Shown in pieces: positions 1-64,000 of a stretch of 64,000 nt of DNA. Made by a program: the position numbers and the translations under genes. The notes under the pieces were generated by a model that ran no database searches, had not been told where the DNA came from, and was given only the letters and a program-made list of their open reading frames with translations. Within the stretch, counting starts at the first letter, position 1, and each line of letters begins with the position of its first letter. This DNA is from Pseudomonadota bacterium. Lineage in GTDB: Bacteria > Pseudomonadota > Gammaproteobacteria > Burkholderiales > Eutrophovitaceae. The stretch covers positions 1-64,000 of the forward strand of contig JAQBTV010000003.1 in assembly GCA_027624715.1 (NCBI GenBank), given 5' to 3'.

Positions 1-113
1 ATCCGGAACACGGCGAGTGGCGTACCTTGAACGACAACACCTTTCACATCATTGTCGGAAACATCTGACGTTGCGGCGACCGCAGTCCAGCCACCATCCA
101 AATCATTGCTCAT
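1..113 (-). CDS. Rieske-type ferredoxin, 5' part only
   Basis: The first 37 codons of a minus-strand gene run off the left edge. The start ATG (113-111) is preceded by an AGAGGGAC ribosome site. The visible protein has the short WTAVAATSDV opening and a PLAVFR strand typical of small soluble Rieske [2Fe-2S] ferredoxins that feed electrons to ring-hydroxylating oxygenases, or of NirD-like subunits. The CxH...CxxH cluster motifs lie outside the window, so cluster binding is not seen. It sits 13 bases downstream of the stop of a decayed dehydrogenase, suggesting a former two-gene aromatic-degradation operon. Confidence 0.6.
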   Translation of the reverse strand, partial: MSNDLDGGWTAVAATSDVSDNDVKGVVVQGTPLAVFR

Positions 114-126
114 TTTCACTGTCCCT

Positions 127-286
127 CTAAAATTGCCTGACGATCTTATTGTCGATGAATTTTAAGGCGGCAGTCAACAGGTCTGTGAGTATGAACCCGG
201 GCGCGAGGGCATTGACCGTGATGGGTGGGTTGAACACTGGGCGCATGCGTTCCTGATTTTTTGACCATACGGGCTGCGGCTGTCTG
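127..286 (-). pseudogene. Decayed short-chain dehydrogenase (SDR) remnant
   Basis: On the minus strand an open stretch of 39 codons (246-127) contains ITVNALAPGF and TDLL, the conserved C-terminal half motif of classical SDRs (usually xVNxxxPGxxxT). Just upstream, in another frame (286 to about 247), the segment QTAAARMVKKSG matches the helix before the catalytic serine strand of the same family. The intervening region with the Ser-Tyr-Lys triad is missing and the frame is broken. I infer an internally deleted, dead SDR gene that once lay upstream of the ferredoxin. No function is expected. Confidence 0.5.
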
Positions 287-569
287 CGCTGGGTTTAGCG
301 GTGGCTGCGAACCGCTCGGTGGACTGGATCTCGGTGCTGAAGGGCACCAGTTTAGAGGTGGTACATTAAGGATTGTGAGAATAACCGTTTGGATAATTTA
401 GAGCTTCGATTTAGGTGGGTGGCATGCCGACCGCAAAAAACCCGACAAGACCGAAGTCTGTCGGGTAAAAGTCACCCTTATTTAGAGGTTGAGGAGAAAA
501 CGCCCTTTTAAAAGGATGGGGAGATAAAAATTATTTGGATCGCTCTAAACTTATGATTTTTTTATTTCG
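287..569. other. Non-coding stretch, no gene recognised
   Basis: Apart from the minus-strand terminator at 435-465 and the operator-like repeat starting at 570, I see no gene here. A plus-strand open stretch ending near 369 has no recognisable motif. Base composition changes from GC-rich to AT-rich around 480. Confidence 0.4.
435..465 (-). terminator. Rho-independent terminator, minus strand
   Basis: Read on the minus strand, CCCGACA-GAC pairs with GTC-TGTCGGG around a TTCG tetraloop (hairpin 465-441, one bulged base), followed by six T (440-435). This is a textbook intrinsic terminator. No minus-strand gene lies to its right (htpX and the TetR gene are on the plus strand), so it is either the leftover end of a lost gene or the end of a short unannotated minus-strand RNA. 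Confidence 0.75.
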
Positions 570-581
570 TACCGAGTGGTA
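570..581. promoter_or_regulatory. Candidate TetR-family operator
   Basis: TACCGAGTGGTA is an imperfect inverted repeat 36 bases upstream of the TetR gene start, in an AT-rich promoter-like stretch. A near-identical repeat (TACCG-NN-CGGTA) lies at 25523 in front of the Old Yellow Enzyme gene. TetR regulators commonly repress themselves from such sites. Assignment to this particular regulator is inference. Confidence 0.35.
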
Positions 582-617
582 TATTTTTTTTTACCGTTGT
601 CGTATTATTTGAACTCT

Positions 618-1211
618 ATGGAAAAGATAGCGTCCACTCATCGGCGGGGGCGCCCGATCACCCGCAACCGATCCCACGTCCTGGAAACGGCGACGAACGC
701 CTATTGGCAAGCCGATGGAGCTGCCATCTCTGTCAACGCAATCTGTTTATTAGCCGGAGTTTCGAAGCCCTCGCTGTATCGGGATTTTAGCAGTGAAGAC
801 GGCCTTACTGCAGCTGTGTTGGATCGTTACGCCGAGACCGTTACGAGGGGGTTAGAAACGCTGCTAACTAGTAAGATGAACTTTGCGTCCAAGATAGAGA
901 GTTTGATCCAATTCGGCAGTGAAGCCCCAGAGGCTGGTTGCCTGTTCGTCAAGATGCGCGCCAATCGCTCACGATTTGGCGAACAGACTCAGACTGGGAT
1001 TGCCGTTACAGAGGCTCACTTCCTTGAGTGTTATACCCTATTTTTCAAGGAAAGTGCCGCGAACGGCGAGTGGAGAGGCGGCATTGCAGCGGAATTGGCT
1101 GCAGCTTATTTACATGAACAATTGGGGCTGGCAATCAGTCAGCGTGCGGCAGGTAAGAGTAAAGAGTCGGTCCGGGAGCTGCTGGACTTGGCGATGTCGA
1201 TACTGCGCTAG
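618..1211 (+). CDS. TetR/AcrR family transcriptional regulator
   Basis: 197 residues when started at the ATG at 618, which leaves a short basic N-terminus before the DNA-binding domain. An upstream in-frame start at 576 would overlap the operator-like repeat and add a hydrophobic, atypical leader. Residues about 10-55 form the TetR helix-turn-helix (AGVSKPSLYRDF is the recognition helix region). The C-terminal part is the variable ligand-binding helical domain with a GCLF segment seen in many members. The ligand is unknown. It likely represses a nearby or distant detoxification gene and probably itself. The gene is more GC-rich than the block after 2500. Confidence 0.8.
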   Translation: MEKIASTHRRGRPITRNRSHVLETATNAYWQADGAAISVNAICLLAGVSKPSLYRDFSSEDGLTAAVLDRYAETVTRGLETLLTSKMNFASKIESLIQFGSEAPEAGCLFVKMRANRSRFGEQTQTGIAVTEAHFLECYTLFFKESAANGEWRGGIAAELAAAYLHEQLGLAISQRAAGKSKESVRELLDLAMSILR

Positions 1212-1508
1212 ATTAGGATCCAAGGCATGCCGACGCCTTAATATTCGTGTGGCATGTCTGATTTATCAATTAACCAGTCACCCGCTGTTGCGCAAAAAAA
1301 TCTGCAGTAACCTTTTTAGCCCTAATTTATCAAGCAACAAACCAATGTGGCTAATGGGCATCAACAAATAAATAATGGAGTGAATCCATCTTCCCCCCAG
1401 TTCGCGCTGAAATTGCTCGAATGAAATCAGGGTGTTCAGTGTCACCGCCCCATTGATGTTTTGGTATAAAATAGTCCTCCGAATTAAATTTTCTCTCGAG
1501 GCCTCTTA
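1212..1508. other. Intergenic region before htpX
   Basis: No coding remnant was recognised in these 297 bases. It contains a second copy of GGCATGCCGAC (1224-1234; first copy 421-431) and, close to htpX, a TATAAAAT box at 1465-1472 that could be the -10 element. No convincing -35 accompanies it. Confidence 0.35.
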
Positions 1509-2393
1509 ATGAAACGCATCTTTCTTTTTCTTCTTACCAACCTAGCCATTATGTTGGTATTGGGCGTGGTAATCAGCGTCTTTGGCCTTGGCCAGGTGCT
1601 GGATGAGCAAGGTGTTGATCTCGATCTCCAGGCATTACTGGTGTTGTCAGCGGTCGTCGGTATGACAGGTTCGTTTATTTCGCTGGCCATGTCTAAATTT
1701 ATGGCTAAGCGAATGACCAATGCCAATGTCATCGAATCTCCACGTACCGAGCAGGAGCAGTGGCTTGTCCGAACGGTGCAACAGCAGGCTCAGGCCGCTG
1801 ATATTAGAATGCCTGACGTTGCGATTTATGACGCGCCAGATCTAAATGCCTTTGCAACGGGCATGTTTCGCGACAGCGCGCTGGTAGCTGTCAGCACGGG
1901 CCTGCTGCAAGGCATGAATCGCGATGAGGTGGAAGCGGTATTAGCCCACGAAGTAAGTCATGTTGCTAACGGTGACATGATTACCCTGGCGCTCATCCAA
2001 GGTGTGGTCAACACCTTTGTCTTCTTCTTGTCACGTGTCATTGGTCATGTGGTCGATCGGGTAGTCTTTAAGACCGCACGCGGTCACGGACCCGCCTACT
2101 GGATCACAGCCATCATCGCGCAGGTAATTCTTGGCATTTTGGCCAGTGCAATCGTGATGTGGTTTAGCCGGCAGCGGGAATTCCGAGCCGATTCAGGCGG
2201 GGCAAATCTTGCAGGCCGTCAGAAGATGGTGGCCGCTTTAAAGCGTCTACAGCAGTCGGTGAATCAACCTCACCTCCCTGAACGGCTAGAGGCCTTCGGA
2301 ATCTCTGGCGGTATGGGCGCAGGCATGAAACGACTCTTCATGAGTCACCCCCCCCTAGAAGAGCGCATCGAGGTACTCCAACGATCTGCTTAG
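1509..2393 (+). CDS. htpX: Membrane zinc protease HtpX
   Basis: 294 residues, the usual HtpX length. HtpX is an inner-membrane M48 metalloprotease that degrades misfolded membrane proteins, in concert with FtsH in enterobacteria. Two N-terminal membrane segments (about 4-26 and 35-56) are followed by the HEVSH zinc motif (H147, E148, H151). The third zinc ligand is probably E224 in REFRAD, and two further hydrophobic segments lie between. The C-terminus with SHPPLEERI is characteristic. It stands alone between the TetR gene and miaB. Confidence 0.95.
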
Positions 2394-2505
2394 CCATGGC
2401 CTCAAGTACAAGGCTTAGCCAATCTCTGGTGCCGCAAAACAATATGAATCGCTAAAAACCAGCGCTGTATAAGCTAATTTCTTCGCTCATAGATTAAAAA
2501 AACTT

Positions 2506-3831
2506 ATGAAAAAAGTTTACGTTCGAACTTTTGGATGCCAAATGAATGAATATGACTCAGACAAAATGGTTGACGTACTGCGCGCGCATGACGGTTACGA
2601 AAAAACCGAAGATGTTAAAGAGGCGGATTTAATTCTGTTTAACACGTGTTCCGTACGAGAAAAAGCCCAAGAAAAAGTGTTCAGTGACTTAGGTCGCATT
2701 CGACACCTAAAGGAGGCAAACCCCAATTTGATGATTGGTGTTGGTGGCTGCGTCGCCTCTCAGGAGGGGAAAGTCATCCTGTCCAGGGCGCCTTATGTTG
2801 ACGTCGTCTTTGGACCTCAAACGATACATCGTCTGCCGTTACTTTTAGAAAAGCGTCAGAAGGTGGGTAAAGCTCAAGTGGATATCTCATTTCCCGAGGT
2901 TGAAAAGTTCGACAACCTACCTACGCCTATAACAACCGGTCAATCGGCAATGGTTTCTATTATGGAAGGATGTAGCAAGTACTGCACGTTCTGCGTAGTC
3001 CCGTACACTCGGGGTGATGAGATTTCTAGGCCTTTTGAGGACGTTTTAGTAGAAGTGGCGACGCTGGCAGCACAGGGCGTTAAAGAAATCACTTTGCTAG
3101 GACAAAATGTCAACGCTTACCGCTATGAGCAAGACGCAGAAGTCATAGAATTTGCAACCCTTCTAGACTATGTATCAGACATACCGGGATTAGAGCGCAT
3201 CAGATTCTCAACGTCACATCCCAAAGAATTTTCAGATGCGTTGATCGCCAGCTACCGTACGCTGCCAAAATTAGTGGATCATGTGCACCTTCCTGTTCAG
3301 TCCGGCTCGAACAAAATCCTAGAGGCAATGAAACGGGGCTATACCCGGGAACAATATTTAAGAATCATCAAAGACCTAAAAGCGGCACGCGGTACGGTCT
3401 CTATCACTTCTGATTTTATCGTCGGCTTCCCTGGAGAAACGGACGCCGACTTTGAGGACACCATGAGTCTCGTGGATGAGGTGGACTTTGACGGCAGCTT
3501 TAGCTTTATGTACAGCCCAAGACCAGGGACCCCAGCTGCAGGGCTACCTGAGCACGTGCCTTTAGACATCAAAAAAGAACGATTAAGCCTATTGCAAACC
3601 AAATTAAGCCAGAACGCGATTCGCCACAGCCAACTCATGGTTGGTGGTGAATTTGACGTGCTCGTTGAGGGCGCCTCTAAAAAAGACTCATCAAAACTTT
3701 CCGGTAGGACAAATAACAATAAAGTTGTGAATTTCGAAGGCCAAGAGCACCTTATTGGCCATACCATCAAGATTCAGGTGACCGAAGCGCTCCCTAATTC
3801 GCTTCGCGGCATTGTTATCAACAGAGTATAG
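2506..3831 (+). CDS. miaB: tRNA-2-methylthio-N6-dimethylallyladenosine synthase MiaB
   Basis: 441 residues. MiaB is a radical-SAM methylthiotransferase that adds the 2-methylthio group to i6A37 of tRNAs reading UNN codons. The N-terminal UPF0004 domain carries the auxiliary cluster cysteines C11, C48 and C82, and the radical SAM CxxxCxxC is C156, C160, C163. A C-terminal TRAM domain follows (from about residue 375, [10 protein letters not shown]). It opens the plus-strand block miaB-phoH-ybeY-corC-lnt, a conserved order in Betaproteobacteria. Confidence 0.97.
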
Positions 3832-3876
3832 CGGTCTTCAGATATACTAGGGAGACAGCTTAATATAGGGTTTAGA

Positions 3877-4821
3877 TTGAACACTACCGAAACAGCATTT
3901 GTACCGGTTGATAACGTCAGGCTTGCAAACATGTGTGGCGCGCTTGACATCAACCTTAAGGAAATTGGTCAAGAACTCAGCATAAAAATCATCCGACGTG
4001 GTGAAACATTTACGCTAAGTGGGGATAGCACCAATATTAAAATTGGTTCGGACACGCTGGCGTTACTGTACAAATCGTCCCGACGTCCCCTTGATACGGA
4101 AGACGTGCAACTTGGGATCGTTGAAATAACAAGACACGCTAATTCGGAAACCCAAAATACCATCAGCTTGCGGACAAAGCGTCATGACCTGCGCGGCAGA
4201 ACGCCACGCCAAACTCAATATTTAAGTCAAATTCAGTCGCATGACATCACCTTTGGAATTGGCCCAGCTGGCACGGGGAAAACCTACCTAGCGGTTGCTG
4301 CGGCTGTTGATGCATTTGAACGCGGAAACGTCAAACGGATCGTTCTAGTCAGACCCGCAGTAGAAGCAGGTGAGCGGCTCGGCTTTCTCCCTGGAGATCT
4401 GGCACAAAAAGTTGACCCTTACCTTCGCCCGCTGTACGACTCCCTGTATGATTTGATGGGATATGAGAAAGTAGGGAAACTATTCGAATGTAGTTCAATT
4501 GAAATTGCCCCCCTTGCTTATATGCGAGGCAGAACTTTAAATGATGCATTCATCATTCTCGATGAAGCCCAAAATACAACCCCAGAGCAAATGAAAATGT
4601 TTTTGACGAGAATAGGGTTTGGTAGCCGCGCTGTTGTAACTGGGGATAGCACGCAAATTGATTTACCCAAAGGACAAAAAAGCGGATTAGACGAAGCTGC
4701 AAAAATTCTTAATAAAGTTAAGGGCATTACCTTCACACACTTCGAATCAGAAGACGTTGTCAGACATCCTTTAGTACAAAGGATCGTTAACGCATACGCG
4801 GCAGCTAGATCTGATGATTAA
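3877..4821 (+). CDS. phoH: PhoH-like ATPase (YbeZ)
   Basis: 314 residues with a TTG start preceded at 6 bases by AGGG. The protein has an N-terminal KH-like region, then the PhoH P-loop NTPase with Walker A GPAGTGKT (129-136) and a Walker B/DEAQ motif in FIILDEAQNTT. It is a family partner of the YbeY RNase and is thought to act in RNA and ribosome metabolism; its exact role is unsettled. It is separated from ybeY by 8 bases, so co-translation is likely. Confidence 0.93.
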   Translation: MNTTETAFVPVDNVRLANMCGALDINLKEIGQELSIKIIRRGETFTLSGDSTNIKIGSDTLALLYKSSRRPLDTEDVQLGIVEITRHANSETQNTISLRTKRHDLRGRTPRQTQYLSQIQSHDITFGIGPAGTGKTYLAVAAAVDAFERGNVKRIVLVRPAVEAGERLGFLPGDLAQKVDPYLRPLYDSLYDLMGYEKVGKLFECSSIEIAPLAYMRGRTLNDAFIILDEAQNTTPEQMKMFLTRIGFGSRAVVTGDSTQIDLPKGQKSGLDEAAKILNKVKGITFTHFESEDVVRHPLVQRIVNAYAAARSDD

Positions 4822-4829
4822 GATCCCGC

Positions 4830-5279
4830 ATGGGTAAGGCAAATCTAGTGTTAACTGTTCAAAAATCCGAGCCTTGGCAAGGACTTCCAACCAAAAATGA
4901 CATCCATCGATGGATTAACGCGTCGCTGCTAGAGGACGCTCAGGTGACCGTGCGACTGATCAATGAAGATGAAGGAGTGGAGCTGAATCGTTACTTCCGT
5001 AATCGAAATCATGCAACAAACGTGCTCACCTTTCCTTATCCAGATACATCCCCTTTATCGGCAGATATAGCGCTATGCGTCCCCGTTATAGAGGGGGAAG
5101 CAAAAAATCAACACAAATCTCTGCGCAACCATTTCGCGCATCTTTGTGTCCATGCAACGCTTCATTTCCAAGATTTTGACCATCAAAACAAAGTTGATAG
5201 AGAACTCATGGAAAACTTAGAGATCGACATCCTTGAGCAGATGGGAATTCCAAACCCTTACGAGCAAATAATTACTTAG
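4830..5279 (+). CDS. ybeY: rRNA maturation endoribonuclease YbeY
   Basis: 149 residues. YbeY is a metal-dependent single-strand RNase acting in 16S rRNA 3' maturation and late ribosome quality control. The metal motif reads HATLHFQDFDH with H108, H112 and H118, where the family usually has H-G-x-L-H. The following E-I-x-I-L segment is conserved. Only 8 bases separate its stop from corC. Confidence 0.95.
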   Translation: MGKANLVLTVQKSEPWQGLPTKNDIHRWINASLLEDAQVTVRLINEDEGVELNRYFRNRNHATNVLTFPYPDTSPLSADIALCVPVIEGEAKNQHKSLRNHFAHLCVHATLHFQDFDHQNKVDRELMENLEIDILEQMGIPNPYEQIIT

Positions 5280-5287
5280 CATCTAAT

Positions 5288-6127
5288 ATGAATACATTGA
5301 TTAAAAAATCGATTTGGTTAAAAAAACTTGCGCACATATTACGAAGAGAGCCCGAGGATAAGGAGGAACTCATCGATCTATTGCATGAGTCCTTCGAAAA
5401 GAATCTTCTTGATTCTGATGCACTTTCAATGCTTGAGGGCGTATTGCAGGTCGCTGAAATGGCCGCTCGAGACATCATGATTCCCCGATCACAATGCTAC
5501 ATGGTAGATATTACAGATCCCATGGAAGAAATCATTTCTATTGCAGTTGACACCAACCATTCACGTTTTCCGGTTTTCAAAAGCAGTAAAGATGAAGTGC
5601 TAGGTATTTTGTTGGCGAAAGATCTCCTACAATACTACAAAGGCCCAGATTCGTTTGACCTACAAGACATGTTAAGACCTGCTGTCTTCATACCAGAGTC
5701 AAAGCCGCTAAATGTTCTTCTCAAAGACTTTCGAAGTAATAGAAATCATATGGCGATTGTCGTCGACGAATATAGCGGCGTAGCAGGGCTGATCACCATC
5801 GAAGATGTTATAGAACAAATTGTGGGTGAAATCGAAGACGAATACGACTTTGACGAATCGGACGCAAATATCCTAGAAGACACATCGGGTCGGTTTAGAA
5901 TTAAGGCCTTAACTGAAATTTTGGACATCAATGAACATTTTGGAACAAATTTTCCGAATACAGAATTCCACACATTCGGCGGTTTAGTCTTAGCCCACGC
6001 GGGAAAATTACCCGAAATTGGAGAAAAATTTAAGATTGGGGAGCTCAATATCACAGTGACTCGATCCGATAGACGAAGAATTCATGCACTCTTAGTAGAA
6101 AAAATTGAGATTGAGCGAAGCCCCTAA
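5288..6127 (+). CDS. corC: CorC/HlyC-type protein with two CBS domains
   Basis: 279 residues, soluble form lacking the DUF21 membrane domain. An N-terminal acidic region, two CBS domains (about 65-180, starting RDIMIPRSQ) and a C-terminal CorC_HlyC domain are visible. The family is linked to magnesium/cobalt efflux in enterobacteria, and in this operon it is the usual partner of Lnt. Its 3' end overlaps the lnt start by 23 bases. Confidence 0.92.
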   Translation: MNTLIKKSIWLKKLAHILRREPEDKEELIDLLHESFEKNLLDSDALSMLEGVLQVAEMAARDIMIPRSQCYMVDITDPMEEIISIAVDTNHSRFPVFKSSKDEVLGILLAKDLLQYYKGPDSFDLQDMLRPAVFIPESKPLNVLLKDFRSNRNHMAIVVDEYSGVAGLITIEDVIEQIVGEIEDEYDFDESDANILEDTSGRFRIKALTEILDINEHFGTNFPNTEFHTFGGLVLAHAGKLPEIGEKFKIGELNITVTRSDRRRIHALLVEKIEIERSP

Positions 6128-7676
6128 AAGTTTTCTTCTCCTAGGACAGAAATTACATCACAAATCTGTGCTTTGGGCGTTCATCTTCGGGGCAGCAACG
6201 GTTCTGGGCTTTGCTCCATTCTCGCTCTTTTTTGTTCCAATCATCACCTGCGCATTACTGTTCTACATTTTGCAGGCACAAACTGCAAAAAAAGTATTCT
6301 TAACCTCATTTGTGTTCTCCTTTGGTCTGCTAATAGCCGGCACAAGTTGGATATACGTCAGCCTGCACGACTTTGGGGAAATGCATCCGGCTCTAGCTGT
6401 GCTAGCTACAGTTATTCTTAGCGCAACCTTTGCGCTACCTCCTGCAATCATTCAAGCCGTGCTCGCCAGACTTATTCATTCAAAGAAGCTTCGCCTATTA
6501 GTCGCATTCCCAGTTGGACTCGCCTTATCCGACTGGTGTCGCGGATGGTTTTTGACTGGATTTCCTTGGTTATCCATCGGATACTCACAAATACCGCTGA
6601 GCCCTTTTTCCAACTACGCATCAGTGCTAGGCATTTACGGGGTTACGCTCGCGTGCACATTTTGTTCAGGTGGCTTGGGTTTTATTTTTGAAAAATTATG
6701 TGCAACTCAACCAAAATTATCTCTAAAAACTACGTTAAAACAAGCCACGATGCTACCCGCCGTAGTCATCTTGCTATCAATCGTCCTAGGTATACCCAAA
6801 TGGACTCAACAAATTAGCCACGAAACCACGTCCGTCTCATTACTTCAAGGGAACATTGCTCAAGATATTAAGTGGAGTCCTGAGTGGATTGAAGAAACAA
6901 TGATGACATACCTGGATATGATCATTCAGGAAAAAAGTGAACTTATCCTTCTGCCCGAAACTGCCATTCCGTTACTGGAAAAGAACGTTCCGGATTGGTA
7001 TTGGGAAGCCTTAGAAAATCATGCAAAAACTAATAATCTGCATATCCTATTGGGTATTCCCGAAAATTCAGAGGACGGGCAGTTTTATAACAGCGTCATT
7101 CAGGTAGGCGGGGGAAATGTGCAACGCTATCGGAAACACCATCTCGTGCCGTTTGGCGATTATTTTCCAATCCGGTCTATCACCGCAGGCTTACTTAATT
7201 ACCTGAAAATCCCAATGTCAAACTTCTCTCCTGGGCCAAGCGACCAAGCGCCTTTTATTTTGGAGCGACAAGTTCTCGGCGTCGATATTTGTTACGAAGA
7301 TGTTTTTGGTGAGGAACTCATTCGTCAGTTACCGGACGCAACGGTTCTGGCCAATTTTACAAATGATGCCTGGTGGGGCGAATCTCTGGGACCAAAACAG
7401 CATCTACAAATTGCCCAAGCCAGATCAATTGAGACGGGCAGGGAGCTATTGAGAGTAACCAATACAGGCGTGACTGCCGTCATCGATCACCGAGGTTATA
7501 TCGTTACTCAAGCCCCCCAATTTTCAAAAACTGTATTACGGGCTGAAATTCATGGCCGGAAAGGCTCAACTCCATACAGTCTCTGGGGGAATCTTCCATT
7601 TGTCATTCTGTGCCTCATTATCTTAGCGTTATGCGTTAAATCAACATCAGCTCGGCTAAAAACTTGTAAAAGGTAA
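6105..7676 (+). CDS. lnt: Apolipoprotein N-acyltransferase Lnt
   Basis: 523 residues. Lnt adds the third acyl chain to the N-terminal cysteine of outer-membrane lipoproteins on the periplasmic face of the inner membrane. About six to seven hydrophobic segments precede a nitrilase-like domain with the triad E285 (LLPETA), K344 (RKHHLVPFGDYFP) and C396 (DICYED). A TTG start inside corC gives translational coupling; a second TTG two codons later is equally possible. A C-terminal membrane anchor closes the protein. Confidence 0.95.
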   Translation: MRLSEAPKSFLLLGQKLHHKSVLWAFIFGAATVLGFAPFSLFFVPIITCALLFYILQAQTAKKVFLTSFVFSFGLLIAGTSWIYVSLHDFGEMHPALAVLATVILSATFALPPAIIQAVLARLIHSKKLRLLVAFPVGLALSDWCRGWFLTGFPWLSIGYSQIPLSPFSNYASVLGIYGVTLACTFCSGGLGFIFEKLCATQPKLSLKTTLKQATMLPAVVILLSIVLGIPKWTQQISHETTSVSLLQGNIAQDIKWSPEWIEETMMTYLDMIIQEKSELILLPETAIPLLEKNVPDWYWEALENHAKTNNLHILLGIPENSEDGQFYNSVIQVGGGNVQRYRKHHLVPFGDYFPIRSITAGLLNYLKIPMSNFSPGPSDQAPFILERQVLGVDICYEDVFGEELIRQLPDATVLANFTNDAWWGESLGPKQHLQIAQARSIETGRELLRVTNTGVTAVIDHRGYIVTQAPQFSKTVLRAEIHGRKGSTPYSLWGNLPFVILCLIILALCVKSTSARLKTCKR

Positions 7677-7722
7677 AATGTAGGGACATTATTTGTTGTC
7701 GCCCACATTCTAAGGTTTATAG

Positions 7723-8673
7723 ATGAACTACTTTCAAGATATGATTTTAGAGCTTCAGAAATATTGGAGTTCGAATGGTTGTGCCCTACTACAACCTTAT
7801 GATCTAGAAGTGGGGGCTGGGACTTTTCATACAGCCACATTTCTTAGGGCTATTGGTCCAGAACCGTGGAAAGCGGCTTATGTTCAACCGTCTCGCAGAC
7901 CGAAAGATGGTCGATACGGCGCAAATCCCAATCGTCTGCAACACTACTACCAATTTCAAGTTGTTCTAAAACCTTCTCCTTCCGACATTCTCGACCTATA
8001 TTTGGGCTCACTTAAGATAATTGGGATCAATCCTTCCGAGCACGATATTAGATTTGTTGAAGACGACTGGGAATCACCAACGCTTGGCGCTTGGGGATTG
8101 GGATGGGAGGTCTGGCTCAACGGCATGGAAATTACACAATTCACCTATTTTCAGGAAGTTGGGGGCATCAGTTGTAAACCTGTAATGGGAGAGATCACCT
8201 ACGGGCTTGAAAGACTGGCTATGTATCTTCAAGCAAAAGATAGCGTCTTCGATCTTGATTGGGCGCCAGGAATCACCTATCGAGATGTGTACCACCAAAA
8301 TGAAGTAGAGCAATCGACTTATAACTTTGAAAAAGCAAACATCGACTTACTATTTGCCAATTTCTCAGCGTTCGAAAAAGAAGCTACGGCTATGTTCAAC
8401 GCTAAATTACCGCTACCGGGCTATGAGCTCGTCATGAAGTGTTCGCATGCGTTCAATCTCCTTGATGCTCGAGGTGCAATATCAGTTACCGAACGAGCAA
8501 ACTATATTGGACGTGTGCGCAAACTAGCGAGAATGGCAGCCCAAGCGTATCGAACGTCACGCAAAGTTCTTGGGTTTGAACGGGCCTCAGATGACATGAT
8601 CAAAGCATTTGTGCCCCAAGATGAGGTGAGCGAGGTTCTCGATATTCGCAAAAGCAATTCTACCAGGGCCTAA
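7723..8673 (+). CDS. glyQ: Glycyl-tRNA synthetase alpha subunit
   Basis: 316 residues, catalytic (class II) subunit of the bacterial alpha2beta2 glycyl-tRNA synthetase. Characteristic segments are [24 protein letters not shown] and YFQEVGGI. It is followed after 8 bases by glyS, and the two are certainly one operon. The 46 bases after lnt may hold their own promoter. Confidence 0.97.
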
Positions 8674-8681
8674 CAAGACAT

Positions 8682-10775
8682 ATGGCGACCTTACTCGTAG
8701 AATTATTGACTGAGGAGTTACCTCCTAAAGCTTTAAAGAAACTAGGAATCTCTTTTGGGGCGACTATCTTTGATGACCTGTCAAAGCAAAATCTGGTCTC
8801 AGAAAATGCGTCCTATAAGACATTTGCTACGCCGCGCAGATTAGCGATCCTAGTTAATGATGTGCGCGACATATCGCCGGTAGAGCTTGTACGTTTAAAA
8901 CTGATGCCAAAACATGTGGGCATCAAAGAAGATGGCACGCCTTCAGCTGCATTATTAAAAAAACTTGAGTCCCTTGGGCTCGATGCTGGCCACGCAAAAA
9001 AGATAGACATACAATTAGACGGAAACATGGAATTTATTTACCTTCATCAAAAAAAAGATGGCATAACACTTTCGGCAGGACTTCAAAGGGCTATCGATCT
9101 GTCTATTACGAGACTACCGATACCGAAAGTCATGAGCTACCAACCACAAGACACGCTACAAAGTGTGAACTTTGTGCGCCCTGCTCATCGCTTGGTAGCC
9201 ATGCATGGCGCCGATGTAGTTCCGATTCAAGCATTAGGACTAACTAGCGGAAATAAAACGCTCGGGCATCGATTTCACTCGAATGGGGATGTCACAGTCC
9301 CAAATGCAAAATTATACGAATCAACTCTTGAAGAGTTAGGCTTGATCATTCCAGACTACGAAAAACGCAAATCGAATATTCGGGAGCAACTGCATAGTAA
9401 AGCGACAGAACTTAAGCTAACACTCCAAGAGGACGAAGAGCTATTGGACGAGGTAACTTCACTTGTGGAATTACCTATAGTTTATCCAGCACAATTTGAT
9501 AAAGAATTTCTCTCTATTCCGACAGAATGTCTGGTGCTGACGATGAAAACCAATCAAAAATACTTCCCTCTATTCGACCGAAATGGAGGCTTAGCGGAAA
9601 AGTTTTTATTAGTTAGTAATATGAAACTCGAAGATCCCAGCAACATTGTCCAAGGCAACGAAAAAGTGGTTCGCCCAAGACTGGCAGATGCCCAATTCTT
9701 CTACCAAGGGGACATTAATACCCCACTGGAAAATTTAACCAAAAAATTAAAAAATGTTGTCTATCATAACCAGTTGGGTTCACAGCTCGATCGAGTGAAA
9801 CGACTGGTCAAATTGTCTCGCACAATTTCAGAAAAAATTAATGCCGATTGCGCTAAGGTAGCTCGAGCAGCGGAACTTTGTAAAGCAGACTTACTTACTG
9901 GTATGGTGGGAGAATTCCCAGAGCTTCAAGGCACGATGGGCCGCTACTACGCGCTTGCTCAAGGAGAATCACCTGATGTGGCTGATGCGCTAGAACAATA
10001 TTATCGACCAAGGTTCTCCAACGACAGCATTCCAAACAGTCCAATCTCTAGCACTCTCGCGCTAGCGGAAAAAATGGACACTCTCGTGGGAATCTTCGGA
10101 ATTGGTCTCATACCCTCAGGAGAAAAAGATCCCTACGCGCTCAGACGACAAGCCATCGGAATCATTCGAATCTTAACAGAACATCCGATTGAGTTAGATC
10201 TTAGCGAACTCATTAGCTGGGCGACAAAAAATTTTAGGCAAGGCCTGAAATTAATAATTGATGAATCAATTATTAAAAACTTCATTATTGATCGATTCAG
10301 AGGGCACCTTAAAGACAAAGGTTTCTCTATAGATAAAGTTGAAGCCATACTTGCCACTGACTCAGAGAGGCTTCATCTGGCACTTCCTCGGCTACGCGCA
10401 ATCGATGCATTTCTCCAAACAGATGATTCAATAGCGTTAGCAACTGCGAATAAACGTATAAAAAATATTCTTAAAAAGAATAAACCGAAGGATGATATTG
10501 GGGTGGATACAAATTTATTCACCACCGATGAAGAATTATCCCTTCACAAAAAAATTCAATCCTTATTACCTGTAGTGAAAAAAGCTATTGATAGTGGCGG
10601 TTATTCTGATGCACTCCAGGCTTTATCTTCAGCAAGAACTACTTTAGACCAATTTTTTGAAAAAGTGATGGTGATGTCGGATGACCCTAATGAGCGACAC
10701 AACAGGCTGGCCCTTTTAAATCAACTCTCAGGCCTGCTTAACTGCGTTGGTGATTTATCCGAACTATCAATTTAA
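8682..10775 (+). CDS. glyS: Glycyl-tRNA synthetase beta subunit
   Basis: 697 residues, the normal beta-subunit length. It binds tRNA-Gly and supports the GlyQ catalytic subunit. The N-terminal LLVELLTEELPPKAL, the central MKTNQKYFPL, an EKMDTLVGIFGIG block and a C-terminal anticodon-binding (DALR-like) helical domain ending near DDPNERHNRLALL are all present. No anomalies. Confidence 0.97.
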   Translation: MATLLVELLTEELPPKALKKLGISFGATIFDDLSKQNLVSENASYKTFATPRRLAILVNDVRDISPVELVRLKLMPKHVGIKEDGTPSAALLKKLESLGLDAGHAKKIDIQLDGNMEFIYLHQKKDGITLSAGLQRAIDLSITRLPIPKVMSYQPQDTLQSVNFVRPAHRLVAMHGADVVPIQALGLTSGNKTLGHRFHSNGDVTVPNAKLYESTLEELGLIIPDYEKRKSNIREQLHSKATELKLTLQEDEELLDEVTSLVELPIVYPAQFDKEFLSIPTECLVLTMKTNQKYFPLFDRNGGLAEKFLLVSNMKLEDPSNIVQGNEKVVRPRLADAQFFYQGDINTPLENLTKKLKNVVYHNQLGSQLDRVKRLVKLSRTISEKINADCAKVARAAELCKADLLTGMVGEFPELQGTMGRYYALAQGESPDVADALEQYYRPRFSNDSIPNSPISSTLALAEKMDTLVGIFGIGLIPSGEKDPYALRRQAIGIIRILTEHPIELDLSELISWATKNFRQGLKLIIDESIIKNFIIDRFRGHLKDKGFSIDKVEAILATDSERLHLALPRLRAIDAFLQTDDSIALATANKRIKNILKKNKPKDDIGVDTNLFTTDEELSLHKKIQSLLPVVKKAIDSGGYSDALQALSSARTTLDQFFEKVMVMSDDPNERHNRLALLNQLSGLLNCVGDLSELSI

Positions 10776-10790
10776 CCAACAATATTAAAT

Positions 10791-11327
10791 ATGAAACTCG
10801 TAATAATGGACAGAGATGGGGTCATAAACTATGACAGCGACCAGTATATCAAGACCCCTGCAGAGTGGAAACCAATACCACAGAGTCTAGAAGCTATCGC
10901 CCGCTTGAATCATGCTGGCTATCGAGTCGTGGTGGCCACTAATCAATCTGGAGTTGGCAGAGGCATTTTCAATATGTCAACACTCAATGCTATCCATGAC
11001 AAAATGTATCGCGCGTTAGCTAATGTCGGTGGCCGAATTGATGCCTTGTTTTTTTGTCCTCACACAAATGAGAATAACTGCGACTGTCGCAAACCCAAAC
11101 CCGGGATGCTTTTAGATATCTCGAAACGTTTCAACGTCGACTTGAAAAACGTGCCCTTCGTAGGAGATTCACTTAAAGACCTTCAGGCAGCACAGGCTGT
11201 TGACGCTAAACCTATTTTAGTTCGAACTGGAAAGGGAGAAAAAACAAATGCAGCCAAAGGGCTGCCTAAAGGTACGAAACAGTTTGTCGATCTAAACGAC
11301 GCTGTCAAACATATCATTACTGAGTGA
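10791..11327 (+). CDS. gmhB: D-glycero-beta-D-manno-heptose 1,7-bisphosphate 7-phosphatase
   Basis: 178 residues, HAD phosphatase of the ADP-heptose pathway for the LPS inner core. The nucleophile motif is MDRDGVIN, the second motif ATNQSGVGRG. The zinc site C-x-H ... C-x-C (FFCPHTNENNCDCRKPKPG) and the GDSLKDL motif complete the family set. Its stop overlaps the GTG start of plsC (GTGA), indicating coupled translation. Confidence 0.93.
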   Translation: MKLVIMDRDGVINYDSDQYIKTPAEWKPIPQSLEAIARLNHAGYRVVVATNQSGVGRGIFNMSTLNAIHDKMYRALANVGGRIDALFFCPHTNENNCDCRKPKPGMLLDISKRFNVDLKNVPFVGDSLKDLQAAQAVDAKPILVRTGKGEKTNAAKGLPKGTKQFVDLNDAVKHIITE

Positions 11328-12040
11328 TCGTGATTAATATAGCTCGGTCCATAATTTTCGAATTATTAAGATTCTCCCTCACGGTTATCTTTTCAGCTGT
11401 CGCCCTTTTCACATTTCCTCTTTCTCCGATACGAAGATACCAGATCATCACTTTATGGTCGCACTGCATCACTTTTCTTGCTAAATACATTTGCGGTATT
11501 AGGTATCATGTCCAAGGGTTGGAAAACATTCCAGACAATCCCTGCGTAATCCTCTCCAAACATCAATCTGCTTGGGAAACTTTTGCATTTCAAACTATTT
11601 TCCCTCCTCAGGTTTGGGTTCTTAAGAAAAGTCTATTGTTCGTACCGTTTTTCGGTTGGGGACTGGCGATGATGAATCCCATCGCAATAGACCGATCAAG
11701 CGGCCCTAGAGCATTGAAACAAATGCTGACGCAAGGAAAAAACAGAATCAAGAGCGGCTGGTATATCATTGTCTTTCCGGAAGGAACTAGAATAGCTCCA
11801 GGAAAACGCGGGAGCTATCAAATTGGGGGGGCATGGCTTTCAGCTCAGCTTCAATCAGATATTGTGCCGGTCGCTCATAATGCAGGTGACTACTGGCCAA
11901 AAAATACGTTACTTAAAAAACCAGGGACAATAATTGTAGCCATCGGCAAACCTATAAAAACAGCCAACCAATCACCTGCCGACCTGATACAACAGGTAGA
12001 GAATTGGATTGAAACCACAATGTCTAATTTAACGCAATAA
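11324..12040 (+). CDS. plsC: 1-acyl-sn-glycerol-3-phosphate acyltransferase
   Basis: 238 residues. It transfers an acyl chain to lysophosphatidic acid to make phosphatidic acid at the inner membrane. An N-terminal membrane segment (about 5-30) precedes the acyltransferase motif KHQSAWET (HxxxxE in place of the common HxxxxD, a variant I recall in this subfamily) and the FPEGTR substrate motif. The GTG start overlaps the gmhB stop. Only 5 bases separate it from lptM. Confidence 0.9.
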   Translation: MIVINIARSIIFELLRFSLTVIFSAVALFTFPLSPIRRYQIITLWSHCITFLAKYICGIRYHVQGLENIPDNPCVILSKHQSAWETFAFQTIFPPQVWVLKKSLLFVPFFGWGLAMMNPIAIDRSSGPRALKQMLTQGKNRIKSGWYIIVFPEGTRIAPGKRGSYQIGGAWLSAQLQSDIVPVAHNAGDYWPKNTLLKKPGTIIVAIGKPIKTANQSPADLIQQVENWIETTMSNLTQ

Positions 12041-12045
12041 ATACA

Positions 12046-12213
12046 ATGATCCGATTACAAAAACTAGCTATAACGATATTTTATTTATCCCTTGTCTCAA
12101 GTTGCGGACAAACCGGGTCACTTTACCTCCCTGAATCATCTAACTCAAAAGACGCAGATGTCGCACAGAGCGTCGATCAAGATCCACAAATCGAGAAAAA
12201 TAATGGCAATTAA
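12046..12213 (+). CDS. lptM: Small lipoprotein LptM (YifL family)
   Basis: 55 codons starting with ATG 5 bases after plsC. A basic/hydrophobic signal peptide ends in the lipobox LVSSC (C20), immediately followed by GQTGSLYLP, the hallmark of YifL/LptM. In E. coli this lipoprotein helps oxidative maturation of the LPS translocon subunit LptD. The tail is hydrophilic. Its last 11 bases overlap the lysA start in another frame, which explains why it is easily missed or absorbed into an over-extended lysA. Confidence 0.88.
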   Translation: MIRLQKLAITIFYLSLVSSCGQTGSLYLPESSNSKDADVAQSVDQDPQIEKNNGN

Positions 12214-13456
12214 CCGACAATCGGGTCATCTCTTTATCGAAAACAAATCAGCAGCCGAGGTTGTAAAGGAATTCGGGACACCTTGTTATGTTTATTCGAA
12301 GCATTCAATCGAAACCAATTTCAATCGTTTCAATGATGCCTTCGCTCAGCGCAAACACCTTATTTGCTACGCGGTCAAATCTAACTCAAATATCGCGATT
12401 ATTAATATTTTGTCGCGACTCGGAAGTGGATTTGATATTGTGTCTGGAGGAGAACTAAGCCGAGTTCTGGCAGCTGGCGGAGATCCCGGTAAAGTAGTTT
12501 TTTCTGGTGTAGGGAAAACTCGGGAAGAAATCCATTACGCATTAAAACAAAAGATCAAATGTTTCAATATTGAATCTGAGTCTGAGTTATATCGCATTGC
12601 TGCTGTTGCAAAGGAATTAAATCAAGACACAAATATCAGTTTCAGAGTTAACCCTGATGTGGATGCAAAGACCCATCCCTACATTTCTACTGGATTAAAA
12701 GAAAATAAATTTGGGGTTGATGTCAATGATGCCCGTAGGCTCTATAAAATAGCAGCCGAATTACCACATATAAAACCCACTGGGATCGATTGCCATATTG
12801 GGTCTCAATTAACTGATATTGCGCCAATGCGAGATGCTGCGGTGATAATGGTCGAGTTAACCGATGCGCTTAGTACTGCAAATATTCCCATCAGACACAT
12901 CGATTTTGGAGGAGGGCTCGGGATTAAGTACCAAAATGAGACTCCGATTGATCAGGAAAAATTCGTGTCGATGTTGCTCGAAGTCATGGGCGAGCGCGAG
13001 CAAGAGATTCTTGTGGAACCAGGTCGGTCTATCGTTGGAGACTCTGGGGTCCTACTCACCACAATTGAATACCTTAAACATGGATCAAATAAGAATTTTA
13101 TTGTCGTCGACGCAGCGATGAATGATTTAGCACGGCCATCACTATACGGGGCTTATCATCAAATCGACAACATCGCTAATAAGAATCCATCTCCTGGAAA
13201 AGTATACGATATCGTTGGGCCTATATGTGAGACAGGAGACTTTCTTGGAAAAGATCGTAACCTTTCAGCGCATGAAGGGGATGTGCTGGCCATTCACTCC
13301 GTTGGGGCATACGGAATGACTATGAGCTCTAATTATAACTCTCGACCAAGAGCACCTGAAATACTTATTGATAATGATCGTGCATATGTGATTCGCGAGC
13401 GTGAAACGGTGGAGGATCTTTTCTCAAAGGAACAAACTGCTCCTGAGGGGAACTAA
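12203..13456 (+). CDS. lysA: Diaminopimelate decarboxylase
   Basis: 417 residues from the ATG at 12203, close to the usual 415-420. An in-frame extension back to 12092 would run over lptM and adds unrelated sequence, so it is rejected. It is a PLP fold-III enzyme making L-lysine from meso-DAP. The PLP lysine is K59 in CYAVKSNSN; HIGSQ, GGGLG, EPGRSIVG and the GPICETGD substrate motif are all visible. Neighbouring lptM-lysA order is conserved in many proteobacteria. Confidence 0.96.
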   Translation: MAINRQSGHLFIENKSAAEVVKEFGTPCYVYSKHSIETNFNRFNDAFAQRKHLICYAVKSNSNIAIINILSRLGSGFDIVSGGELSRVLAAGGDPGKVVFSGVGKTREEIHYALKQKIKCFNIESESELYRIAAVAKELNQDTNISFRVNPDVDAKTHPYISTGLKENKFGVDVNDARRLYKIAAELPHIKPTGIDCHIGSQLTDIAPMRDAAVIMVELTDALSTANIPIRHIDFGGGLGIKYQNETPIDQEKFVSMLLEVMGEREQEILVEPGRSIVGDSGVLLTTIEYLKHGSNKNFIVVDAAMNDLARPSLYGAYHQIDNIANKNPSPGKVYDIVGPICETGDFLGKDRNLSAHEGDVLAIHSVGAYGMTMSSNYNSRPRAPEILIDNDRAYVIRERETVEDLFSKEQTAPEGN

Positions 13457-13494
13457 ACTAGAGTCTCTATCCTTTGATTTCATTTTTTTAGTAT

Positions 13495-13546
13495 TAAGTG
13501 AATACGGTAGAATAGAGTTTAATATGAATATATCTCGATTCACTTA
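13495..13546 (+). promoter_or_regulatory. Promoter region with long inverted repeat
   Basis: TAAGTGAAT (13495-13503) and ATTCACTTA (13538-13546) form a perfect 9-base inverted repeat flanking a TAGAAT box that could be the -10 element. The right arm ends about 10 bases before the start codon at 13557 and contains the only purine-rich ribosome-site candidate (TTAGG). It could be a paired operator or an RNA hairpin covering the ribosome site. Confidence 0.35.
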
Positions 13547-13556
13547 GGTTCCAATA

Positions 13557-14003
13557 ATGATTGTTTACGATTTAGCCTGCGACCAAGAACATAAGTTTGA
13601 GGGCTGGTTCTCCTCTCAAGAAGATTTTGATAAGCAAGTATCAAACGGGCAGTTATCATGTCCAGTCTGTGGCTCAACAACTATTTCTAAACAGCTCTCA
13701 GCGCCTTATCTCAACATATTGCCCGACGAGAACGCTTCTTCGAGAACCAAACAAAAGGAAATGGCCCTTGCAGGGGTAAGCCTCCAGCAGCTTCATGATC
13801 AATTTATCGAATACATAGCGAAAAATATTGAAGATGTTGGCACGCAATTTCCAGACGAAGCAAGAAAAATTTTTTATGGAGAATCTGATAATCGCTCAAT
13901 TCGCGGTGAAGCTACAGTTAAAGTCATGCAAGAATTGAAGGACGAGGGCATTGAAGTGTACGCATTACCACCTAGGCCAATTCCGCCAGGTAAATTGAAT
14001 TAA
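13557..14003 (+). CDS. DUF1178 family protein
   Basis: 148 residues. The opening MIVYDLACDQEHKFEGWF followed by a CPVC knuckle is diagnostic for DUF1178, a proteobacterial family of unknown function. The C9/H13 and CPVC residues suggest a small zinc-binding fold. The C-terminal half (QFPDEARKIFYGE) is also conserved. It abuts the next gene without a gap (TAA then TTG). Confidence 0.85.
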   Translation: MIVYDLACDQEHKFEGWFSSQEDFDKQVSNGQLSCPVCGSTTISKQLSAPYLNILPDENASSRTKQKEMALAGVSLQQLHDQFIEYIAKNIEDVGTQFPDEARKIFYGESDNRSIRGEATVKVMQELKDEGIEVYALPPRPIPPGKLN

Positions 14004-14915
14004 TTGGCCAGGAAGATTATAAAAGACAGAATCCTTCAGAGCTCCCTTCCACTTGTATTTGCTGTTTTAGTAATCTCCACAGCAGCAATACTTATTCGTG
14101 GCGCTCAGACCGAAGGAGCATCTTCAAACACCATTGCATTCCTGCGACTAGCTATCGCATCAATATGTCTTGGTCTACTTTCCTTTAGATCAATCATTGA
14201 AGAAATTCGGCGTTGTGATGCTCGAACAATGGTAAGAAGTGCGCTGTCAGGCATTTTTTTAGCTGCACACTTTATGACCTGGATCATATCTCTCGAACAT
14301 ATATCGGTCGCAAGAAGTACGATTCTTGTAACAACGAGCCCGATTTGGGTCGCTTTACTAAGTTTCATTATTCTCAAGGAAACAATCAACAAAAAACAGC
14401 TTTTTGGAGTACTCATTGCAACGGGAAGCGCCTTCTTTCTTTTTTATCTGACCGAAGAAATGTTGCTTAATCAAGAACAAAGATCCATTAAAGGCGAGCT
14501 GCTAGCGACGTTGGGTGCAATCTCCGTCGCAGCTTACCTCATCATTGGCCGCACGCTTCGGCAGGTCATTGAATTAAAAGTCTACGTTTTTCTGACATAT
14601 AGCTTTGCCACAATAGCCTTAATTTTATATAACCTGTCCAGCATCAGACAGTTAGCTCCCAACATGTCTGGGGCAGCTTGGATATATATCTTTTGTTTGG
14701 CCCTAGGCCCGCAACTCATTGGGCACACAATCCTTAATTGGGGGGTTCGCCGATTCCCTGCAACACTTGTTTCAACAATGGTGCTCGCAGAACCAATCGC
14801 GGCATCCGCACTGGCCTGGGTTATCCTTGATGAGGCTATAGGGCTTAGTAGTTTGCTAGGATTTTCAGGAATACTTTTGGGAATTTTTTTAATTGTTCGA
14901 CACAATAAGCGGTAA
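14004..14915 (+). CDS. DMT superfamily (EamA) transporter
   Basis: 303 residues with about ten hydrophobic helices arranged as two EamA repeats; the second repeat ends in EPIAASALAWVILDE, a typical signature. It is a probable small-metabolite exporter of unknown substrate. The TTG start directly follows the stop of the DUF1178 gene, and no better in-frame start exists until deep in the protein. It converges with msrQ. Confidence 0.82.
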   Translation: MARKIIKDRILQSSLPLVFAVLVISTAAILIRGAQTEGASSNTIAFLRLAIASICLGLLSFRSIIEEIRRCDARTMVRSALSGIFLAAHFMTWIISLEHISVARSTILVTTSPIWVALLSFIILKETINKKQLFGVLIATGSAFFLFYLTEEMLLNQEQRSIKGELLATLGAISVAAYLIIGRTLRQVIELKVYVFLTYSFATIALILYNLSSIRQLAPNMSGAAWIYIFCLALGPQLIGHTILNWGVRRFPATLVSTMVLAEPIAASALAWVILDEAIGLSSLLGFSGILLGIFLIVRHNKR

Positions 14916-14938
14916 AACCTAATTAAGTTCCAGCGCGA

Positions 14939-15559
14939 TTAACGTCTACCGTTAGACAATTGCAGGAACAATCTATATCCCAATAACACAAAGAGTACTG
15001 CTGCAAACATTAACGGCTCCCACACATCACGTTTTACCAAAATAAAGAAGTGTGTCACGCCTAAAATTGCAATCAGGTAAATACTCTTATGTAATCGCCT
15101 CCAACGTAGAGATCCAAGAACTACTTTGGCACGATTGGTTGATGTCAGCGCTAATATAAAAAGTCCAGCAAAAGCAACGAAGCCAATGTAAATAAAAGGA
15201 CGTTTGGATAGATCTAATGCAATCTCCGTCCAGTCAAAAAATTGATCTAAAACCAACCAAGTTAAAAAATGGATTGTCGCATAAACAAAGGTAATGAGCC
15301 CGAATGTTCTGCGTAAAGGAAATACGACAGGTAAACTAAAAAGATATCTAATAGGCGTCACACACAAGGTCAGTAACAAAGAGAAAAGTGTCCACCAACC
15401 TGTAAATTGCGAAATAAATTCAATTGGATTAGCTGTTAACTCACCCATTATGGCCCGCCCACACAGCGTAAGTAGCGGAATTGTACTAATTAACCAAATG
15501 AACCGAGTGTCTATACCCACTTTTAAACGTGATGGTCGCAACTCCCGGGCTTGATGCAT
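14939..15559 (-). CDS. msrQ: Heme-binding membrane subunit MsrQ
   Basis: 206 residues, six hydrophobic helices of the ferric-reductase/YedZ type. It passes quinol-derived electrons to the periplasmic reductase MsrP. Conserved histidines lie in helices around ATIHFL and GVTHFF, consistent with heme ligation. It starts 15 bases after the msrP stop, as expected for the operon. Confidence 0.92.
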   Translation of the reverse strand: MHQARELRPSRLKVGIDTRFIWLISTIPLLTLCGRAIMGELTANPIEFISQFTGWWTLFSLLLTLCVTPIRYLFSLPVVFPLRRTFGLITFVYATIHFLTWLVLDQFFDWTEIALDLSKRPFIYIGFVAFAGLFILALTSTNRAKVVLGSLRWRRLHKSIYLIAILGVTHFFILVKRDVWEPLMFAAVLFVLLGYRLFLQLSNGRR

Positions 15560-15574
15560 AGCAGGACCGTAGCG

Positions 15575-16525
15575 TCAGTAGTGCTTGCTTAGATCTAAAT
15601 CACGATATAAACCCGCAACCCACTTAGAATATCCGTTAAACATTTCTGTATCTCGTTTGAGAAATTCTCCAATCCTTCGCTCCTTACGTTGGCTCCACCT
15701 AGGATGTGAAACATGGGGGTTTACATTGGAATAAAATCCATACTCTCGAGGGTTGGCAAGATTCCAAGAAGTAGCCGGTTTTTTTTCAGTCAATTTTATG
15801 GTGACGATGGATTTCGCACTTTTAAACCCATATTTCCACGGCACTACTATTCTCACTGGGGCTCCATTTTGGTTCGGCAAGACTTCTCCGTATAAACCCA
15901 GCGTCAAAAGCGTGAGCGGATTCATGGCCTCATCCAACCGCAATCCCTCCTTATATGGCCAATCAAGCGATGCACCCCTTTGCCCTGGCATCTGTTCCGG
16001 ATCATGTAAAGAGATAAACTCTACATAACGAGCATTTCCGGTAGGACGAACTGCATCCAATAATTTAGACAGTGGAAATCCGATCCAAGGAATCACCATG
16101 GACCAGGCCTCAACACACCGCAATCGATAAATTCGTTCTTGAAGCGGCGCAAGGCGTAAGAGTTGATCAATATCGAGCCTTTGTGGTCGATGAACTTCAC
16201 CGATGATTTGTATGGTCCACCCATCGGTTTTCAATCTATGAGCTTGCTCAAAAGGATCTTCTTTCCCCGTACCAAACTCGTAGAAATTGTTATACCGAGT
16301 CACATCCGAGTATGTTGTTAGTTCCTCACCAGTCGAAAATTCACTTTTTTTTGATTCGAATTTAACCGGGAAATTTCTTTCATCACGCGGCTTAGCACTT
16401 GCAGGAGAGATAGCCATCGCCGCCAATGAGGCAACGCCACCTTGCATCCATCGTCGCCTAGACTCGAATAGCGTTCTTGATGTGATTTCTGAAGAGGGTA
16501 TGTTTGATTTAAAGGAATTTTTCAT
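15575..16525 (-). CDS. msrP: Methionine sulfoxide reductase catalytic subunit MsrP
   Basis: 316 residues from the ATG at 16525 (a TTG one codon earlier is possible). A twin-arginine signal (RRRWMQGG followed by a hydrophobic stretch) exports the folded molybdenum enzyme. The sulfite-oxidase-like domain carries the molybdenum-ligand cysteine C137 in LRCVEAW. It repairs oxidised methionines in periplasmic proteins together with MsrQ. No regulator is adjacent. Confidence 0.94.
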   Translation of the reverse strand: MKNSFKSNIPSSEITSRTLFESRRRWMQGGVASLAAMAISPASAKPRDERNFPVKFESKKSEFSTGEELTTYSDVTRYNNFYEFGTGKEDPFEQAHRLKTDGWTIQIIGEVHRPQRLDIDQLLRLAPLQERIYRLRCVEAWSMVIPWIGFPLSKLLDAVRPTGNARYVEFISLHDPEQMPGQRGASLDWPYKEGLRLDEAMNPLTLLTLGLYGEVLPNQNGAPVRIVVPWKYGFKSAKSIVTIKLTEKKPATSWNLANPREYGFYSNVNPHVSHPRWSQRKERRIGEFLKRDTEMFNGYSKWVAGLYRDLDLSKHY

Positions 16526-16592
16526 CAACGAATAATAAATTATTTAAGGAATACCGCTAGACTAATAATTTTTATAAAAATTCAAAAAAACA

Positions 16593-17387
16593 CTACATAG
16601 GTGTTAACGCCACAAACGGCTTGGCTTGACACTGAACTTTGCCGCCCTTTAATTTAGCCTTGAAAAGCTCTACCGTCCCAGATTGAGTCCAATTAAAGCC
16701 GTAGTAAGCCAAACCTGTGGGCGATTGTAAATCTTCAAACTCAATGTAGTCACACGTGGCGCCATCACCTACCAAAGAAATCTCATAGTAAAAAGGAGTC
16801 TTACCCGGGAAAGAGGCCTTCCCAGCATCCGTAAATGTCCATTTTTTTCCCTTTCCATCAAGATACTTACCACTCAAAACGATTTTATTAATAATAGGAC
16901 CTAGCTCTTTCCCGACACGCTCGTATGAGGCCCACTTAGCGGCCATAACAAGAGGCTCCTTAATCTCCAGATTTAGAAATTGGCCATCTGAAGATTTTTT
17001 ACCTCTAAACCACACGTAGACCACATCTTCCGCAGAAGTCGGCGCATTTTTCTCACCCAAGACCAATCGATACGTATTTGGCTCTTGCCCAGGCTCTACA
17101 TCAAATACGATCATCAGCCGTGCCTTAACCATATCTGTCGCAAAGTAGGGATAGGCACGCCCTTCTTTTTTTATTGCAATCAACACGGGCTTGGCTTTTT
17201 TTTCTGCTTTGTGCGGCTGTTTAGTCTGTCTTAACGCTTTTAGATAGGTTTGCTCTAACCAAATGCCCTGAAGATCATCAATGAAGACTCGATCATTAGC
17301 GCTTGAGTTAGACATTGAGGCCATCAAAACACCCGTCAGCAAAATCTTTATCAGCTTCGACTTCCGATGTGTGGAATTAAAAATCAC
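16593..17387 (-). CDS. Exported protein of unknown function
   Basis: 264 residues. The GTG start is supported by a perfect GGAGG eight bases upstream. A basic N-terminus and hydrophobic segment with a likely cleavage near SNSSAND indicate export. The mature part opens with DLQGIWLEQTYLKAL, an opening seen in some beta-barrel lipocalin-like proteins, and has many short strands and two cysteines near the C-terminus (GATCDY and VQCQA) that could form a disulfide. I do not recognise the family. It lies between the amidase gene and msrP, all on the minus strand. Confidence 0.7.
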   Translation of the reverse strand: MIFNSTHRKSKLIKILLTGVLMASMSNSSANDRVFIDDLQGIWLEQTYLKALRQTKQPHKAEKKAKPVLIAIKKEGRAYPYFATDMVKARLMIVFDVEPGQEPNTYRLVLGEKNAPTSAEDVVYVWFRGKKSSDGQFLNLEIKEPLVMAAKWASYERVGKELGPIINKIVLSGKYLDGKGKKWTFTDAGKASFPGKTPFYYEISLVGDGATCDYIEFEDLQSPTGLAYYGFNWTQSGTVELFKAKLKGGKVQCQAKPFVALTPM

Positions 17388-17410
17388 GATTTAAACCTCC
17401 AAATTTGGTC

Positions 17411-18823
17411 TTAAATTTTAGGACGAGCTTTCCAAAATTCACTCAACTGCTCAAAAGCATGCCCGAATTGCAACACACCAAAATCATCTCGAAAACGGCC
17501 AACAATCTGAAGCCCAACCGGTAATCCAGATGACGAAAATCCAGCGGGCACTGAGAGCGCAGGATGGCCAGTGGCACTGATACGAAAACAAGATTTCATC
17601 CAGTCAAGATAGGTTGACAGGATATTTCCATTAATTTCACTGACGTACGGAAGATCGACATCAAATGGTAAGACCTGTGTCACAGGGCAAATTATAAACT
17701 CATATGTATTCATAAATTGCCTAAGTCTCTCATACATTGCGCTTCTTAACCGCTCCGCTCGAGCCACCTCAGGACCTGTAAGTGTCCTTCCCTGCTCAAT
17801 ATTCCACACCAGCGTATCTTTAAACTGGTCTGGGTGTGCCGCTAAAAGTTCACCAAGCACCGACTCCATATGCCACGCTCTTAATACGTGAAAGACCTCA
17901 TCCGCTTCAGTCAAATCTGGGTCGACCTCATCAACAATACACCCTGTATCTTCAATACGATGAACCGCTGTTTCAATGACTTTAAGTACCTCATCATCCA
18001 CAGGCAAACCACCCAGCGTTCTGCTCCAAGCGACTCTCACACCACTGAAGTCTCTTTCTAAGCCTTGTTGAAAAATATTCGGGCTCTCTGTGATCGACAA
18101 AGGACAACGCGGATCTGGACCCGCGATCGCAGACAGCATCAACGAAACATCAGCAACCGTTCTAGCCATTGGGCCTAGAACGGAGAGTGGAAACCAAGCT
18201 GAAGGGTTTGGCCAAATTGGAACAAGCCCCGTCGAAGGCCTAAACCCAACGACATTACAAAAACTAGCCGGATTCCTTAGCGACCCTCCTAAATCCGATC
18301 CATCAGCAATGGGTACGAGGCCAGACGCAAGCGCAGCAGCAGCTCCGCCACTAGAGCCACCGCAAGTTTTATTTAAGTCATATGGATTTCGAGTGGCGCC
18401 AAAAACTTTATTAAAAGTTTGACTACCGGCGCCAAACTCTGGCGTATTGGTCTTACCTACTGTGATGGCACCCGACTGCCGCAGCCTCTCAACGATCAAG
18501 GCGTCGTGGTCGGGAATAAAGTCCTCGTACAAAGGGGATCCGAAAGTCGTCCTGATTCCCTTGGTTAAAGTTAAATCTTTATGCGCAACGGGTAGCCCTT
18601 CCAATAACCCTAATGGAACCTGGCTCATGATGCGTTGATCGATATTGCTGGCAGTAACTCTTGCTCGCTCCTCGTCCAACGTGACAATGGCATTAATTTG
18701 CGGATTAACTTTTACAATTTGTTCTAAATGACAATCAAGCAACTCTGTAGCAGAAATCTTTCGCTGCCGCACCAAGTCGAGCATAGTGTGGGCCGGAAGA
18801 AAACAGACATCTACTTTATTCAT
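17411..18823 (-). CDS. Amidase signature family enzyme
   Basis: 470 residues, the standard length. The Ser-cisSer-Lys triad is visible: the lysine in AHKDLT, and GGSSGGAAAALASG followed by DGSDLGGSLRNPA. Members hydrolyse varied amides; GatA is unlikely because no gatB/gatC is adjacent. No signal peptide is seen, so it acts in the cytoplasm. Its start follows the first HExxH gene by 25 bases, suggesting co-transcription with that exported protein. The substrate is unknown. Confidence 0.9.
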   Translation of the reverse strand: MNKVDVCFLPAHTMLDLVRQRKISATELLDCHLEQIVKVNPQINAIVTLDEERARVTASNIDQRIMSQVPLGLLEGLPVAHKDLTLTKGIRTTFGSPLYEDFIPDHDALIVERLRQSGAITVGKTNTPEFGAGSQTFNKVFGATRNPYDLNKTCGGSSGGAAAALASGLVPIADGSDLGGSLRNPASFCNVVGFRPSTGLVPIWPNPSAWFPLSVLGPMARTVADVSLMLSAIAGPDPRCPLSITESPNIFQQGLERDFSGVRVAWSRTLGGLPVDDEVLKVIETAVHRIEDTGCIVDEVDPDLTEADEVFHVLRAWHMESVLGELLAAHPDQFKDTLVWNIEQGRTLTGPEVARAERLRSAMYERLRQFMNTYEFIICPVTQVLPFDVDLPYVSEINGNILSTYLDWMKSCFRISATGHPALSVPAGFSSSGLPVGLQIVGRFRDDFGVLQFGHAFEQLSEFWKARPKI

Positions 18824-18848
18824 ACGTTTATCAAAAGACCAATTAAAT

Positions 18849-20264
18849 TTAATTATGGAGCCCTGAGGGATTCATAATTTGACCGGATAAACCAGTTTGC
18901 GAATTCTCATCAAATACAGGATTGTTTCCCAGAAATTGTATGCCAATCGCTTTAAATGTAGCCGCATAATTAGGAAATTTTTCATCTATGATTTCTTTAT
19001 TTTTTCGACGGACAAACAGATCATCATTTAATAGTGAATCAAGGTCAGCTAATAATTGATCGCCAGAGATACTCCGCGTCTCATCATAACAGCAACTATG
19101 ATATTTCCTCAGCACATCCATTAAAGTAACCCCTCCTTGAGACCTGCTCCTCAACTCCACATCGATACCAAAAAAGTATGCTGCTCCACCCCAGTACACA
19201 TGAAGGTACGTCCCTCTCTTGGAAAGACGACCCATGGACTCTGCAACCGTAAACCCTTGGCCCGCTTTAGCTCCCAAAACAAAACCTCGGTACAACCTCG
19301 ACCATGACTCTGCCGAGCTAATAGCGCCACTTTCAACCATCGCAAGATGCTGCAGATAGGTCGGCAATCCCTCGATAATCCAGTAATCACTAGAATTAAT
19401 ATGCGGGAACAAAAAATGTGACATCTCATGAGGAAGACTCCAATCCCATACGAGCTGCTCTAAGTTGGCGTCTCGCTTAACAAACAAATGAATGCCGGCA
19501 CCTCCACCACGCGTCACATACGCCCAGGGCACAACAGAACTACTTCGGTCACTGGGGCTAACGATCACCTGCACTTGGGGCCTAGGAAAAAAGCCCATGA
19601 GCTCGGAGACCCCCTGAGCTGATCGCTTAATCCAACGAACCAAGTCTTCTCTATTGATACGCTCAAAATCACCCAAAATACTGACTTCAAAAATACTTCC
19701 ACTAACATCAATAACATTGGGTTCTCGGTTTGTCAGCGCCACGATACCCTCCCACGATACAGGCGTATTCAAACCGACAAAACGTGTTTTTCCTATTCGC
19801 TGCCATGGGGTTGAAACAAAAATGTCCTCAGGCGCCCGAAAATCGATCTCAAATGTCTCGTATTGGGCATCCGGCTCAGGCCTCATTAACCAATCGCCAA
19901 TTGAGGTGAGCATATTTCTGTCCTCTACTACCCTCGTTTCGGCGCCACCGCGCTGCTCGCCCTGAAGCCTTGGTTCGAGTAAAACATCGTAGAAAATACA
20001 TCGGGCGGTGTTATCTCGGGGGACAGCAATTAAGTCAACATTCAACTCAAGCAAGTCGCCTGTATCAAGCCTTACATTTCTCACAAATGATCCAGAGGCG
20101 TCATTCGCATATAAAAACGAAGGGATACTGCCACTAAAACAAGCCGACACCTCGAATGATCGGAGATCATTTCCAATAATTACTTGATAACTAAGAGGCG
20201 GCTCTTCAGTTTCTGCAAACGAAATTAACGGAAGAAAAAGCGCAAAATAAAATATTTTTTTCAT
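18849..20264 (-). CDS. Exported HExxH metallopeptidase-like protein A
   Basis: 471 residues with a signal peptide (MKKIFYFALFLPLISFA). The centre holds HEMSH (H279, E280, H283) and, after 14 residues, E298 in WIIEGLPTYLQ, a gluzincin arrangement with shorter spacing than M1 or M61 enzymes. A beta-rich N-terminal half with a STPW segment recalls M61 glycyl aminopeptidases. A CC pair follows in a YHSCCYDETR segment. It is clearly paralogous to the next gene upstream. It is probably a periplasmic or secreted zinc peptidase of the MA clan; the substrate is unknown. Confidence 0.75.
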   Translation of the reverse strand: MKKIFYFALFLPLISFAETEEPPLSYQVIIGNDLRSFEVSACFSGSIPSFLYANDASGSFVRNVRLDTGDLLELNVDLIAVPRDNTARCIFYDVLLEPRLQGEQRGGAETRVVEDRNMLTSIGDWLMRPEPDAQYETFEIDFRAPEDIFVSTPWQRIGKTRFVGLNTPVSWEGIVALTNREPNVIDVSGSIFEVSILGDFERINREDLVRWIKRSAQGVSELMGFFPRPQVQVIVSPSDRSSSVVPWAYVTRGGGAGIHLFVKRDANLEQLVWDWSLPHEMSHFLFPHINSSDYWIIEGLPTYLQHLAMVESGAISSAESWSRLYRGFVLGAKAGQGFTVAESMGRLSKRGTYLHVYWGGAAYFFGIDVELRSRSQGGVTLMDVLRKYHSCCYDETRSISGDQLLADLDSLLNDDLFVRRKNKEIIDEKFPNYAATFKAIGIQFLGNNPVFDENSQTGLSGQIMNPSGLHN

Positions 20265-20398
20265 TCTTTAAAAGCGTGACTGCCCATTTCTAACGGATAC
20301 GAAATCTAAGTTACAACATTGGTACGTTAGCTTTTACCAGAAGATTAAAGAGAAATAAAATACGCAGAAGATTCGCTGCAATTTAACCCCATTAGCCT

Positions 20399-21838
20399 TT
20401 ATGGTTTCGAAATAAGCATAATTTGATCTCGAAGAGACCGCTGGTCAACCTCATCCGATAACGTCACATCACCGTCGCTTACAACCAACCCAAGCAATTG
20501 GAACGCATCAGCCAAATCAGGGAACTCGTTAGTACCCACATAACGATTCATAAGCGGTACGAAAAGGGGATATCCATATAAGTCGTCAAAAATTGAAAGT
20601 ACCTCGAACGCAGTCCAAGCTCGCGTTCTATCCATACAACACAGATTAAACTCTCGAATAACTCGGTCAAGTGACCACGCCCCGCTTGATTCCTTTCGCA
20701 ACTGGACATCCGCGATCAACATCATCGCCGCACCCCCCCAATAAACCTGCATGAAAGGTTCTCCTTGGTACATCTTCTGAGTCGCTTCGAGCAAGGTCAG
20801 ACCCCTTGCCTCCGCTTCGCGGCTCCCTCTGCGAAAGCCATAGATAAGATTCGACCACGCCTTCTGTGGACTGAGTAGTCCTTTACGCGCCCGGACAACG
20901 TATTGATAGTAACTAGCAAACCCTTCATAAAACCAAGCGTCACCTGGCGATACAAAAGGAAGGAATAAATGCGATAACTCATGCGTAACAGTCCAATCAT
21001 CATAAAACTCTTGCATGTGTCTCCGCTGATTAATCATCAAATGCAGTGTTGGGCTCCCGCCACGCGTCACATAGGCAACCGGTACGGGCTCTCTTGCCCT
21101 GGCATTAGGAATTATGAACACTTGAACATTTGGAAACGGAATCTCGCCAAGCGCGGATTGTATATAAGCCGCTTCCTGGTCAATCCATCCTGCTAATTCC
21201 TCAGCATCGGGTTTTGGCGAGCCATCTAAAATAGAGATATCGAATCGAGTTCCATTAAGGATCAATTCTTTTTTAAAAAAACGTCCAAGGACAATCCATG
21301 ACGGCCAATCAAAAGGCGTTGCAGGCACCTCTAACACGCCTTCGCTTCCCGTGAGATTCCAAGGAGTCGAAAGAGAATAACCAAAGGGTAATTTAAACTC
21401 TACGAAGACCTGTCGGTCGTTCGCAATAATTTCAGGACGCCAAAACCAAAGTCCATTAGATACAGCAGTTGCGTCTATTGATTTATACAACTTAGGACCC
21501 GTCATGTCATGTCGCTGCACACCTCTGGAGATATCCACTTGATAATGAATGCAAGTCCCTTCAGACAGGCCAGCTGTAGGGATAAATCCAGATAAAGTTA
21601 TCGGCTCACCAGACTCATACCAAGCCCCAATTAAGGCAACAGATGCGTCTAGAGACTCAGCAACCAGCTTTTCTGGAGGCTGACCCTTAAAACAAAGGTC
21701 GACAGTCAATTTTTTCAAATCAAGCTCCGCTGAAACCCGATAGTGGTAGTCAGCTTGAGCATCAACGGCACACATTAACCCAAGCCAGATAAAACAAAAT
21801 TTAACACCTTGGGATTTTTTTAATGTAGCTCTAAGCAC
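20399..21838 (-). CDS. Exported HExxH metallopeptidase-like protein B
   Basis: 479 residues; the GTG start has GGAG seven bases upstream. A signal peptide (about residues 10-30) is followed by a beta-rich region, then HELSH (H286, E287, H290) and E305 in WFYEGFASYY with the same 14-residue spacing as protein A. It shares with A a VYWGGAA segment, a CC pair (FNLCCMDRTR) and a STPW motif, so the two arose by tandem duplication. It is a gluzincin-type zinc peptidase by motif; the substrate is unknown. The 134-base gap between the two genes has no recognised feature. Confidence 0.75.
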   Translation of the reverse strand: MLRATLKKSQGVKFCFIWLGLMCAVDAQADYHYRVSAELDLKKLTVDLCFKGQPPEKLVAESLDASVALIGAWYESGEPITLSGFIPTAGLSEGTCIHYQVDISRGVQRHDMTGPKLYKSIDATAVSNGLWFWRPEIIANDRQVFVEFKLPFGYSLSTPWNLTGSEGVLEVPATPFDWPSWIVLGRFFKKELILNGTRFDISILDGSPKPDAEELAGWIDQEAAYIQSALGEIPFPNVQVFIIPNARAREPVPVAYVTRGGSPTLHLMINQRRHMQEFYDDWTVTHELSHLFLPFVSPGDAWFYEGFASYYQYVVRARKGLLSPQKAWSNLIYGFRRGSREAEARGLTLLEATQKMYQGEPFMQVYWGGAAMMLIADVQLRKESSGAWSLDRVIREFNLCCMDRTRAWTAFEVLSIFDDLYGYPLFVPLMNRYVGTNEFPDLADAFQLLGLVVSDGDVTLSDEVDQRSLRDQIMLISKP

Positions 21839-21974
21839 AGAAGCTCCGCAATTATGATTGCCGCATGATTAAATACAAACAAACATAGGAGAAATAGTTA
21901 ATTGAAAAGTTCCTAAACGGACGTGGCATACCCTGCCAAAAAATTATCACTTCGGCTAATTCCTGATGATAAAC

Positions 21975-22772
21975 CTACGGTCTTACCGAGATTTTTTTCA
22001 AATACGGCAACACATCTGGCGCAAATGCTTCATGTTGACAAAGCGTACGGAAATGATTCATGGCGAGCGGATAACGCTCATCGATAACAGGGCCAGTAAT
22101 AGGCTCCAACCCAAGGGTGCGCAGCGTCTCGTCATCACTAGCCCCGCGAAAAAACAAGGCCAGCTCCGAGACTACGCAAATATCAGCAATACTTAGAGAG
22201 TCACCCACCAAATATGAACGACTTGGTGATAAGGCACGATCAAGCCCACCCAAATAGGCATGGAGCGCCGTGTCCGCAGATTCATAGATATCCCTATTAA
22301 GGTTTCCGTCACGCAACGCTAACAAATATATTTGCGCATCGCGCGCAAATACTAAACTGGCGTCGAGAAAACTATCTATTCGAGAAGCAGAATATGCATC
22401 CTCCCCATATAGGGGGCAAGTTGCCGCACCCAGCCTCGCAACTGCGCGCATAATACTGTTGGACTCAAATATACCAACAGAACCATCGGGACTAAAAGCT
22501 GTCGGCACAGCCCCAAAAGGATTAGCAACAAGGAAGCTGTCGGTTTTATAAAGCTGCTTACCCCCAAAACCCATACGTGATTGCCGAACAAATGCAGCAA
22601 TACCCGAGTACTCATCATCAGCAATCTGATGTGCGTCAAAATCCCAGAGCCATTTGGACAGATCATTTGGGTTGGTCCCACGAACATCAATCGTTATCCC
22701 ACACAATCGTGCTGTAATGGTTGCTTTCCAAATTCTCGGGTTCGGAAGATAAGAAAAAATACGTAGATCCAT
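21975..22772 (-). CDS. Glutathione S-transferase family protein
   Basis: 265 residues, a thioredoxin-fold N-domain followed by an all-helical C-domain (from about residue 115) with SYLVGDSLSIADICV, the N-capping box of GSTs. The N-domain resembles the eukaryotic EF1-gamma-like branch (NPFGAVPTAF, FESNSIMRAVARLG). It probably conjugates glutathione to an unknown electrophile. The MDR gene upstream is 56 bases away. Confidence 0.82.
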   Translation of the reverse strand: MDLRIFSYLPNPRIWKATITARLCGITIDVRGTNPNDLSKWLWDFDAHQIADDEYSGIAAFVRQSRMGFGGKQLYKTDSFLVANPFGAVPTAFSPDGSVGIFESNSIMRAVARLGAATCPLYGEDAYSASRIDSFLDASLVFARDAQIYLLALRDGNLNRDIYESADTALHAYLGGLDRALSPSRSYLVGDSLSIADICVVSELALFFRGASDDETLRTLGLEPITGPVIDERYPLAMNHFRTLCQHEAFAPDVLPYLKKISVRP

Positions 22773-22828
22773 TTCAGATATTGAGCCTCAGATATCGCCT
22801 CGGATTTGAACAGGAAACAGTAAAACGT

Positions 22829-23980
22829 CTAAGACGAAACACCCTTATTGGGATTAATTAGGTACTTTGCCCCAGTGGATTTTTTACTATAACCCTTGAT
22901 CGCTTCCAATTGCAGCGCACCAGATAGAGAGATCTCATGAGAGTAGGCACTGGCGAATGTGGTCTTTAATTCCCTCGCAATACGCTGACGTAATCTCTCC
23001 TCCTCAATTGAACCAATCTTTGCCAAAAAATTAAAGAGTAACCACCCTCCCATTCCCCAAGAAAATCCGAAATTACGAACTATCTCAGTTCGAGAAGTAT
23101 CCAAGGAACCGTAGATATAAACCTGCTTATGAGTCGTCGATCCATAACGGCTATATTCTTTAGGCTCTCGATTTAATGCTACCTCCATACAGGTTAAAAT
23201 TTGACCAGCCAACTTACCACCGCCAATGGGATCAAAGGCGATGGTTGCGTTGGTAGCCGCAATCGCGTCTGCCAGCTCCACCAGAAAATCTAAAGATTCA
23301 GTATTACAAACAAACTTCGCGCCTTGCGCTTTCAGCAAATTAACTTGATCCTGTTTTCGCACGATGTTAACTAAAGGGATCCCATCTTTAATGCAGATGC
23401 GGTTCAGCATTAATCCTAAGTTAGATGCGGCAGCGGCGTGCACTATTGCCTTGTGGCCCTCACGGTGCATCGTTTCAACCATGCCCAACGCCGTCATGGG
23501 ATTCACGAAGGAACTCGCACCTTCTGCAGACGTAACATCATCTGGCAGCTGCAAGCAACGCTCAACATTGATACAGCGATATTGTGCATACATAGCACCG
23601 CCAAGCATGGCAACTTTTTTACCCAAGAGGTTTTGAGCCGAGGCCGAACTGCCCGCCTTAACAACCACTCCCGCACCCTCATTGCCAACGGGCATCGGTT
23701 GACCCAACCTCCCGGCCATGGCCTTTATAGCTTTTTCCGGAACCTGTGCGCGGACAACCTGACTCTCAGCACTGCCTGATGCAACCACAGTAGACATATC
23801 AGCAGCGCCAAAGAGTAAGCCCAAGTCAGAGGGGTTAATAGGCGCAGCCTCAATACGCACCAGCACCTCGTCCGCAGCAGGTTCAGGAACCTCGACATGA
23901 ACTAATGATATTTCGAGTTCACCAATGTCACAAATTAACGATTGTAATTGCAATGCGGTAGATGGAATTAGAGCGGCCAT
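22829..23980 (-). CDS. MDR-family NAD(P)H-dependent oxidoreductase
   Basis: 383 residues. The N-terminal GroES-like domain (INPSDLG, GNEGAGVVVKAG) and a Rossmann domain (AAASNLGLMLNRIC) identify a medium-chain reductase of the quinone-oxidoreductase/enoyl-reductase type. No structural-zinc cysteine cluster is seen. It possibly reduces quinones or enones; being beside a GST suggests electrophile detoxification (inference). Confidence 0.82.
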   Translation of the reverse strand: MAALIPSTALQLQSLICDIGELEISLVHVEVPEPAADEVLVRIEAAPINPSDLGLLFGAADMSTVVASGSAESQVVRAQVPEKAIKAMAGRLGQPMPVGNEGAGVVVKAGSSASAQNLLGKKVAMLGGAMYAQYRCINVERCLQLPDDVTSAEGASSFVNPMTALGMVETMHREGHKAIVHAAAASNLGLMLNRICIKDGIPLVNIVRKQDQVNLLKAQGAKFVCNTESLDFLVELADAIAATNATIAFDPIGGGKLAGQILTCMEVALNREPKEYSRYGSTTHKQVYIYGSLDTSRTEIVRNFGFSWGMGGWLLFNFLAKIGSIEEERLRQRIARELKTTFASAYSHEISLSGALQLEAIKGYSKKSTGAKYLINPNKGVSS

Positions 23981-24054
23981 AATATTCCTAACAAATTAAT
24001 TGAAGAAAATAAAATTTACCTTAAACTAAAAGATAATCAGGTGAAAGTCTATCA

Positions 24055-25415
24055 TCACTGCCAAGCCCGGAATCGCAGGGCTAAAACAACAAACACACCA
24101 TAAAAGATCATGGCACCAGCAATCAACCATAAAACATCACTTGGTGTCGCAAAGAATCCAAAACCAAACCACAGCAAACCACTCGCTACAATCAGCATCC
24201 GTAATAAGGCACCCACTACAGGCCCCACCAGGGTATCCAACCCTTGGCTAGCAAAATACAGGCCCAAACCAGCAGCAAAAAATCCATAAAAAGGCCCTAG
24301 AACCTGTAACGTCGCACTGCAATGCGCAACGACTTCCTCGGCACTGCCAAGACCACCACACCACCAATTAGCATTCAATGAGATAGTGAGACCGATCGCG
24401 CCAACAATTACAATATTGGCAAGGCTTCCTCGCCATGCTATTTCGATAGCTCTCGTTCTCTGCCCTGCCCCAGCGTGTGCGCCTACAATAGCTATTAAAG
24501 CGCTGCCAATACCAAAAATGATGGGCACCATCACCAACTCCAAACGCACAGCCAAACCATAACCAGCAAGCCATTCGACCCCAAACCGCGCGAAAAGTCC
24601 GGTTGCGATAAGTGAGTAGACAATAGTTGACGTTGACGCCGTACCTGCGAGCAAGCCGGAGCGCAACAAAGCACCAACGATAGACCAGTCAATTCCATAT
24701 CCAATGAAACGAATCGGCTGGCCAGGCCAAAGAATTAAAATCAACACCGTCACGATACCAATGCCGTATGCAATTAAGAAGGTATACGCCACCGCACTCA
24801 TCGTGTCATTTACACCTGCAAATGCCCCCTCACCTGGAATCAGCCAAACGCCCAAAAACGAAAAAACAAAAACAACTGAAGCCGCCGCTAGCGCGGCTCG
24901 ATTCATCGCTCCAGCACCGCGCAACACCGAGCACAACATGTTGAACAACCAGACTAGCGGCATCCCGAAAAAAACAATTCGCGCATACTCATTAGCCGCC
25001 ATGAGCACGTCGTCACGAGCTCCTACCCAATAAAAGAATATGGGGCCAAAAGCGGTAACGAGCGCCCCCATCACTGCCCCCCAACTAAGCCAATAAAAAT
25101 GGCGCTACGTAGAATTGAATGGGCACGCATTAAATCATTTGCGCCTAACGCACGCGCTACCGCACCACTAGTAGCCCCACCAATAGCTCCGGACGAGAGC
25201 ATCTGCGCCAACATAATCAAAGGGCAAACCGTTGCTGCGGCCGCGAGGGCCACAGTTCCCGCTCGACTAAGAAATATAGCCTCTACAACGATCAATGCCA
25301 TTTTAAGCATCTGGCCAATAATTCCTGGAACGGCCAAACGCGTCAAAGTCGGCAGTAGAGGCGCACCTACCAATGGAGAACCCACTAATGCCTCATTCTT
25401 TCGGTCTTCTTCCAT
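24055..25415 (-). pseudogene. MATE-family multidrug exporter, frameshifted
   Basis: Two abutting reading frames together make one MATE transporter: residues 1-115 (25415-25071) and the remaining 339 (25074-24055). The first frame ends in FIGLVGGQ-stop, the second resumes at VMGALVTAFGPIFF. Adding one base to the six-C run at 25077-25082 restores a seamless LVGGAVMGAL junction. Either the genome carries a one-base deletion, or the homopolymer was misread; a slippage-controlled switch is a third option. Transcribed away from the Old Yellow Enzyme gene. Confidence 0.8.
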
Positions 25416-25522
25416 GGTCACAAGTTGCCGTAACGCTTCATATTTACTTTTGCTTAATATTAAGTTTTAATACTGATCGCGAATGATACGATCCAATCAA
25501 ATACAAATTTAGCATAAAATGA

Positions 25523-25534
25523 TACCGTCCGGTA
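25523..25534. promoter_or_regulatory. Perfect inverted repeat, candidate TetR operator
   Basis: TACCGTCCGGTA is a perfect TACCG-2-CGGTA inverted repeat in the 265-base gap between the MATE gene (minus) and the Old Yellow Enzyme gene (plus). It directly follows a CATAAAAT box. It matches the TACCGAGTGGTA repeat at 570-581 in 10 of 12 positions. Confidence 0.4.
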
Positions 25535-25680
25535 CGAAACGAAAAATCATAGGTTTCGAGCAAACTAATGGTGTTCGCCACAAAACGGGGCAAACCCTAA
25601 AAAAACTGCGCTACTTTAGCTGAATAACAATATTTATTTGCGCTCAATAGCTAATAAAAAAAACTAAATGGAAATTATTC

Positions 25681-26760
25681 ATGGCCTCCCTTCTTGACCC
25701 TATTCAATTCAAACATGGGCCTAAAATTAAAAATCGTTTTTTTCTTGCGCCGCTCACGAATCAACAAAGTCTTGAAGATGGAACCCTAAGCGACGACGAA
25801 TATAAGTGGCTCACCATGCGAGCTCAAGGCGGTTTCGGTATGACCATGACCTGCGCATCCCATGTTCAGGAAATTGGAAAAGGATTTCCAGGCCAACTTG
25901 GCATATGGTCGGACAGTCACATTGAAGGACTCACTCGTCTTGCTGATGGGATTAAACAAGCAGATAGCATTGCTATCTTACAACTGCATCATGCTGGATT
26001 GCGCACATCAAAGGAGATTGTTGGCGACACACCGGTAACCGCCTTCGATCACGCAGAAAGCGGAGCTCGCGGACTCACGACCTCAGAGGTAAAAAAACTT
26101 ATTGAAGATTTTATAGCAGGTGCCAAGCGAGCTGAAAAAGCTGGTTTTGATGGTGTAGAACTCCACGGTGCACATAGTTATATTTTGTGTAACTTTTTAA
26201 GTGCTGCAATTAACCAGCGCGAAGACGAATATGGTGGCTCTTTCGAAAATCGTGGAAGGATTCTATCTGAAATCATTGACGGCATTAAAAGTGCGTGCCA
26301 CCACGACTTCATACTGGGAGTAAGGCTTAGCGCGGAAAAATTTGGTATGCGAACAGAAGACTCAGTTGGAACCGCTCGAAAATTAATGAATGAGGACGTG
26401 ATTGATTTCTTAGATATGTCACTTTGGGACATTTTTAAAGAAGCTGAAGACGAGGAGTTTAAAGGACAATCACTGATCAGACTTTTTACGAACCTGGAGC
26501 GAAAAAATGTTCAACTCGGAGTTGCGGGCAAAATTCGAACACCACAGGATGCAGAGGCAGCAATGAACGCCGGAGTTGACTGGATCATGTTGGGTCGAGC
26601 GGCAATGCTCGAGTACGACTTCCCCAATAAATACGTTACCGACCCCAATTTCAAACCAGTCGAAATGCCCGTGCCAAGTAGTCATTTAACGGCACAAGGC
26701 CTATCTAACAAGTTCCAAATTTATGTTCGAGGAAGATGGCCAGAGTTTTTTGCCGACTGA
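25681..26760 (+). CDS. NADH:flavin oxidoreductase, Old Yellow Enzyme family
   Basis: 359 residues, FMN TIM-barrel. The FMN/substrate region ILQLHHAG, the GFDGVELHGAHSYILCNFLS motif and the C-terminal AGVDWIMLGRAAM phosphate site are typical. Members reduce activated C=C bonds or nitro compounds. Preceded by the perfect inverted repeat at 25523 and divergent from a MATE gene, an arrangement fitting electrophile- or drug-responsive control. Confidence 0.88.
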   Translation: MASLLDPIQFKHGPKIKNRFFLAPLTNQQSLEDGTLSDDEYKWLTMRAQGGFGMTMTCASHVQEIGKGFPGQLGIWSDSHIEGLTRLADGIKQADSIAILQLHHAGLRTSKEIVGDTPVTAFDHAESGARGLTTSEVKKLIEDFIAGAKRAEKAGFDGVELHGAHSYILCNFLSAAINQREDEYGGSFENRGRILSEIIDGIKSACHHDFILGVRLSAEKFGMRTEDSVGTARKLMNEDVIDFLDMSLWDIFKEAEDEEFKGQSLIRLFTNLERKNVQLGVAGKIRTPQDAEAAMNAGVDWIMLGRAAMLEYDFPNKYVTDPNFKPVEMPVPSSHLTAQGLSNKFQIYVRGRWPEFFAD

Positions 26761-26801
26761 AGAGTCGAGCTAAGAAGCCCTCTATTGCGACCATTTTTAA
26801 T

Positions 26802-26830
26802 GCACCAAAAATTGCGTGGTGCCTATTTTT
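26802..26830 (+). terminator. Intrinsic terminator between convergent genes
   Basis: GCACCA (26802-26807) pairs with TGGTGC (26817-26822) around a 9-base loop, followed by CTATTTTT. On the other strand the hairpin is followed by an ATTAAAAATGG stretch, so weak bidirectional use is possible. It lies between the Old Yellow Enzyme gene and ubiK, which converge. Confidence 0.6.
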
Positions 26831-26842
26831 ATCCAAAAATAA

Positions 26843-27079
26843 TTAACCACCCGCCTTGTGTAATTCCTCGATACGCTGCTCCAAGGTGCGCAACCTATCT
26901 TGTGCTCGCCTTAAAACCTCAACCTGAGCATCAAACTCTTCTCTTGTAACTAAGTTGTGACTTGCGAACCACCCGGAGAGGACGGCGCGTACATTTCTTT
27001 GCACATCTTGAATTGGACTATTTTTTACTAAATCATTGATTTTATTTATCAATTCATCTAGTACTTTCTTGTCTATCAT
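26843..27079 (-). CDS. ubiK: Ubiquinone biosynthesis accessory factor UbiK
   Basis: 78 residues from the ATG at 27079, which has GAGGG 8 bases upstream; a TTG five codons earlier is less likely. The BMFP family pattern is clear: N-terminal amphipathic helix, VRAVLSGWFASHNLVTREEFDAQ in the middle (conserved core around LVTREEFD), and a C-terminal coiled coil of heptads. In E. coli it binds UbiJ and supports aerobic ubiquinone synthesis. Confidence 0.9.
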   Translation of the reverse strand: MIDKKVLDELINKINDLVKNSPIQDVQRNVRAVLSGWFASHNLVTREEFDAQVEVLRRAQDRLRTLEQRIEELHKAGG

Positions 27080-27243
27080 CTGGATAACCCTCAATTTAGC
27101 TCTAGATCAGTTACTTGATGAAGACAATTGTAAATCCTACGCGGCCATACGTCTTTAAATAACTCCTTGTATTCTCACCTCGGGGAACCCTGCCTAACAC
27201 CTACTTAAACAACGCACCACAACAGTCAGAATAGCAAAAATAT

Positions 27244-27258
27244 GCACCATATTGGTAC
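27244..27258 (+). promoter_or_regulatory. NtrC-type enhancer site
   Basis: GCACCATATTGGTAC matches the NtrC consensus GCACYAWWWTGGTGC at 13 of 15 positions. It lies about 65 bases upstream of the sigma-54 promoter of glnK-amtB, at the usual enhancer distance. A weaker half site GCACCA is at 27214-27219. Confidence 0.65.
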
Positions 27259-27322
27259 TTCTATCCAGACCTTCTCAGCTTCTACCAAAAAAAAATCATA
27301 TATATCAACATTATATATAATC

Positions 27323-27337
27323 TGGCACGAAAAATGC
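27323..27337 (+). promoter_or_regulatory. Sigma-54 promoter of glnK-amtB
   Basis: TGGCACGAAAAATGC has the -24 GG and -12 GC dinucleotides at exactly the sigma-54 spacing (consensus TGGCAC-N5-TTGC). It ends about 100 bases before the glnK start. With the NtrC-like site upstream this indicates induction under nitrogen limitation. Confidence 0.75.
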
Positions 27338-27398
27338 TTAAGTTAGTGGGTAAGGGCTGCTTTCCAATGGTTAAAGTGTTGGTTAGCAGTATTTTTAG

Positions 27399-27773
<375 letters not shown>

Positions 27774-27793
27774 GCCTAAGAAAGGAAACCACA

Positions 27794-29086
27794 ATGCTTA
27801 AGAAACTATTATTTTGGATCGCAGGCTTAGGGCTCACTGCGACTACAGGGCCAAGTTTTGCAGAAGACGCCCTCAGTGCTGGCGACACAAGTTGGATGAT
27901 TGTGGCAACAGTACTGGTCATCATGATGTCAATACCTGGACTTGCTCTATTTTACGGGGGACTCGTTAGAACTAAAAACATGCTTTCGGTATTGATGCAG
28001 GTTTTTGCAATTGTCGCTCTGATGTCAATTTTATGGGCCATCGCAGGCTATAGCCTAGCATTCACAGAAGGTCCGCTTAATAGCATTATTGGCGGTTTCG
28101 ACAAAGCGTTTTTAGCAGGAATCACGCCTGACACGCTCAGAGGGAGCATTCCAGAATACGTTTTTGTTACCTTCCAACTTACGTTTGCCTGCATCACACC
28201 GGCACTGATTGTTGGCGCGTTTGCAGAGCGAATTAAGTTTTCCGCCGTTCTTTGGTTTTCCGCCCTTTGGCTCTTTGTCAGCTACGTCCCCATTTGCCAT
28301 ATAGTATGGGGTGGTGGATACCTCGGATCTAAAGGGGCTCTTGATTTTGCTGGTGGTACCGTCGTTCACATTAACGCTGCCATTGCTGGCTTGGTTATTT
28401 GCTTGGTGCTTGGTAAGCGTTTAGGGTACGGGAAAGAGGCTATGCCTCCACATAATCTACCTTTCACCATGATCGGAGCCGCGCTGCTATGGGTTGGTTG
28501 GTTTGGATTCAATGTTGGTAGTGAATTAGCTGCAGACGGCACAGCAGGCTTGGTTCTCCTTAACACACAACTATGTGCATCGGCATCAGTACTAGGATGG
28601 CTGTTCATTGAATGGATCACCAGAGGTAAGCCGACCATGTTGGGTGGGGCTTCAGGCGCGGTTGCTGGGCTCGTTGCAATTACGCCAGCGTGCGCATTCG
28701 TTGGGCCAATGGGGGCAATTGTACTAGGACTCATCACCGGCTTCGTTTGTTTCTTTGCTTGCACTAAGATCAAGTCTGCATTCGGTTATGACGATTCACT
28801 AGACGTCTTCGGCGTGCATGGTATTGGCGGCATCATTGGCGCTATTGGCACAGGAATCTTATGCGCACCCGGTTTTGGCGGAGTCGGCTACGGGGAAGGA
28901 GTCACCATGGCCTCTCAGGTAGCTGTTCAAGTCGAAGGTGTCGCAATCACAATCCTTTGGAGTGGTATTGCCAGCTTTGTCCTCATTAAGATCGTCGACG
29001 TTATCGTCGGCATCCGACCTACCGAGGAAGAAGAGCGCAACGGTTTAGATGCAAGCTCGCACGGGGAAGCCGCTTATCACAATTAA
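27794..29086 (+). CDS. amtB: Ammonium transporter AmtB
   Basis: 430 residues with a cleavable signal peptide (to about SFA-EDA) and eleven membrane helices. The pore histidine pair appears in PICHIVWGGG and VFGVHGIGG. The C-terminal cytoplasmic tail with GIRPTEEEERNGLD is the PII-docking region, so GlnK can block the channel. It is co-transcribed with glnK from the sigma-54 promoter and ends at a strong terminator. Confidence 0.95.
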   Translation: MLKKLLFWIAGLGLTATTGPSFAEDALSAGDTSWMIVATVLVIMMSIPGLALFYGGLVRTKNMLSVLMQVFAIVALMSILWAIAGYSLAFTEGPLNSIIGGFDKAFLAGITPDTLRGSIPEYVFVTFQLTFACITPALIVGAFAERIKFSAVLWFSALWLFVSYVPICHIVWGGGYLGSKGALDFAGGTVVHINAAIAGLVICLVLGKRLGYGKEAMPPHNLPFTMIGAALLWVGWFGFNVGSELAADGTAGLVLLNTQLCASASVLGWLFIEWITRGKPTMLGGASGAVAGLVAITPACAFVGPMGAIVLGLITGFVCFFACTKIKSAFGYDDSLDVFGVHGIGGIIGAIGTGILCAPGFGGVGYGEGVTMASQVAVQVEGVAITILWSGIASFVLIKIVDVIVGIRPTEEEERNGLDASSHGEAAYHN

Positions 29087-29114
29087 ATTCGTATAAAGTT
29101 TCACTCCCCTTTAT

Positions 29115-29139
29115 GGGCGCCTTCATGGCGCCCTTTTTT
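29115..29139 (+). terminator. Rho-independent terminator of glnK-amtB
   Basis: GGGCGCC and GGCGCCC form a perfect 7-base stem with a TTCAT loop, followed by six T. It lies 28 bases after the amtB stop. Confidence 0.9.
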
Positions 29140-29245
29140 ATGTAAACCATAAAGTATATGTCTCGAACGGTCTGTTAGAATCTAATTCGATGAACGTGAT
29201 AACACTATACAAATAATCATTTCAAATGAAAGCCTTAGACATCCA

Positions 29246-30199
29246 GTGAATTTACTTTTCGTACTTGATCCATTAGGGACGCTCAAAATTGCGAAAGACA
29301 CCTCTTACGTAATGATGAGGGAGGCTCAGTATCGTGGACATCAAATATGGGTGACAACGCAACACGGTATTCAGAACGCGGCAGGAAGGATAATAGTCCG
29401 AGCGCAGCAGTTACTACTGACTGAAACACGTGATGCTTGGTATGAAGTCGTTACGTCACAAGATCTATTAGCCTCTAATATTGATGCCGTCCTCATGCGA
29501 AAGGATCCGCCATTCGACATGGAGTACATTTACTCTACATATTTGCTCGAGAGTCTTGAACAAGAGGGCTGTCTGGTATTTAATCGCCCGCGAAGCATTA
29601 GAGACTTCAACGAAAAACTCTCAATTACAAAATATCCGCAATTCATATCACCCACTTTGGTGACTGCGGATGTCGCTGTGATAAACAATTTTATTGCGGA
29701 ACAAAACGAAGTCGTATTGAAACCCCTTGATGGGATGGGTGGATCGTCTGTGTTTCGCTCGAGACCTCAAGACCCAAATTTAGCGGTAATTATCGAGACA
29801 CTTACCCAGCTGGGGCAGCGGACAATTATGGTCCAAAAATTTATTCCTGAAATCAGCGATGGGGATAAAAGAGTCTTGCTCATAAACGGAGATCCCGTGC
29901 CACATTCTCTAGCACGGATACCGCAAGGGTCAGATCATCGCGGGAATCTCGCAGTAGGTGGCCGCGGTGTGGCAATGCCTCTCACAGACCGAGAAAGGGA
30001 AATAGCAACTGTAATGGGTCAGAAATTATCAGCCCAAGGGTTGTTGCTGGTCGGACTAGATATTATTGGCGGCTATCTTACTGAGATCAATGTCACTAGC
30101 CCAACCGGTATGCGTGAAATACAAGATCAGACAGGTTGCGACGTCCCGGGAATGTTCATCGACGCATTAGAAAACCATATTGCGGCAAAAGTTCGATAG
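29246..30199 (+). CDS. gshB: Glutathione synthetase
   Basis: 317 residues with a GTG start. An ATP-grasp ligase joining gamma-glutamylcysteine to glycine. Visible motifs are the substrate segment LMRKDPPFDMEYI, the ATP-binding VVLKPLDGMGGSSVFR and the C-terminal EINVTSPTGMREI. gshA is not in the window. The next gene starts 13 bases after its stop, so gshB heads the operon with the PTS genes. Confidence 0.95.
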   Translation: MNLLFVLDPLGTLKIAKDTSYVMMREAQYRGHQIWVTTQHGIQNAAGRIIVRAQQLLLTETRDAWYEVVTSQDLLASNIDAVLMRKDPPFDMEYIYSTYLLESLEQEGCLVFNRPRSIRDFNEKLSITKYPQFISPTLVTADVAVINNFIAEQNEVVLKPLDGMGGSSVFRSRPQDPNLAVIIETLTQLGQRTIMVQKFIPEISDGDKRVLLINGDPVPHSLARIPQGSDHRGNLAVGGRGVAMPLTDREREIATVMGQKLSAQGLLLVGLDIIGGYLTEINVTSPTGMREIQDQTGCDVPGMFIDALENHIAAKVR

Positions 30200-30212
30200 A
30201 AAGATACAAAGC

Positions 30213-30602
30213 ATGGTCGGTATTATATTAATCACACATGGATCTCTTGGGCGTAGTCTTATTGACTGTGCCCAATACGTCATAGGGTACCCCTTAAAAA
30301 ATATAGCCGCAGTTAGCATTGATGTAGACGATTCGATCGAGAGCATATACAAAAAAGCTATAGAAAAAATCTCAAAAATAGACGATGGCGCGGGGGTTCT
30401 CGTACTCACCGACATGTACGGCGGGAGCCCGAGCAATATCACCAAAAAGCTGCTACAAAAAAATAACATTTACGGCATCTCAGGTGTAAACCTTCCAATG
30501 CTGATTCGCGTACTGACCTACCGTGAAAAAGATTTGAAAACCCTCGTTAGCAAAGCAATCACTGGCGGCAACGAGGGAGTCATGCAGATACCATTGATAT
30601 AA
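30213..30602 (+). CDS. PTS EIIA component, mannose family
   Basis: 129 residues from the ATG at 30213; upstream in-frame codons overlap gshB and are not conserved in kind. The phosphorylation histidine is H9 in ILITHGSLG. VLTDMYGGSPSN is the second active-site loop. No EIIB, EIIC or EIID follows, so it is likely regulatory and not for sugar uptake. Confidence 0.88.
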   Translation: MVGIILITHGSLGRSLIDCAQYVIGYPLKNIAAVSIDVDDSIESIYKKAIEKISKIDDGAGVLVLTDMYGGSPSNITKKLLQKNNIYGISGVNLPMLIRVLTYREKDLKTLVSKAITGGNEGVMQIPLI

Positions 30603-30613
30603 TAAGGGCACAC

Positions 30614-30883
30614 ATGCTAAGCGAAAAAATAGAGATTCTTAATCGGCTGGGACTACATGCTAGAGCTTCAGCAAAGCTGACACAGCTCGCGAGCGAATAT
30701 CAATCAGAAATTTGGCTCAATCGCGATGGAAAACGCGTCAACGCCAAAAGCATTATGGGCGTGATGATGTTAGCAGCAGCAAAAGGGGTATTCCTTGATT
30801 TAGAGGTCCATGGTTCTGACGAGGAAGAAGCCATTGCCGCCATCAAAAATCTAGTCTCAAATTTGTTCGGTGAAGGGCAATAA
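30614..30883 (+). CDS. ptsH: HPr phosphocarrier
   Basis: 89 residues. The phosphorylation site H15 lies in RLGLHARASAKL. S46 in NAKSIMGVMML is the site recognised by HPr kinase in species that have it; no hprK is in this window. It shuttles phosphate from EI to the EIIA encoded just upstream. Confidence 0.94.
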   Translation: MLSEKIEILNRLGLHARASAKLTQLASEYQSEIWLNRDGKRVNAKSIMGVMMLAAAKGVFLDLEVHGSDEEEAIAAIKNLVSNLFGEGQ

Positions 30884-30940
30884 ATTGAAAAAATATAGCA
30901 TCCACAAGCATTCAGCTAACATAAAAAAGAGAGGCGATTA

Positions 30941-32671
30941 GTGAGTTTTACGATGCATGGTGCCGGTATCTCAGGCGGCATTGCTATCGGGCGGGCGCAA
31001 CTTGCGTCCCATGCTCTTTTAGAGGTCGCGCATTACAACATTCCACAAAATAAAATAAAAAGTGAAAAAACACGTTTTGATCATGCCATTAAAAGTGTTA
31101 GCAAAGGGCTTAAAGATTTGAGAAAAAAAATGACCTCGGATATCCCTGAGGCAGAGTTTGAAGTTTTTCTCAATTTACATAGAATGATTCTTGATGACTC
31201 AACCGTCTCAGAAGCACCGAAAAACATCATCGAATCGATGCGTTGTAACGCAGAATGGGCCCTTAAAGTACAACTCGATAATTTACTTGAACAATTCTCC
31301 AAGATTGATGACACTTATCTGCGCCAAAGAGAAGCGGATGTGCGTCAAGTTGCAGAAAGAATACTAAAGGCTTTACTCGGTCTTCCGGGAGACGCGCCGA
31401 CACATAATGCCGATGAAAATACCATAATTGTTGCCCACGATTTATCACCCACTGATGTAGTACTTTTCAAGCAACATAAATTTTCTGGTTTCATTACTGA
31501 CTTGGGTGGCGCCACATCTCATACGACAATTGTTGCCAGAAGCCTAAACATACCATCTGTGGTCGCGTTGCATCAAGCTAGGGCTCTAATTAGAGAAAAC
31601 GAAATAATCATCGTTGATGGGACAGCCGGCCTTATCATCGTTGATCCTGATGAGGTAGTACTTGCAGAATATGAAGTTCTACAAAAACAATGGTTATTCG
31701 AGCAACAAAAACTTAAACGACTTCGACGTAACCGAGCAACTACAATCGATGGCGCTGATATTGAGCTCAATGCAAACATAGAACTGCCTGAAGATGTCGC
31801 ATCCGCAAAGGAAAATGGTGCGACTGGTGTCGGTTTATTTAGAACAGAGTTCTTATTCTTGAACCGCGGCGACCTTCCATCAGAAGACGAACAATTTGAG
31901 GCTTATAGACAAGTTGTTCGCAACATGAAAAGTTCTTGCATCACAATTAGAACATTTGACTTAGGGTCTGACAAACAACCTGAAGGATATACACGCGTCG
32001 CCCCTAATCCAGCGCTGGGACAACGCGGCATTAGACTCTGCTTAGCAGAACCACAATTATTTCTCTTTCAATTAAGGGCGATACTCAGAGCATCTAAATA
32101 CGGGAAAATTCGAATATTGATCCCTATGCTATCAAATGTTCATGAGATCAATCAAACGTTACATCTTATTGCACAAGCAAAAGAATCCCTAGATATTGAC
32201 GGCATCGCATATGACCGAAAAGTAGAGATCGGGGGAATGATTGAAGTACCGGCGGCCGCACTGTCAATCAAGACATTTCTTAAAAAACTCGACTTCATAT
32301 CGATCGGCACTAACGACTTAATTCAATATACGCTCGCCATAGACCGCACTGATGACGCCGTAGCTCATCTCTATGACCCTATGCATCCAGCAATACTGCA
32401 GTTGCTATCACACATCATTTCAACCGCGAATCAAGTGAAAAAATCAGTGTCTGTTTGCGGCGAAATCGCCGGAGACCCTTCGATTACAAGATTACTATTA
32501 GGGATGGGCTTGCGTACATTCTCAATGCACCCCGCTCACCTACTGGCTGTCAAACAAAAAATACTTACTTCTGACTTAAGAGAGGCGACAGCAATCACAA
32601 AAAAAATCTTGCGAAGTCAACATACTGACCGTATTGGGCATCTAGTTCGCAAACTAAATGCAACAGGTTAA
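30941..32671 (+). CDS. ptsI: PEP-protein phosphotransferase, enzyme I
   Basis: 576 residues with a GTG start. The phospho-histidine is H194 in GGATSHTTIVARS. The C-terminal TIM barrel carries GLFRTEFLFLNR and the active-site cysteine region SVCGEIAGDP. It starts the phosphorelay from PEP to HPr. The gap to holA is 8 bases. Confidence 0.95.
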   Translation: MSFTMHGAGISGGIAIGRAQLASHALLEVAHYNIPQNKIKSEKTRFDHAIKSVSKGLKDLRKKMTSDIPEAEFEVFLNLHRMILDDSTVSEAPKNIIESMRCNAEWALKVQLDNLLEQFSKIDDTYLRQREADVRQVAERILKALLGLPGDAPTHNADENTIIVAHDLSPTDVVLFKQHKFSGFITDLGGATSHTTIVARSLNIPSVVALHQARALIRENEIIIVDGTAGLIIVDPDEVVLAEYEVLQKQWLFEQQKLKRLRRNRATTIDGADIELNANIELPEDVASAKENGATGVGLFRTEFLFLNRGDLPSEDEQFEAYRQVVRNMKSSCITIRTFDLGSDKQPEGYTRVAPNPALGQRGIRLCLAEPQLFLFQLRAILRASKYGKIRILIPMLSNVHEINQTLHLIAQAKESLDIDGIAYDRKVEIGGMIEVPAAALSIKTFLKKLDFISIGTNDLIQYTLAIDRTDDAVAHLYDPMHPAILQLLSHIISTANQVKKSVSVCGEIAGDPSITRLLLGMGLRTFSMHPAHLLAVKQKILTSDLREATAITKKILRSQHTDRIGHLVRKLNATG

Positions 32672-32679
32672 TCGGTTTA

Positions 32680-33690
32680 ATGCAAATTGAACTGACTGAC
32701 TTGCGCAAGCATCTTAAGAGCGGCTTAAGCACGCTATATATTGTGTATGGCGATGAGATACTACTAAATCTAGAAGCGACTGACTTAATTCGAAGAACGG
32801 CAAAATCCAAAGGTTTTGAAGATCGCGCCGTCCTTATAGCTGACAATCATTTTGATTGGTCTAAATTAAAAGAGCAGTCTCAATCAGTCTCATTATTTTC
32901 ATCAAACAAAATTATTGATTTACGCATTCCCTCAGGAAAACCGGGGAAATTGGGAAGCGATACACTTCAATCCTACGTGAAACATCTGCCCGAAAACACG
33001 ATCACGCTAATCACTTTGCCGGCACTCGATCGAAATGTTCGCTCATCTAAATGGTTCTCTGAAGTAGGGAATTCAGGCGTGTCAGTTGAGGCCAAAAAAG
33101 TCTATAGAGAACAACTTCCTCGCTGGATCGGACATCGTCTAATGCTTCAAAACCAAACAACAGAACAGAACGCGCTACAACTGATCGCGGAGCGCGTCGA
33201 AGGTAATCTTATCTCCGCTCATCAGGAAATACTAAAATTAGGATTATTATTGCCTGAGGGGCATCTTTCAACAGACGATGTCAGGAATGCCGTTGTAGAC
33301 GTCGCTCAATTTGATCCTTTCGACCTAGGCCCAGCAATCCTCAATGGAGATAAAGCACTTTTAATCAGAATCCTACGCGGCCTGGAAAAAGAAGGTTTAG
33401 CTCCGCCGCTAGTATTATGGGTCATCGCAGAAGAAGCTAAAATTTTACTTCGTGTCAAGACAGCATTAACGCAAGGTCTAGACATGCGCTCAGCGTGCGC
33501 TGATGCGGGGGCGTGGGGGCTGAGGCAAAAGCTGATTCCAAACATAGTTCATAAGCTTACGCATGAGACCCTGCGGGACGCGGTTATTCTAGCTTCAGAG
33601 ATAGATAAACAAATTAAAGGGTTGCAGCCCGGCAGCTCGTGGATCAATTTTTTAGAGCTTGGACTTTCAATCATACCGTCTAGGATTTAA
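32680..33690 (+). CDS. holA: DNA polymerase III delta subunit HolA
   Basis: 336 residues. The clamp-loader wrench subunit that opens the beta ring. The AAA+-like fold without P-loop is recognisable by [10 protein letters not shown], the [20 protein letters not shown] region and the C-terminal domain around [16 protein letters not shown]. It normally follows lptE in Betaproteobacteria; no lptE is seen here, the preceding gene being ptsI. Confidence 0.9.
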
Positions 33691-33742
33691 TGAGAAGTTT
33701 CATTTGCCTGTAAAATGCTGGGGTAAAACTAAATATTTGGTT

Positions 33743-34999
33743 ATGAACGCAAGCCACCACATGATCACCTTAGGCGAAACGGCTCGAAAAGCGAGCAAAA
33801 TAATCGCCTCAACAGACACGCAGACCAAAGACGCTGCGCTCATTGCTATTGCAGGCGAGCTGATCGCAAAGAAGTCAGAGATTCTTGCAGCAAACCAAAT
33901 AGATGTTCAGGAAGCGACTCAAAGGGGTCACACCGATGCCTTTATTGATCGCCTAACCCTATCGAACGTAACCATAGAGAATATGGCCGAAGGCCTCATT
34001 CAAATCTCAAAGCTACCTGACCCCATTGGTGAGATTAGTAACATCCAACCAAGGCCCTCTGGAATAAAAGTGGGAAAAATGCGGGTACCTATTGGAGTCG
34101 TTGGCATTATTTACGAGTCGAGACCTAATGTTACAGCTGATGCAGCAGGACTATGCTTAAAATCTGGGAATGCGGTCATCCTTAGAGGCGGCTCCGAATC
34201 CATTCACTCCAATCAAGCGATTGGAAAATGCATATCGGCAGGATTAAATGCAGTCGGCCTTCCCCAAGGCATAGTTCAAGTTGTAGAAACAACAGATCGG
34301 GATGCGGTGGGTCAACTCATCACCATGAAGGATCACATAGACGTTATTATCCCCAGAGGAGGGAAAGGGCTCATTGAACGCATTGCCCAAGAAGCCCGGG
34401 TACCAGTCATTAAGCATCTTGACGGAGTGTGTCACGTCTATGTCGATAAGGACGCCGACCTGGGAAAAGCCTTAAAAATTGCGGATAACGCTAAAACTCA
34501 GCGTTATGGGACTTGCAATACGATGGAGACCTTATTAGTTCACGAAAGCATAGCGAAAAGATTTCTTCCACAAATCGGAGACATACTATCCAAAAAGGGT
34601 GTGGAAATTCGTGGTGACGAAATGAGTCAGCACTTGATACCCAATGCGATAGCTGCAACAGATTCAGATTGGTATGAAGAGTACTTAGCTCCTATTTTAT
34701 CCGTAAGGGTTGTCGCAAACCTTGAACAAGCGATTGAACACATAAGCACCTACGGATCTCAACATACAGATTCCATAGTCACAGAAAATGAATTGAACGC
34801 AATGCGCTTTATTCGCGAGGTTGATTCAAGCTCAGTGATGATTAATGCATCGACACGTTTTGCCGATGGTTTTGAATATGGCCTCGGTGCTGAAATTGGC
34901 ATCTCAACAAACAAATTACACGCTCGCGGACCCGTTGGACTAGAGGGGCTAACCAACTTGAAGTGGGTTGTTTTTGGAAATGGAGAGATACGTACTTAA
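33743..34999 (+). CDS. proA: Gamma-glutamyl phosphate reductase
   Basis: 418 residues from the ATG at 33743; an earlier in-frame start at 33659 lies within holA and would add 28 atypical residues. NADPH-dependent second step of proline synthesis. The catalytic cysteine is C258 in [29 protein letters not shown] is the family signature region. holA-proA order is common in Betaproteobacteria. Confidence 0.95.
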
Positions 35000-35054
35000 G
35001 AATACGTTTCCATTCGCTTATTCTTAAACTGGAACATAAAAACCAAAAAAAACT

Positions 35055-36821
35055 ATGATAAAAATTAAAGTTAGTGTCCCAGATGTTGGAGACTTCAAAA
35101 ATATTCCTATTATTGAAGTGCTTGTAAAACCAGGAGATCAAGTCCAAGAAGAAGACCCGCTGATTACTCTTGAGTCGGATAAAGCGACCATGGATGTCCC
35201 CTCTCCCATAAGCGGCACTGTCGAAGAGGTACACGTCCAAATTAACGACAAGGTATCGGAAGGGCAACTGATCGTTAGTATTAGCCCTAGAGCAAATGAG
35301 CAAGACGCGCCACAATCATCAATAACGAGTAGTCAACCGCCCACTACCGGCAAGACTTTCGCAAATTCGTCAACAATAACCGAGACAGCGGGTGCAAATG
35401 CTAAAAGTGATTTACATGCCGAGGTCGTTGTACTCGGATCTGGTCCAGGTGGATATACAGCCGCTTTTAGAGCGGCCGACCTTGGTAAAAAAGTTATCTT
35501 AATCGAACAATACAAAACACTAGGTGGAGTATGCCTCAATGTTGGATGCATCCCATCTAAAGCGTTATTACACGCAGCAAAAGTAATTTCAGAATCTAAA
35601 GAAATAGGTGAATGCGGCATTTCGTTTAGCAGGCCAGAAATCGATCTGGAGAAGCTTCGAGGCTGGAAAAATGGCGTCATCAGCAAACTGACGAAGGGTC
35701 TAACTGGACTTGCCAAACAACGTAACGTTGAAACTATCGAAGGACGTGGTCAATTCACTGGGCCAAACATGATTGAAATCCAAACCGCTAATGGGCTCAA
35801 ACGAATCAGCTTTGATGCTGCAATCATTGCCGTAGGCTCACAAGTAACGAAAATTCCAGGGATTCCATACGATGATCCTCGAGTCATGGACTCCACAGAT
35901 GCACTTATGTTAGAGAGTATACCCAAATCCATGCTTGTAATTGGCGGGGGAATTATTGGGCTAGAAATGGCGACGGTATACCAAGCTCTTGGAACAAAGA
36001 TCACTGTGGTTGAACTCGCCGATAGCTTAATCCCAGGGGCTGATAAGGATATTGTCCGTCCACTTCACAAAAGACTACAAAACCAATACGAAGGAATACA
36101 CCTAAAAACTAAAGTTACCGCGCTGACTGCCGATAAATTTGGATTGAAGGCTGAATTTGAAGGTGATGATGCGCCTAAAACAAACTCTTATGAAAAAGTA
36201 TTGGTCGCCGTGGGTAGAAGGCCTAACGGGAAGCTTATCGGGGCAGAGACAGCTGGAATACACATTGATAACTCTGGATTCATTCCAGTCAATAAACAGA
36301 TGCAAACAAATATCCCGCATATCTATGCTATCGGAGATATTGTGGGTAATCCTATGCTCGCGCACAAAGCGAGCCACGAAGGAAAGCTCGCCGCGGAAAT
36401 CATTGCTGGGTTAAAGGGGTCTTTTGACGCCAAAACTATTCCATCTGTCGCCTACACTGATCCGGAAATTGCCTGGATGGGGATAACAGAGACCCAAGCA
36501 AAGTCTGAAGGCATTGAATTTGAAAAAGCCTCGTTTCCTTGGGCTGCAAGTGGTCGAGCGCTCGCTACTGGGCGCGACGAAGGCATAACCAAATTATTGT
36601 TTGATAAAAATACCAAAAGACTTATTGGTGCTGCGATTGTAGGAACAAACGCAGGCGAGCTAATTGGAGAAACGGTATTAGCATTAGAGATGGGTGCAGA
36701 CGCAAAAGATATTGGTCTAACCATCCATCCACATCCAACGCTTTCTGAAAGTATCTTTTTTGCAGCAGAAATAGCAGAAGGATCTATTACTGACCTTTAC
36801 ATACCTAAGAAAAAATCATAG
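35055..36821 (+). CDS. lpdA: Dihydrolipoamide dehydrogenase with N-terminal lipoyl domain
   Basis: 588 residues. Residues about 1-78 are a biotinyl/lipoyl domain with the lipoylation lysine in ESDKATMDVP. An alanine/serine/threonine-rich linker (to about 115) leads to an FAD disulfide oxidoreductase with GSGPGGYTAAF, the redox pair GGVCLNVGCIPSKAL and the C-terminal HPHPTLSE. This fusion is typical of the pyruvate dehydrogenase E3 of Betaproteobacteria. No aceE or aceF is adjacent, which is unusual. Confidence 0.94.
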   Translation: MIKIKVSVPDVGDFKNIPIIEVLVKPGDQVQEEDPLITLESDKATMDVPSPISGTVEEVHVQINDKVSEGQLIVSISPRANEQDAPQSSITSSQPPTTGKTFANSSTITETAGANAKSDLHAEVVVLGSGPGGYTAAFRAADLGKKVILIEQYKTLGGVCLNVGCIPSKALLHAAKVISESKEIGECGISFSRPEIDLEKLRGWKNGVISKLTKGLTGLAKQRNVETIEGRGQFTGPNMIEIQTANGLKRISFDAAIIAVGSQVTKIPGIPYDDPRVMDSTDALMLESIPKSMLVIGGGIIGLEMATVYQALGTKITVVELADSLIPGADKDIVRPLHKRLQNQYEGIHLKTKVTALTADKFGLKAEFEGDDAPKTNSYEKVLVAVGRRPNGKLIGAETAGIHIDNSGFIPVNKQMQTNIPHIYAIGDIVGNPMLAHKASHEGKLAAEIIAGLKGSFDAKTIPSVAYTDPEIAWMGITETQAKSEGIEFEKASFPWAASGRALATGRDEGITKLLFDKNTKRLIGAAIVGTNAGELIGETVLALEMGADAKDIGLTIHPHPTLSESIFFAAEIAEGSITDLYIPKKKS

Positions 36822-36852
36822 GTATGCTCAAAATTAACGAGATATTATATTC

Positions 36853-37701
36853 ATGATTTTCAGTACGCCAACAAATTTCACGCCTGGCACTAAAGGTACC
36901 AAACCTTCGCACAGCAAAGCGTTTTGGTTTCTTTTTAAAAAAAATGAACTGTTAGTTGTTAGAAAAAATACTGGGGAAGGTGTGGATATACCCTACATGT
37001 CAAATCCGAATAATATCGGCATTAGCATTGAAGCCATTCAATTTATTGGACAATATGAGGGTCAACCTTGCTATACGGCTGAAGTCAGGGAAACAACTGA
37101 AACATCAGACACATTATTTTGGTCAGGACTCCGGGCTCTATTTAGTCAAATAAATGACGAATTATTCTCCATATCGGGAAGAGCTTTTCAAATAACCAAC
37201 TGGTACCAAAGCCATAAACATTGTGGTCGCTGCGGAACGAAAAATGACCTTAAAGACGGTGAGCGATGCTTGGTCTGCCCCTCTTGCGAGCAGCTTCATT
37301 ATCCTCGAGTTGCACCTGCTATGATGGTGATGATTGAAAAAGATAAAGAATTTTTATTAGCCCGGTCTCCCAATTTCCTACCTGGTATGTACTCCGCACT
37401 AGCCGGATTTGCAGAGCCAGGGGAGACATTAGAGGAAACTCTACATCGAGAAGTATATGAAGAAGTCGGTATTCGAGTTAGCAATTTGCGATATTTTGCG
37501 AGCCAACCTTGGCCTTTCCCACACTCACTGATGATTGCGTTCCACGCTGATTTTGAGTCGGGGGAAATTAATATTGACCCCAACGAAATAGAAGATGCCC
37601 AGTGGTTTAATATCAACAAGTTGCCAGAACGACTTCCCAGCCCTATTAGTATCTCTCGGAAACTTATTGATGCGACATTGGATAAGTTAAGAAATATGTA
37701 A
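36853..37701 (+). CDS. nudC: NADH pyrophosphatase NudC
   Basis: 282 residues. An N-terminal domain is followed by a zinc ribbon (CGRCG then CPSC) and a Nudix domain with the GX5EX7REUXEEXGU box (GFAEPGETLEETLHREVYEE). The SQPWPFPHSLM motif defines the NADH-specific branch. It hydrolyses NADH and can remove NAD caps from RNA. Confidence 0.93.
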   Translation: MIFSTPTNFTPGTKGTKPSHSKAFWFLFKKNELLVVRKNTGEGVDIPYMSNPNNIGISIEAIQFIGQYEGQPCYTAEVRETTETSDTLFWSGLRALFSQINDELFSISGRAFQITNWYQSHKHCGRCGTKNDLKDGERCLVCPSCEQLHYPRVAPAMMVMIEKDKEFLLARSPNFLPGMYSALAGFAEPGETLEETLHREVYEEVGIRVSNLRYFASQPWPFPHSLMIAFHADFESGEINIDPNEIEDAQWFNINKLPERLPSPISISRKLIDATLDKLRNM

Positions 37702-37799
37702 TTTAAAGAACTCTCCAGAGACTACTCATAAAGTTGCGTAAGTGAAAAATACTGTAGTCTGATGAAAACTCAACAAAAATAAATATAAAAGGCCATTCA

Positions 37800-38672
37800 A
37801 TGTTTAAGAAGCTACTGTTACTTTTTATCTTGCTACTGAGCATGTTGTTTGCTGGGAATATGGCTCATGCGCTATCAATAAAGATTGGCTATAACGATAC
37901 ATCCTACGACGAAGCTACTGCAGCGTTATTTAAAATTGTTTTTGAACGGTCCGGATATAACGTGTCCGAGATCAAAGGCGACTCTGATGTACTACTTTCC
38001 ATGCTGGATCGTGGTGAGATTGATTTCTATCTATCCGCTTGGCTACCGGGGCGAGACGCCAAAAGTTTTGCCGCTTACCAGGAGAGCCTAACGTTAGTCA
38101 CGCCGCTCTACGAAAATGCCTCATATTTCTTTGCAGTTCCAGCTTATATTCCGCAATCTATGCTGAATACCATAGAGGATCTATCCAAACCCGAGATTAT
38201 TGGAAAGATGAATAAATCAATAGTCATAGACAAAAGAGATAGGGCTCTAGCAAAAGTAATGGAGAAAGCCTTTGCGGCTTACGGGCTCAGCAGCTCTGGT
38301 TATGAACTCATCAATATGAACTCCCAGAATTGGGATGCCGATTTAAAAAATCGTCTTGAGGAGAAAACTTGGTTTACCGTTCCAATGACGAAACCTCATC
38401 TTCTGAATTTAACTAAAAAATTCAGATTGATTAAAGATACTCAAAACGCAATCGGGGGTGAAGATACAGCTTGGTTAGTAGTCAACAAGAAAACCGAAAA
38501 GAAAATTGCCACTCATATCTTCGAAATTATCAGCAGAATGAAGCTCTCTACGAAGTGGGTTGCTGAAATAAATCAAATGGCACAGGACAATAATTGGCCG
38601 CATTATGTAGCAGCTAGAGCGTGGATGGCCTCTCATACTTATACAGTCGAATATTGGATTTCCAGCGAATAA
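37800..38672 (+). CDS. Glycine betaine-type ABC substrate-binding protein
   Basis: 290 residues with a signal peptide (to about NMAHA-LSI) and AAGG-like ribosome site 9 bases upstream. The OpuAC/ProX fold is indicated by IKIGYNDTSYDEATAALF, the LSAWLPG ligand loop and the repeated two-lobe pattern. It probably binds a quaternary ammonium osmolyte in the periplasm. No permease or ATPase gene accompanies it. Confidence 0.82.
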   Translation: MFKKLLLLFILLLSMLFAGNMAHALSIKIGYNDTSYDEATAALFKIVFERSGYNVSEIKGDSDVLLSMLDRGEIDFYLSAWLPGRDAKSFAAYQESLTLVTPLYENASYFFAVPAYIPQSMLNTIEDLSKPEIIGKMNKSIVIDKRDRALAKVMEKAFAAYGLSSSGYELINMNSQNWDADLKNRLEEKTWFTVPMTKPHLLNLTKKFRLIKDTQNAIGGEDTAWLVVNKKTEKKIATHIFEIISRMKLSTKWVAEINQMAQDNNWPHYVAARAWMASHTYTVEYWISSE

Positions 38673-38729
38673 CGCCGCCTACTTGTTAGGGTGAGCGTGT
38701 CCCTAGTAATTGAATGACTTTAGACGCCT

Positions 38730-39290
38730 CTATACATCAGTTCCTGTGTAGTACTTCGGATGATTTTTCCTAACTACGATGCTGTCAGAAGCGTAAGCAT
38801 GACAAGAACCAATCAGCGCGGATCGCTCCTCGACTCCAGATTGCTTAACTCGATGCATACGATCATGATATGTGGTTTGAAAGGCGGTTGTTGCTATAGG
38901 TCCAAGTAGCTCCACCATGTGTGTACACCCTTGTATGCCGCCCAGCAACTCGATAACCTTTTTGCGCCAACCTCTCGCAATGGAGCATCCCACCAATCTT
39001 TTAAAGTTAGGGACAATATCACCGCAAATATTATAAGGTCCCCAAATATTGCGCGCCTCCACATCAAGAACGCGGAGATCAACATCTACTGTCAATCGAA
39101 TCCACATCTCATGAATTGGCTCACCTGGTTTTACTAGGCCACGATCCATATTTTCAAATGCTATGCTCTTCTTATCGATCAGCGTACCCTCAATGTCGTA
39201 GTTACCATCATGCCGTCGATAACCGAGAACTTCGACTTGTCTTGTATGCAGTTGATCACGCGGAGCCGCTTCAGGGATTGATGAACTCAA
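38730..39290 (-). CDS. DUF2889 family protein
   Basis: 186 residues. The pattern HTRQVEVLGYRRHDGNYDIEGTLID and a C-terminal GCTHMVELLGPIATTAFQT are diagnostic of DUF2889, a family of unknown function often near CoA-thioester or aromatic degradation genes. No signal peptide. It is divergent from the thioesterase gene at 39418. Confidence 0.82.
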   Translation of the reverse strand: MSSSIPEAAPRDQLHTRQVEVLGYRRHDGNYDIEGTLIDKKSIAFENMDRGLVKPGEPIHEMWIRLTVDVDLRVLDVEARNIWGPYNICGDIVPNFKRLVGCSIARGWRKKVIELLGGIQGCTHMVELLGPIATTAFQTTYHDRMHRVKQSGVEERSALIGSCHAYASDSIVVRKNHPKYYTGTDV

Positions 39291-39417
39291 AACTATTCCT
39301 ATTCGCTTAAAATGACACGTGAGGACTCGACAACACTACAATTTACTACAAAGCCCTATCTTGGACTTTCTCTACAAAAAACATCAGGCCAGTAATTTAT
39401 TCATAACTTTAAACAAA

Positions 39418-39831
39418 ATGGCGACAACAAAACCTAAGCACACATGCGAAATCATAATTACTTTTGGTGATTGTGATCCTGCAGGGATCGTATTTTATCC
39501 GAACTTCTACCGATTCATTGATAGAACTTTTCATGACTGGCTTAGGCAGTGGGGCAGCCACAATGCGCTTGCGAGTCGCGTTAATGGATTGGCGTTGGGT
39601 TTAATTGAGTCCGGCGCGCAGTTCCATCATGTCGTTTTAGATGGAGATGTACTCAGGGTGGACTTGCGAATTTGCGACTGGAGGCCTAAAACATTCAGAG
39701 TTGAATACGTAGCCTATGTTTCGGACACATTGTGTTTAACAGCTTTTGAAGTGCGTGGTTTATTTCAACACATCGATAATAAAATAAGAGCCATCCAAGT
39801 TTTACCACTCAAAACAATCATTGATCCTTAA
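39418..39831 (+). CDS. 4-hydroxybenzoyl-CoA-type hotdog thioesterase
   Basis: 137 residues from the ATG at 39418; the upstream in-frame extension to 39319 has no conserved feature. The catalytic GDCDPAGIVFYPNF motif identifies a 4HBT-like acyl-CoA thioesterase. The substrate is not known; adjacency to the leucine cluster suggests a CoA ester. Its TAA stop interlocks with the stop of the convergent DUF1289 gene in a shared TTAA. Confidence 0.87.
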   Translation: MATTKPKHTCEIIITFGDCDPAGIVFYPNFYRFIDRTFHDWLRQWGSHNALASRVNGLALGLIESGAQFHHVVLDGDVLRVDLRICDWRPKTFRVEYVAYVSDTLCLTAFEVRGLFQHIDNKIRAIQVLPLKTIIDP

Positions 39832-40013
39832 TCATCTTCAGACAACATCAATAACTGTCTTCCCTTCGCTAAGTGTAATACCTTGCGCTTATCATCGTCC
39901 GACATTTCAATCCATATACTGATTTCTTCTATTGTTCGAAAGCAGCCCAGACAAACCCCACTACTGGCATTTAGCTGACAGACATCGACACATGGTGATT
40001 CAATAGAACTCAT
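39828..40013 (-). CDS. DUF1289 family small cysteine protein
   Basis: 61 residues. SPCVDVCQLNASSGVCLGCFRT has the conserved four-cysteine C-x3-C ... C-x2-C arrangement of DUF1289, which probably binds zinc or an Fe-S cluster. The function is unknown. It is the last gene of the leucine cluster transcript, one base after the HMG-CoA lyase stop. Confidence 0.88.
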   Translation of the reverse strand: MSSIESPCVDVCQLNASSGVCLGCFRTIEEISIWIEMSDDDKRKVLHLAKGRQLLMLSEDD

Positions 40014-40014
40014 A

Positions 40015-40920
40015 TCACAACCGCTTCGACAGGATTGCTCGGCCAGCTCTGGAAAAGGTGGATCGTCCCAAGTGCTCGCATATATACTCCGACGCGATAA
40101 GCAGCTTATTCATATCAATTCCTGTTTCAATACCCATACCATCCAACATATAGAGCACATCCTCCGTCGAAACATTCCCTGTTGCGCCTGGAGAATAAGG
40201 ACAACCGCCGAGACCTGCTATCGAACTATCGAAAATAGATACACCCACCTCTAGCGACGAGAAAATATTCCCAATGGCCTGGCCATATGTATCGTGAAAA
40301 TGTCCGCCGAGATTTTCTATTGGCACAACTTTCGTAACATGCTCAAAAAGATCCCTAGTTCTTTGCGGAGTTCCAACTCCAACAGTATCGCCTAAAGAAA
40401 TCTCGTAACAACCCATCTCGTATAGTTGTTGGGCCACATTCACGACAATTGCGGGATCGACCGCTCCCTCGTAGGGACAGCCAAGCACGACAGATATATA
40501 TCCACGAACACGCAACCCACAACGAATAGCCTCATCGCATACTATTTTCTGTCTCTTTAGGGATTCCTTAATCGTGCAATTAGTATTCTTTTGAGAGAAC
40601 ATTTCGCTAGCTGCAGCAAAACCAGCAATCTCTTGCACTCCGGCTTCAATAGCAGCCTCCAAACCTTGCAAATTAGGCACTAACACGGGATAACAAACGT
40701 CGGATCGTATTGCCGATTGTATAAATACCTCTCTCGTATCTGCCATTTGAGGCACCCACTTCGAAGAAACAAAACTACCTACCTCAATCACCGACAAACC
40801 AGCATCCGCAAGCTTGTTAATTAGCTCCACTTTAATGTCAGTCGGCACATGTACTTTTTCGTTTTGTAATCCGTCTCGAGGTCCTACCTCCACAATTTTG
40901 ACGCGGTTCGGTATACTCAT
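40015..40920 (-). CDS. mvaB: Hydroxymethylglutaryl-CoA lyase
   Basis: 301 residues. TIM-barrel lyase cleaving HMG-CoA to acetyl-CoA and acetoacetate, the final step of leucine catabolism (LiuE role). GPRDGLQNEK at the N-terminus and GLGGCPYSPGATGNVSTED with the active-site cysteine are intact. It starts 2 bases after the liuD stop. Confidence 0.95.
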   Translation of the reverse strand: MSIPNRVKIVEVGPRDGLQNEKVHVPTDIKVELINKLADAGLSVIEVGSFVSSKWVPQMADTREVFIQSAIRSDVCYPVLVPNLQGLEAAIEAGVQEIAGFAAASEMFSQKNTNCTIKESLKRQKIVCDEAIRCGLRVRGYISVVLGCPYEGAVDPAIVVNVAQQLYEMGCYEISLGDTVGVGTPQRTRDLFEHVTKVVPIENLGGHFHDTYGQAIGNIFSSLEVGVSIFDSSIAGLGGCPYSPGATGNVSTEDVLYMLDGMGIETGIDMNKLLIASEYICEHLGRSTFSRAGRAILSKRL

Positions 40921-40922
40921 GC

Positions 40923-42929
40923 TCAGCCCCCCCTCAGCGCGAGAAGCTCTACACCCTCTAGCACTTGATCTCCCTCAGAATAAAATATCTCCACAACTAT
41001 TCCAGACATAGATGAAAGAATCGTATGTTCCATTTTCATAGCCTCCAATATAACTAAGGCCTGGTCTTTATTCACTGAGTCCCCAACCTTCACTAAAATC
41101 TGTCTGACGCGCCCAGGCAGCGGAGCGATCAATAGGCTCCCAGATTCCTCCTCCAAGTCCAAATCAAATTGGGGTCTTGATATGGCTGTTGTCTGGCCAT
41201 CACAAAAAATTGTCACTCCAGAAACACCCTCAAAGACAACACCTTCATACAAGCTTCCAGAAACATTTAATTGTATTTGATCCGAATCGTAGTGCACATC
41301 ATTAAGCTCATACTCAACTCCATTGAATATAAATTGCATTTGATTTAACCCCAAACTCAATACAACTTCGTGCGTTTGATCGCCACAGATGAATCTAAAA
41401 ATACGACTCGCATCTCGGTTAAGCCTCCAGCCATCAACATACCGCCAAGGCGAGTACGGATCTGAAGACAGGCCTGAGCCCAGCTGACCACCCAACATCC
41501 CCCTTAATTCATAAGCCAAAAACAGAGCTACAGTACTCACTAAAGTTAACTCTTGTTGTTGATGTAAGCTTTCCATGTACCGATCAATCAAACCAGTATT
41601 GAGATTTTCTGGATGTTGTTCTGCTTCGCTAAAGTTGGAGAAAGAGAGCAATGCTCTTAAAAAATTAGTATTGGTTTGAATGCCAGCTAATTGATAATCC
41701 GAAAGCGCAACCTGCAATTTATTCAAAGCAGCTTTCCTCGTTTCGGCCCAACAAATTATTTTCGCGATCATCGGGTCGTAATAAATACCCACGTCATCAC
41801 CCACCTGGACACCCGAATCAATACGCACGTCAGAATCAGCACCTCTTCGTTCTTTTAGATACTGTATACGTCCCGAAACCGGAAGAAAATTGCGCGCTGG
41901 ATTTTCCGCATACACTCTAGCCTCAATAGCATGGCCTTTTAATTTAATATCCTTTTGCTTTTTAGGTAACATCTCCCCGGAAGCAACTCTTAATTGCCAC
42001 TCCACAAGATCTTGTCCCGTAATCATTTCAGTAACTGGGTGCTCTACCTGTAACCGAGTATTCATCTCTATGAAATAAAAATGTTGGTTTTCATCCATAA
42101 TGAACTCGACGGTCCCCGCTCCCTCATAGCCCACCGCCTTCGCAACGGCGATTGCGGTCTCTCCCAAACTTCTCCGGATCTCCGCCTCAATAGCTGGAGC
42201 GGGCGCTTCCTCAATAACCTTTTGATATCTTCTTTGCAGAGAACAATCTCGCTCGAATAAGTGTACGTAATTGCCCTGCTGGTCAGCAAAAATCTGCACC
42301 TCGATATGGCGCGGCGCTTTGATATAGCGTTCTAATAAAACATGGTCGTTATTGAAACTATTTTCTGCTTCTCTTCTTGCGGCAGCTAGAGCCGTCATGA
42401 AATCGTCTAATCGATCAACAATGCGCATACCCTTCCCACCACCACCAGCGCTCGCTTTAATCAACAAAGGGAATCCTATTCGGCTCGCTTCGGTCGCAAG
42501 GACTTCGTCACTTTGATCCTCGCCATGGAAACCTGACAACAGTTTGACTCCAGCTTTTTCCGCGATCGTCTTAGCTGAACTTTTTAACCCCATAGCACGT
42601 ATCACGCTTGAGGAAGGACCAATAAACTTAATTCCCTTAGCTTCACAGAGCTCCGCAAATTCGGCGTTTTCAGACAAGAATCCATATCCTGGGTGAATAG
42701 CCTGAGCACCCGTTGTTAGCGCAGCCTCGACGATTCGTTGGCCATTTAAATAGGATTCTGTAGGTGATGCGCCACCAATCATCACGCTTTGATCGCAAAC
42801 ATGCGTGTGTAAAGCCTTCACATCAACCTCAGAGCAAACAGCTACGGTCTGCACACCCATTGCTTTCGCTGTTCGAGCAATCCGAACAGCAATTTCACCT
42901 CTATTTGCGATAAGGATCTTTGAAAACAT
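40923..42929 (-). CDS. liuD: Methylcrotonyl-CoA carboxylase biotin subunit
   Basis: 668 residues: biotin carboxylase domain (ATP-grasp glycine loop ASAGGGGKGMR), a BT-type linker domain, and a C-terminal biotinyl domain with K632 in EAMKMEHT. It carboxylates 3-methylcrotonyl-CoA together with LiuB. Encoded downstream of liuC after a 203-base gap that has a small hairpin but no recognised gene, so a separate promoter for liuD-mvaB is possible. Confidence 0.94.
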   Translation of the reverse strand: MFSKILIANRGEIAVRIARTAKAMGVQTVAVCSEVDVKALHTHVCDQSVMIGGASPTESYLNGQRIVEAALTTGAQAIHPGYGFLSENAEFAELCEAKGIKFIGPSSSVIRAMGLKSSAKTIAEKAGVKLLSGFHGEDQSDEVLATEASRIGFPLLIKASAGGGGKGMRIVDRLDDFMTALAAARREAENSFNNDHVLLERYIKAPRHIEVQIFADQQGNYVHLFERDCSLQRRYQKVIEEAPAPAIEAEIRRSLGETAIAVAKAVGYEGAGTVEFIMDENQHFYFIEMNTRLQVEHPVTEMITGQDLVEWQLRVASGEMLPKKQKDIKLKGHAIEARVYAENPARNFLPVSGRIQYLKERRGADSDVRIDSGVQVGDDVGIYYDPMIAKIICWAETRKAALNKLQVALSDYQLAGIQTNTNFLRALLSFSNFSEAEQHPENLNTGLIDRYMESLHQQQELTLVSTVALFLAYELRGMLGGQLGSGLSSDPYSPWRYVDGWRLNRDASRIFRFICGDQTHEVVLSLGLNQMQFIFNGVEYELNDVHYDSDQIQLNVSGSLYEGVVFEGVSGVTIFCDGQTTAISRPQFDLDLEEESGSLLIAPLPGRVRQILVKVGDSVNKDQALVILEAMKMEHTILSSMSGIVVEIFYSEGDQVLEGVELLALRGG

Positions 42930-43132
42930 CAGTACTTAACACTCACAATCATTTTAAGCGGTAATAAACCGCATTTATTTATAAATCGTATCTAAGAATA
43001 AATCACGAACGACTTCGGGCATCGATCTAAGCCGTAGCAGCTGCTAACTAATTAGGAATTACCTCAAAGTGAGTTTACCAACTTATCGGGCTAAACTTTA
43101 TTAAACATACCTCAACCTAGAATGTGTCGACG

Positions 43133-43933
43133 TCAATTCTCACTCTCGCCCACCCAATTCGGTTTTCTTTTTTCTAGAAAAGACCTAATACCTTCTTGTC
43201 CCTCACTAGAAGCTCGAACGCGAGCAATACGAATTGCTGTCTCATCAAGTAACCGCTGATCAAGAGCAGACTGATCAATTGTTTCAATCAGCGCTTTCGT
43301 TTCTCGATGTGCGTCAGAGCCCCCCTGTTTAAAATATTTGACAAAATTTTTGACCATGTCGTCTAAAGCGTTAGTGCCGACAACTTCATGCACTAACCCT
43401 AGACGATGAGCTTCTACGGCAGTAAACCGCTCCGCACTCATCATATATCTGCGCGCCGCACGAATACCAATAGCAGATATGACATAGGGACCAATGGTTG
43501 AAGGTATTAGTCCAATTCTGACTTCAGACAAACAAAATTGTGCTTCTTCTGAAGCGATCGCAATATCGCATGCAGACACCAATCCCATGCCGCCAGCAAA
43601 CGCATGTCCGTTAACTCGGGCAATCGTGGGTTTTGGTAGGCGATACAGCACATCTAACATCCTCGTCAAATTACCGGCGTCAGATCGATTTTCCTCGAAC
43701 GTATACTGCGACGTTCGTTTCATCCAGTTGAGATCCGCACCAGCACAAAACGATGGCCCACGCCCTGCGAGAATCACGACCTTGACCGACGAATCTTGTC
43801 CTAAAGCAACAAATGTTTCCGTTAACTCTCGAATCATCACGTCGTTAAATGCATTCCTAACATCAGGGCGATTCAACCAAACCCAAGCAACATTAGCCTG
43901 TCTTTCAATTTCGATCGTGGTTAGCATGTGCAT
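43133..43933 (-). CDS. liuC: Methylglutaconyl-CoA hydratase (enoyl-CoA hydratase family)
   Basis: 266 residues from the ATG at 43933, eight bases after an AGG; a GTG one codon earlier and an ATG two codons later are alternatives. Crotonase fold with the oxyanion loops GRGPSFCAGADLNWM and GHAFAGGMGLVSACD. The substrate is inferred from position between liuB/dehydrogenase and liuD. Confidence 0.9.
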   Translation of the reverse strand: MHMLTTIEIERQANVAWVWLNRPDVRNAFNDVMIRELTETFVALGQDSSVKVVILAGRGPSFCAGADLNWMKRTSQYTFEENRSDAGNLTRMLDVLYRLPKPTIARVNGHAFAGGMGLVSACDIAIASEEAQFCLSEVRIGLIPSTIGPYVISAIGIRAARRYMMSAERFTAVEAHRLGLVHEVVGTNALDDMVKNFVKYFKQGGSDAHRETKALIETIDQSALDQRLLDETAIRIARVRASSEGQEGIRSFLEKRKPNWVGESEN

Positions 43934-43942
43934 CACTATCGC

Positions 43943-45085
43943 CTAAAAGTACAAACGCTTTGCAACTTCTTCTAACATCACTTCAGTCGCACCACCACCA
44001 ATTGCTAAAATTCGAGCATCGCGCACAAGACGCTCAATCGGGCTTTCCTTCATACACCCCATTCCGCCAAAAAATTGTTGGCACGAGTACAGCACCTCAT
44101 TTACAAGTTCTCCTGTCAATGCCTTCAACATCGAAACCTCTTTGACGCACTCTTTATTCTCATTTACCAACCAGGCACAGTGGTAGAGCAGCGCTCGAGC
44201 CGCCTCTGTTTTTGAAGCGAGCATTGCCAATCGTTGGCGTATAACTTGTTTATCATAAAGAACGCCACCAAAAGCTTTTCGCTGCTTAGTCCACTCCGTA
44301 GTTAACCTTAAGCCAGTTAGTGCATGTCCAATAGCCATTGCCCCCAAAGCAATGCGCTCGATTTGAAAATTATTCATAACCGCGTAGAATCCGTGATTCT
44401 CTTCTCCTAAAAGACTCGCTGCAGGCAGGCGGCATTCATTAAAAACTAATTCTGCAGTATCAGATGAGCGCCAACCTTGTTTATCTAATTGGCGGCCCAC
44501 AGAAAATCCTGAAGTGCCTTTTTCAACAAGGAACATCGAAATGCCGCGGGATCCTTTTGCCTCAGGGTCAGTCTTAGCCGCAATAAAATAAAGATCGGCG
44601 TGAACACCGTTTGTAATGAACATTTTGGAGCCATTCAACACCCAATCACTACCATCCCGTCGAGCTTTTGTTCTTATTCCCGCAACATCAGAACCCGCAT
44701 CAGGTTCAGAAATCCCCACCGCTGTGATTAATTCACCTGAAATAACCCTAGGTAAATAGGTTTGTATTTGCTCAGGGGTCCCAGCATGGATTAAGTGGGG
44801 TGAGGCCATATCGGTATGCACCAATACAGTAACAATAAATCCAGCGAACGTAGACATGGATAGCGCTTCTTGAAAGACAACAGACGTAAGAAAATCCGTT
44901 TCAGCTCCACCATGCTCAATCGGATAAGTCATCCCCAACCAACCGAGCTTCCCCATTTTTCGAAGCACATCCCTTGGCGTAAAGCCCTGCTCCTCCCATT
45001 GAAGCCCATAAGGCTCAACCTCGCGCTCTAAAAATCTAGCGACTTGCTCGCGTAATGCATCATGCTCTGGCGTTGTATAAATCAT
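43943..45085 (-). CDS. Acyl-CoA dehydrogenase in the leucine cluster
   Basis: 380 residues with AAGG 6 bases before the ATG. Typical ACAD helices and FAD motifs (VGISEPDAGSDVAG, KMFITNG) are present. In this position isovaleryl-CoA dehydrogenase (LiuA) is expected, but the C-terminal block reads RDARILAIGGGATEVMLEE, unlike the IGAGTSEIRR pattern of IVD, and closer to ACADs of other branched or terpenoid acyl-CoAs. I therefore leave the substrate open. Confidence 0.85.
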   Translation of the reverse strand: MIYTTPEHDALREQVARFLEREVEPYGLQWEEQGFTPRDVLRKMGKLGWLGMTYPIEHGGAETDFLTSVVFQEALSMSTFAGFIVTVLVHTDMASPHLIHAGTPEQIQTYLPRVISGELITAVGISEPDAGSDVAGIRTKARRDGSDWVLNGSKMFITNGVHADLYFIAAKTDPEAKGSRGISMFLVEKGTSGFSVGRQLDKQGWRSSDTAELVFNECRLPAASLLGEENHGFYAVMNNFQIERIALGAMAIGHALTGLRLTTEWTKQRKAFGGVLYDKQVIRQRLAMLASKTEAARALLYHCAWLVNENKECVKEVSMLKALTGELVNEVLYSCQQFFGGMGCMKESPIERLVRDARILAIGGGATEVMLEEVAKRLYF

Positions 45086-45097
45086 AATTACCTTACA

Positions 45098-46705
45098 TTA
45101 CATTCGAAATACGCCAAATCGCGTTTCAGAAATAGGCGCATTGAGCGCTGCGGAAATTGCTAGGCTCAAAACGCGCCGGGTCTGCGCCGGATCGATAATC
45201 CCGTCATCCCATAGCCGAGCGGTTGCATAATAGGGGTGGCCTTGATGCTCATATTGCTCCATTAACGGCTTTCTAAAAGACTCCTCTTCAGCAGCCGACC
45301 AAGTCTGCCCCGTATGCTCCATAGCTTCGCGCTTCACCGTTGAGAGCACACTTGCAGCCTGCTCACCACCCATTATTGATATTCTGGCGTTAGGCCACAT
45401 CCAAAGAAATCGTGGTGAATAAGCTCGTCCACACATCCCGTAGTTGCCTGCTCCAAAACTACCTCCGATGATCACAGTGAATTTAGGTACTTTAGCGGTA
45501 GCTACCGCAGTAACTAACTTCGCGCCATCCTTCGCGATACCACCAGATTCATATTTTTGGCCCACCATAAATCCAGTAATGTTTTGCAAAAAGACCAACG
45601 GAATTTTTCGCTGACAACAGAGCTCAATAAAATGAGCGCCCTTCAGAGAAGACTCGGAAAATAAAATACCGTTGTTAGCTATAATCCCTACAGGATAACC
45701 GTTAATGCGTGCAAAACCGGTCACAAGCGTTGTGCCATATAACGCCTTAAACTCATCAAATTCACTGCCGTCAACAACACGAGCAATAATTTCTCTTACG
45801 TCGTATGGCTTGCGCAGGTCTTGTGGAACAACTCCGTATATTTCCTCGGCCGTATAGATTGGCTCAACTGGATTAATAATATTCAAATCAACTGATTTTG
45901 TTCGATTCAAATTACGTACAATCGTCCGCACAGTCTCAAGTGCATGGTGATCATTTTGTGCGTAGTGATCTACAACTCCTGATACCCTCGCATGAACGTC
46001 TGCTCCACCGAGGTCCTCTGCGCTAACGACCTCCCCAGTAGCCGCCTTCACCAAAGGTGGCCCCCCCAGGAAGATAGTACCTTGTTGCTTGACGATCACT
46101 GACTCATCTGACATCGCAGGCACATAAGCGCCACCCGCCGTACAAGAACCCATTACACATGCAATCTGTGGAATGCCCTGCGACGACATATTTGCTTGGT
46201 TAAAAAATATACGACCAAAATGCTCCCTATCCGCAAAGATTTCATCCTGATTAGGAAGGTTCCCTCCGCCAGAATCAACGAGATAAATACAAGTCAAATT
46301 ATTTTGCTGTGCAACTTCTTGAGCTCTGAGATGCTTTTTAACCGTCATCGGAAAATAAGTACCGCCCTTAACCGTGGCATCATTAGCCACTATCATGCAT
46401 TCCACTCCGGATACCCGACCTATTCCGGTCACAATGCCTGCTGAGGGAACTACGTTGTCATACATGCCGTAAGCAGCAAGCTGGGACAGCTCTAGAAACG
46501 GCGCCCCATCGTCTAGTAACGCATCAATCCTCTGGCGCGGTAGCAGCTTACCTCTAGCTACGTGTTTTGCTCGCGCCGCTTCAGAGCCACCAACGCAGAC
46601 TTGCTCATATTTTTGCTTCAAGTCTCCTACCAATGCTTCCATAGCTGTCCGACTACTAAGGAACTCCTCAGACCGAACATTTAATTTGGTTTTAATTTTA
46701 TTCAT
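45098..46705 (-). CDS. liuB: Methylcrotonyl-CoA carboxylase carboxyltransferase subunit
   Basis: 535 residues, a two-lobed carboxyltransferase. [39 protein letters not shown] and the C-terminal [10 protein letters not shown] match the MCC beta family. The start codon overlaps the rhodanese stop by four bases. 12 bases separate it from the dehydrogenase gene. Confidence 0.95.
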
Positions 46706-47109
46706 TTCGCTACAACTTTAAACCTTTCGGAGACTGGCCCGCCAACTTGTTTCCAATTATTAAATCCGCCCTCGATATGTGCAACATCCTCCAATCCCAT
46801 ATCTTGGGCCGTCTTCGTCGCTAAGGCAGATCGCCACCCAGAAGCACAATAAAAATAAAAAAACTTTCTACTGCCAAAGACCTTTTTGTAATACGGGCTA
46901 TCTGGATCAATCCAGAACTCTAACATTCCTCTCGGAGCGTGAAATGCACCAGGAATCATTCCTTCTCGCTCTAACTCCCGCACATCCCTAATATCCACAA
47001 ACAGCGGGTCAGGATCATCGATTTTCGCAACAGCCTCATCAATCAGTATGGTTCGAACCGCTTGATTTGCCTCTGAAACTAAATCCTTAATCCCCTTCTT
47101 CAAGATCAT
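46702..47109 (-). CDS. Rhodanese-like sulfurtransferase
   Basis: 135 residues from the ATG at 47109, chosen for the AAGGGG ribosome site before it over an in-frame start at 47145 lying in the neighbouring broken gene. Single rhodanese domain with the active-site loop CASGWRS. A role in sulfur transfer or thiol chemistry is likely; why it is embedded in the liu operon is not known. Overlaps liuB by four bases. Confidence 0.88.
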
Positions 47110-47120
47110 TTTATCCCCTT

Positions 47121-47732
47121 TTAAAACCCACCAGTTCGTAACCATTCTCTAACCTGGTCGAGGCGGTCAGAGCCCCAAAATGGCTCGCCATCGACAATGA
47201 TATATGAAGATCCAAAAACACCTTTTTGAATAGCTATGTCGCATTCGTCTTTCAAACGCACTTTCATTTGTGGATCCTAGGTCGCGGCAATCAACTCCTC
47301 CTGAGACCCCTTAATTGAAGAAACAACCTGAGCGGCAACTTCAGGCGAGGATATATCTAACCCTTTTACGAAATACGCCTCATACAACTTCAAAATTGCT
47401 TCTTCTTGCCTTTCTGGTGCTGCAGCTTACAGCCAATAGATTAAGCGACAAGGCACTTGAGTAGAAATCGGAAATTTATCAGGTTGTTCATAAGGGATAC
47501 CCCATAGCCTTGAGGTGCGCTCCATATCTCTTTTGGAGTACTCCCCCTTCAAAGGCCACATCGGAAGAGGCATACCACCCGTCACTTTGAATGCTACACC
47601 AAGCATAAACGGTTTCCAAGAAATTTCCCGGCCAAACTCATCACCAATCGCCCTAATTTTGGTAGCTGCAAAATATCCAAATGGCGACGAAAAATCAAAA
47701 TAAAACTCTATCTCTTTAATAGCAACTCCCAT
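47121..47732 (-). pseudogene. DsbA-fold isomerase (2-hydroxychromene-2-carboxylate type) with two stops
   Basis: From the ATG at 47732 the frame reads EIEFYFDFSSPFGYFAATKI, the start of the HCCA isomerase/kappa-GST-like family, and runs to WL before a TAA at 47427-47429. The same frame continues as AAAPERQEEAIL..., meets a TAG at 47277-47279, then finishes with GVFGSSYIIVDGEPFWGSDR and a final stop at 47121. Total 203 codons is the normal family length and no frameshift exists. Both stops are one C-to-T change from glutamine codons. It is probably a young pseudogene; readthrough cannot be excluded. Confidence 0.85.
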
Positions 47733-47774
47733 CTCCAATTTCCTTATCGACCCAAATCATCAAATCTTCAATTA

Positions 47775-48965
47775 CTAGAAACTCTCAACCTCAAGAGCCA
47801 TTGCAGTAGCCTCTCCACCACCAATACAAAGAGATGCCACACCTCTTCGCCCTCCCATCTTGCGCAGCGCTCCGATTAACGTCACTAAAATTCTGGCCCC
47901 CGATGCCCCAATAGGATGACCAAGCGCACAGGCTCCACCATGTACGTTAACTCTTCGGTGATCAAGTTTATACTCCTCCATAGCAGCCATCGGAACAACG
48001 GCAAAAGCCTCGTTTATTTCAAATAAGTCGATATCTTTAGCGGACCAACCAGTTTTGACAAAAATCTTTCCTAAAGCACCAATTGGCGCTGTAGTAAATA
48101 ACCCAGGTTCCTGGGCATGCGTTGAGTGCGCAACAATCCGAGCGAGAGGAGTTATACCGAGCTCATTTGCAGCCTTTCGGGACATCAAAACCAGAGCCGC
48201 CGCACCGTCAGATATCGAACTCGAATTCGCTGCTGTTACAGTTCCATCTTTTTTAAATACAGGTTTAAGATTTGGAATCTTTTCGAAATCTGCCTTAAAC
48301 GGCTGCTCATCTCGGCGGATGCACTCTTCTTTTTCTTTGGTGGGAACATCAACCGGCACAATCTCCCAATCAAAAGAACCATCCTCGTTGGCCCTCTTAG
48401 CACGCTCAAGTGACGTTATCGAAAAAGCGTCCTGTTCTTCTCTCGAAAATTGGTATGCCGCAGCACAATCCTCTGCAAAAGCACCCATTAAACGTCCCTT
48501 GTCATACGCATCCTCGAGCCCATCAAGAAACATATGATCCTTAACCTCTTGATGTCCGAGTCGGTAACCTGAACGCACGCGCGGCAAAAGATAGGGTGCA
48601 TTCGTCATGCTCTCCATACCTCCCGCCACGGCGATTTGAGCGCTGCCGGCTTTGATCAAATCATGTGTGAACATCACCGCCTTCATTCCCGAACCACACA
48701 TTTTATTAATCGTTGTACAACCGACTGAGAGCGGCAGTCCAGCACCAATCGATGCCTGCCTACATGGCGCTTGCCCCTGTCCGGCAGGCAGCACACAGCC
48801 CATAACCACCTCTTCGATCAACTCGACGGATACTTGAGCCCGCTCAACTGCAGCTTTAATTGATACAGCTCCTAACTCGGATGCCGTTAGACTCTTGAAG
48901 ACTCCCTGAAAGCCCCCCATAGGAGTTCGCGCGAGCGAGACAATCACCACATCATGTGTATTCAT
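47775..48965 (-). CDS. Acetyl-CoA acetyltransferase (thiolase)
   Basis: 396 residues. The acyl cysteine lies in NKMCGSGMKA, and the C-terminal HGGACALGHPIGASG and CIGGGEATAM motifs are intact. It heads the leucine cluster and would split acetoacetyl-CoA from leucine breakdown or make it. No CoA transferase for acetoacetate is present in the window. Confidence 0.93.
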   Translation of the reverse strand: MNTHDVVIVSLARTPMGGFQGVFKSLTASELGAVSIKAAVERAQVSVELIEEVVMGCVLPAGQGQAPCRQASIGAGLPLSVGCTTINKMCGSGMKAVMFTHDLIKAGSAQIAVAGGMESMTNAPYLLPRVRSGYRLGHQEVKDHMFLDGLEDAYDKGRLMGAFAEDCAAAYQFSREEQDAFSITSLERAKRANEDGSFDWEIVPVDVPTKEKEECIRRDEQPFKADFEKIPNLKPVFKKDGTVTAANSSSISDGAAALVLMSRKAANELGITPLARIVAHSTHAQEPGLFTTAPIGALGKIFVKTGWSAKDIDLFEINEAFAVVPMAAMEEYKLDHRRVNVHGGACALGHPIGASGARILVTLIGALRKMGGRRGVASLCIGGGEATAMALEVESF

Positions 48966-49080
48966 TTTTATTTGACCTCTAAAGTCTTTTCGTCCAAGTT
49001 AAATCTAGATAAACAAACCCGGTCCCAACTGCGACCTCAAAATGACTTCGCACCTCGACAATTATTTTTATTTTGATGAT

Positions 49081-49196
49081 TATAATACGTCACCGAGCTA
49101 AATCCTTTTACGAAGGGTTTTCAGCCTCATTAGAATTGCAACCTATATAATTACCATTATCCAAGCACGTTTCAAAAAGCGAGGGCTTAAAGCCCT
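49081..49196 (+). promoter_or_regulatory. Promoter region with palindrome before the MBL gene
   Basis: The 242-base divergent gap between thiolase and MBL genes holds a TATAAT box at 49081-49086 and, just before the MBL start codon, the near-perfect palindrome AGGGCTTAAAGCCCT (49182-49196). The palindrome could be an operator for the MBL gene or an RNA hairpin near its ribosome site. Confidence 0.35.
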
Positions 49197-49207
49197 AAGA
49201 GTTCTAC

Positions 49208-50263
49208 ATGTCTATAAAACAATCATCTCACTTGTCATCTTCTCTCAGCTTTCCATTTGCAGTAATCCCTGAAACAGGCACGTATCAACAAGTAGCCAAT
49301 GGGATTCACTGGTGTCGACACCAGTTACCCTTCGCTCTAGACCATATCAACACTTGGCTAATTCAAGACCAGGACAAGTGGGTTATTGTAGACACGGGGA
49401 TCTCCGATGACCGAAGCCAAGACGGTTGGAAGCAAATCCTAGATGATGAACTCAGTGGTTCTGAAATCTCAAAAATTATCGTGACTCACTGCCATCCAGA
49501 CCACATTGGGAACGCCGACTGGTTGAGCAAACGAACGCACGCATCGGTATGGATGACTCCTTCAGAGTTCTTAACAGCTCATGCAATCTTCGAAAGTGCT
49601 GCCACACACACCGCACACGCACTCGGAGAATTATTTCGGGCACATGGACTACCCAACGATGAAGTTAGCACCGTCGCGACAAAGAGCGATCATTACAAAC
49701 CATTGGTTCGCTCGCTACCAACCTCTTTCCTGAGAATCACAAATGGAGATAAATTAGACATCTGTGAAGGATCTTGGCAAGCCATAGTCGGAAGCGGGCA
49801 CTCCCCAGAGCACCTCTCTCTTTTCTGCGAAAAGGAACAAGTGCTTATCTCTGGCGACATGTTACTTCCAAAGATATCGACCAATATTGCGGTTTGGCCT
49901 CATAGCCAAGAAAGCAATCCATTAAAGGAGTTTTTAACATCTATTGATCGCTTTGAAAATCTTCCGATTGACACGCTCGTACTCCCCTCGCATGGCCTAC
50001 CATTTGTGGGAATGCACGCTAGAATCCAACAACTTAAAATACATCACGAAGAGCGCCTCAATAAACTCCTCTCTATTTGTAATGAACCAAAGAATGCATT
50101 CCAGATATTACCTACATTGTTCGAAAGAACACTTGATGCTTATCAGACATTTTTTGCAATGGGCGAAGCAATTGCACACCTTAATTTTCTCTGGTGGGAG
50201 GGAGAACTCATTCGCGAGGCAAGTGCAACAAAGGATGGTGTTATACAATTCATAAAAAATTAA
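49208..50263 (+). CDS. Metallo-beta-lactamase fold hydrolase
   Basis: 351 residues. The metal motif THCHPDHIG, a GSGHSPEHLSLF segment and VLPSHGLPF place it in the large MBL hydrolase superfamily, of the type fused to a C-terminal winged-helix-like tail (LACTB2-like). Substrate unknown; thioester or lactone cleavage is possible given the neighbours. The aldolase gene begins 10 bases after its stop. Confidence 0.85.
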   Translation: MSIKQSSHLSSSLSFPFAVIPETGTYQQVANGIHWCRHQLPFALDHINTWLIQDQDKWVIVDTGISDDRSQDGWKQILDDELSGSEISKIIVTHCHPDHIGNADWLSKRTHASVWMTPSEFLTAHAIFESAATHTAHALGELFRAHGLPNDEVSTVATKSDHYKPLVRSLPTSFLRITNGDKLDICEGSWQAIVGSGHSPEHLSLFCEKEQVLISGDMLLPKISTNIAVWPHSQESNPLKEFLTSIDRFENLPIDTLVLPSHGLPFVGMHARIQQLKIHHEERLNKLLSICNEPKNAFQILPTLFERTLDAYQTFFAMGEAIAHLNFLWWEGELIREASATKDGVIQFIKN

Positions 50264-50273
50264 TAGCTAACTA

Positions 50274-50960
50274 ATGACCACAGCACTCAATATCCGTCGC
50301 CAAATTATCAAAACCTCGATCGCAATGAACGCGTTAGGCATTAATCGAGGTACCTCAGGAAATGTTAGCGCTCGTCATAATCAAGGATGTCTAATAACTC
50401 CTTCTGGATTGCGCTATGAAATGACCAAACCTAACGATATCGTCTACATTGATAAGTTGGCCAAACCACATGGGAAATTCGCGCCCTCTTCTGAATGGCG
50501 TTTCCATCACGATATCTACCATAACCGTTCTGACGTAGGGGCGATCGTGCATACTCACTCGAGCTTCGCAACATCCCTTTCTTGCCTTCGGATGAACATC
50601 CCAGCATTCCATTACATGGTCGCAATCTGTGGCGGTGACAATATCCGATGTGCAACATACGCAACGTTTGGAACACAAAAACTTTCTGATTCGGCACTTT
50701 CAGCACTTAAAGATCGTAAAGCTTGCCTACTAGCAAATCATGGCATGATCTGTATTGAAGAAACGCTCGAGAGAGCGCTTAAGCTAGCTGTTGAAGTCGA
50801 GGCGCTATGTGAGCAATACTGGAGGGCATTACAAATTGGAAAACCAAAAGTTTTATCCAAAATAGAAATGCAAACTGTATTGAAAAAATTCCAATCATAT
50901 GGGCAGATAAAAAAACCAACAACAACCGATGAAACGAAAGACATACAGCATCCAATGTAA
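50274..50960 (+). CDS. Class II aldolase (fuculose-phosphate aldolase type)
   Basis: 228 residues. GNVSARHNQGCLITPSG binds phosphate, IVHTHSSFATSLS supplies two metal histidines and ANHGM the third, with a C-terminal helix. Zinc-dependent aldol or decarboxylation chemistry on a phosphorylated sugar or related acid; the substrate is not evident from context. Probably co-transcribed with the MBL gene. Confidence 0.85.
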   Translation: MTTALNIRRQIIKTSIAMNALGINRGTSGNVSARHNQGCLITPSGLRYEMTKPNDIVYIDKLAKPHGKFAPSSEWRFHHDIYHNRSDVGAIVHTHSSFATSLSCLRMNIPAFHYMVAICGGDNIRCATYATFGTQKLSDSALSALKDRKACLLANHGMICIEETLERALKLAVEVEALCEQYWRALQIGKPKVLSKIEMQTVLKKFQSYGQIKKPTTTDETKDIQHPM

Positions 50961-51043
50961 CGGGCCTATTAATTACTTTAATTGATTAATAATTATTTTT
51001 TAATTTGTTGTATACAGCATCGGCAAACTGGCGCAATTTACTT

Positions 51044-51148
51044 CTACTTAAGTCGATTATTCTTATTAAACTTTCCCTCAGCGATTTCAGAAAGAATTTC
51101 CTCATAAATCTGATCGACTAATGTAGGGTGTAGCTTCAATCTATTCAT
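51044..51148 (-). pseudogene. GntR-type regulator N-terminal remnant
   Basis: A 34-codon open stretch (ATG 51148-51146, TAG 51046-51044) reads LHPTLVDQIYEEILSEIAEG, the first helix of GntR-family winged-helix domains (consensus ...YEEIxxxIxxGxLxPGxxL), then stops just before the recognition helix. No continuation of the domain is found downstream. I infer a truncated remnant of a regulator gene. Confidence 0.5.
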
Positions 51149-51255
51149 AAACAGCAAAGTTTATTAATTAACGACGACAAGAGCCTAATCTAATCAATAT
51201 GAATTTCGAATTCAGTTTTATCGACACACTATTTTTGCGCGTCGGAGTAGCAGTC

Positions 51256-52068
51256 TTAAGCTGCTCGAAAAGCCGCCAAATAGTCATAGCCCTTTATTGC
51301 CCGCGAGCCGTACCAAGATGTCATCTCAGCATCAATCAAAGAAACCTTAGGCTTACCGAAAAGACATACTGCAGCTTGGAGCTCTTGAACATCCTTTTTT
51401 CGAAAAGCAAAAGGTTCTGTCGAGAGCAAAATATGATCAACCTTGCTAGCAAGGCGCTCAATGTTTACTTCAGGATATCGAATCGAAGTATCTAATTCAA
51501 TGTGATCATACCCCACAGATGCCAAAACGCGAGCAATATAAGTATCTAGGCCAATCGTCATCCAAGGTTTTTTCCAAATAAGATATAACACGCGCTCACG
51601 ATTAAGCTTACTCGTCTGATCTATAGCGGAGTGATAAGACGCCGAAAAGAGCTCCGTCAATCGTTCAGCGTGTTCTGTGGCGCGGAACAGATGCCCCATC
51701 AATTGGTATAAAGACACATTGTCTTTGGGGCCAAGCGGGTGCGTTACAACGATGTTAGGAATGAAGCTGCGGGCGGAGTCAACCAACTCCTTTGGATTCT
51801 CATCGACATTCACAATCAGGTGCGTAGGGCGGAGAGATCGCAGCTTGTCTAAATCAAAATCTTTCGTGCCACCAACTTTAGGAACACGTTTAACCACATC
51901 TTTCGGATAAAAACAGAATCCCGTTCGACCGACAACCATATCTCCCAAACCTAACTCAAAAAGTAGCTCGGTAATACTCGGTACAACACACACAATTCTG
52001 GTTACTCCAGAAGTTACTTCGTGCTCGGTACCTGCCGCATCTAACAAAGTGGTCGTCCCTTCAGACAC
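51256..52068 (-). CDS. Cobalamin/metal-binding periplasmic-fold protein without signal peptide
   Basis: 270 residues, GTG start with AAGG just upstream. The BtuF/TroA-like helical-backbone fold is indicated by RIVCVVPSITELLFELGLGDMVVGRT and a C-terminal LLSTEPFAFRKKD segment. No signal peptide is present, so it is probably cytoplasmic, and no btuCD-like permease genes are nearby. Position beside the B12-dependent mutase IcmF suggests a cobalamin link (inference). Confidence 0.8.
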   Translation of the reverse strand: MSEGTTTLLDAAGTEHEVTSGVTRIVCVVPSITELLFELGLGDMVVGRTGFCFYPKDVVKRVPKVGGTKDFDLDKLRSLRPTHLIVNVDENPKELVDSARSFIPNIVVTHPLGPKDNVSLYQLMGHLFRATEHAERLTELFSASYHSAIDQTSKLNRERVLYLIWKKPWMTIGLDTYIARVLASVGYDHIELDTSIRYPEVNIERLASKVDHILLSTEPFAFRKKDVQELQAAVCLFGKPKVSLIDAEMTSWYGSRAIKGYDYLAAFRAA

Positions 52069-52201
52069 AATCCTTGACTACAACGCATCATACGTTCATT
52101 CCATTAGAGGGCTCAATAGGTGGCGAGATTGACCTATCTTTTAGGGTGCACAATACATAAAGTTGACTTAGCATGGCAAATCCCTGAATTTTTGATAAAA
52201 A

Positions 52202-52435
52202 CCTGCGCGCAAAAACCTCTCAAGGCAGCTGGTGGCGGATTACATCACAATGGTTGAGAAAAATCTCGCCAAGTCAGAGGTATTTAATAAAAATGTACCA
52301 AAAGAGATCATTGAGCTACCATCGGAAACAAGAGGCTACGGTCATGTAAAATCAGAGGAGATGGCTAAATTTAATGCAGGCTGCCGTCAAATCTCTGAAG
52401 AAGCGCGTGAAGGAATTTTGCAAGAAATAACATAA
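52202..52435 (+). pseudogene. C-terminal remnant of indolepyruvate ferredoxin oxidoreductase family
   Basis: The open stretch 52202-52435 reads RQLVADYITMVEK near its start and LPSETRGYGHVKSEEM further on. This ADY...LPxxIRGYGHVK pattern is the C-terminal tail of the large indolepyruvate ferredoxin oxidoreductase-type proteins (DUF6537 region), which exceed 1100 residues. Only about 75 codons remain, bounded by an upstream TAA at 52196. A start at GTG 52232 would give 67 residues. I read it as the eroded end of a lost gene. Confidence 0.55.
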
Positions 52436-52551
52436 AAGCAATTTAGCAATCGTCCTTTTGATGGGACAAATGATTTATTCAATGAGCCGAAGGACCTTTA
52501 AAAATTTTCACGATAGCTCTCTACACCTTCTATTTTGAGTACTGATAATTA

Positions 52552-55500
52552 ATGACAAACTTAAAAGACAATCCGCTTACCGATCCCGCCGGCATTGGGG
52601 CAAAAATAAGATTTGTGACTGCGGCCAGCCTTTTCGATGGCCATGATGCCTCCATCAATATCATAAGACGAATGCTGCAAGGCAGTGGCACGGAAGTTAT
52701 TCACCTTGGACACAATCGGTCTGTCGACGAAATCGTTACAGCTGCGGTTCAAGAGGATGCGAAAGGTATCGCCGTTAGCTCTTATCAAGGCGGCCACATT
52801 GAATATTTCAAATATATGATCGATCTGCTCCGCGAAAGAGGCGTCGGACATATTCGGGTGTTTGGTGGCGGTGGTGGCGTCATCGTCCCAACTGAAATTA
52901 AAGAACTACACGAATATGGCATAGCGAAAATTTACTCACCCGAAGATGGCGCTACCATGGGTCTTCAGGGAATGATCGACGACATGATCCAACGGGCACG
53001 AAAGGCGAAATCACCCGCTTTAGTTGGCTCCCTTGACTCAATCTCCAAATCTGCTCACGGCGAGCTGGCAAGAGTAATCTCGGCTATCGAAGACAAATCG
53101 ATAGATAGCGATTTCTATCAAAGCATCTTGGCCCACGCAGGAAGCCTGGTAAACAAGATTCCCGTCCTGGGTATAACAGGCACTGGAGGGGCGGGGAAAT
53201 CTTCATTAACCGATGAGTTAATTCGACGGTTTAGACTTGATGAAGGAGACAACCTCAATATCGCAGTCATTGCCGTTGATCCATCTCGACGCAAAACAGG
53301 TGGCGCGTTATTGGGCGATCGCATTCGAATGAATGCGCTTGACGGCGTAAAGATATATATGCGCTCACTTGCAACCCGAAGCGGGGGGAGAGAGGTGGCT
53401 GATTGCCTGCCTGGAGCCATCGCGGCATGTAAGTGTAGCGGGTTTGATCTAATCATTATCGAAACCTCAGGCATTGGCCAAGGTGACGCCGCAATAGTGC
53501 CTTTTGTAGATGTATCCCTATACGTCATGACCCCAGAATACGGCGCAGCTAGCCAGCTTGAGAAGATAGACATGCTCGACTTTGCTGATCTCGTTGCGAT
53601 AAACAAATTTGATCGCCGCGGCGCTGAGGATGCGCTTCGCGATGTATCAAAACAATATCAACGCAATCACCAGAAGTTCAACGAAAGCCCGAGTGCTATG
53701 CCCGTTTTCGGGACGATCGCATCACGATTCAATGATAGTGGAGTGACTGCACTCTATCACACCGTCGCTGATGCTCTAGTCGAACATGGTCTGGTGAGGG
53801 TAGGCCGAAAACTGCCTAACGTCAAAGGCAAATCCTCTACAAAGGTCACCAGTATTATTCCTCCTGATCGGACGCGCTACCTTGCGGAAATTTCAAACAC
53901 CATACGTTCATACAAAAAACGTGTGCTCACCGAATCACGTTTAGCGCGCGAACGCCAACAACTTAAATCTGCAGCTGCCATAGTTAAGGAAGAAACAAAC
54001 GGAGATGTATCGCACATTCAACGTTTAGTTTCTGACCGAGACCATAGACTCCATCCGAATAGTAAAAACCTCCTCTCTAATTGGCCTAAACTCAAAAATA
54101 CGTATTCGGGAGAGCACCACATTGTAACAATACGAGAAGAAGAAATTCGCACAGAACTTAAATATCAGTCATTGTCAGGCAGCCTGATACCTCGAGTCTC
54201 ATTACCTAAATTTGAAGATGAAGGTGAAATCCTGAAGTGGCTACTGCTCGAGAACCTGCCTGGATATTTCCCGTTCACAGGCGGCGCATTTCCTTTCAAA
54301 AGAGAAAATGAAGACCCAACAAGAATGTTTGCTGGCGAAGGAGATGCATTTAGAACAAATAAACGCTTTCACCTTCTGTCCAAGGATATGCTCGCGAAAC
54401 GGCTATCAACAGCTTTTGATTCGGTCACGTTATATGGCTTTGACCCAGACCTGAGACCTGATATATACGGAAAAATTGGCAATTCAGGAGTATCAATTGC
54501 CACACTTGAGGACATGAAAGTTCTTTACTCAGGATTTGATCTTTGCGCGCCAACGAACAGCGTCTCCATGACAATCAACGGTCCTGCACCAACGATTCTC
54601 GCTATGTTCATGAATACAGCCATTGATCAACAATTCGACAAGTTCAAGGAGCAAGAAGGACGAGAACCCTCTGAAGCCGAAAAAGATAGCATCAAAAAAC
54701 AAACCCTGAGCACCGTAAGGGGAACAGTACAAGCGGATATTCTCAAAGAAGATCAGGGGCAGAATACCTGTATTTTTTCTACTGAGTTTAGTTTGAAAGT
54801 CATGGGCGATGTGCAGCAATACTTCATTGACCAAAATGTTAGGAATTTCTACTCGGTTTCCATCTCCGGCTACCATATCGCCGAAGCTGGCGCCAACCCG
54901 ATTTCGCAGCTTGCATTTACGCTCAGTAACGGATTTTCTTTCGTTGAAGCTTATCTAGCACGCGGCATGAAAATCGACGATTTCGCGCCAAACTTAAGTT
55001 TCTTTTTTAGTAATGGCTTGGATCCTGAATACACTGTTATAGGCAGGGTAGCTCGAAGAATATGGGCAGTCGCTATGCGAGATCGTTACGGAGCAAACGA
55101 GAGATCACAAAAACTAAAATATCACTGCCAAACATCTGGTCGATCGCTGCACGCTCAAGAAATTCACTTCAATGACATTAGAACCACGCTTCAGGCCCTA
55201 ATCGCGACCTATGACAATGCGAACTCTCTGCACACAAATGCCTATGATGAGGCCATCACCACACCTACAGAGGAGAGTGTACGTCGCGCTATGGCAATAC
55301 AGTTAATTATTAATCGCGAGTGGGGGCTAGCAAAAAACGAAAACTCCAACCAAGGCAGCTTTATTATTGAAGAACTTACTGATTTAGTAGAAGAGTCTGT
55401 GCTCAAAGAGTTCGATTCAATTTCCGAACGAGGGGGTGTGTTAGGTGCCATGGAGCTGGGATACCAAAGAGGAAAGATCCAAGAAGAGTCATTATATTAT

Positions 55501-55818
55501 GAGCATAAAAAACATGATGGTAGCCATCCGCTAATCGGCGTCAATACATTCCGAAACCCGAACGGGGATACCAAGCTGGAACCAGTCGATTTAATTCGCT
55601 CATCCGAGGAAGAGAAGCAATCTCAGCTTAATCGGCTCAAAGCATTTCAAGAAAAACACAGCGACGAATCTGCAGCGATGCTAGAACGGCTACAAACTGT
55701 TGTCATTCAAAATCAAAACGTATTCGAAGTTCTCATGGATGCCGTTCGCGTGTGTTCGTTGGGCCAAATCAGCCATGCGTTATTTGAGGTTGGCGGAAAA
55801 TACCGAAGGTCTATGTAA
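52552..55818 (+). CDS. icmF: Fused isobutyryl-CoA mutase IcmF
   Basis: 1088 residues. B12-binding domain at the N-terminus with FDGHD (H31 is the lower axial cobalt ligand), then a MeaB-like G-protein chaperone with P-loop GTGGAGKS (210-217) and NKFD guanine motif, then the mutase TIM barrel (from about 530) with [19 protein letters not shown]. IcmF interconverts isobutyryl-CoA and n-butyryl-CoA, and some members act on isovaleryl-CoA/pivalyl-CoA. It ends with the usual [11 protein letters not shown] tail. It links valine and leucine catabolism to the neighbouring liu cluster. Confidence 0.96.
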
Positions 55819-55980
55819 CATTTCAGTGTTGAGCTCGTTGACGTTGGCGCGACCATTTATGATATCGTTGAAAAACTCAGAGCGCTCTGTTGTACATACC
55901 AGGAAAATCCAGCGTTTTAGGTCTTTGATTCGCTGCGTAACTGCAATTGCTGTAAATCACGAAAGAGTAGGTTGCCCCAC

Positions 55981-57024
55981 ATGAAAATTATCCCTTATCT
56001 GGATTTTCACCCTAAGGTCTCTGAGCACTGTTCAAGCCAGCGTTGGGTCTCCATCATAGGCCGAACTACCATAGGTGAACGCTGCCACTTCGAAGATCTT
56101 GTAACTTTACGAGCCGATGGAGAAGCAATTAACGTGGGCTCAGAATGTTGGTTTGGCGAGTATGCAACAGTTCATATTGCTGATAGTACTCATGGGGCGA
56201 TATTGGGCAATCACGTAACGGTGGGTAGATTTGGTCTCGTACACGGATGTACGATTGCTGAAGACTGTTTACTAGGCGAACATGCCGTAGTCATGGATAA
56301 CGCAAACGTTGGCAAAGGATCTGTAATCTGCAGCGATAGCGTTGTTCCTACGGGCAAGCAGCTTGAGCCTGGCTGGCTTTACCAAGGAGTGCCTGCCAAA
56401 CCAATACGAAAAATTGAACCCGACGAGCTTGAACAACTTCGAGACATCGTCAAATCTAGAAAAAGTGGATCCGGGGCAGAGTGGGTTCTTTCAAAAAATC
56501 CAGTAGCCGGCATTAAACATGAGCCAGGACAAGGTATCCCGGAACATGCTGGCGATGACTTTTACATAGCCCCCACTGCAGCTGTCGTAGGCCATTTAGA
56601 AATAGCGGCAGAGTCGAGCATCTGGTTTGGAGTTGAAATAGCGGCTAAAAATGCTTCAGTCTCATTAGGAACAGCGAGTAACATTCAAGATAACTCACGA
56701 ATTACTCTAGACCCTGGTGAGCACCTCAAAATTGGAAAGCGCGTCACCATAGGCCATAACGTACGATTAAATGCTTGTGACATTGGCGACAATTGCATCA
56801 TTGGTATGGGCTCGTCAATAGGAAAAGGTACCATCGTTCAAAACAGAGGCGTCGTAGCTGCAGGCGCAGTCACCACTCCGAATACCGTAGTCATCGAAGG
56901 AATGATTTGGTCAGGAAATCCAGCAAGACAATCTCGACCTCTCTCGGATGAAAACACAAAGCTTTTCTCGTTCGGCGTTGATGTCTACAAGCAATACGCC
57001 AAAAACTATAAAAAAAACCCGTAG
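55981..57024 (+). CDS. Tandem gamma-carbonic-anhydrase-like hexapeptide protein
   Basis: 347 residues from the ATG at 55981 (a TTG three codons earlier is possible). Two left-handed beta-helix domains, about 12-150 and 185-325, each with hexapeptide repeats. In the three zinc-histidine positions domain 1 has H65, R83, H88 and domain 2 has T242, H259, N264. Each alone is incomplete, but together they supply a full set across a domain interface. Single-domain relatives are gamma-CAs/PaaY/CaiE proteins, trimeric. It follows icmF by 162 bases. Confidence 0.8.
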   Translation: MKIIPYLDFHPKVSEHCSSQRWVSIIGRTTIGERCHFEDLVTLRADGEAINVGSECWFGEYATVHIADSTHGAILGNHVTVGRFGLVHGCTIAEDCLLGEHAVVMDNANVGKGSVICSDSVVPTGKQLEPGWLYQGVPAKPIRKIEPDELEQLRDIVKSRKSGSGAEWVLSKNPVAGIKHEPGQGIPEHAGDDFYIAPTAAVVGHLEIAAESSIWFGVEIAAKNASVSLGTASNIQDNSRITLDPGEHLKIGKRVTIGHNVRLNACDIGDNCIIGMGSSIGKGTIVQNRGVVAAGAVTTPNTVVIEGMIWSGNPARQSRPLSDENTKLFSFGVDVYKQYAKNYKKNP

Positions 57025-57064
57025 GCGCTTATGGCGACCCGAGCCACGGCTCGCGAGTAAAAAA

Positions 57065-57223
57065 ATGACGCTCGACGAGAGACTTAGGTCTATCCGCCAT
57101 ACAGACCTATTTAAAATCGCGATTCCGATCATGATTGCTAACGTATCAACTCCCCTCATTGGAGTCTTAGATACGATAATTATTGGTTAAGTCCCCGATC
57201 CAGCACTGATTGGTTCCTTCTCC
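57065..57223 (+). pseudogene. MATE exporter N-terminal remnant
   Basis: An ATG at 57065 opens about 50 codons: DLFKIAIPIMIANVSTPLIG and VLDTIIIG are the first helix of MATE/DinF-type exporters; after a TAA at 57188-57190 the same frame continues VPDPALIGSFS, matching the conserved loop (usually GHLPDPAxLGA) before a second stop. The rest of the gene is absent. In another frame 57211-57303 reads a hydrophobic WFLLLTKSMLISTLLFF segment that may be the last helix of the same gene after a large deletion (speculative). Confidence 0.6.
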
Positions 57224-57420
57224 TAACAAAGAGCATGCTTATTTCAACGCTGCTATTTTTCATTACTTGGAAGGGTCTGGAGGACTTTAAAATTCTGGCC
57301 TAAGGATCGCGCTACTCAGTCCTTGTTTCTATCGAACACTCACGCTCTGCTTACAGTTACCAAAGGCAGTTGGAGCGTTCGCCGAATACAAAGCTAGCGG
57401 AGACTAGGTTGAGCAGATTT
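57224..57420. other. Intergenic region with no intact gene
   Basis: Apart from the possible last-helix fragment of the MATE remnant at 57211-57303, nothing coding is recognised. It separates the remnant from the convergent dicarboxylate symporter gene. Confidence 0.4.
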
Positions 57421-58716
57421 TTATTTCAAGTCTACTTGTGTTTTTTCACCCTCGAGTCGAGCAATGATAGTGGCACATACGGCATCCGCCCAGATGTTCA
57501 CACTAGTGCGACACATATCCAACACGCGATCAAAAACCATGAGAACACCTATAGCCTCTACTGGCAGTCCAATCACACCTAAAATAATCGCAATGGCGAC
57601 TAAAGAAGCAGAAGGGACTCCGGCAACACCAATTGAGGTTAAGAGTGCCATAACCACTACCGTAAATTGAACGCCAAGTGTCAGATCCAATCCGTAAGCT
57701 TGAGCAATAAACATTGCGGCGGCACACTCATAAAGGGCCGTACCATTCATATTGACTGTCGCTCCCAACGGCAACACAAAACTAGACACATTATTCGAAA
57801 CGCCAACATTCTTCTCCAAGCTCTTCATTGAAACTGGTAGCGTTGCAGATGAAGAAGCCGTTGAAAATGCCGTAAGAATTGCCGGGGACATTGCCCGAAG
57901 AGTCGCCCAAGGATTCACCCGAGCAAGGCTGCGTAACATTAAGGGTAATACGACAAGCGCATGAAGACATAGCCCCCCAAAAACCGTGAGTGAAAAAACT
58001 GCTAATGGTCGAGCTGCGTCAAAACCCGTCTTCGCAATAACACCTGCCACAAGTGCAAAAACTCCGATGGGTGCGAATTTCATTATCCACTCAGTCATTC
58101 CCATCATAACTCTGAACGTGGCATCCCAGAAACACTCAAAAGGATACCGCAACTCATCAGATAATTTCGTGATGAAAAACCCAAACAAGATCGAGAAAAA
58201 GATTACCCCGAGCATCTCCCCCTCTGCAGCGGCTTTAATAATGTTGGGCGGGACCATGCGCAGAAAAATTTCGGCGACGTCACTTGCGCCCTTATTTTCA
58301 ATTTTCTCTTGGAGAACATATGGATCGGTACTCTGAAAAGCCAATAAATCACCCACTGGTCGCCCTTCATATTGACCAGGTGCGACCAGATTAATCAGCG
58401 CTAAACCAACAAGTATCGCGAACAGCGTTGTTACAGCAAAAAGCAATAATGTACGCATCCCGATTTTTGCTAACTTAGTCCCAGAACTGCCGATAGCACA
58501 CATCCCAACGATAATAGACGATGCGATAAGTGGAACGATGATCATTTTGAGGGCATTCAAGAATAATTGACCAACGTATGCAAAGATCGCATTAAGGCCT
58601 ATACCCAAGACCGCCACTGACTCGCCACCTTGCGAGTAATGCTTAACAATTGAGCCAGTAATCCCAGCAAGAACAATCGCGATAATAATTTGCCAATGTA
58701 ATGCTAACCTGCGCAC
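57421..58716 (-). CDS. Dicarboxylate/amino acid:cation symporter (DAACS)
   Basis: 431 residues; GTG start with GGGAGC 8 bases upstream. The family hallmark helices are present: AFSTASSSATLPVSMKSLE (serine-rich re-entrant loop), NMNGTALYE and GVAGVPSASLVAIAIIL. Takes up C4-dicarboxylates, glutamate or aspartate with Na+ or H+. Which of these it carries cannot be read from the motifs. Confidence 0.9.
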   Translation of the reverse strand: MRRLALHWQIIIAIVLAGITGSIVKHYSQGGESVAVLGIGLNAIFAYVGQLFLNALKMIIVPLIASSIIVGMCAIGSSGTKLAKIGMRTLLLFAVTTLFAILVGLALINLVAPGQYEGRPVGDLLAFQSTDPYVLQEKIENKGASDVAEIFLRMVPPNIIKAAAEGEMLGVIFFSILFGFFITKLSDELRYPFECFWDATFRVMMGMTEWIMKFAPIGVFALVAGVIAKTGFDAARPLAVFSLTVFGGLCLHALVVLPLMLRSLARVNPWATLRAMSPAILTAFSTASSSATLPVSMKSLEKNVGVSNNVSSFVLPLGATVNMNGTALYECAAAMFIAQAYGLDLTLGVQFTVVVMALLTSIGVAGVPSASLVAIAIILGVIGLPVEAIGVLMVFDRVLDMCRTSVNIWADAVCATIIARLEGEKTQVDLK

Positions 58717-58877
58717 CTATTGCTCCCGTACTTTAGTACATTATGTGTCTGCGATCGACAGCGGTCTTCTGGCTCAATACAAACGAAGATCGAATTCTCC
58801 GGCTAGTTGTCTACAAAAGTTAAGAGGCTCGTTACCCCTTAATCTATTTGTTGAGCACCTAGCCGCACATTGATTAC

Positions 58878-59771
58878 TCAATCTATTCGATCGAGAAACT
58901 CACCGATCAGTGTATCAGCAGCTTTGATCACATGCTCTCGCCCAGGGAATGTTCCGCCTCGAACATCTTGGATAAAATCTTTAAAGCCACCGACTCTTTC
59001 GTTATGAATTGCTTGTTGCAACTCATAAATCTTTCGATACTGCTTCGAGTGTCGAGGATAAGGTGGTGGGCTATTGCCCAAAATATCTTCAGCAAATAAA
59101 AATTGAATATCGCCGCCTTTGCCACCGCCGATTGAAGATGTAACCAATGTCGTGCGCTTACTGATCTCGATCAATAACTCCTCCGGAACGACCTCAACCT
59201 CCACGGCATATGCGCCAGCATCTTCTAAAGTTTTGATTTCTTGATAAACCCGAAGCGCCTCATCTACAGTTCTACCTACCGCCTTGAGCCCTCCCGTCCA
59301 TGTGCTCTTGCGTGGCACAAGCCCGGCGTGACCTTGAATCGGAACACCCGCTTCAGCGGCTGCGCTTACAAAACGTGGGGACCATTGACACATAATCGCA
59401 TCAGCGCCTAACTCCATGGCGGTATAAGCAACGCGCACGGCCTCATCTTCACTCGCCGCTGCAACTAAAGGTACCGAAAATGCCATAAAAGTTTTTGGTG
59501 CTGCATCTCGGACTGCCTTTGCCAAGTGGGGCTGTTTTGGATCGAACCGAATCTTCATGGTATCGATCCCAGCTTCTTCAGCCGCAGCAGCCTCCTCAGC
59601 AGAAAACGGTAAGGTCTCACAAAGAACTCTTTTCCCTTTTTGATCACGCAAACCCTTAACCGTGTAATTTCTTAACCCGTAAGATCCACCTAAGGTAAAA
59701 ACACGAGTTAATCCGTCTTTTTCAACATTCCTCGGTGGAATGCCTCCTTCTCCAGTCGCATGACTTGCCAT
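58878..59771 (-). CDS. PanB-like (ketopantoate hydroxymethyltransferase fold) protein
   Basis: 297 residues from the ATG at 59771, with AGGGAG 6 bases upstream. The TIM barrel aligns with PanB in VPIQGHAGL, GGLKAVGRTVDEA and EVVPEELL, where E is the catalytic base position. However the PanB magnesium ligand in LLADLPF becomes FSVPL and the lysine of the VKIE strand is replaced (IMCQW). I infer a PanB-superfamily lyase or aldolase with altered metal site, not true PanB. Confidence 0.65.
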   Translation of the reverse strand: MASHATGEGGIPPRNVEKDGLTRVFTLGGSYGLRNYTVKGLRDQKGKRVLCETLPFSAEEAAAAEEAGIDTMKIRFDPKQPHLAKAVRDAAPKTFMAFSVPLVAAASEDEAVRVAYTAMELGADAIMCQWSPRFVSAAAEAGVPIQGHAGLVPRKSTWTGGLKAVGRTVDEALRVYQEIKTLEDAGAYAVEVEVVPEELLIEISKRTTLVTSSIGGGKGGDIQFLFAEDILGNSPPPYPRHSKQYRKIYELQQAIHNERVGGFKDFIQDVRGGTFPGREHVIKAADTLIGEFLDRID

Positions 59772-59799
59772 TTTTACTCCCTTCACAAAAATAAATTAA

Positions 59800-60252
59800 T
59801 TACTCTTCAAATTTAAAAGGCGCCATCCCTTGCCCGCTCCGAAACTTATTAATAATTTCACGTAAATTAGTGACCCTCAAAACCCAAACAATTACTCGTC
59901 TTTTTCCCGCCACATCGACTAGAACAAATCCAATTAACGCCACCAATACCCCCGGACCAGGTAAAAATAACATCAAGAACCCGATACACACTAGTAAACT
60001 ACCAGTCACATTCTTAACGACAAATATAAAAATTTTCGCCACAGAGCGATTACTTACTCTGGCATCACCCTCTGTCCTTAAAAAATAATCCTCGGGCAAT
60101 CGCAAAATCACCCAAGGCATTACAAATAAACCCGACAAAAAAGTGATGATTGAAACTAGACCTAACCATAGGAGCTCAATCTGGTACTGCAAGAGCCAAT
60201 TTATGGTTAATTCAATTATTGCCATTATTGGATAGAGCGTTGTCGCAAACAT
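59800..60252 (-). CDS. PGPGW-type small membrane protein
   Basis: 150 residues, about three to four hydrophobic segments with the LFLPGPGVLVALIGFVLVD core. This is the putative transmembrane PGPGW family (TIGR02611-like), of unknown function. A start at an internal ATG nine codons later (60225) cannot be excluded. 29 bases from the PanB-like gene and 12 from namZ. Confidence 0.75.
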   Translation of the reverse strand: MFATTLYPIMAIIELTINWLLQYQIELLWLGLVSIITFLSGLFVMPWVILRLPEDYFLRTEGDARVSNRSVAKIFIFVVKNVTGSLLVCIGFLMLFLPGPGVLVALIGFVLVDVAGKRRVIVWVLRVTNLREIINKFRSGQGMAPFKFEE

Positions 60253-60263
60253 TATATATATAT

Positions 60264-61472
60264 TCAGTCATAGATTAGGTATTCGCGCCTCTCTTCTAAC
60301 CATGACGTTTCATCCGCTCGAGCTAAAGCCTCCATATCTTGAGTATTGGCTTTATCGTCTTCCACCCACTCTCGAAGCAAAGGGCTACCGTTAATCAAAT
60401 CAATGGCGAGTCTGTCTTTCTCATATTCGTAATGAAACTCTCGCCACAACGGATAGCCACCATCGAGCGACTTAAGTGCTTTAAAAACCAGAGACATTAA
60501 TCGCCAGGGTTTAAACTGAAGATGATCATAGCCACTTGGCTCATCCACGTGAATCTGAAGACCCTCACACAAATGCCCTGCGTGTTTATGAAACGTGGGC
60601 TCAAACCAACAAGCCCTTAAAGTGCATCCCATCATCCATTCCGGACCAAGACGACGCATACAATCGATCAAAAGCTGAGCCGCAAGATCTGGCGCACCAA
60701 ACATTTCTAAAGGACGCGTAGTTCCACGCCCTTCTGACAATAATGACCCTTCGAGCATCACGGTCCCTGGATAACATCGCGCCATAGCTAAGTTGGGCGC
60801 GTTGGGACTAGGATTGATCCACGTTCGCTCACTCGAAGGCCAACCAAAGCCAGGGCCATGCGAAGGGTTCCAGCCCTCCATTTCAACGACCGTTAAGTCT
60901 GCCGCCAGTTCGTATTTGTCGACAAACCACTGCGCCAACTCTCCGAGGGTCAACCCATGCCTCATTGGGAGCAAACCAGCGCCTACGAAGCTCTCCCAGC
61001 CAGGCTTGAGCAAAAGACCTTCAACAGGTCTGCCAATCGGATTAGGCCGATCAAGAACCCAAATTCTTTTTTTATATTTGGCACACGCCTCGAGTAAGTA
61101 ACGTAAGGTCGTGATAAACGTGTAAATACGGCAACCTAAGTCTTGAAGGTCCACCAACAAAACATCAAAGCTTTCAATCATTGCCTGTGTTGGGCGCCTG
61201 ACGTCCCCATAAAGAGAATAGACTGGGATTTTATGAACGGGATCTATAAAGTCTGAAGATTCAACCATGTTGTCCTGTTTGTTGCCCCTTAACCCATGCT
61301 GCGGACCAAATGCTGCGACCAGTTCTAAATTCGATATCCCTGAGATAACATCAATGGCATGAGTAAGATGTTCGTCAACAGACGCCGGGTGCCCAAGCAA
61401 CGCCAGCCGACTGCCCACTAACTGTTGTTGTAGCGCCTCCTCTTCTCTAAGCCGGTCAAGGCCAAATTTCAT
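60264..61472 (-). CDS. namZ: DUF1343 / NamZ-type exo-beta-N-acetylmuramidase
   Basis: 402 residues. GHPASVDEHLTHAIDVI, FGPQHGLRGNKQDNMVES, LVDLQDLGCRIYTFITTLRY and VLDRPNPIGR are signatures of DUF1343, whose characterised member NamZ removes terminal MurNAc from peptidoglycan fragments. No signal peptide here, unlike many members, so a cytoplasmic recycling role is suggested. The DOMON-like gene lies 31 bases upstream, a pairing seen in other genomes. Confidence 0.85.
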   Translation of the reverse strand: MKFGLDRLREEEALQQQLVGSRLALLGHPASVDEHLTHAIDVISGISNLELVAAFGPQHGLRGNKQDNMVESSDFIDPVHKIPVYSLYGDVRRPTQAMIESFDVLLVDLQDLGCRIYTFITTLRYLLEACAKYKKRIWVLDRPNPIGRPVEGLLLKPGWESFVGAGLLPMRHGLTLGELAQWFVDKYELAADLTVVEMEGWNPSHGPGFGWPSSERTWINPSPNAPNLAMARCYPGTVMLEGSLLSEGRGTTRPLEMFGAPDLAAQLLIDCMRRLGPEWMMGCTLRACWFEPTFHKHAGHLCEGLQIHVDEPSGYDHLQFKPWRLMSLVFKALKSLDGGYPLWREFHYEYEKDRLAIDLINGSPLLREWVEDDKANTQDMEALARADETSWLEERREYLIYD

Positions 61473-61503
61473 AGCAACAACCCTTCATTTTGCTTAAACA
61501 TTT

Positions 61504-62064
61504 TTAAACTCCAAAAAATCCCGCCGGATGGTGAAAATCAAGGGAGCCACTCGGAAATTCTAAGGCGAAATAGCAGTATCGCTGATCTTGCAACTTCATA
61601 ACACTGGTTAGTGCAATAAAAAGAGTGGCATCTGGGCGACCAAGCAAACCAACATCCGCCAAGTCTAACGAAACTTTAAGCTGAAATAATTGAGGAGTAA
61701 CAGCAACCGATATTTTTGGCTGAGCATCAAGGTTTACATCTCTCATACCTGTTCGATAGCGATCAAAATGAAAGCATGCCCACTGGCCCGAAGGAGCAAA
61801 ATTAAACTCAACATACTCACCGTCAACATTACGAATAAAAAGCTCAAAGCATGTTTCTTCCCATAATTTTGTACTCCTTCCAGATGCCGTCCTATCAGGG
61901 AAAGCTATTGCTTGTGTATTGCCTAATATTTCATAGGTTAAGAGCCAACGAAATTGCGTTGACCGCTCCATCATTACTGATGCAGAAAAATTATCGACCG
62001 GGTTGTCGATATGGGGCTTCAAGGTGTAAGTTGTAGGCATCACTACCAAAAGAGTTACCGTCAC
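61504..62064 (-). CDS. DOMON-like domain protein
   Basis: 186 residues from a GTG with GAGG 9 bases upstream; an ATG eight codons later (62040) is equally plausible. It is recognisable by LWEETCFELFI, YVEFNFAPSGQWACFHFDRYR and the C-terminal LDFHHPAGF. It is a stand-alone beta-sandwich protein usually adjacent to DUF1343/NamZ; its ligand is unknown. Confidence 0.78.
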   Translation of the reverse strand: MTVTLLVVMPTTYTLKPHIDNPVDNFSASVMMERSTQFRWLLTYEILGNTQAIAFPDRTASGRSTKLWEETCFELFIRNVDGEYVEFNFAPSGQWACFHFDRYRTGMRDVNLDAQPKISVAVTPQLFQLKVSLDLADVGLLGRPDATLFIALTSVMKLQDQRYCYFALEFPSGSLDFHHPAGFFGV

Positions 62065-62083
62065 ACTAGGTTACCTCAAAAAA

Positions 62084-62806
62084 ATGCCGCCTCACGAAAA
62101 AACAAAGATAAAACGAAACATGCTTGAAAACGACTCCGTGCGACGAGCAGTGGAGCAATCAGGGCATAGCGCAATCATGCTCTCGGAAGAACAACTACTT
62201 GACTCCTTGAACAGAACCCTGAAAGAACAACCTAAAAATCAACCTATTTGGGTTTTTGGCTACGGGTCACTCATCTGGAACCCGATGTTGGAGTATGTCG
62301 ACAAGCGCCCAGCCCTAATTCATGGTTACCACCGTGGATTCTATTGTTGGTCTCGGATTAACCGAGGATCTCCCGAGAATCCAGGCTTAGTTCTAGCACT
62401 TGATTACGGCGGATCATGCCGAGGAATCGCATATCAATTGCAGGCAGAAAAAAAAGGGATAAACCTCCTAATACTTTGGAGACGAGAAATGTTGGGCAAT
62501 GTCTATATTCCAAAATGGGTACGGGCCGAAACAGCCCAAGGCGTTATACACGCAGTCACCTTCGTCATTGACCGGTCAAGTTCTGCGTATGCCGGAAAAT
62601 TGGATGAAGATCGAGTCGTCTCAATTGCCATGAAAGCGTCTGGACACTACGGATCGTGTTCTGATTACTTAATCGATACCGCAGAGAGTTTGAAGCAAGA
62701 AAACATACGAGATAATAAAATTTTTCGATTGGCGAGCAAGCTCTTAAGCCGCAGGGGGCATCTGTCGAATACGAATGATTATCCAACCAACGATAATCAA
62801 AGGTAA
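62084..62806 (+). CDS. chaC: Glutathione-specific gamma-glutamylcyclotransferase ChaC
   Basis: 240 residues. WVFGYGSLIWNP is the ChaC glycine loop; RGFYCWSRINRG and SGHYGSCSDYL follow the ChaC pattern. It degrades glutathione to 5-oxoproline and Cys-Gly. The glutathione synthetase gene is elsewhere in the window. Its last 63 bases overlap the convergent MFS gene. Confidence 0.9.
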   Translation: MPPHEKTKIKRNMLENDSVRRAVEQSGHSAIMLSEEQLLDSLNRTLKEQPKNQPIWVFGYGSLIWNPMLEYVDKRPALIHGYHRGFYCWSRINRGSPENPGLVLALDYGGSCRGIAYQLQAEKKGINLLILWRREMLGNVYIPKWVRAETAQGVIHAVTFVIDRSSSAYAGKLDEDRVVSIAMKASGHYGSCSDYLIDTAESLKQENIRDNKIFRLASKLLSRRGHLSNTNDYPTNDNQR

Positions 62807-63961
62807 GGTGTTCCAAAGCAAGCCGTTCACAAAAGCAGCGTCATACCCTCCAGTGAGATCAAAAAGATACCCAGGCGCCCACCCACCAACAGCCATACCC
62901 AACACAGACGCCATCATCACCATACCAACCCGCTCTCCGACCACCCTTTGAGGAAAGTACTCTCGAACCGCCATAGCGTAAGCTGGCACAATGCCACCTT
63001 GAAATAAACCAAAGATCGCTGAGATGAGGTAAAGCGAGACAAGCGTATCAAAAAATAAGAATAGCGCTAGTCCAATGCCTTGTAGAAATACCCCTATTAT
63101 TGCCGTCTTCAAGCCGCCTATGTGATCGGACAACCAACCAAATCCCAGACGGCTGACCACGCCAAAAGCAAGCATTACTGACAGCATTTTTGCTCCGGTG
63201 GCCGTGCCAAAACCCAAGTCCCCACAAAATGCAACCAGATGAACCTGAGGCATAGACATCGCGACACAACAACAAAAAACTGAAATCATGAGTAAGGTAA
63301 TCAACCAAAAAGGGGAAACCGGCCATCTGGTAAGTGATGATGCTTGCCCCGCAACGGCGGCTTGTCCTTGTCTTGTTGGCGTACGTCTCAAGACTAAAGA
63401 CAAAGGCAACGCTAAAACAAGAAGTGTTATGCCAACAATCCAGTAAGTCTGCCGCCAACCAAAATCTTGTATAGTCGCCTCCAAAATAGTTGGCCAGATA
63501 GCACCTGACAAATACTGGCCGCTGGCGATAATGCCGACTGCGGCGCCCTTACGGCGCTCGAACCAATGAGATACGTGAGCGATAAGTGGCCCAAACGTGG
63601 TTGACGTGCCAACACCGATCAATAAACCATGCGATACACTCAAAAACCCAACGCCAGTGGCAAACGAGGCCAAACCATAGCCTGCAGCCATCGCAAAGAT
63701 GCCAACTACTACAGTTTTGTAGATCCCGTGCTTGTCCGAAAAACGACCAAACGCAATACCGCCCAAGCCATACCCAATCATCGTAGAGACGTATGGAAAA
63801 GATGCCTGCGCCCTCGTAATTCCCAGGTCTAATTGAATGGCTGGCAAACTAACCACGATGGACCACATCCCAACCCCAACAACGACAGACATCAAAAGCA
63901 CGAGACATAATCGACACCATGCCGCAGCCGAATCAACTAACAATGATTTTTCTCTACCCAT
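62744..63961 (-). CDS. MFS transporter, oxalate/monocarboxylate-type
   Basis: 405 residues from the ATG at 63961; a GTG at 63994 would add 11 residues and its ribosome site would lie at the window edge. Twelve helices; GFGRFSDKHG and GFGWLSDHIGG are the MFS loop 2-3 and 8-9 motifs. The pattern of WFERRKGAAVGIIASGQ resembles the OFA and aromatic-acid branches. Substrate unknown. Confidence 0.85.
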   Translation of the reverse strand: MGREKSLLVDSAAAWCRLCLVLLMSVVVGVGMWSIVVSLPAIQLDLGITRAQASFPYVSTMIGYGLGGIAFGRFSDKHGIYKTVVVGIFAMAAGYGLASFATGVGFLSVSHGLLIGVGTSTTFGPLIAHVSHWFERRKGAAVGIIASGQYLSGAIWPTILEATIQDFGWRQTYWIVGITLLVLALPLSLVLRRTPTRQGQAAVAGQASSLTRWPVSPFWLITLLMISVFCCCVAMSMPQVHLVAFCGDLGFGTATGAKMLSVMLAFGVVSRLGFGWLSDHIGGLKTAIIGVFLQGIGLALFLFFDTLVSLYLISAIFGLFQGGIVPAYAMAVREYFPQRVVGERVGMVMMASVLGMAVGGWAPGYLFDLTGGYDAAFVNGLLWNTLPLIIVGWIIIRIRQMPPAA

Positions 63962-64000
63962 GCGCAAAATTTGTCCGAATAAAAGTAAATGCACCTATTA

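Follow-up and report, generated by a model that had tools for sequence, protein, structure and literature searches.

A tandem gamma-carbonic-anhydrase-like protein whose two domains may share a single catalytic interface

The window (the whole 64,000 nt stretch of DNA that was analysed) carries an open reading frame for a protein in which two gamma-carbonic anhydrase (gamma-CA) domains are joined in one chain, here called the fused protein. The start Met of the reading frame is common to homologues. Coordinates of the gene, its upstream neighbors and the residues discussed below are in Table 1. No structured RNA was detected in the window at gathering thresholds.

Table 1. Features of the fused gamma-CA-like gene and of the sequences upstream of it
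Feature	Position	Strand	Remarks
Fused isobutyryl-CoA mutase/GTPase IcmF, upstream gene	52552..55818	+	NF045497, 1903 bits vs 1500-bit cut-off
hcmA (2-hydroxyisobutyryl-CoA mutase large subunit) C-terminus remnant	55819..55921	+	scar left when hcm genes were lost
Fused tandem gamma-CA-like protein gene, 347 aa (P0001)	55981..57024	+	ORF, ATG 55981 to stop 57024; homologues with same Met
Domain 1 (D1), residues 1-160, left-handed beta-helix	55981..56460	+	keeps face with Arg/Asp and outer two zinc histidines
R44-A-D46, equivalents of gamma-CA Arg45/Asp47 (gamma-PmCA numbering)	56110..56118	+	invariant in D1, lost in D2; PMC8000050
H65, first zinc histidine (Cam His81 position)	56173..56175	+	invariant
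R83, in place of middle zinc histidine (Cam His117 position)	56227..56229	+	98% Arg among homologues (weighted)
H88, third zinc histidine (Cam His122 position)	56242..56244	+	invariant
Linker, residues 161-190	56461..56550	+	fast-evolving, dN/dS about 0.41; low-confidence in homologue model
Domain 2 (D2), residues 191-347, left-handed beta-helix and C-terminal helix	56551..57021	+	keeps opposite interface face
N234-I-Q236-D237, gamma-CA Asn-x-Gln-Asp motif	56680..56691	+	kept in D2, lost in D1
T242, first histidine position of D2	56704..56706	+	relatives: T/Y/V/D/H/A/E/L/R and others
H259, middle zinc histidine, only triad His of D2	56755..56757	+	invariant
N264, third histidine position of D2	56770..56772	+	relatives: N/G/F/H/D/A/E/Q
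Y336, Y339, Y343 of C-terminal helix, interface tyrosines	56986..57009	+	kept in D2 only; equivalent to gamma-PmCA Tyr161/164/168 (PMC8000050)

The scar between IcmF and the fused gene is still translatable as the HcmA C-terminus: VELVDVGATIYDIVEKLRALCCTYQENPAF. The fused gene has thus outlived the hcm operon in the window, and because it was kept after the hcm genes were lost, it cannot serve the HcmA mutase alone. In the close relatives L024 and L025 an intact hcmA is found at the position of the scar, and L026 seemingly has only a remnant. Downstream, at 57065-57404, lies a decayed MATE-family transporter gene, of which N- and C-terminal parts survive, with stops and with a large stretch missing from the interior. 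In L024 the MATE-family gene is intact and directly follows the fused gene.

A reading made earlier from the sequence alone (the sequence-only reading) had placed tandem gamma-CA domains at this locus, and both halves do match gamma-CA models as well as solved gamma-CAs. The solved proteins match each half separately, with best E values of 1.5e-22 for D1 and 1e-28 for D2. NF050158 aligns to two separate segments (whole-protein E 3.6e-53) but stays below the NCBI equivalog cut-off; the PaaY and CaiE models also match twice each, below their equivalog cut-offs (for TIGR02287, PaaY, 108.8 bits vs 319.6). The gamma-CA fold of beta-helix and C-terminal helix is met by both domains in sequence and in structure (Z about 24-27, 1.3-2 A). 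Alignment by motif gives the zinc-ligand positions exactly as had been claimed, H65/R83/H88 in D1 and T242/H259/N264 in D2, which leaves one full set of histidines (H65, H88, H259) for two domains. The Arg/Asp and Asn-x-Gln-Asp interface residues of gamma-CAs are likewise present once per chain, divided between D1 and D2. Since the protein has neither a full triad per subunit nor the single-domain form, it is, as judged from its sequence, a gamma-CA by descent and not a standard member.

Full-length fused relatives were collected from the same genus and family, the order, the class, GTDB genome contigs and a further Pseudomonadota family. The set comprises about 50 homologues from Pseudomonadota, at 33-85% identity; the GTDB contigs make up 44 loci, nearly all labelled Pseudomonadota MAGs. 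A search of viral contigs for fused gamma-CA relatives found none. It should be noted that two D1 patterns served to fetch the GTDB loci, and since R83 and H88 are part of one of them, the frequencies of these two residues are biased upward. H65 and all of D2 lie outside the patterns and are free of this bias, and the genus/family, order, class and further-family relatives were fetched with whole proteins or profiles, not with a D1 pattern.

Wherever they can be read (about 50 homologues), H65, H88 and H259 never vary, in contrast to the remaining three triad positions, which have drifted or been lost. In an alignment of 45 sequences, D1 positions 1 and 3 are His throughout (45/45), the D1 middle position is Arg in 42, His in two and Lys in one, and the D2 middle position is His in all 43 sequences that have a D2. 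Variation is wide at the outer two triad positions of D2, with at least ten different residues at position 1 and at least seven at position 3. One additional distant member displays H/M/H in D1 and L/H/Q in D2; five members of another Pseudomonadota family display H/R/H in D1 with R/H/G or R/H/A in D2. Because three histidines are invariant while the remaining positions vary, the conservation pattern does not appear to be a product of chance. Random loss of histidines from each domain, which would have refuted the sequence-only reading, was looked for across the family and was not seen; H65/H88 and H259 are always co-conserved. R83 is nearly fixed (its frequency being favored by the fetching pattern), and random decay would therefore not account for it. 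A complete His triad is found in D2 of three members, L030, L031 and L032, and in D1 of two, L059 and L060, which have His at the Arg83 position. A second or altered site is possible in these five and is not excluded by their sequences. The fused protein of L060, from a 6409-bp contig labelled Vicinamibacteria, is very close to that of the alphaproteobacterial L059, and the contig is likely mis-binned rather than the product of a transfer.

The split between domains extends beyond the zinc ligands. A published interface table sorts the contact residues of the gamma-CA trimer into two faces: face A with Arg45, Asp47, His66, His89 and the N-terminal strand, and face B with Trp39, Gln60, Asp61, His84, Met101 and the tyrosines of the C-terminal helix; an Asp-Arg-Asp* ionic triad spans the interface (PMC8000050, Table 2). 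The faces were mapped onto D1, D2 and 30 single-domain gamma-CAs of the same taxonomic order as the window's genome; the assignment thus depends on a table drawn from other gamma-CAs. Eleven face positions are conserved in at least 90% of the single-domain proteins (n=30). Mean retention over the five positions of face A is 0.90 in D1 vs 0.11 in D2, and over the six of face B it is 0.16 in D1 vs 0.97 in D2. Conserved positions outside the interface are retained at 0.49 in D1 and 0.69 in D2. All 11 interface positions lean as predicted (by coin-toss about 1 in 2000, a guide only, as the positions are not independent). These retention values argue that each domain would be a partner with a single face, D2 presenting the one opposite to that of D1. 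The complementary pattern that had been proposed for H65/H88 of D1 and H259 of D2 holds, and the Arg/Asp, Asn-x-Gln-Asp and Tyr residues of the interface are divided in the same way.

The faces that are not used have changed in composition. On the free face of D1 (the beta-helix part of face B) 47% of residues are charged and 2% are large hydrophobics, vs 13% and 41% in the single-domain controls. The free face of D2 (face A, catalytic positions omitted) is 26% charged vs 8% in controls. In both domains the kept faces resemble those of the controls, and outside the interface the charged share is 16-17% in every group. The D1 free face has a conserved Arg83 and, at position 100, a conserved acidic residue; by inference they perhaps form an internal salt bridge that seals the dead site. 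As the free faces did not stay hydrophobic, a ring closed by a third domain is not indicated. A second gamma-CA was not found in the window's genome at E<=1e-5, and only weak partial matches appear there and in six genus relatives at E<=1e-4; in some relatives single-domain gamma-CAs do coexist with the fused protein. The charged free faces, with no second gamma-CA beyond these weak matches, favor a two-domain, one-site unit over a trimer, although the oligomeric state is inferred.

AlphaFold2 modeling of the single chain with 38 family members gave a pLDDT of 95.4 and a pTM of 0.93, and a 33%-identical homologue modeled with its own alignment reached a pTM of 0.90 despite a poorly ordered linker. 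Because these pTM values are high for a two-domain chain, the models place D1 and D2 relative to each other with confidence. That H65, H88 and H259 come together, and what faces are in contact, is inferred from conservation, without coordinates or distances. Derivation of the docking orientation from structural-alignment ranges was dropped as too indirect, with deviations of many Angstroms in short stretches. In VIA-align comparisons PDB 3c8v, a putative acetyltransferase of Desulfovibrio desulfuricans G20, superposes as a single chain, with its parts similarly arranged, on both domains of the window model (Z 29.1, 3.0 A, 296 aligned) and of the homologue model (Z 27.8, 3.5 A, 301 aligned); the remaining strong structural matches cover essentially one domain. 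The 3c8v protein differs in sequence, however, with 14-15% identity and a position outside the best 60 sequence matches (all E<=0.005), and no literature on its function was found.

In a phylogeny of 21 D1s, 21 D2s and 30 single-domain proteins (maximum likelihood), the D1s form one clade (100/100) and the D2s another (100/96), the latter on the single-domain side of the midpoint-rooted tree. With D1s and D2s each in one clade, a single duplication-fusion would explain the sampled family. Comparison with a close relative gave dN/dS of 0.16 overall, 0.15 in D1, 0.13 in D2 and 0.41 in the linker, values that indicate purifying selection on the fused gene.

We consider it probable that the protein is a single-chain, single-site variant of the gamma-CAs; this refers to the architecture and not to the chemistry, and the metal and the meeting of the histidines are inferred. 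In the proposed scheme a gamma-CA gene would have been duplicated and fused once, and the domains would then have specialized as two halves of a single interface. D1 would give the face with Arg44, Asp46, His65 and His88, and D2 the opposite face with Asn234, Gln236, Asp237, His259, Met276 and the C-terminal-helix tyrosines. At the D1/D2 contact each chain may hold one catalytic metal, probably zinc, although metal binding is inferred. Two of the three sites in the ancestral three-fold ring would have been abandoned, with the D1 free face strongly charged (R83, acidic residue 100) and that of D2 moderately so. The protein would probably be a two-domain, one-site unit and not a closed trimer, the absence of a third domain again being an inference. 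The asymmetric enzyme with one complete site at the D1/D2 interface, as envisaged in the sequence-only reading, is thus supported by the co-conservation, the interface partition and the AlphaFold2 docking. Charging of the two free faces, which speaks for a two-domain unit over a trimer, had not been anticipated in that reading.

Loss of histidines by neutral decay of a pseudo-enzyme after duplication could be suspected from the state of the flanking genes in the window's genome, with the hcmA scar upstream and the broken MATE gene downstream. However, both domains are constrained in the comparison with the close relative (dN/dS 0.16), and H65, H88 and H259 are kept by every homologue examined. 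Decay is hardly credible on this evidence, and the earlier statement that the pattern is not decay is upheld by the dN/dS value. Gamma-CAs are as a rule homotrimers (PMC8000050), and a closed trimer of D1s beside a closed trimer of D2s would have no complete site, since the D1-D1 and D2-D2 interfaces of the window protein all lack a full triad. Such a catalytically dead scaffold is very improbable: it leaves the invariance of H65, H88, R44, D46, Q236, D237, H259 and Y336 unexplained, D1 face B with its charge and near absence of large hydrophobics is a poor trimer surface, and AlphaFold2 docks D1 to D2 within one chain. The chain could also fill two places of a ring with one complete site, the third place being taken by another left-handed beta-helix subunit, either a different protein or a further copy. 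Heterotrimers with one zinc site do exist in plants (PMC7447434, PMC9873573), and a partner might bind the D1 free face at the conserved R83 and the conserved acidic residue 100. However, the window's genome and the genus relatives offer no second gamma-CA beyond weak partial matches, both free faces have lost hydrophobics and gained charge, and the free triad positions of D2 are hypervariable; a third subunit is therefore unlikely, though less so than the dead scaffold.

Gamma-CAs are textbook cases of active sites common to identical subunits. The CamH/YrdA-type enzymes (homotrimers; e.g. PDB 3tio, 1v3w, 9qev) share with the fused protein the beta-helix, the C-terminal helix, the zinc histidines, Arg/Asp and Asn-x-Gln-Asp, as well as the supply of two histidines by one partner and the middle one by the other. 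Normally, each of their chains has a single domain and three chains make three sites, whereas the fused protein has two non-equivalent domains that between them contain one complete residue set. It would function like a single interface of a gamma-CA trimer. The CA1-CA2-CAL heterotrimer of plant complex I offers a parallel in complementary histidine loss that leaves a single complete zinc interface (PMC7447434), a likeness that rests, for the fused protein, on sequence pattern. However, the plant proteins are three separate chains on respiratory complex I with the third subunit present, and the fused protein is one bacterial chain, encoded beside acyl-CoA mutase genes and probably without a third subunit. 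PaaY and TrlF of the phenylacetate and tropone pathways resemble it in fold, type of metal site and setting among genes of CoA metabolism, and they act on CoA thioesters (PMC11110157), but each is a homotrimer that carries three zinc sites. The openly licensed literature searched yielded no account of a gamma-CA that is fused and has a split site, and the fused single-site variant is apparently undescribed.

In 16 of 38 loci (window excluded) the fused gene lies directly 3' of the gene for the large subunit of a B12 acyl-CoA mutase, on the same strand and within 143 bp. The adjoining large subunits carry the motifs RQIAGF and STDFD, whose residues Ile90 and Asp117 we take to mark the 2-hydroxyisobutyryl-CoA mutase HcmA. 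Ahead of the large-subunit gene come those for the small subunit and for a MeaB-type GTPase, often joined by one for a PaaK-like CoA ligase. In L039 and L057 the place of the mutase is taken by a 2-hydroxyacyl-CoA lyase-type TPP enzyme (NF058623; L057 779 bits, above cut-off). The hcl-hcm-meaH operon has been described, and the lyase is an alternative route; no fused gamma-CA-like gene is named in the part of that source available (PMC7176365).

In the gamma-CA fold, CO2 is hydrated by metal-bound hydroxide. The gamma-CA-fold proteins PaaY and TrlF act as zinc thioesterases, and metal-bound hydroxide is thought to cleave the CoA thioesters (PMC11110157). A PaaY-like CoA-thioester hydrolase is slightly favored over CO2 hydration for the fused protein, because its gene neighbors make or use 2-hydroxyacyl-CoA esters; the preference is an inference and neither activity can be called likely. 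Hydrolysis would be by metal-bound hydroxide, again an inference, with metal binding and activity unproven. Catalysis is not assured in any case, since many gamma-CA homologues have little or no measurable carbonic anhydrase activity (PMC12648627). In the plant heterotrimer, butyryl- or crotonyl-CoA is bound at the His-deficient interface (PMC9873573). It is also quite possible that the single site is real and that the protein is a plain carbonic anhydrase that supplies or removes bicarbonate, the link to CoA-ester genes being incidental. All residues of the gamma-CA catalytic interface are present once, the fused gene survived the loss of the hcm genes, and no beta-CA match is found in G002, G006 and G014; in the genus members G002 and G006 a second full-length gamma-CA is missing as well. 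However, the window's genome does have a beta-CA, adjacency to 2-hydroxyacyl-CoA enzymes recurs in diverse loci where CO2/bicarbonate is no obvious reactant, and the thioesterases PaaY and TrlF have the same fold. Taken as a whole, the conversion of an obligate three-chain, three-site enzyme into a one-site, two-domain chain without trimer surfaces, and its recruitment as a metal-dependent thioesterase of 2-hydroxyacyl-CoA metabolism, is put forward only tentatively.

The fused family represents a natural experiment in symmetry breaking within one chain and reveals what residues are indispensable to each half of the interface. The protein would also be a one-site scaffold, each side of which can be changed independently. 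The gene further draws attention to a step around 2-hydroxyisobutyryl-CoA that is still unassigned; this CoA ester is of relevance to the degradation of fuel ethers and branched compounds.

Other gene settings are found in some alphaproteobacterial relatives. In the marine alphaproteobacterial loci L052, L053, L055 and L056 an upstream gene for a DRL_cat (SAF-type) oxidoreductase overlaps the fused gene by a few bases, and genes for a phytanoyl-CoA dioxygenase-like protein and a gamma-glutamyltransferase lie next to it, which makes the pathway setting a different one. In L040, L042, L045, L049, L054 and L060 the fused gene is followed, after 115-193 bp and in the same orientation, by a tartrate-dehydrogenase-like gene (cluster 12), and a gene of similar length occupies this position in L059.
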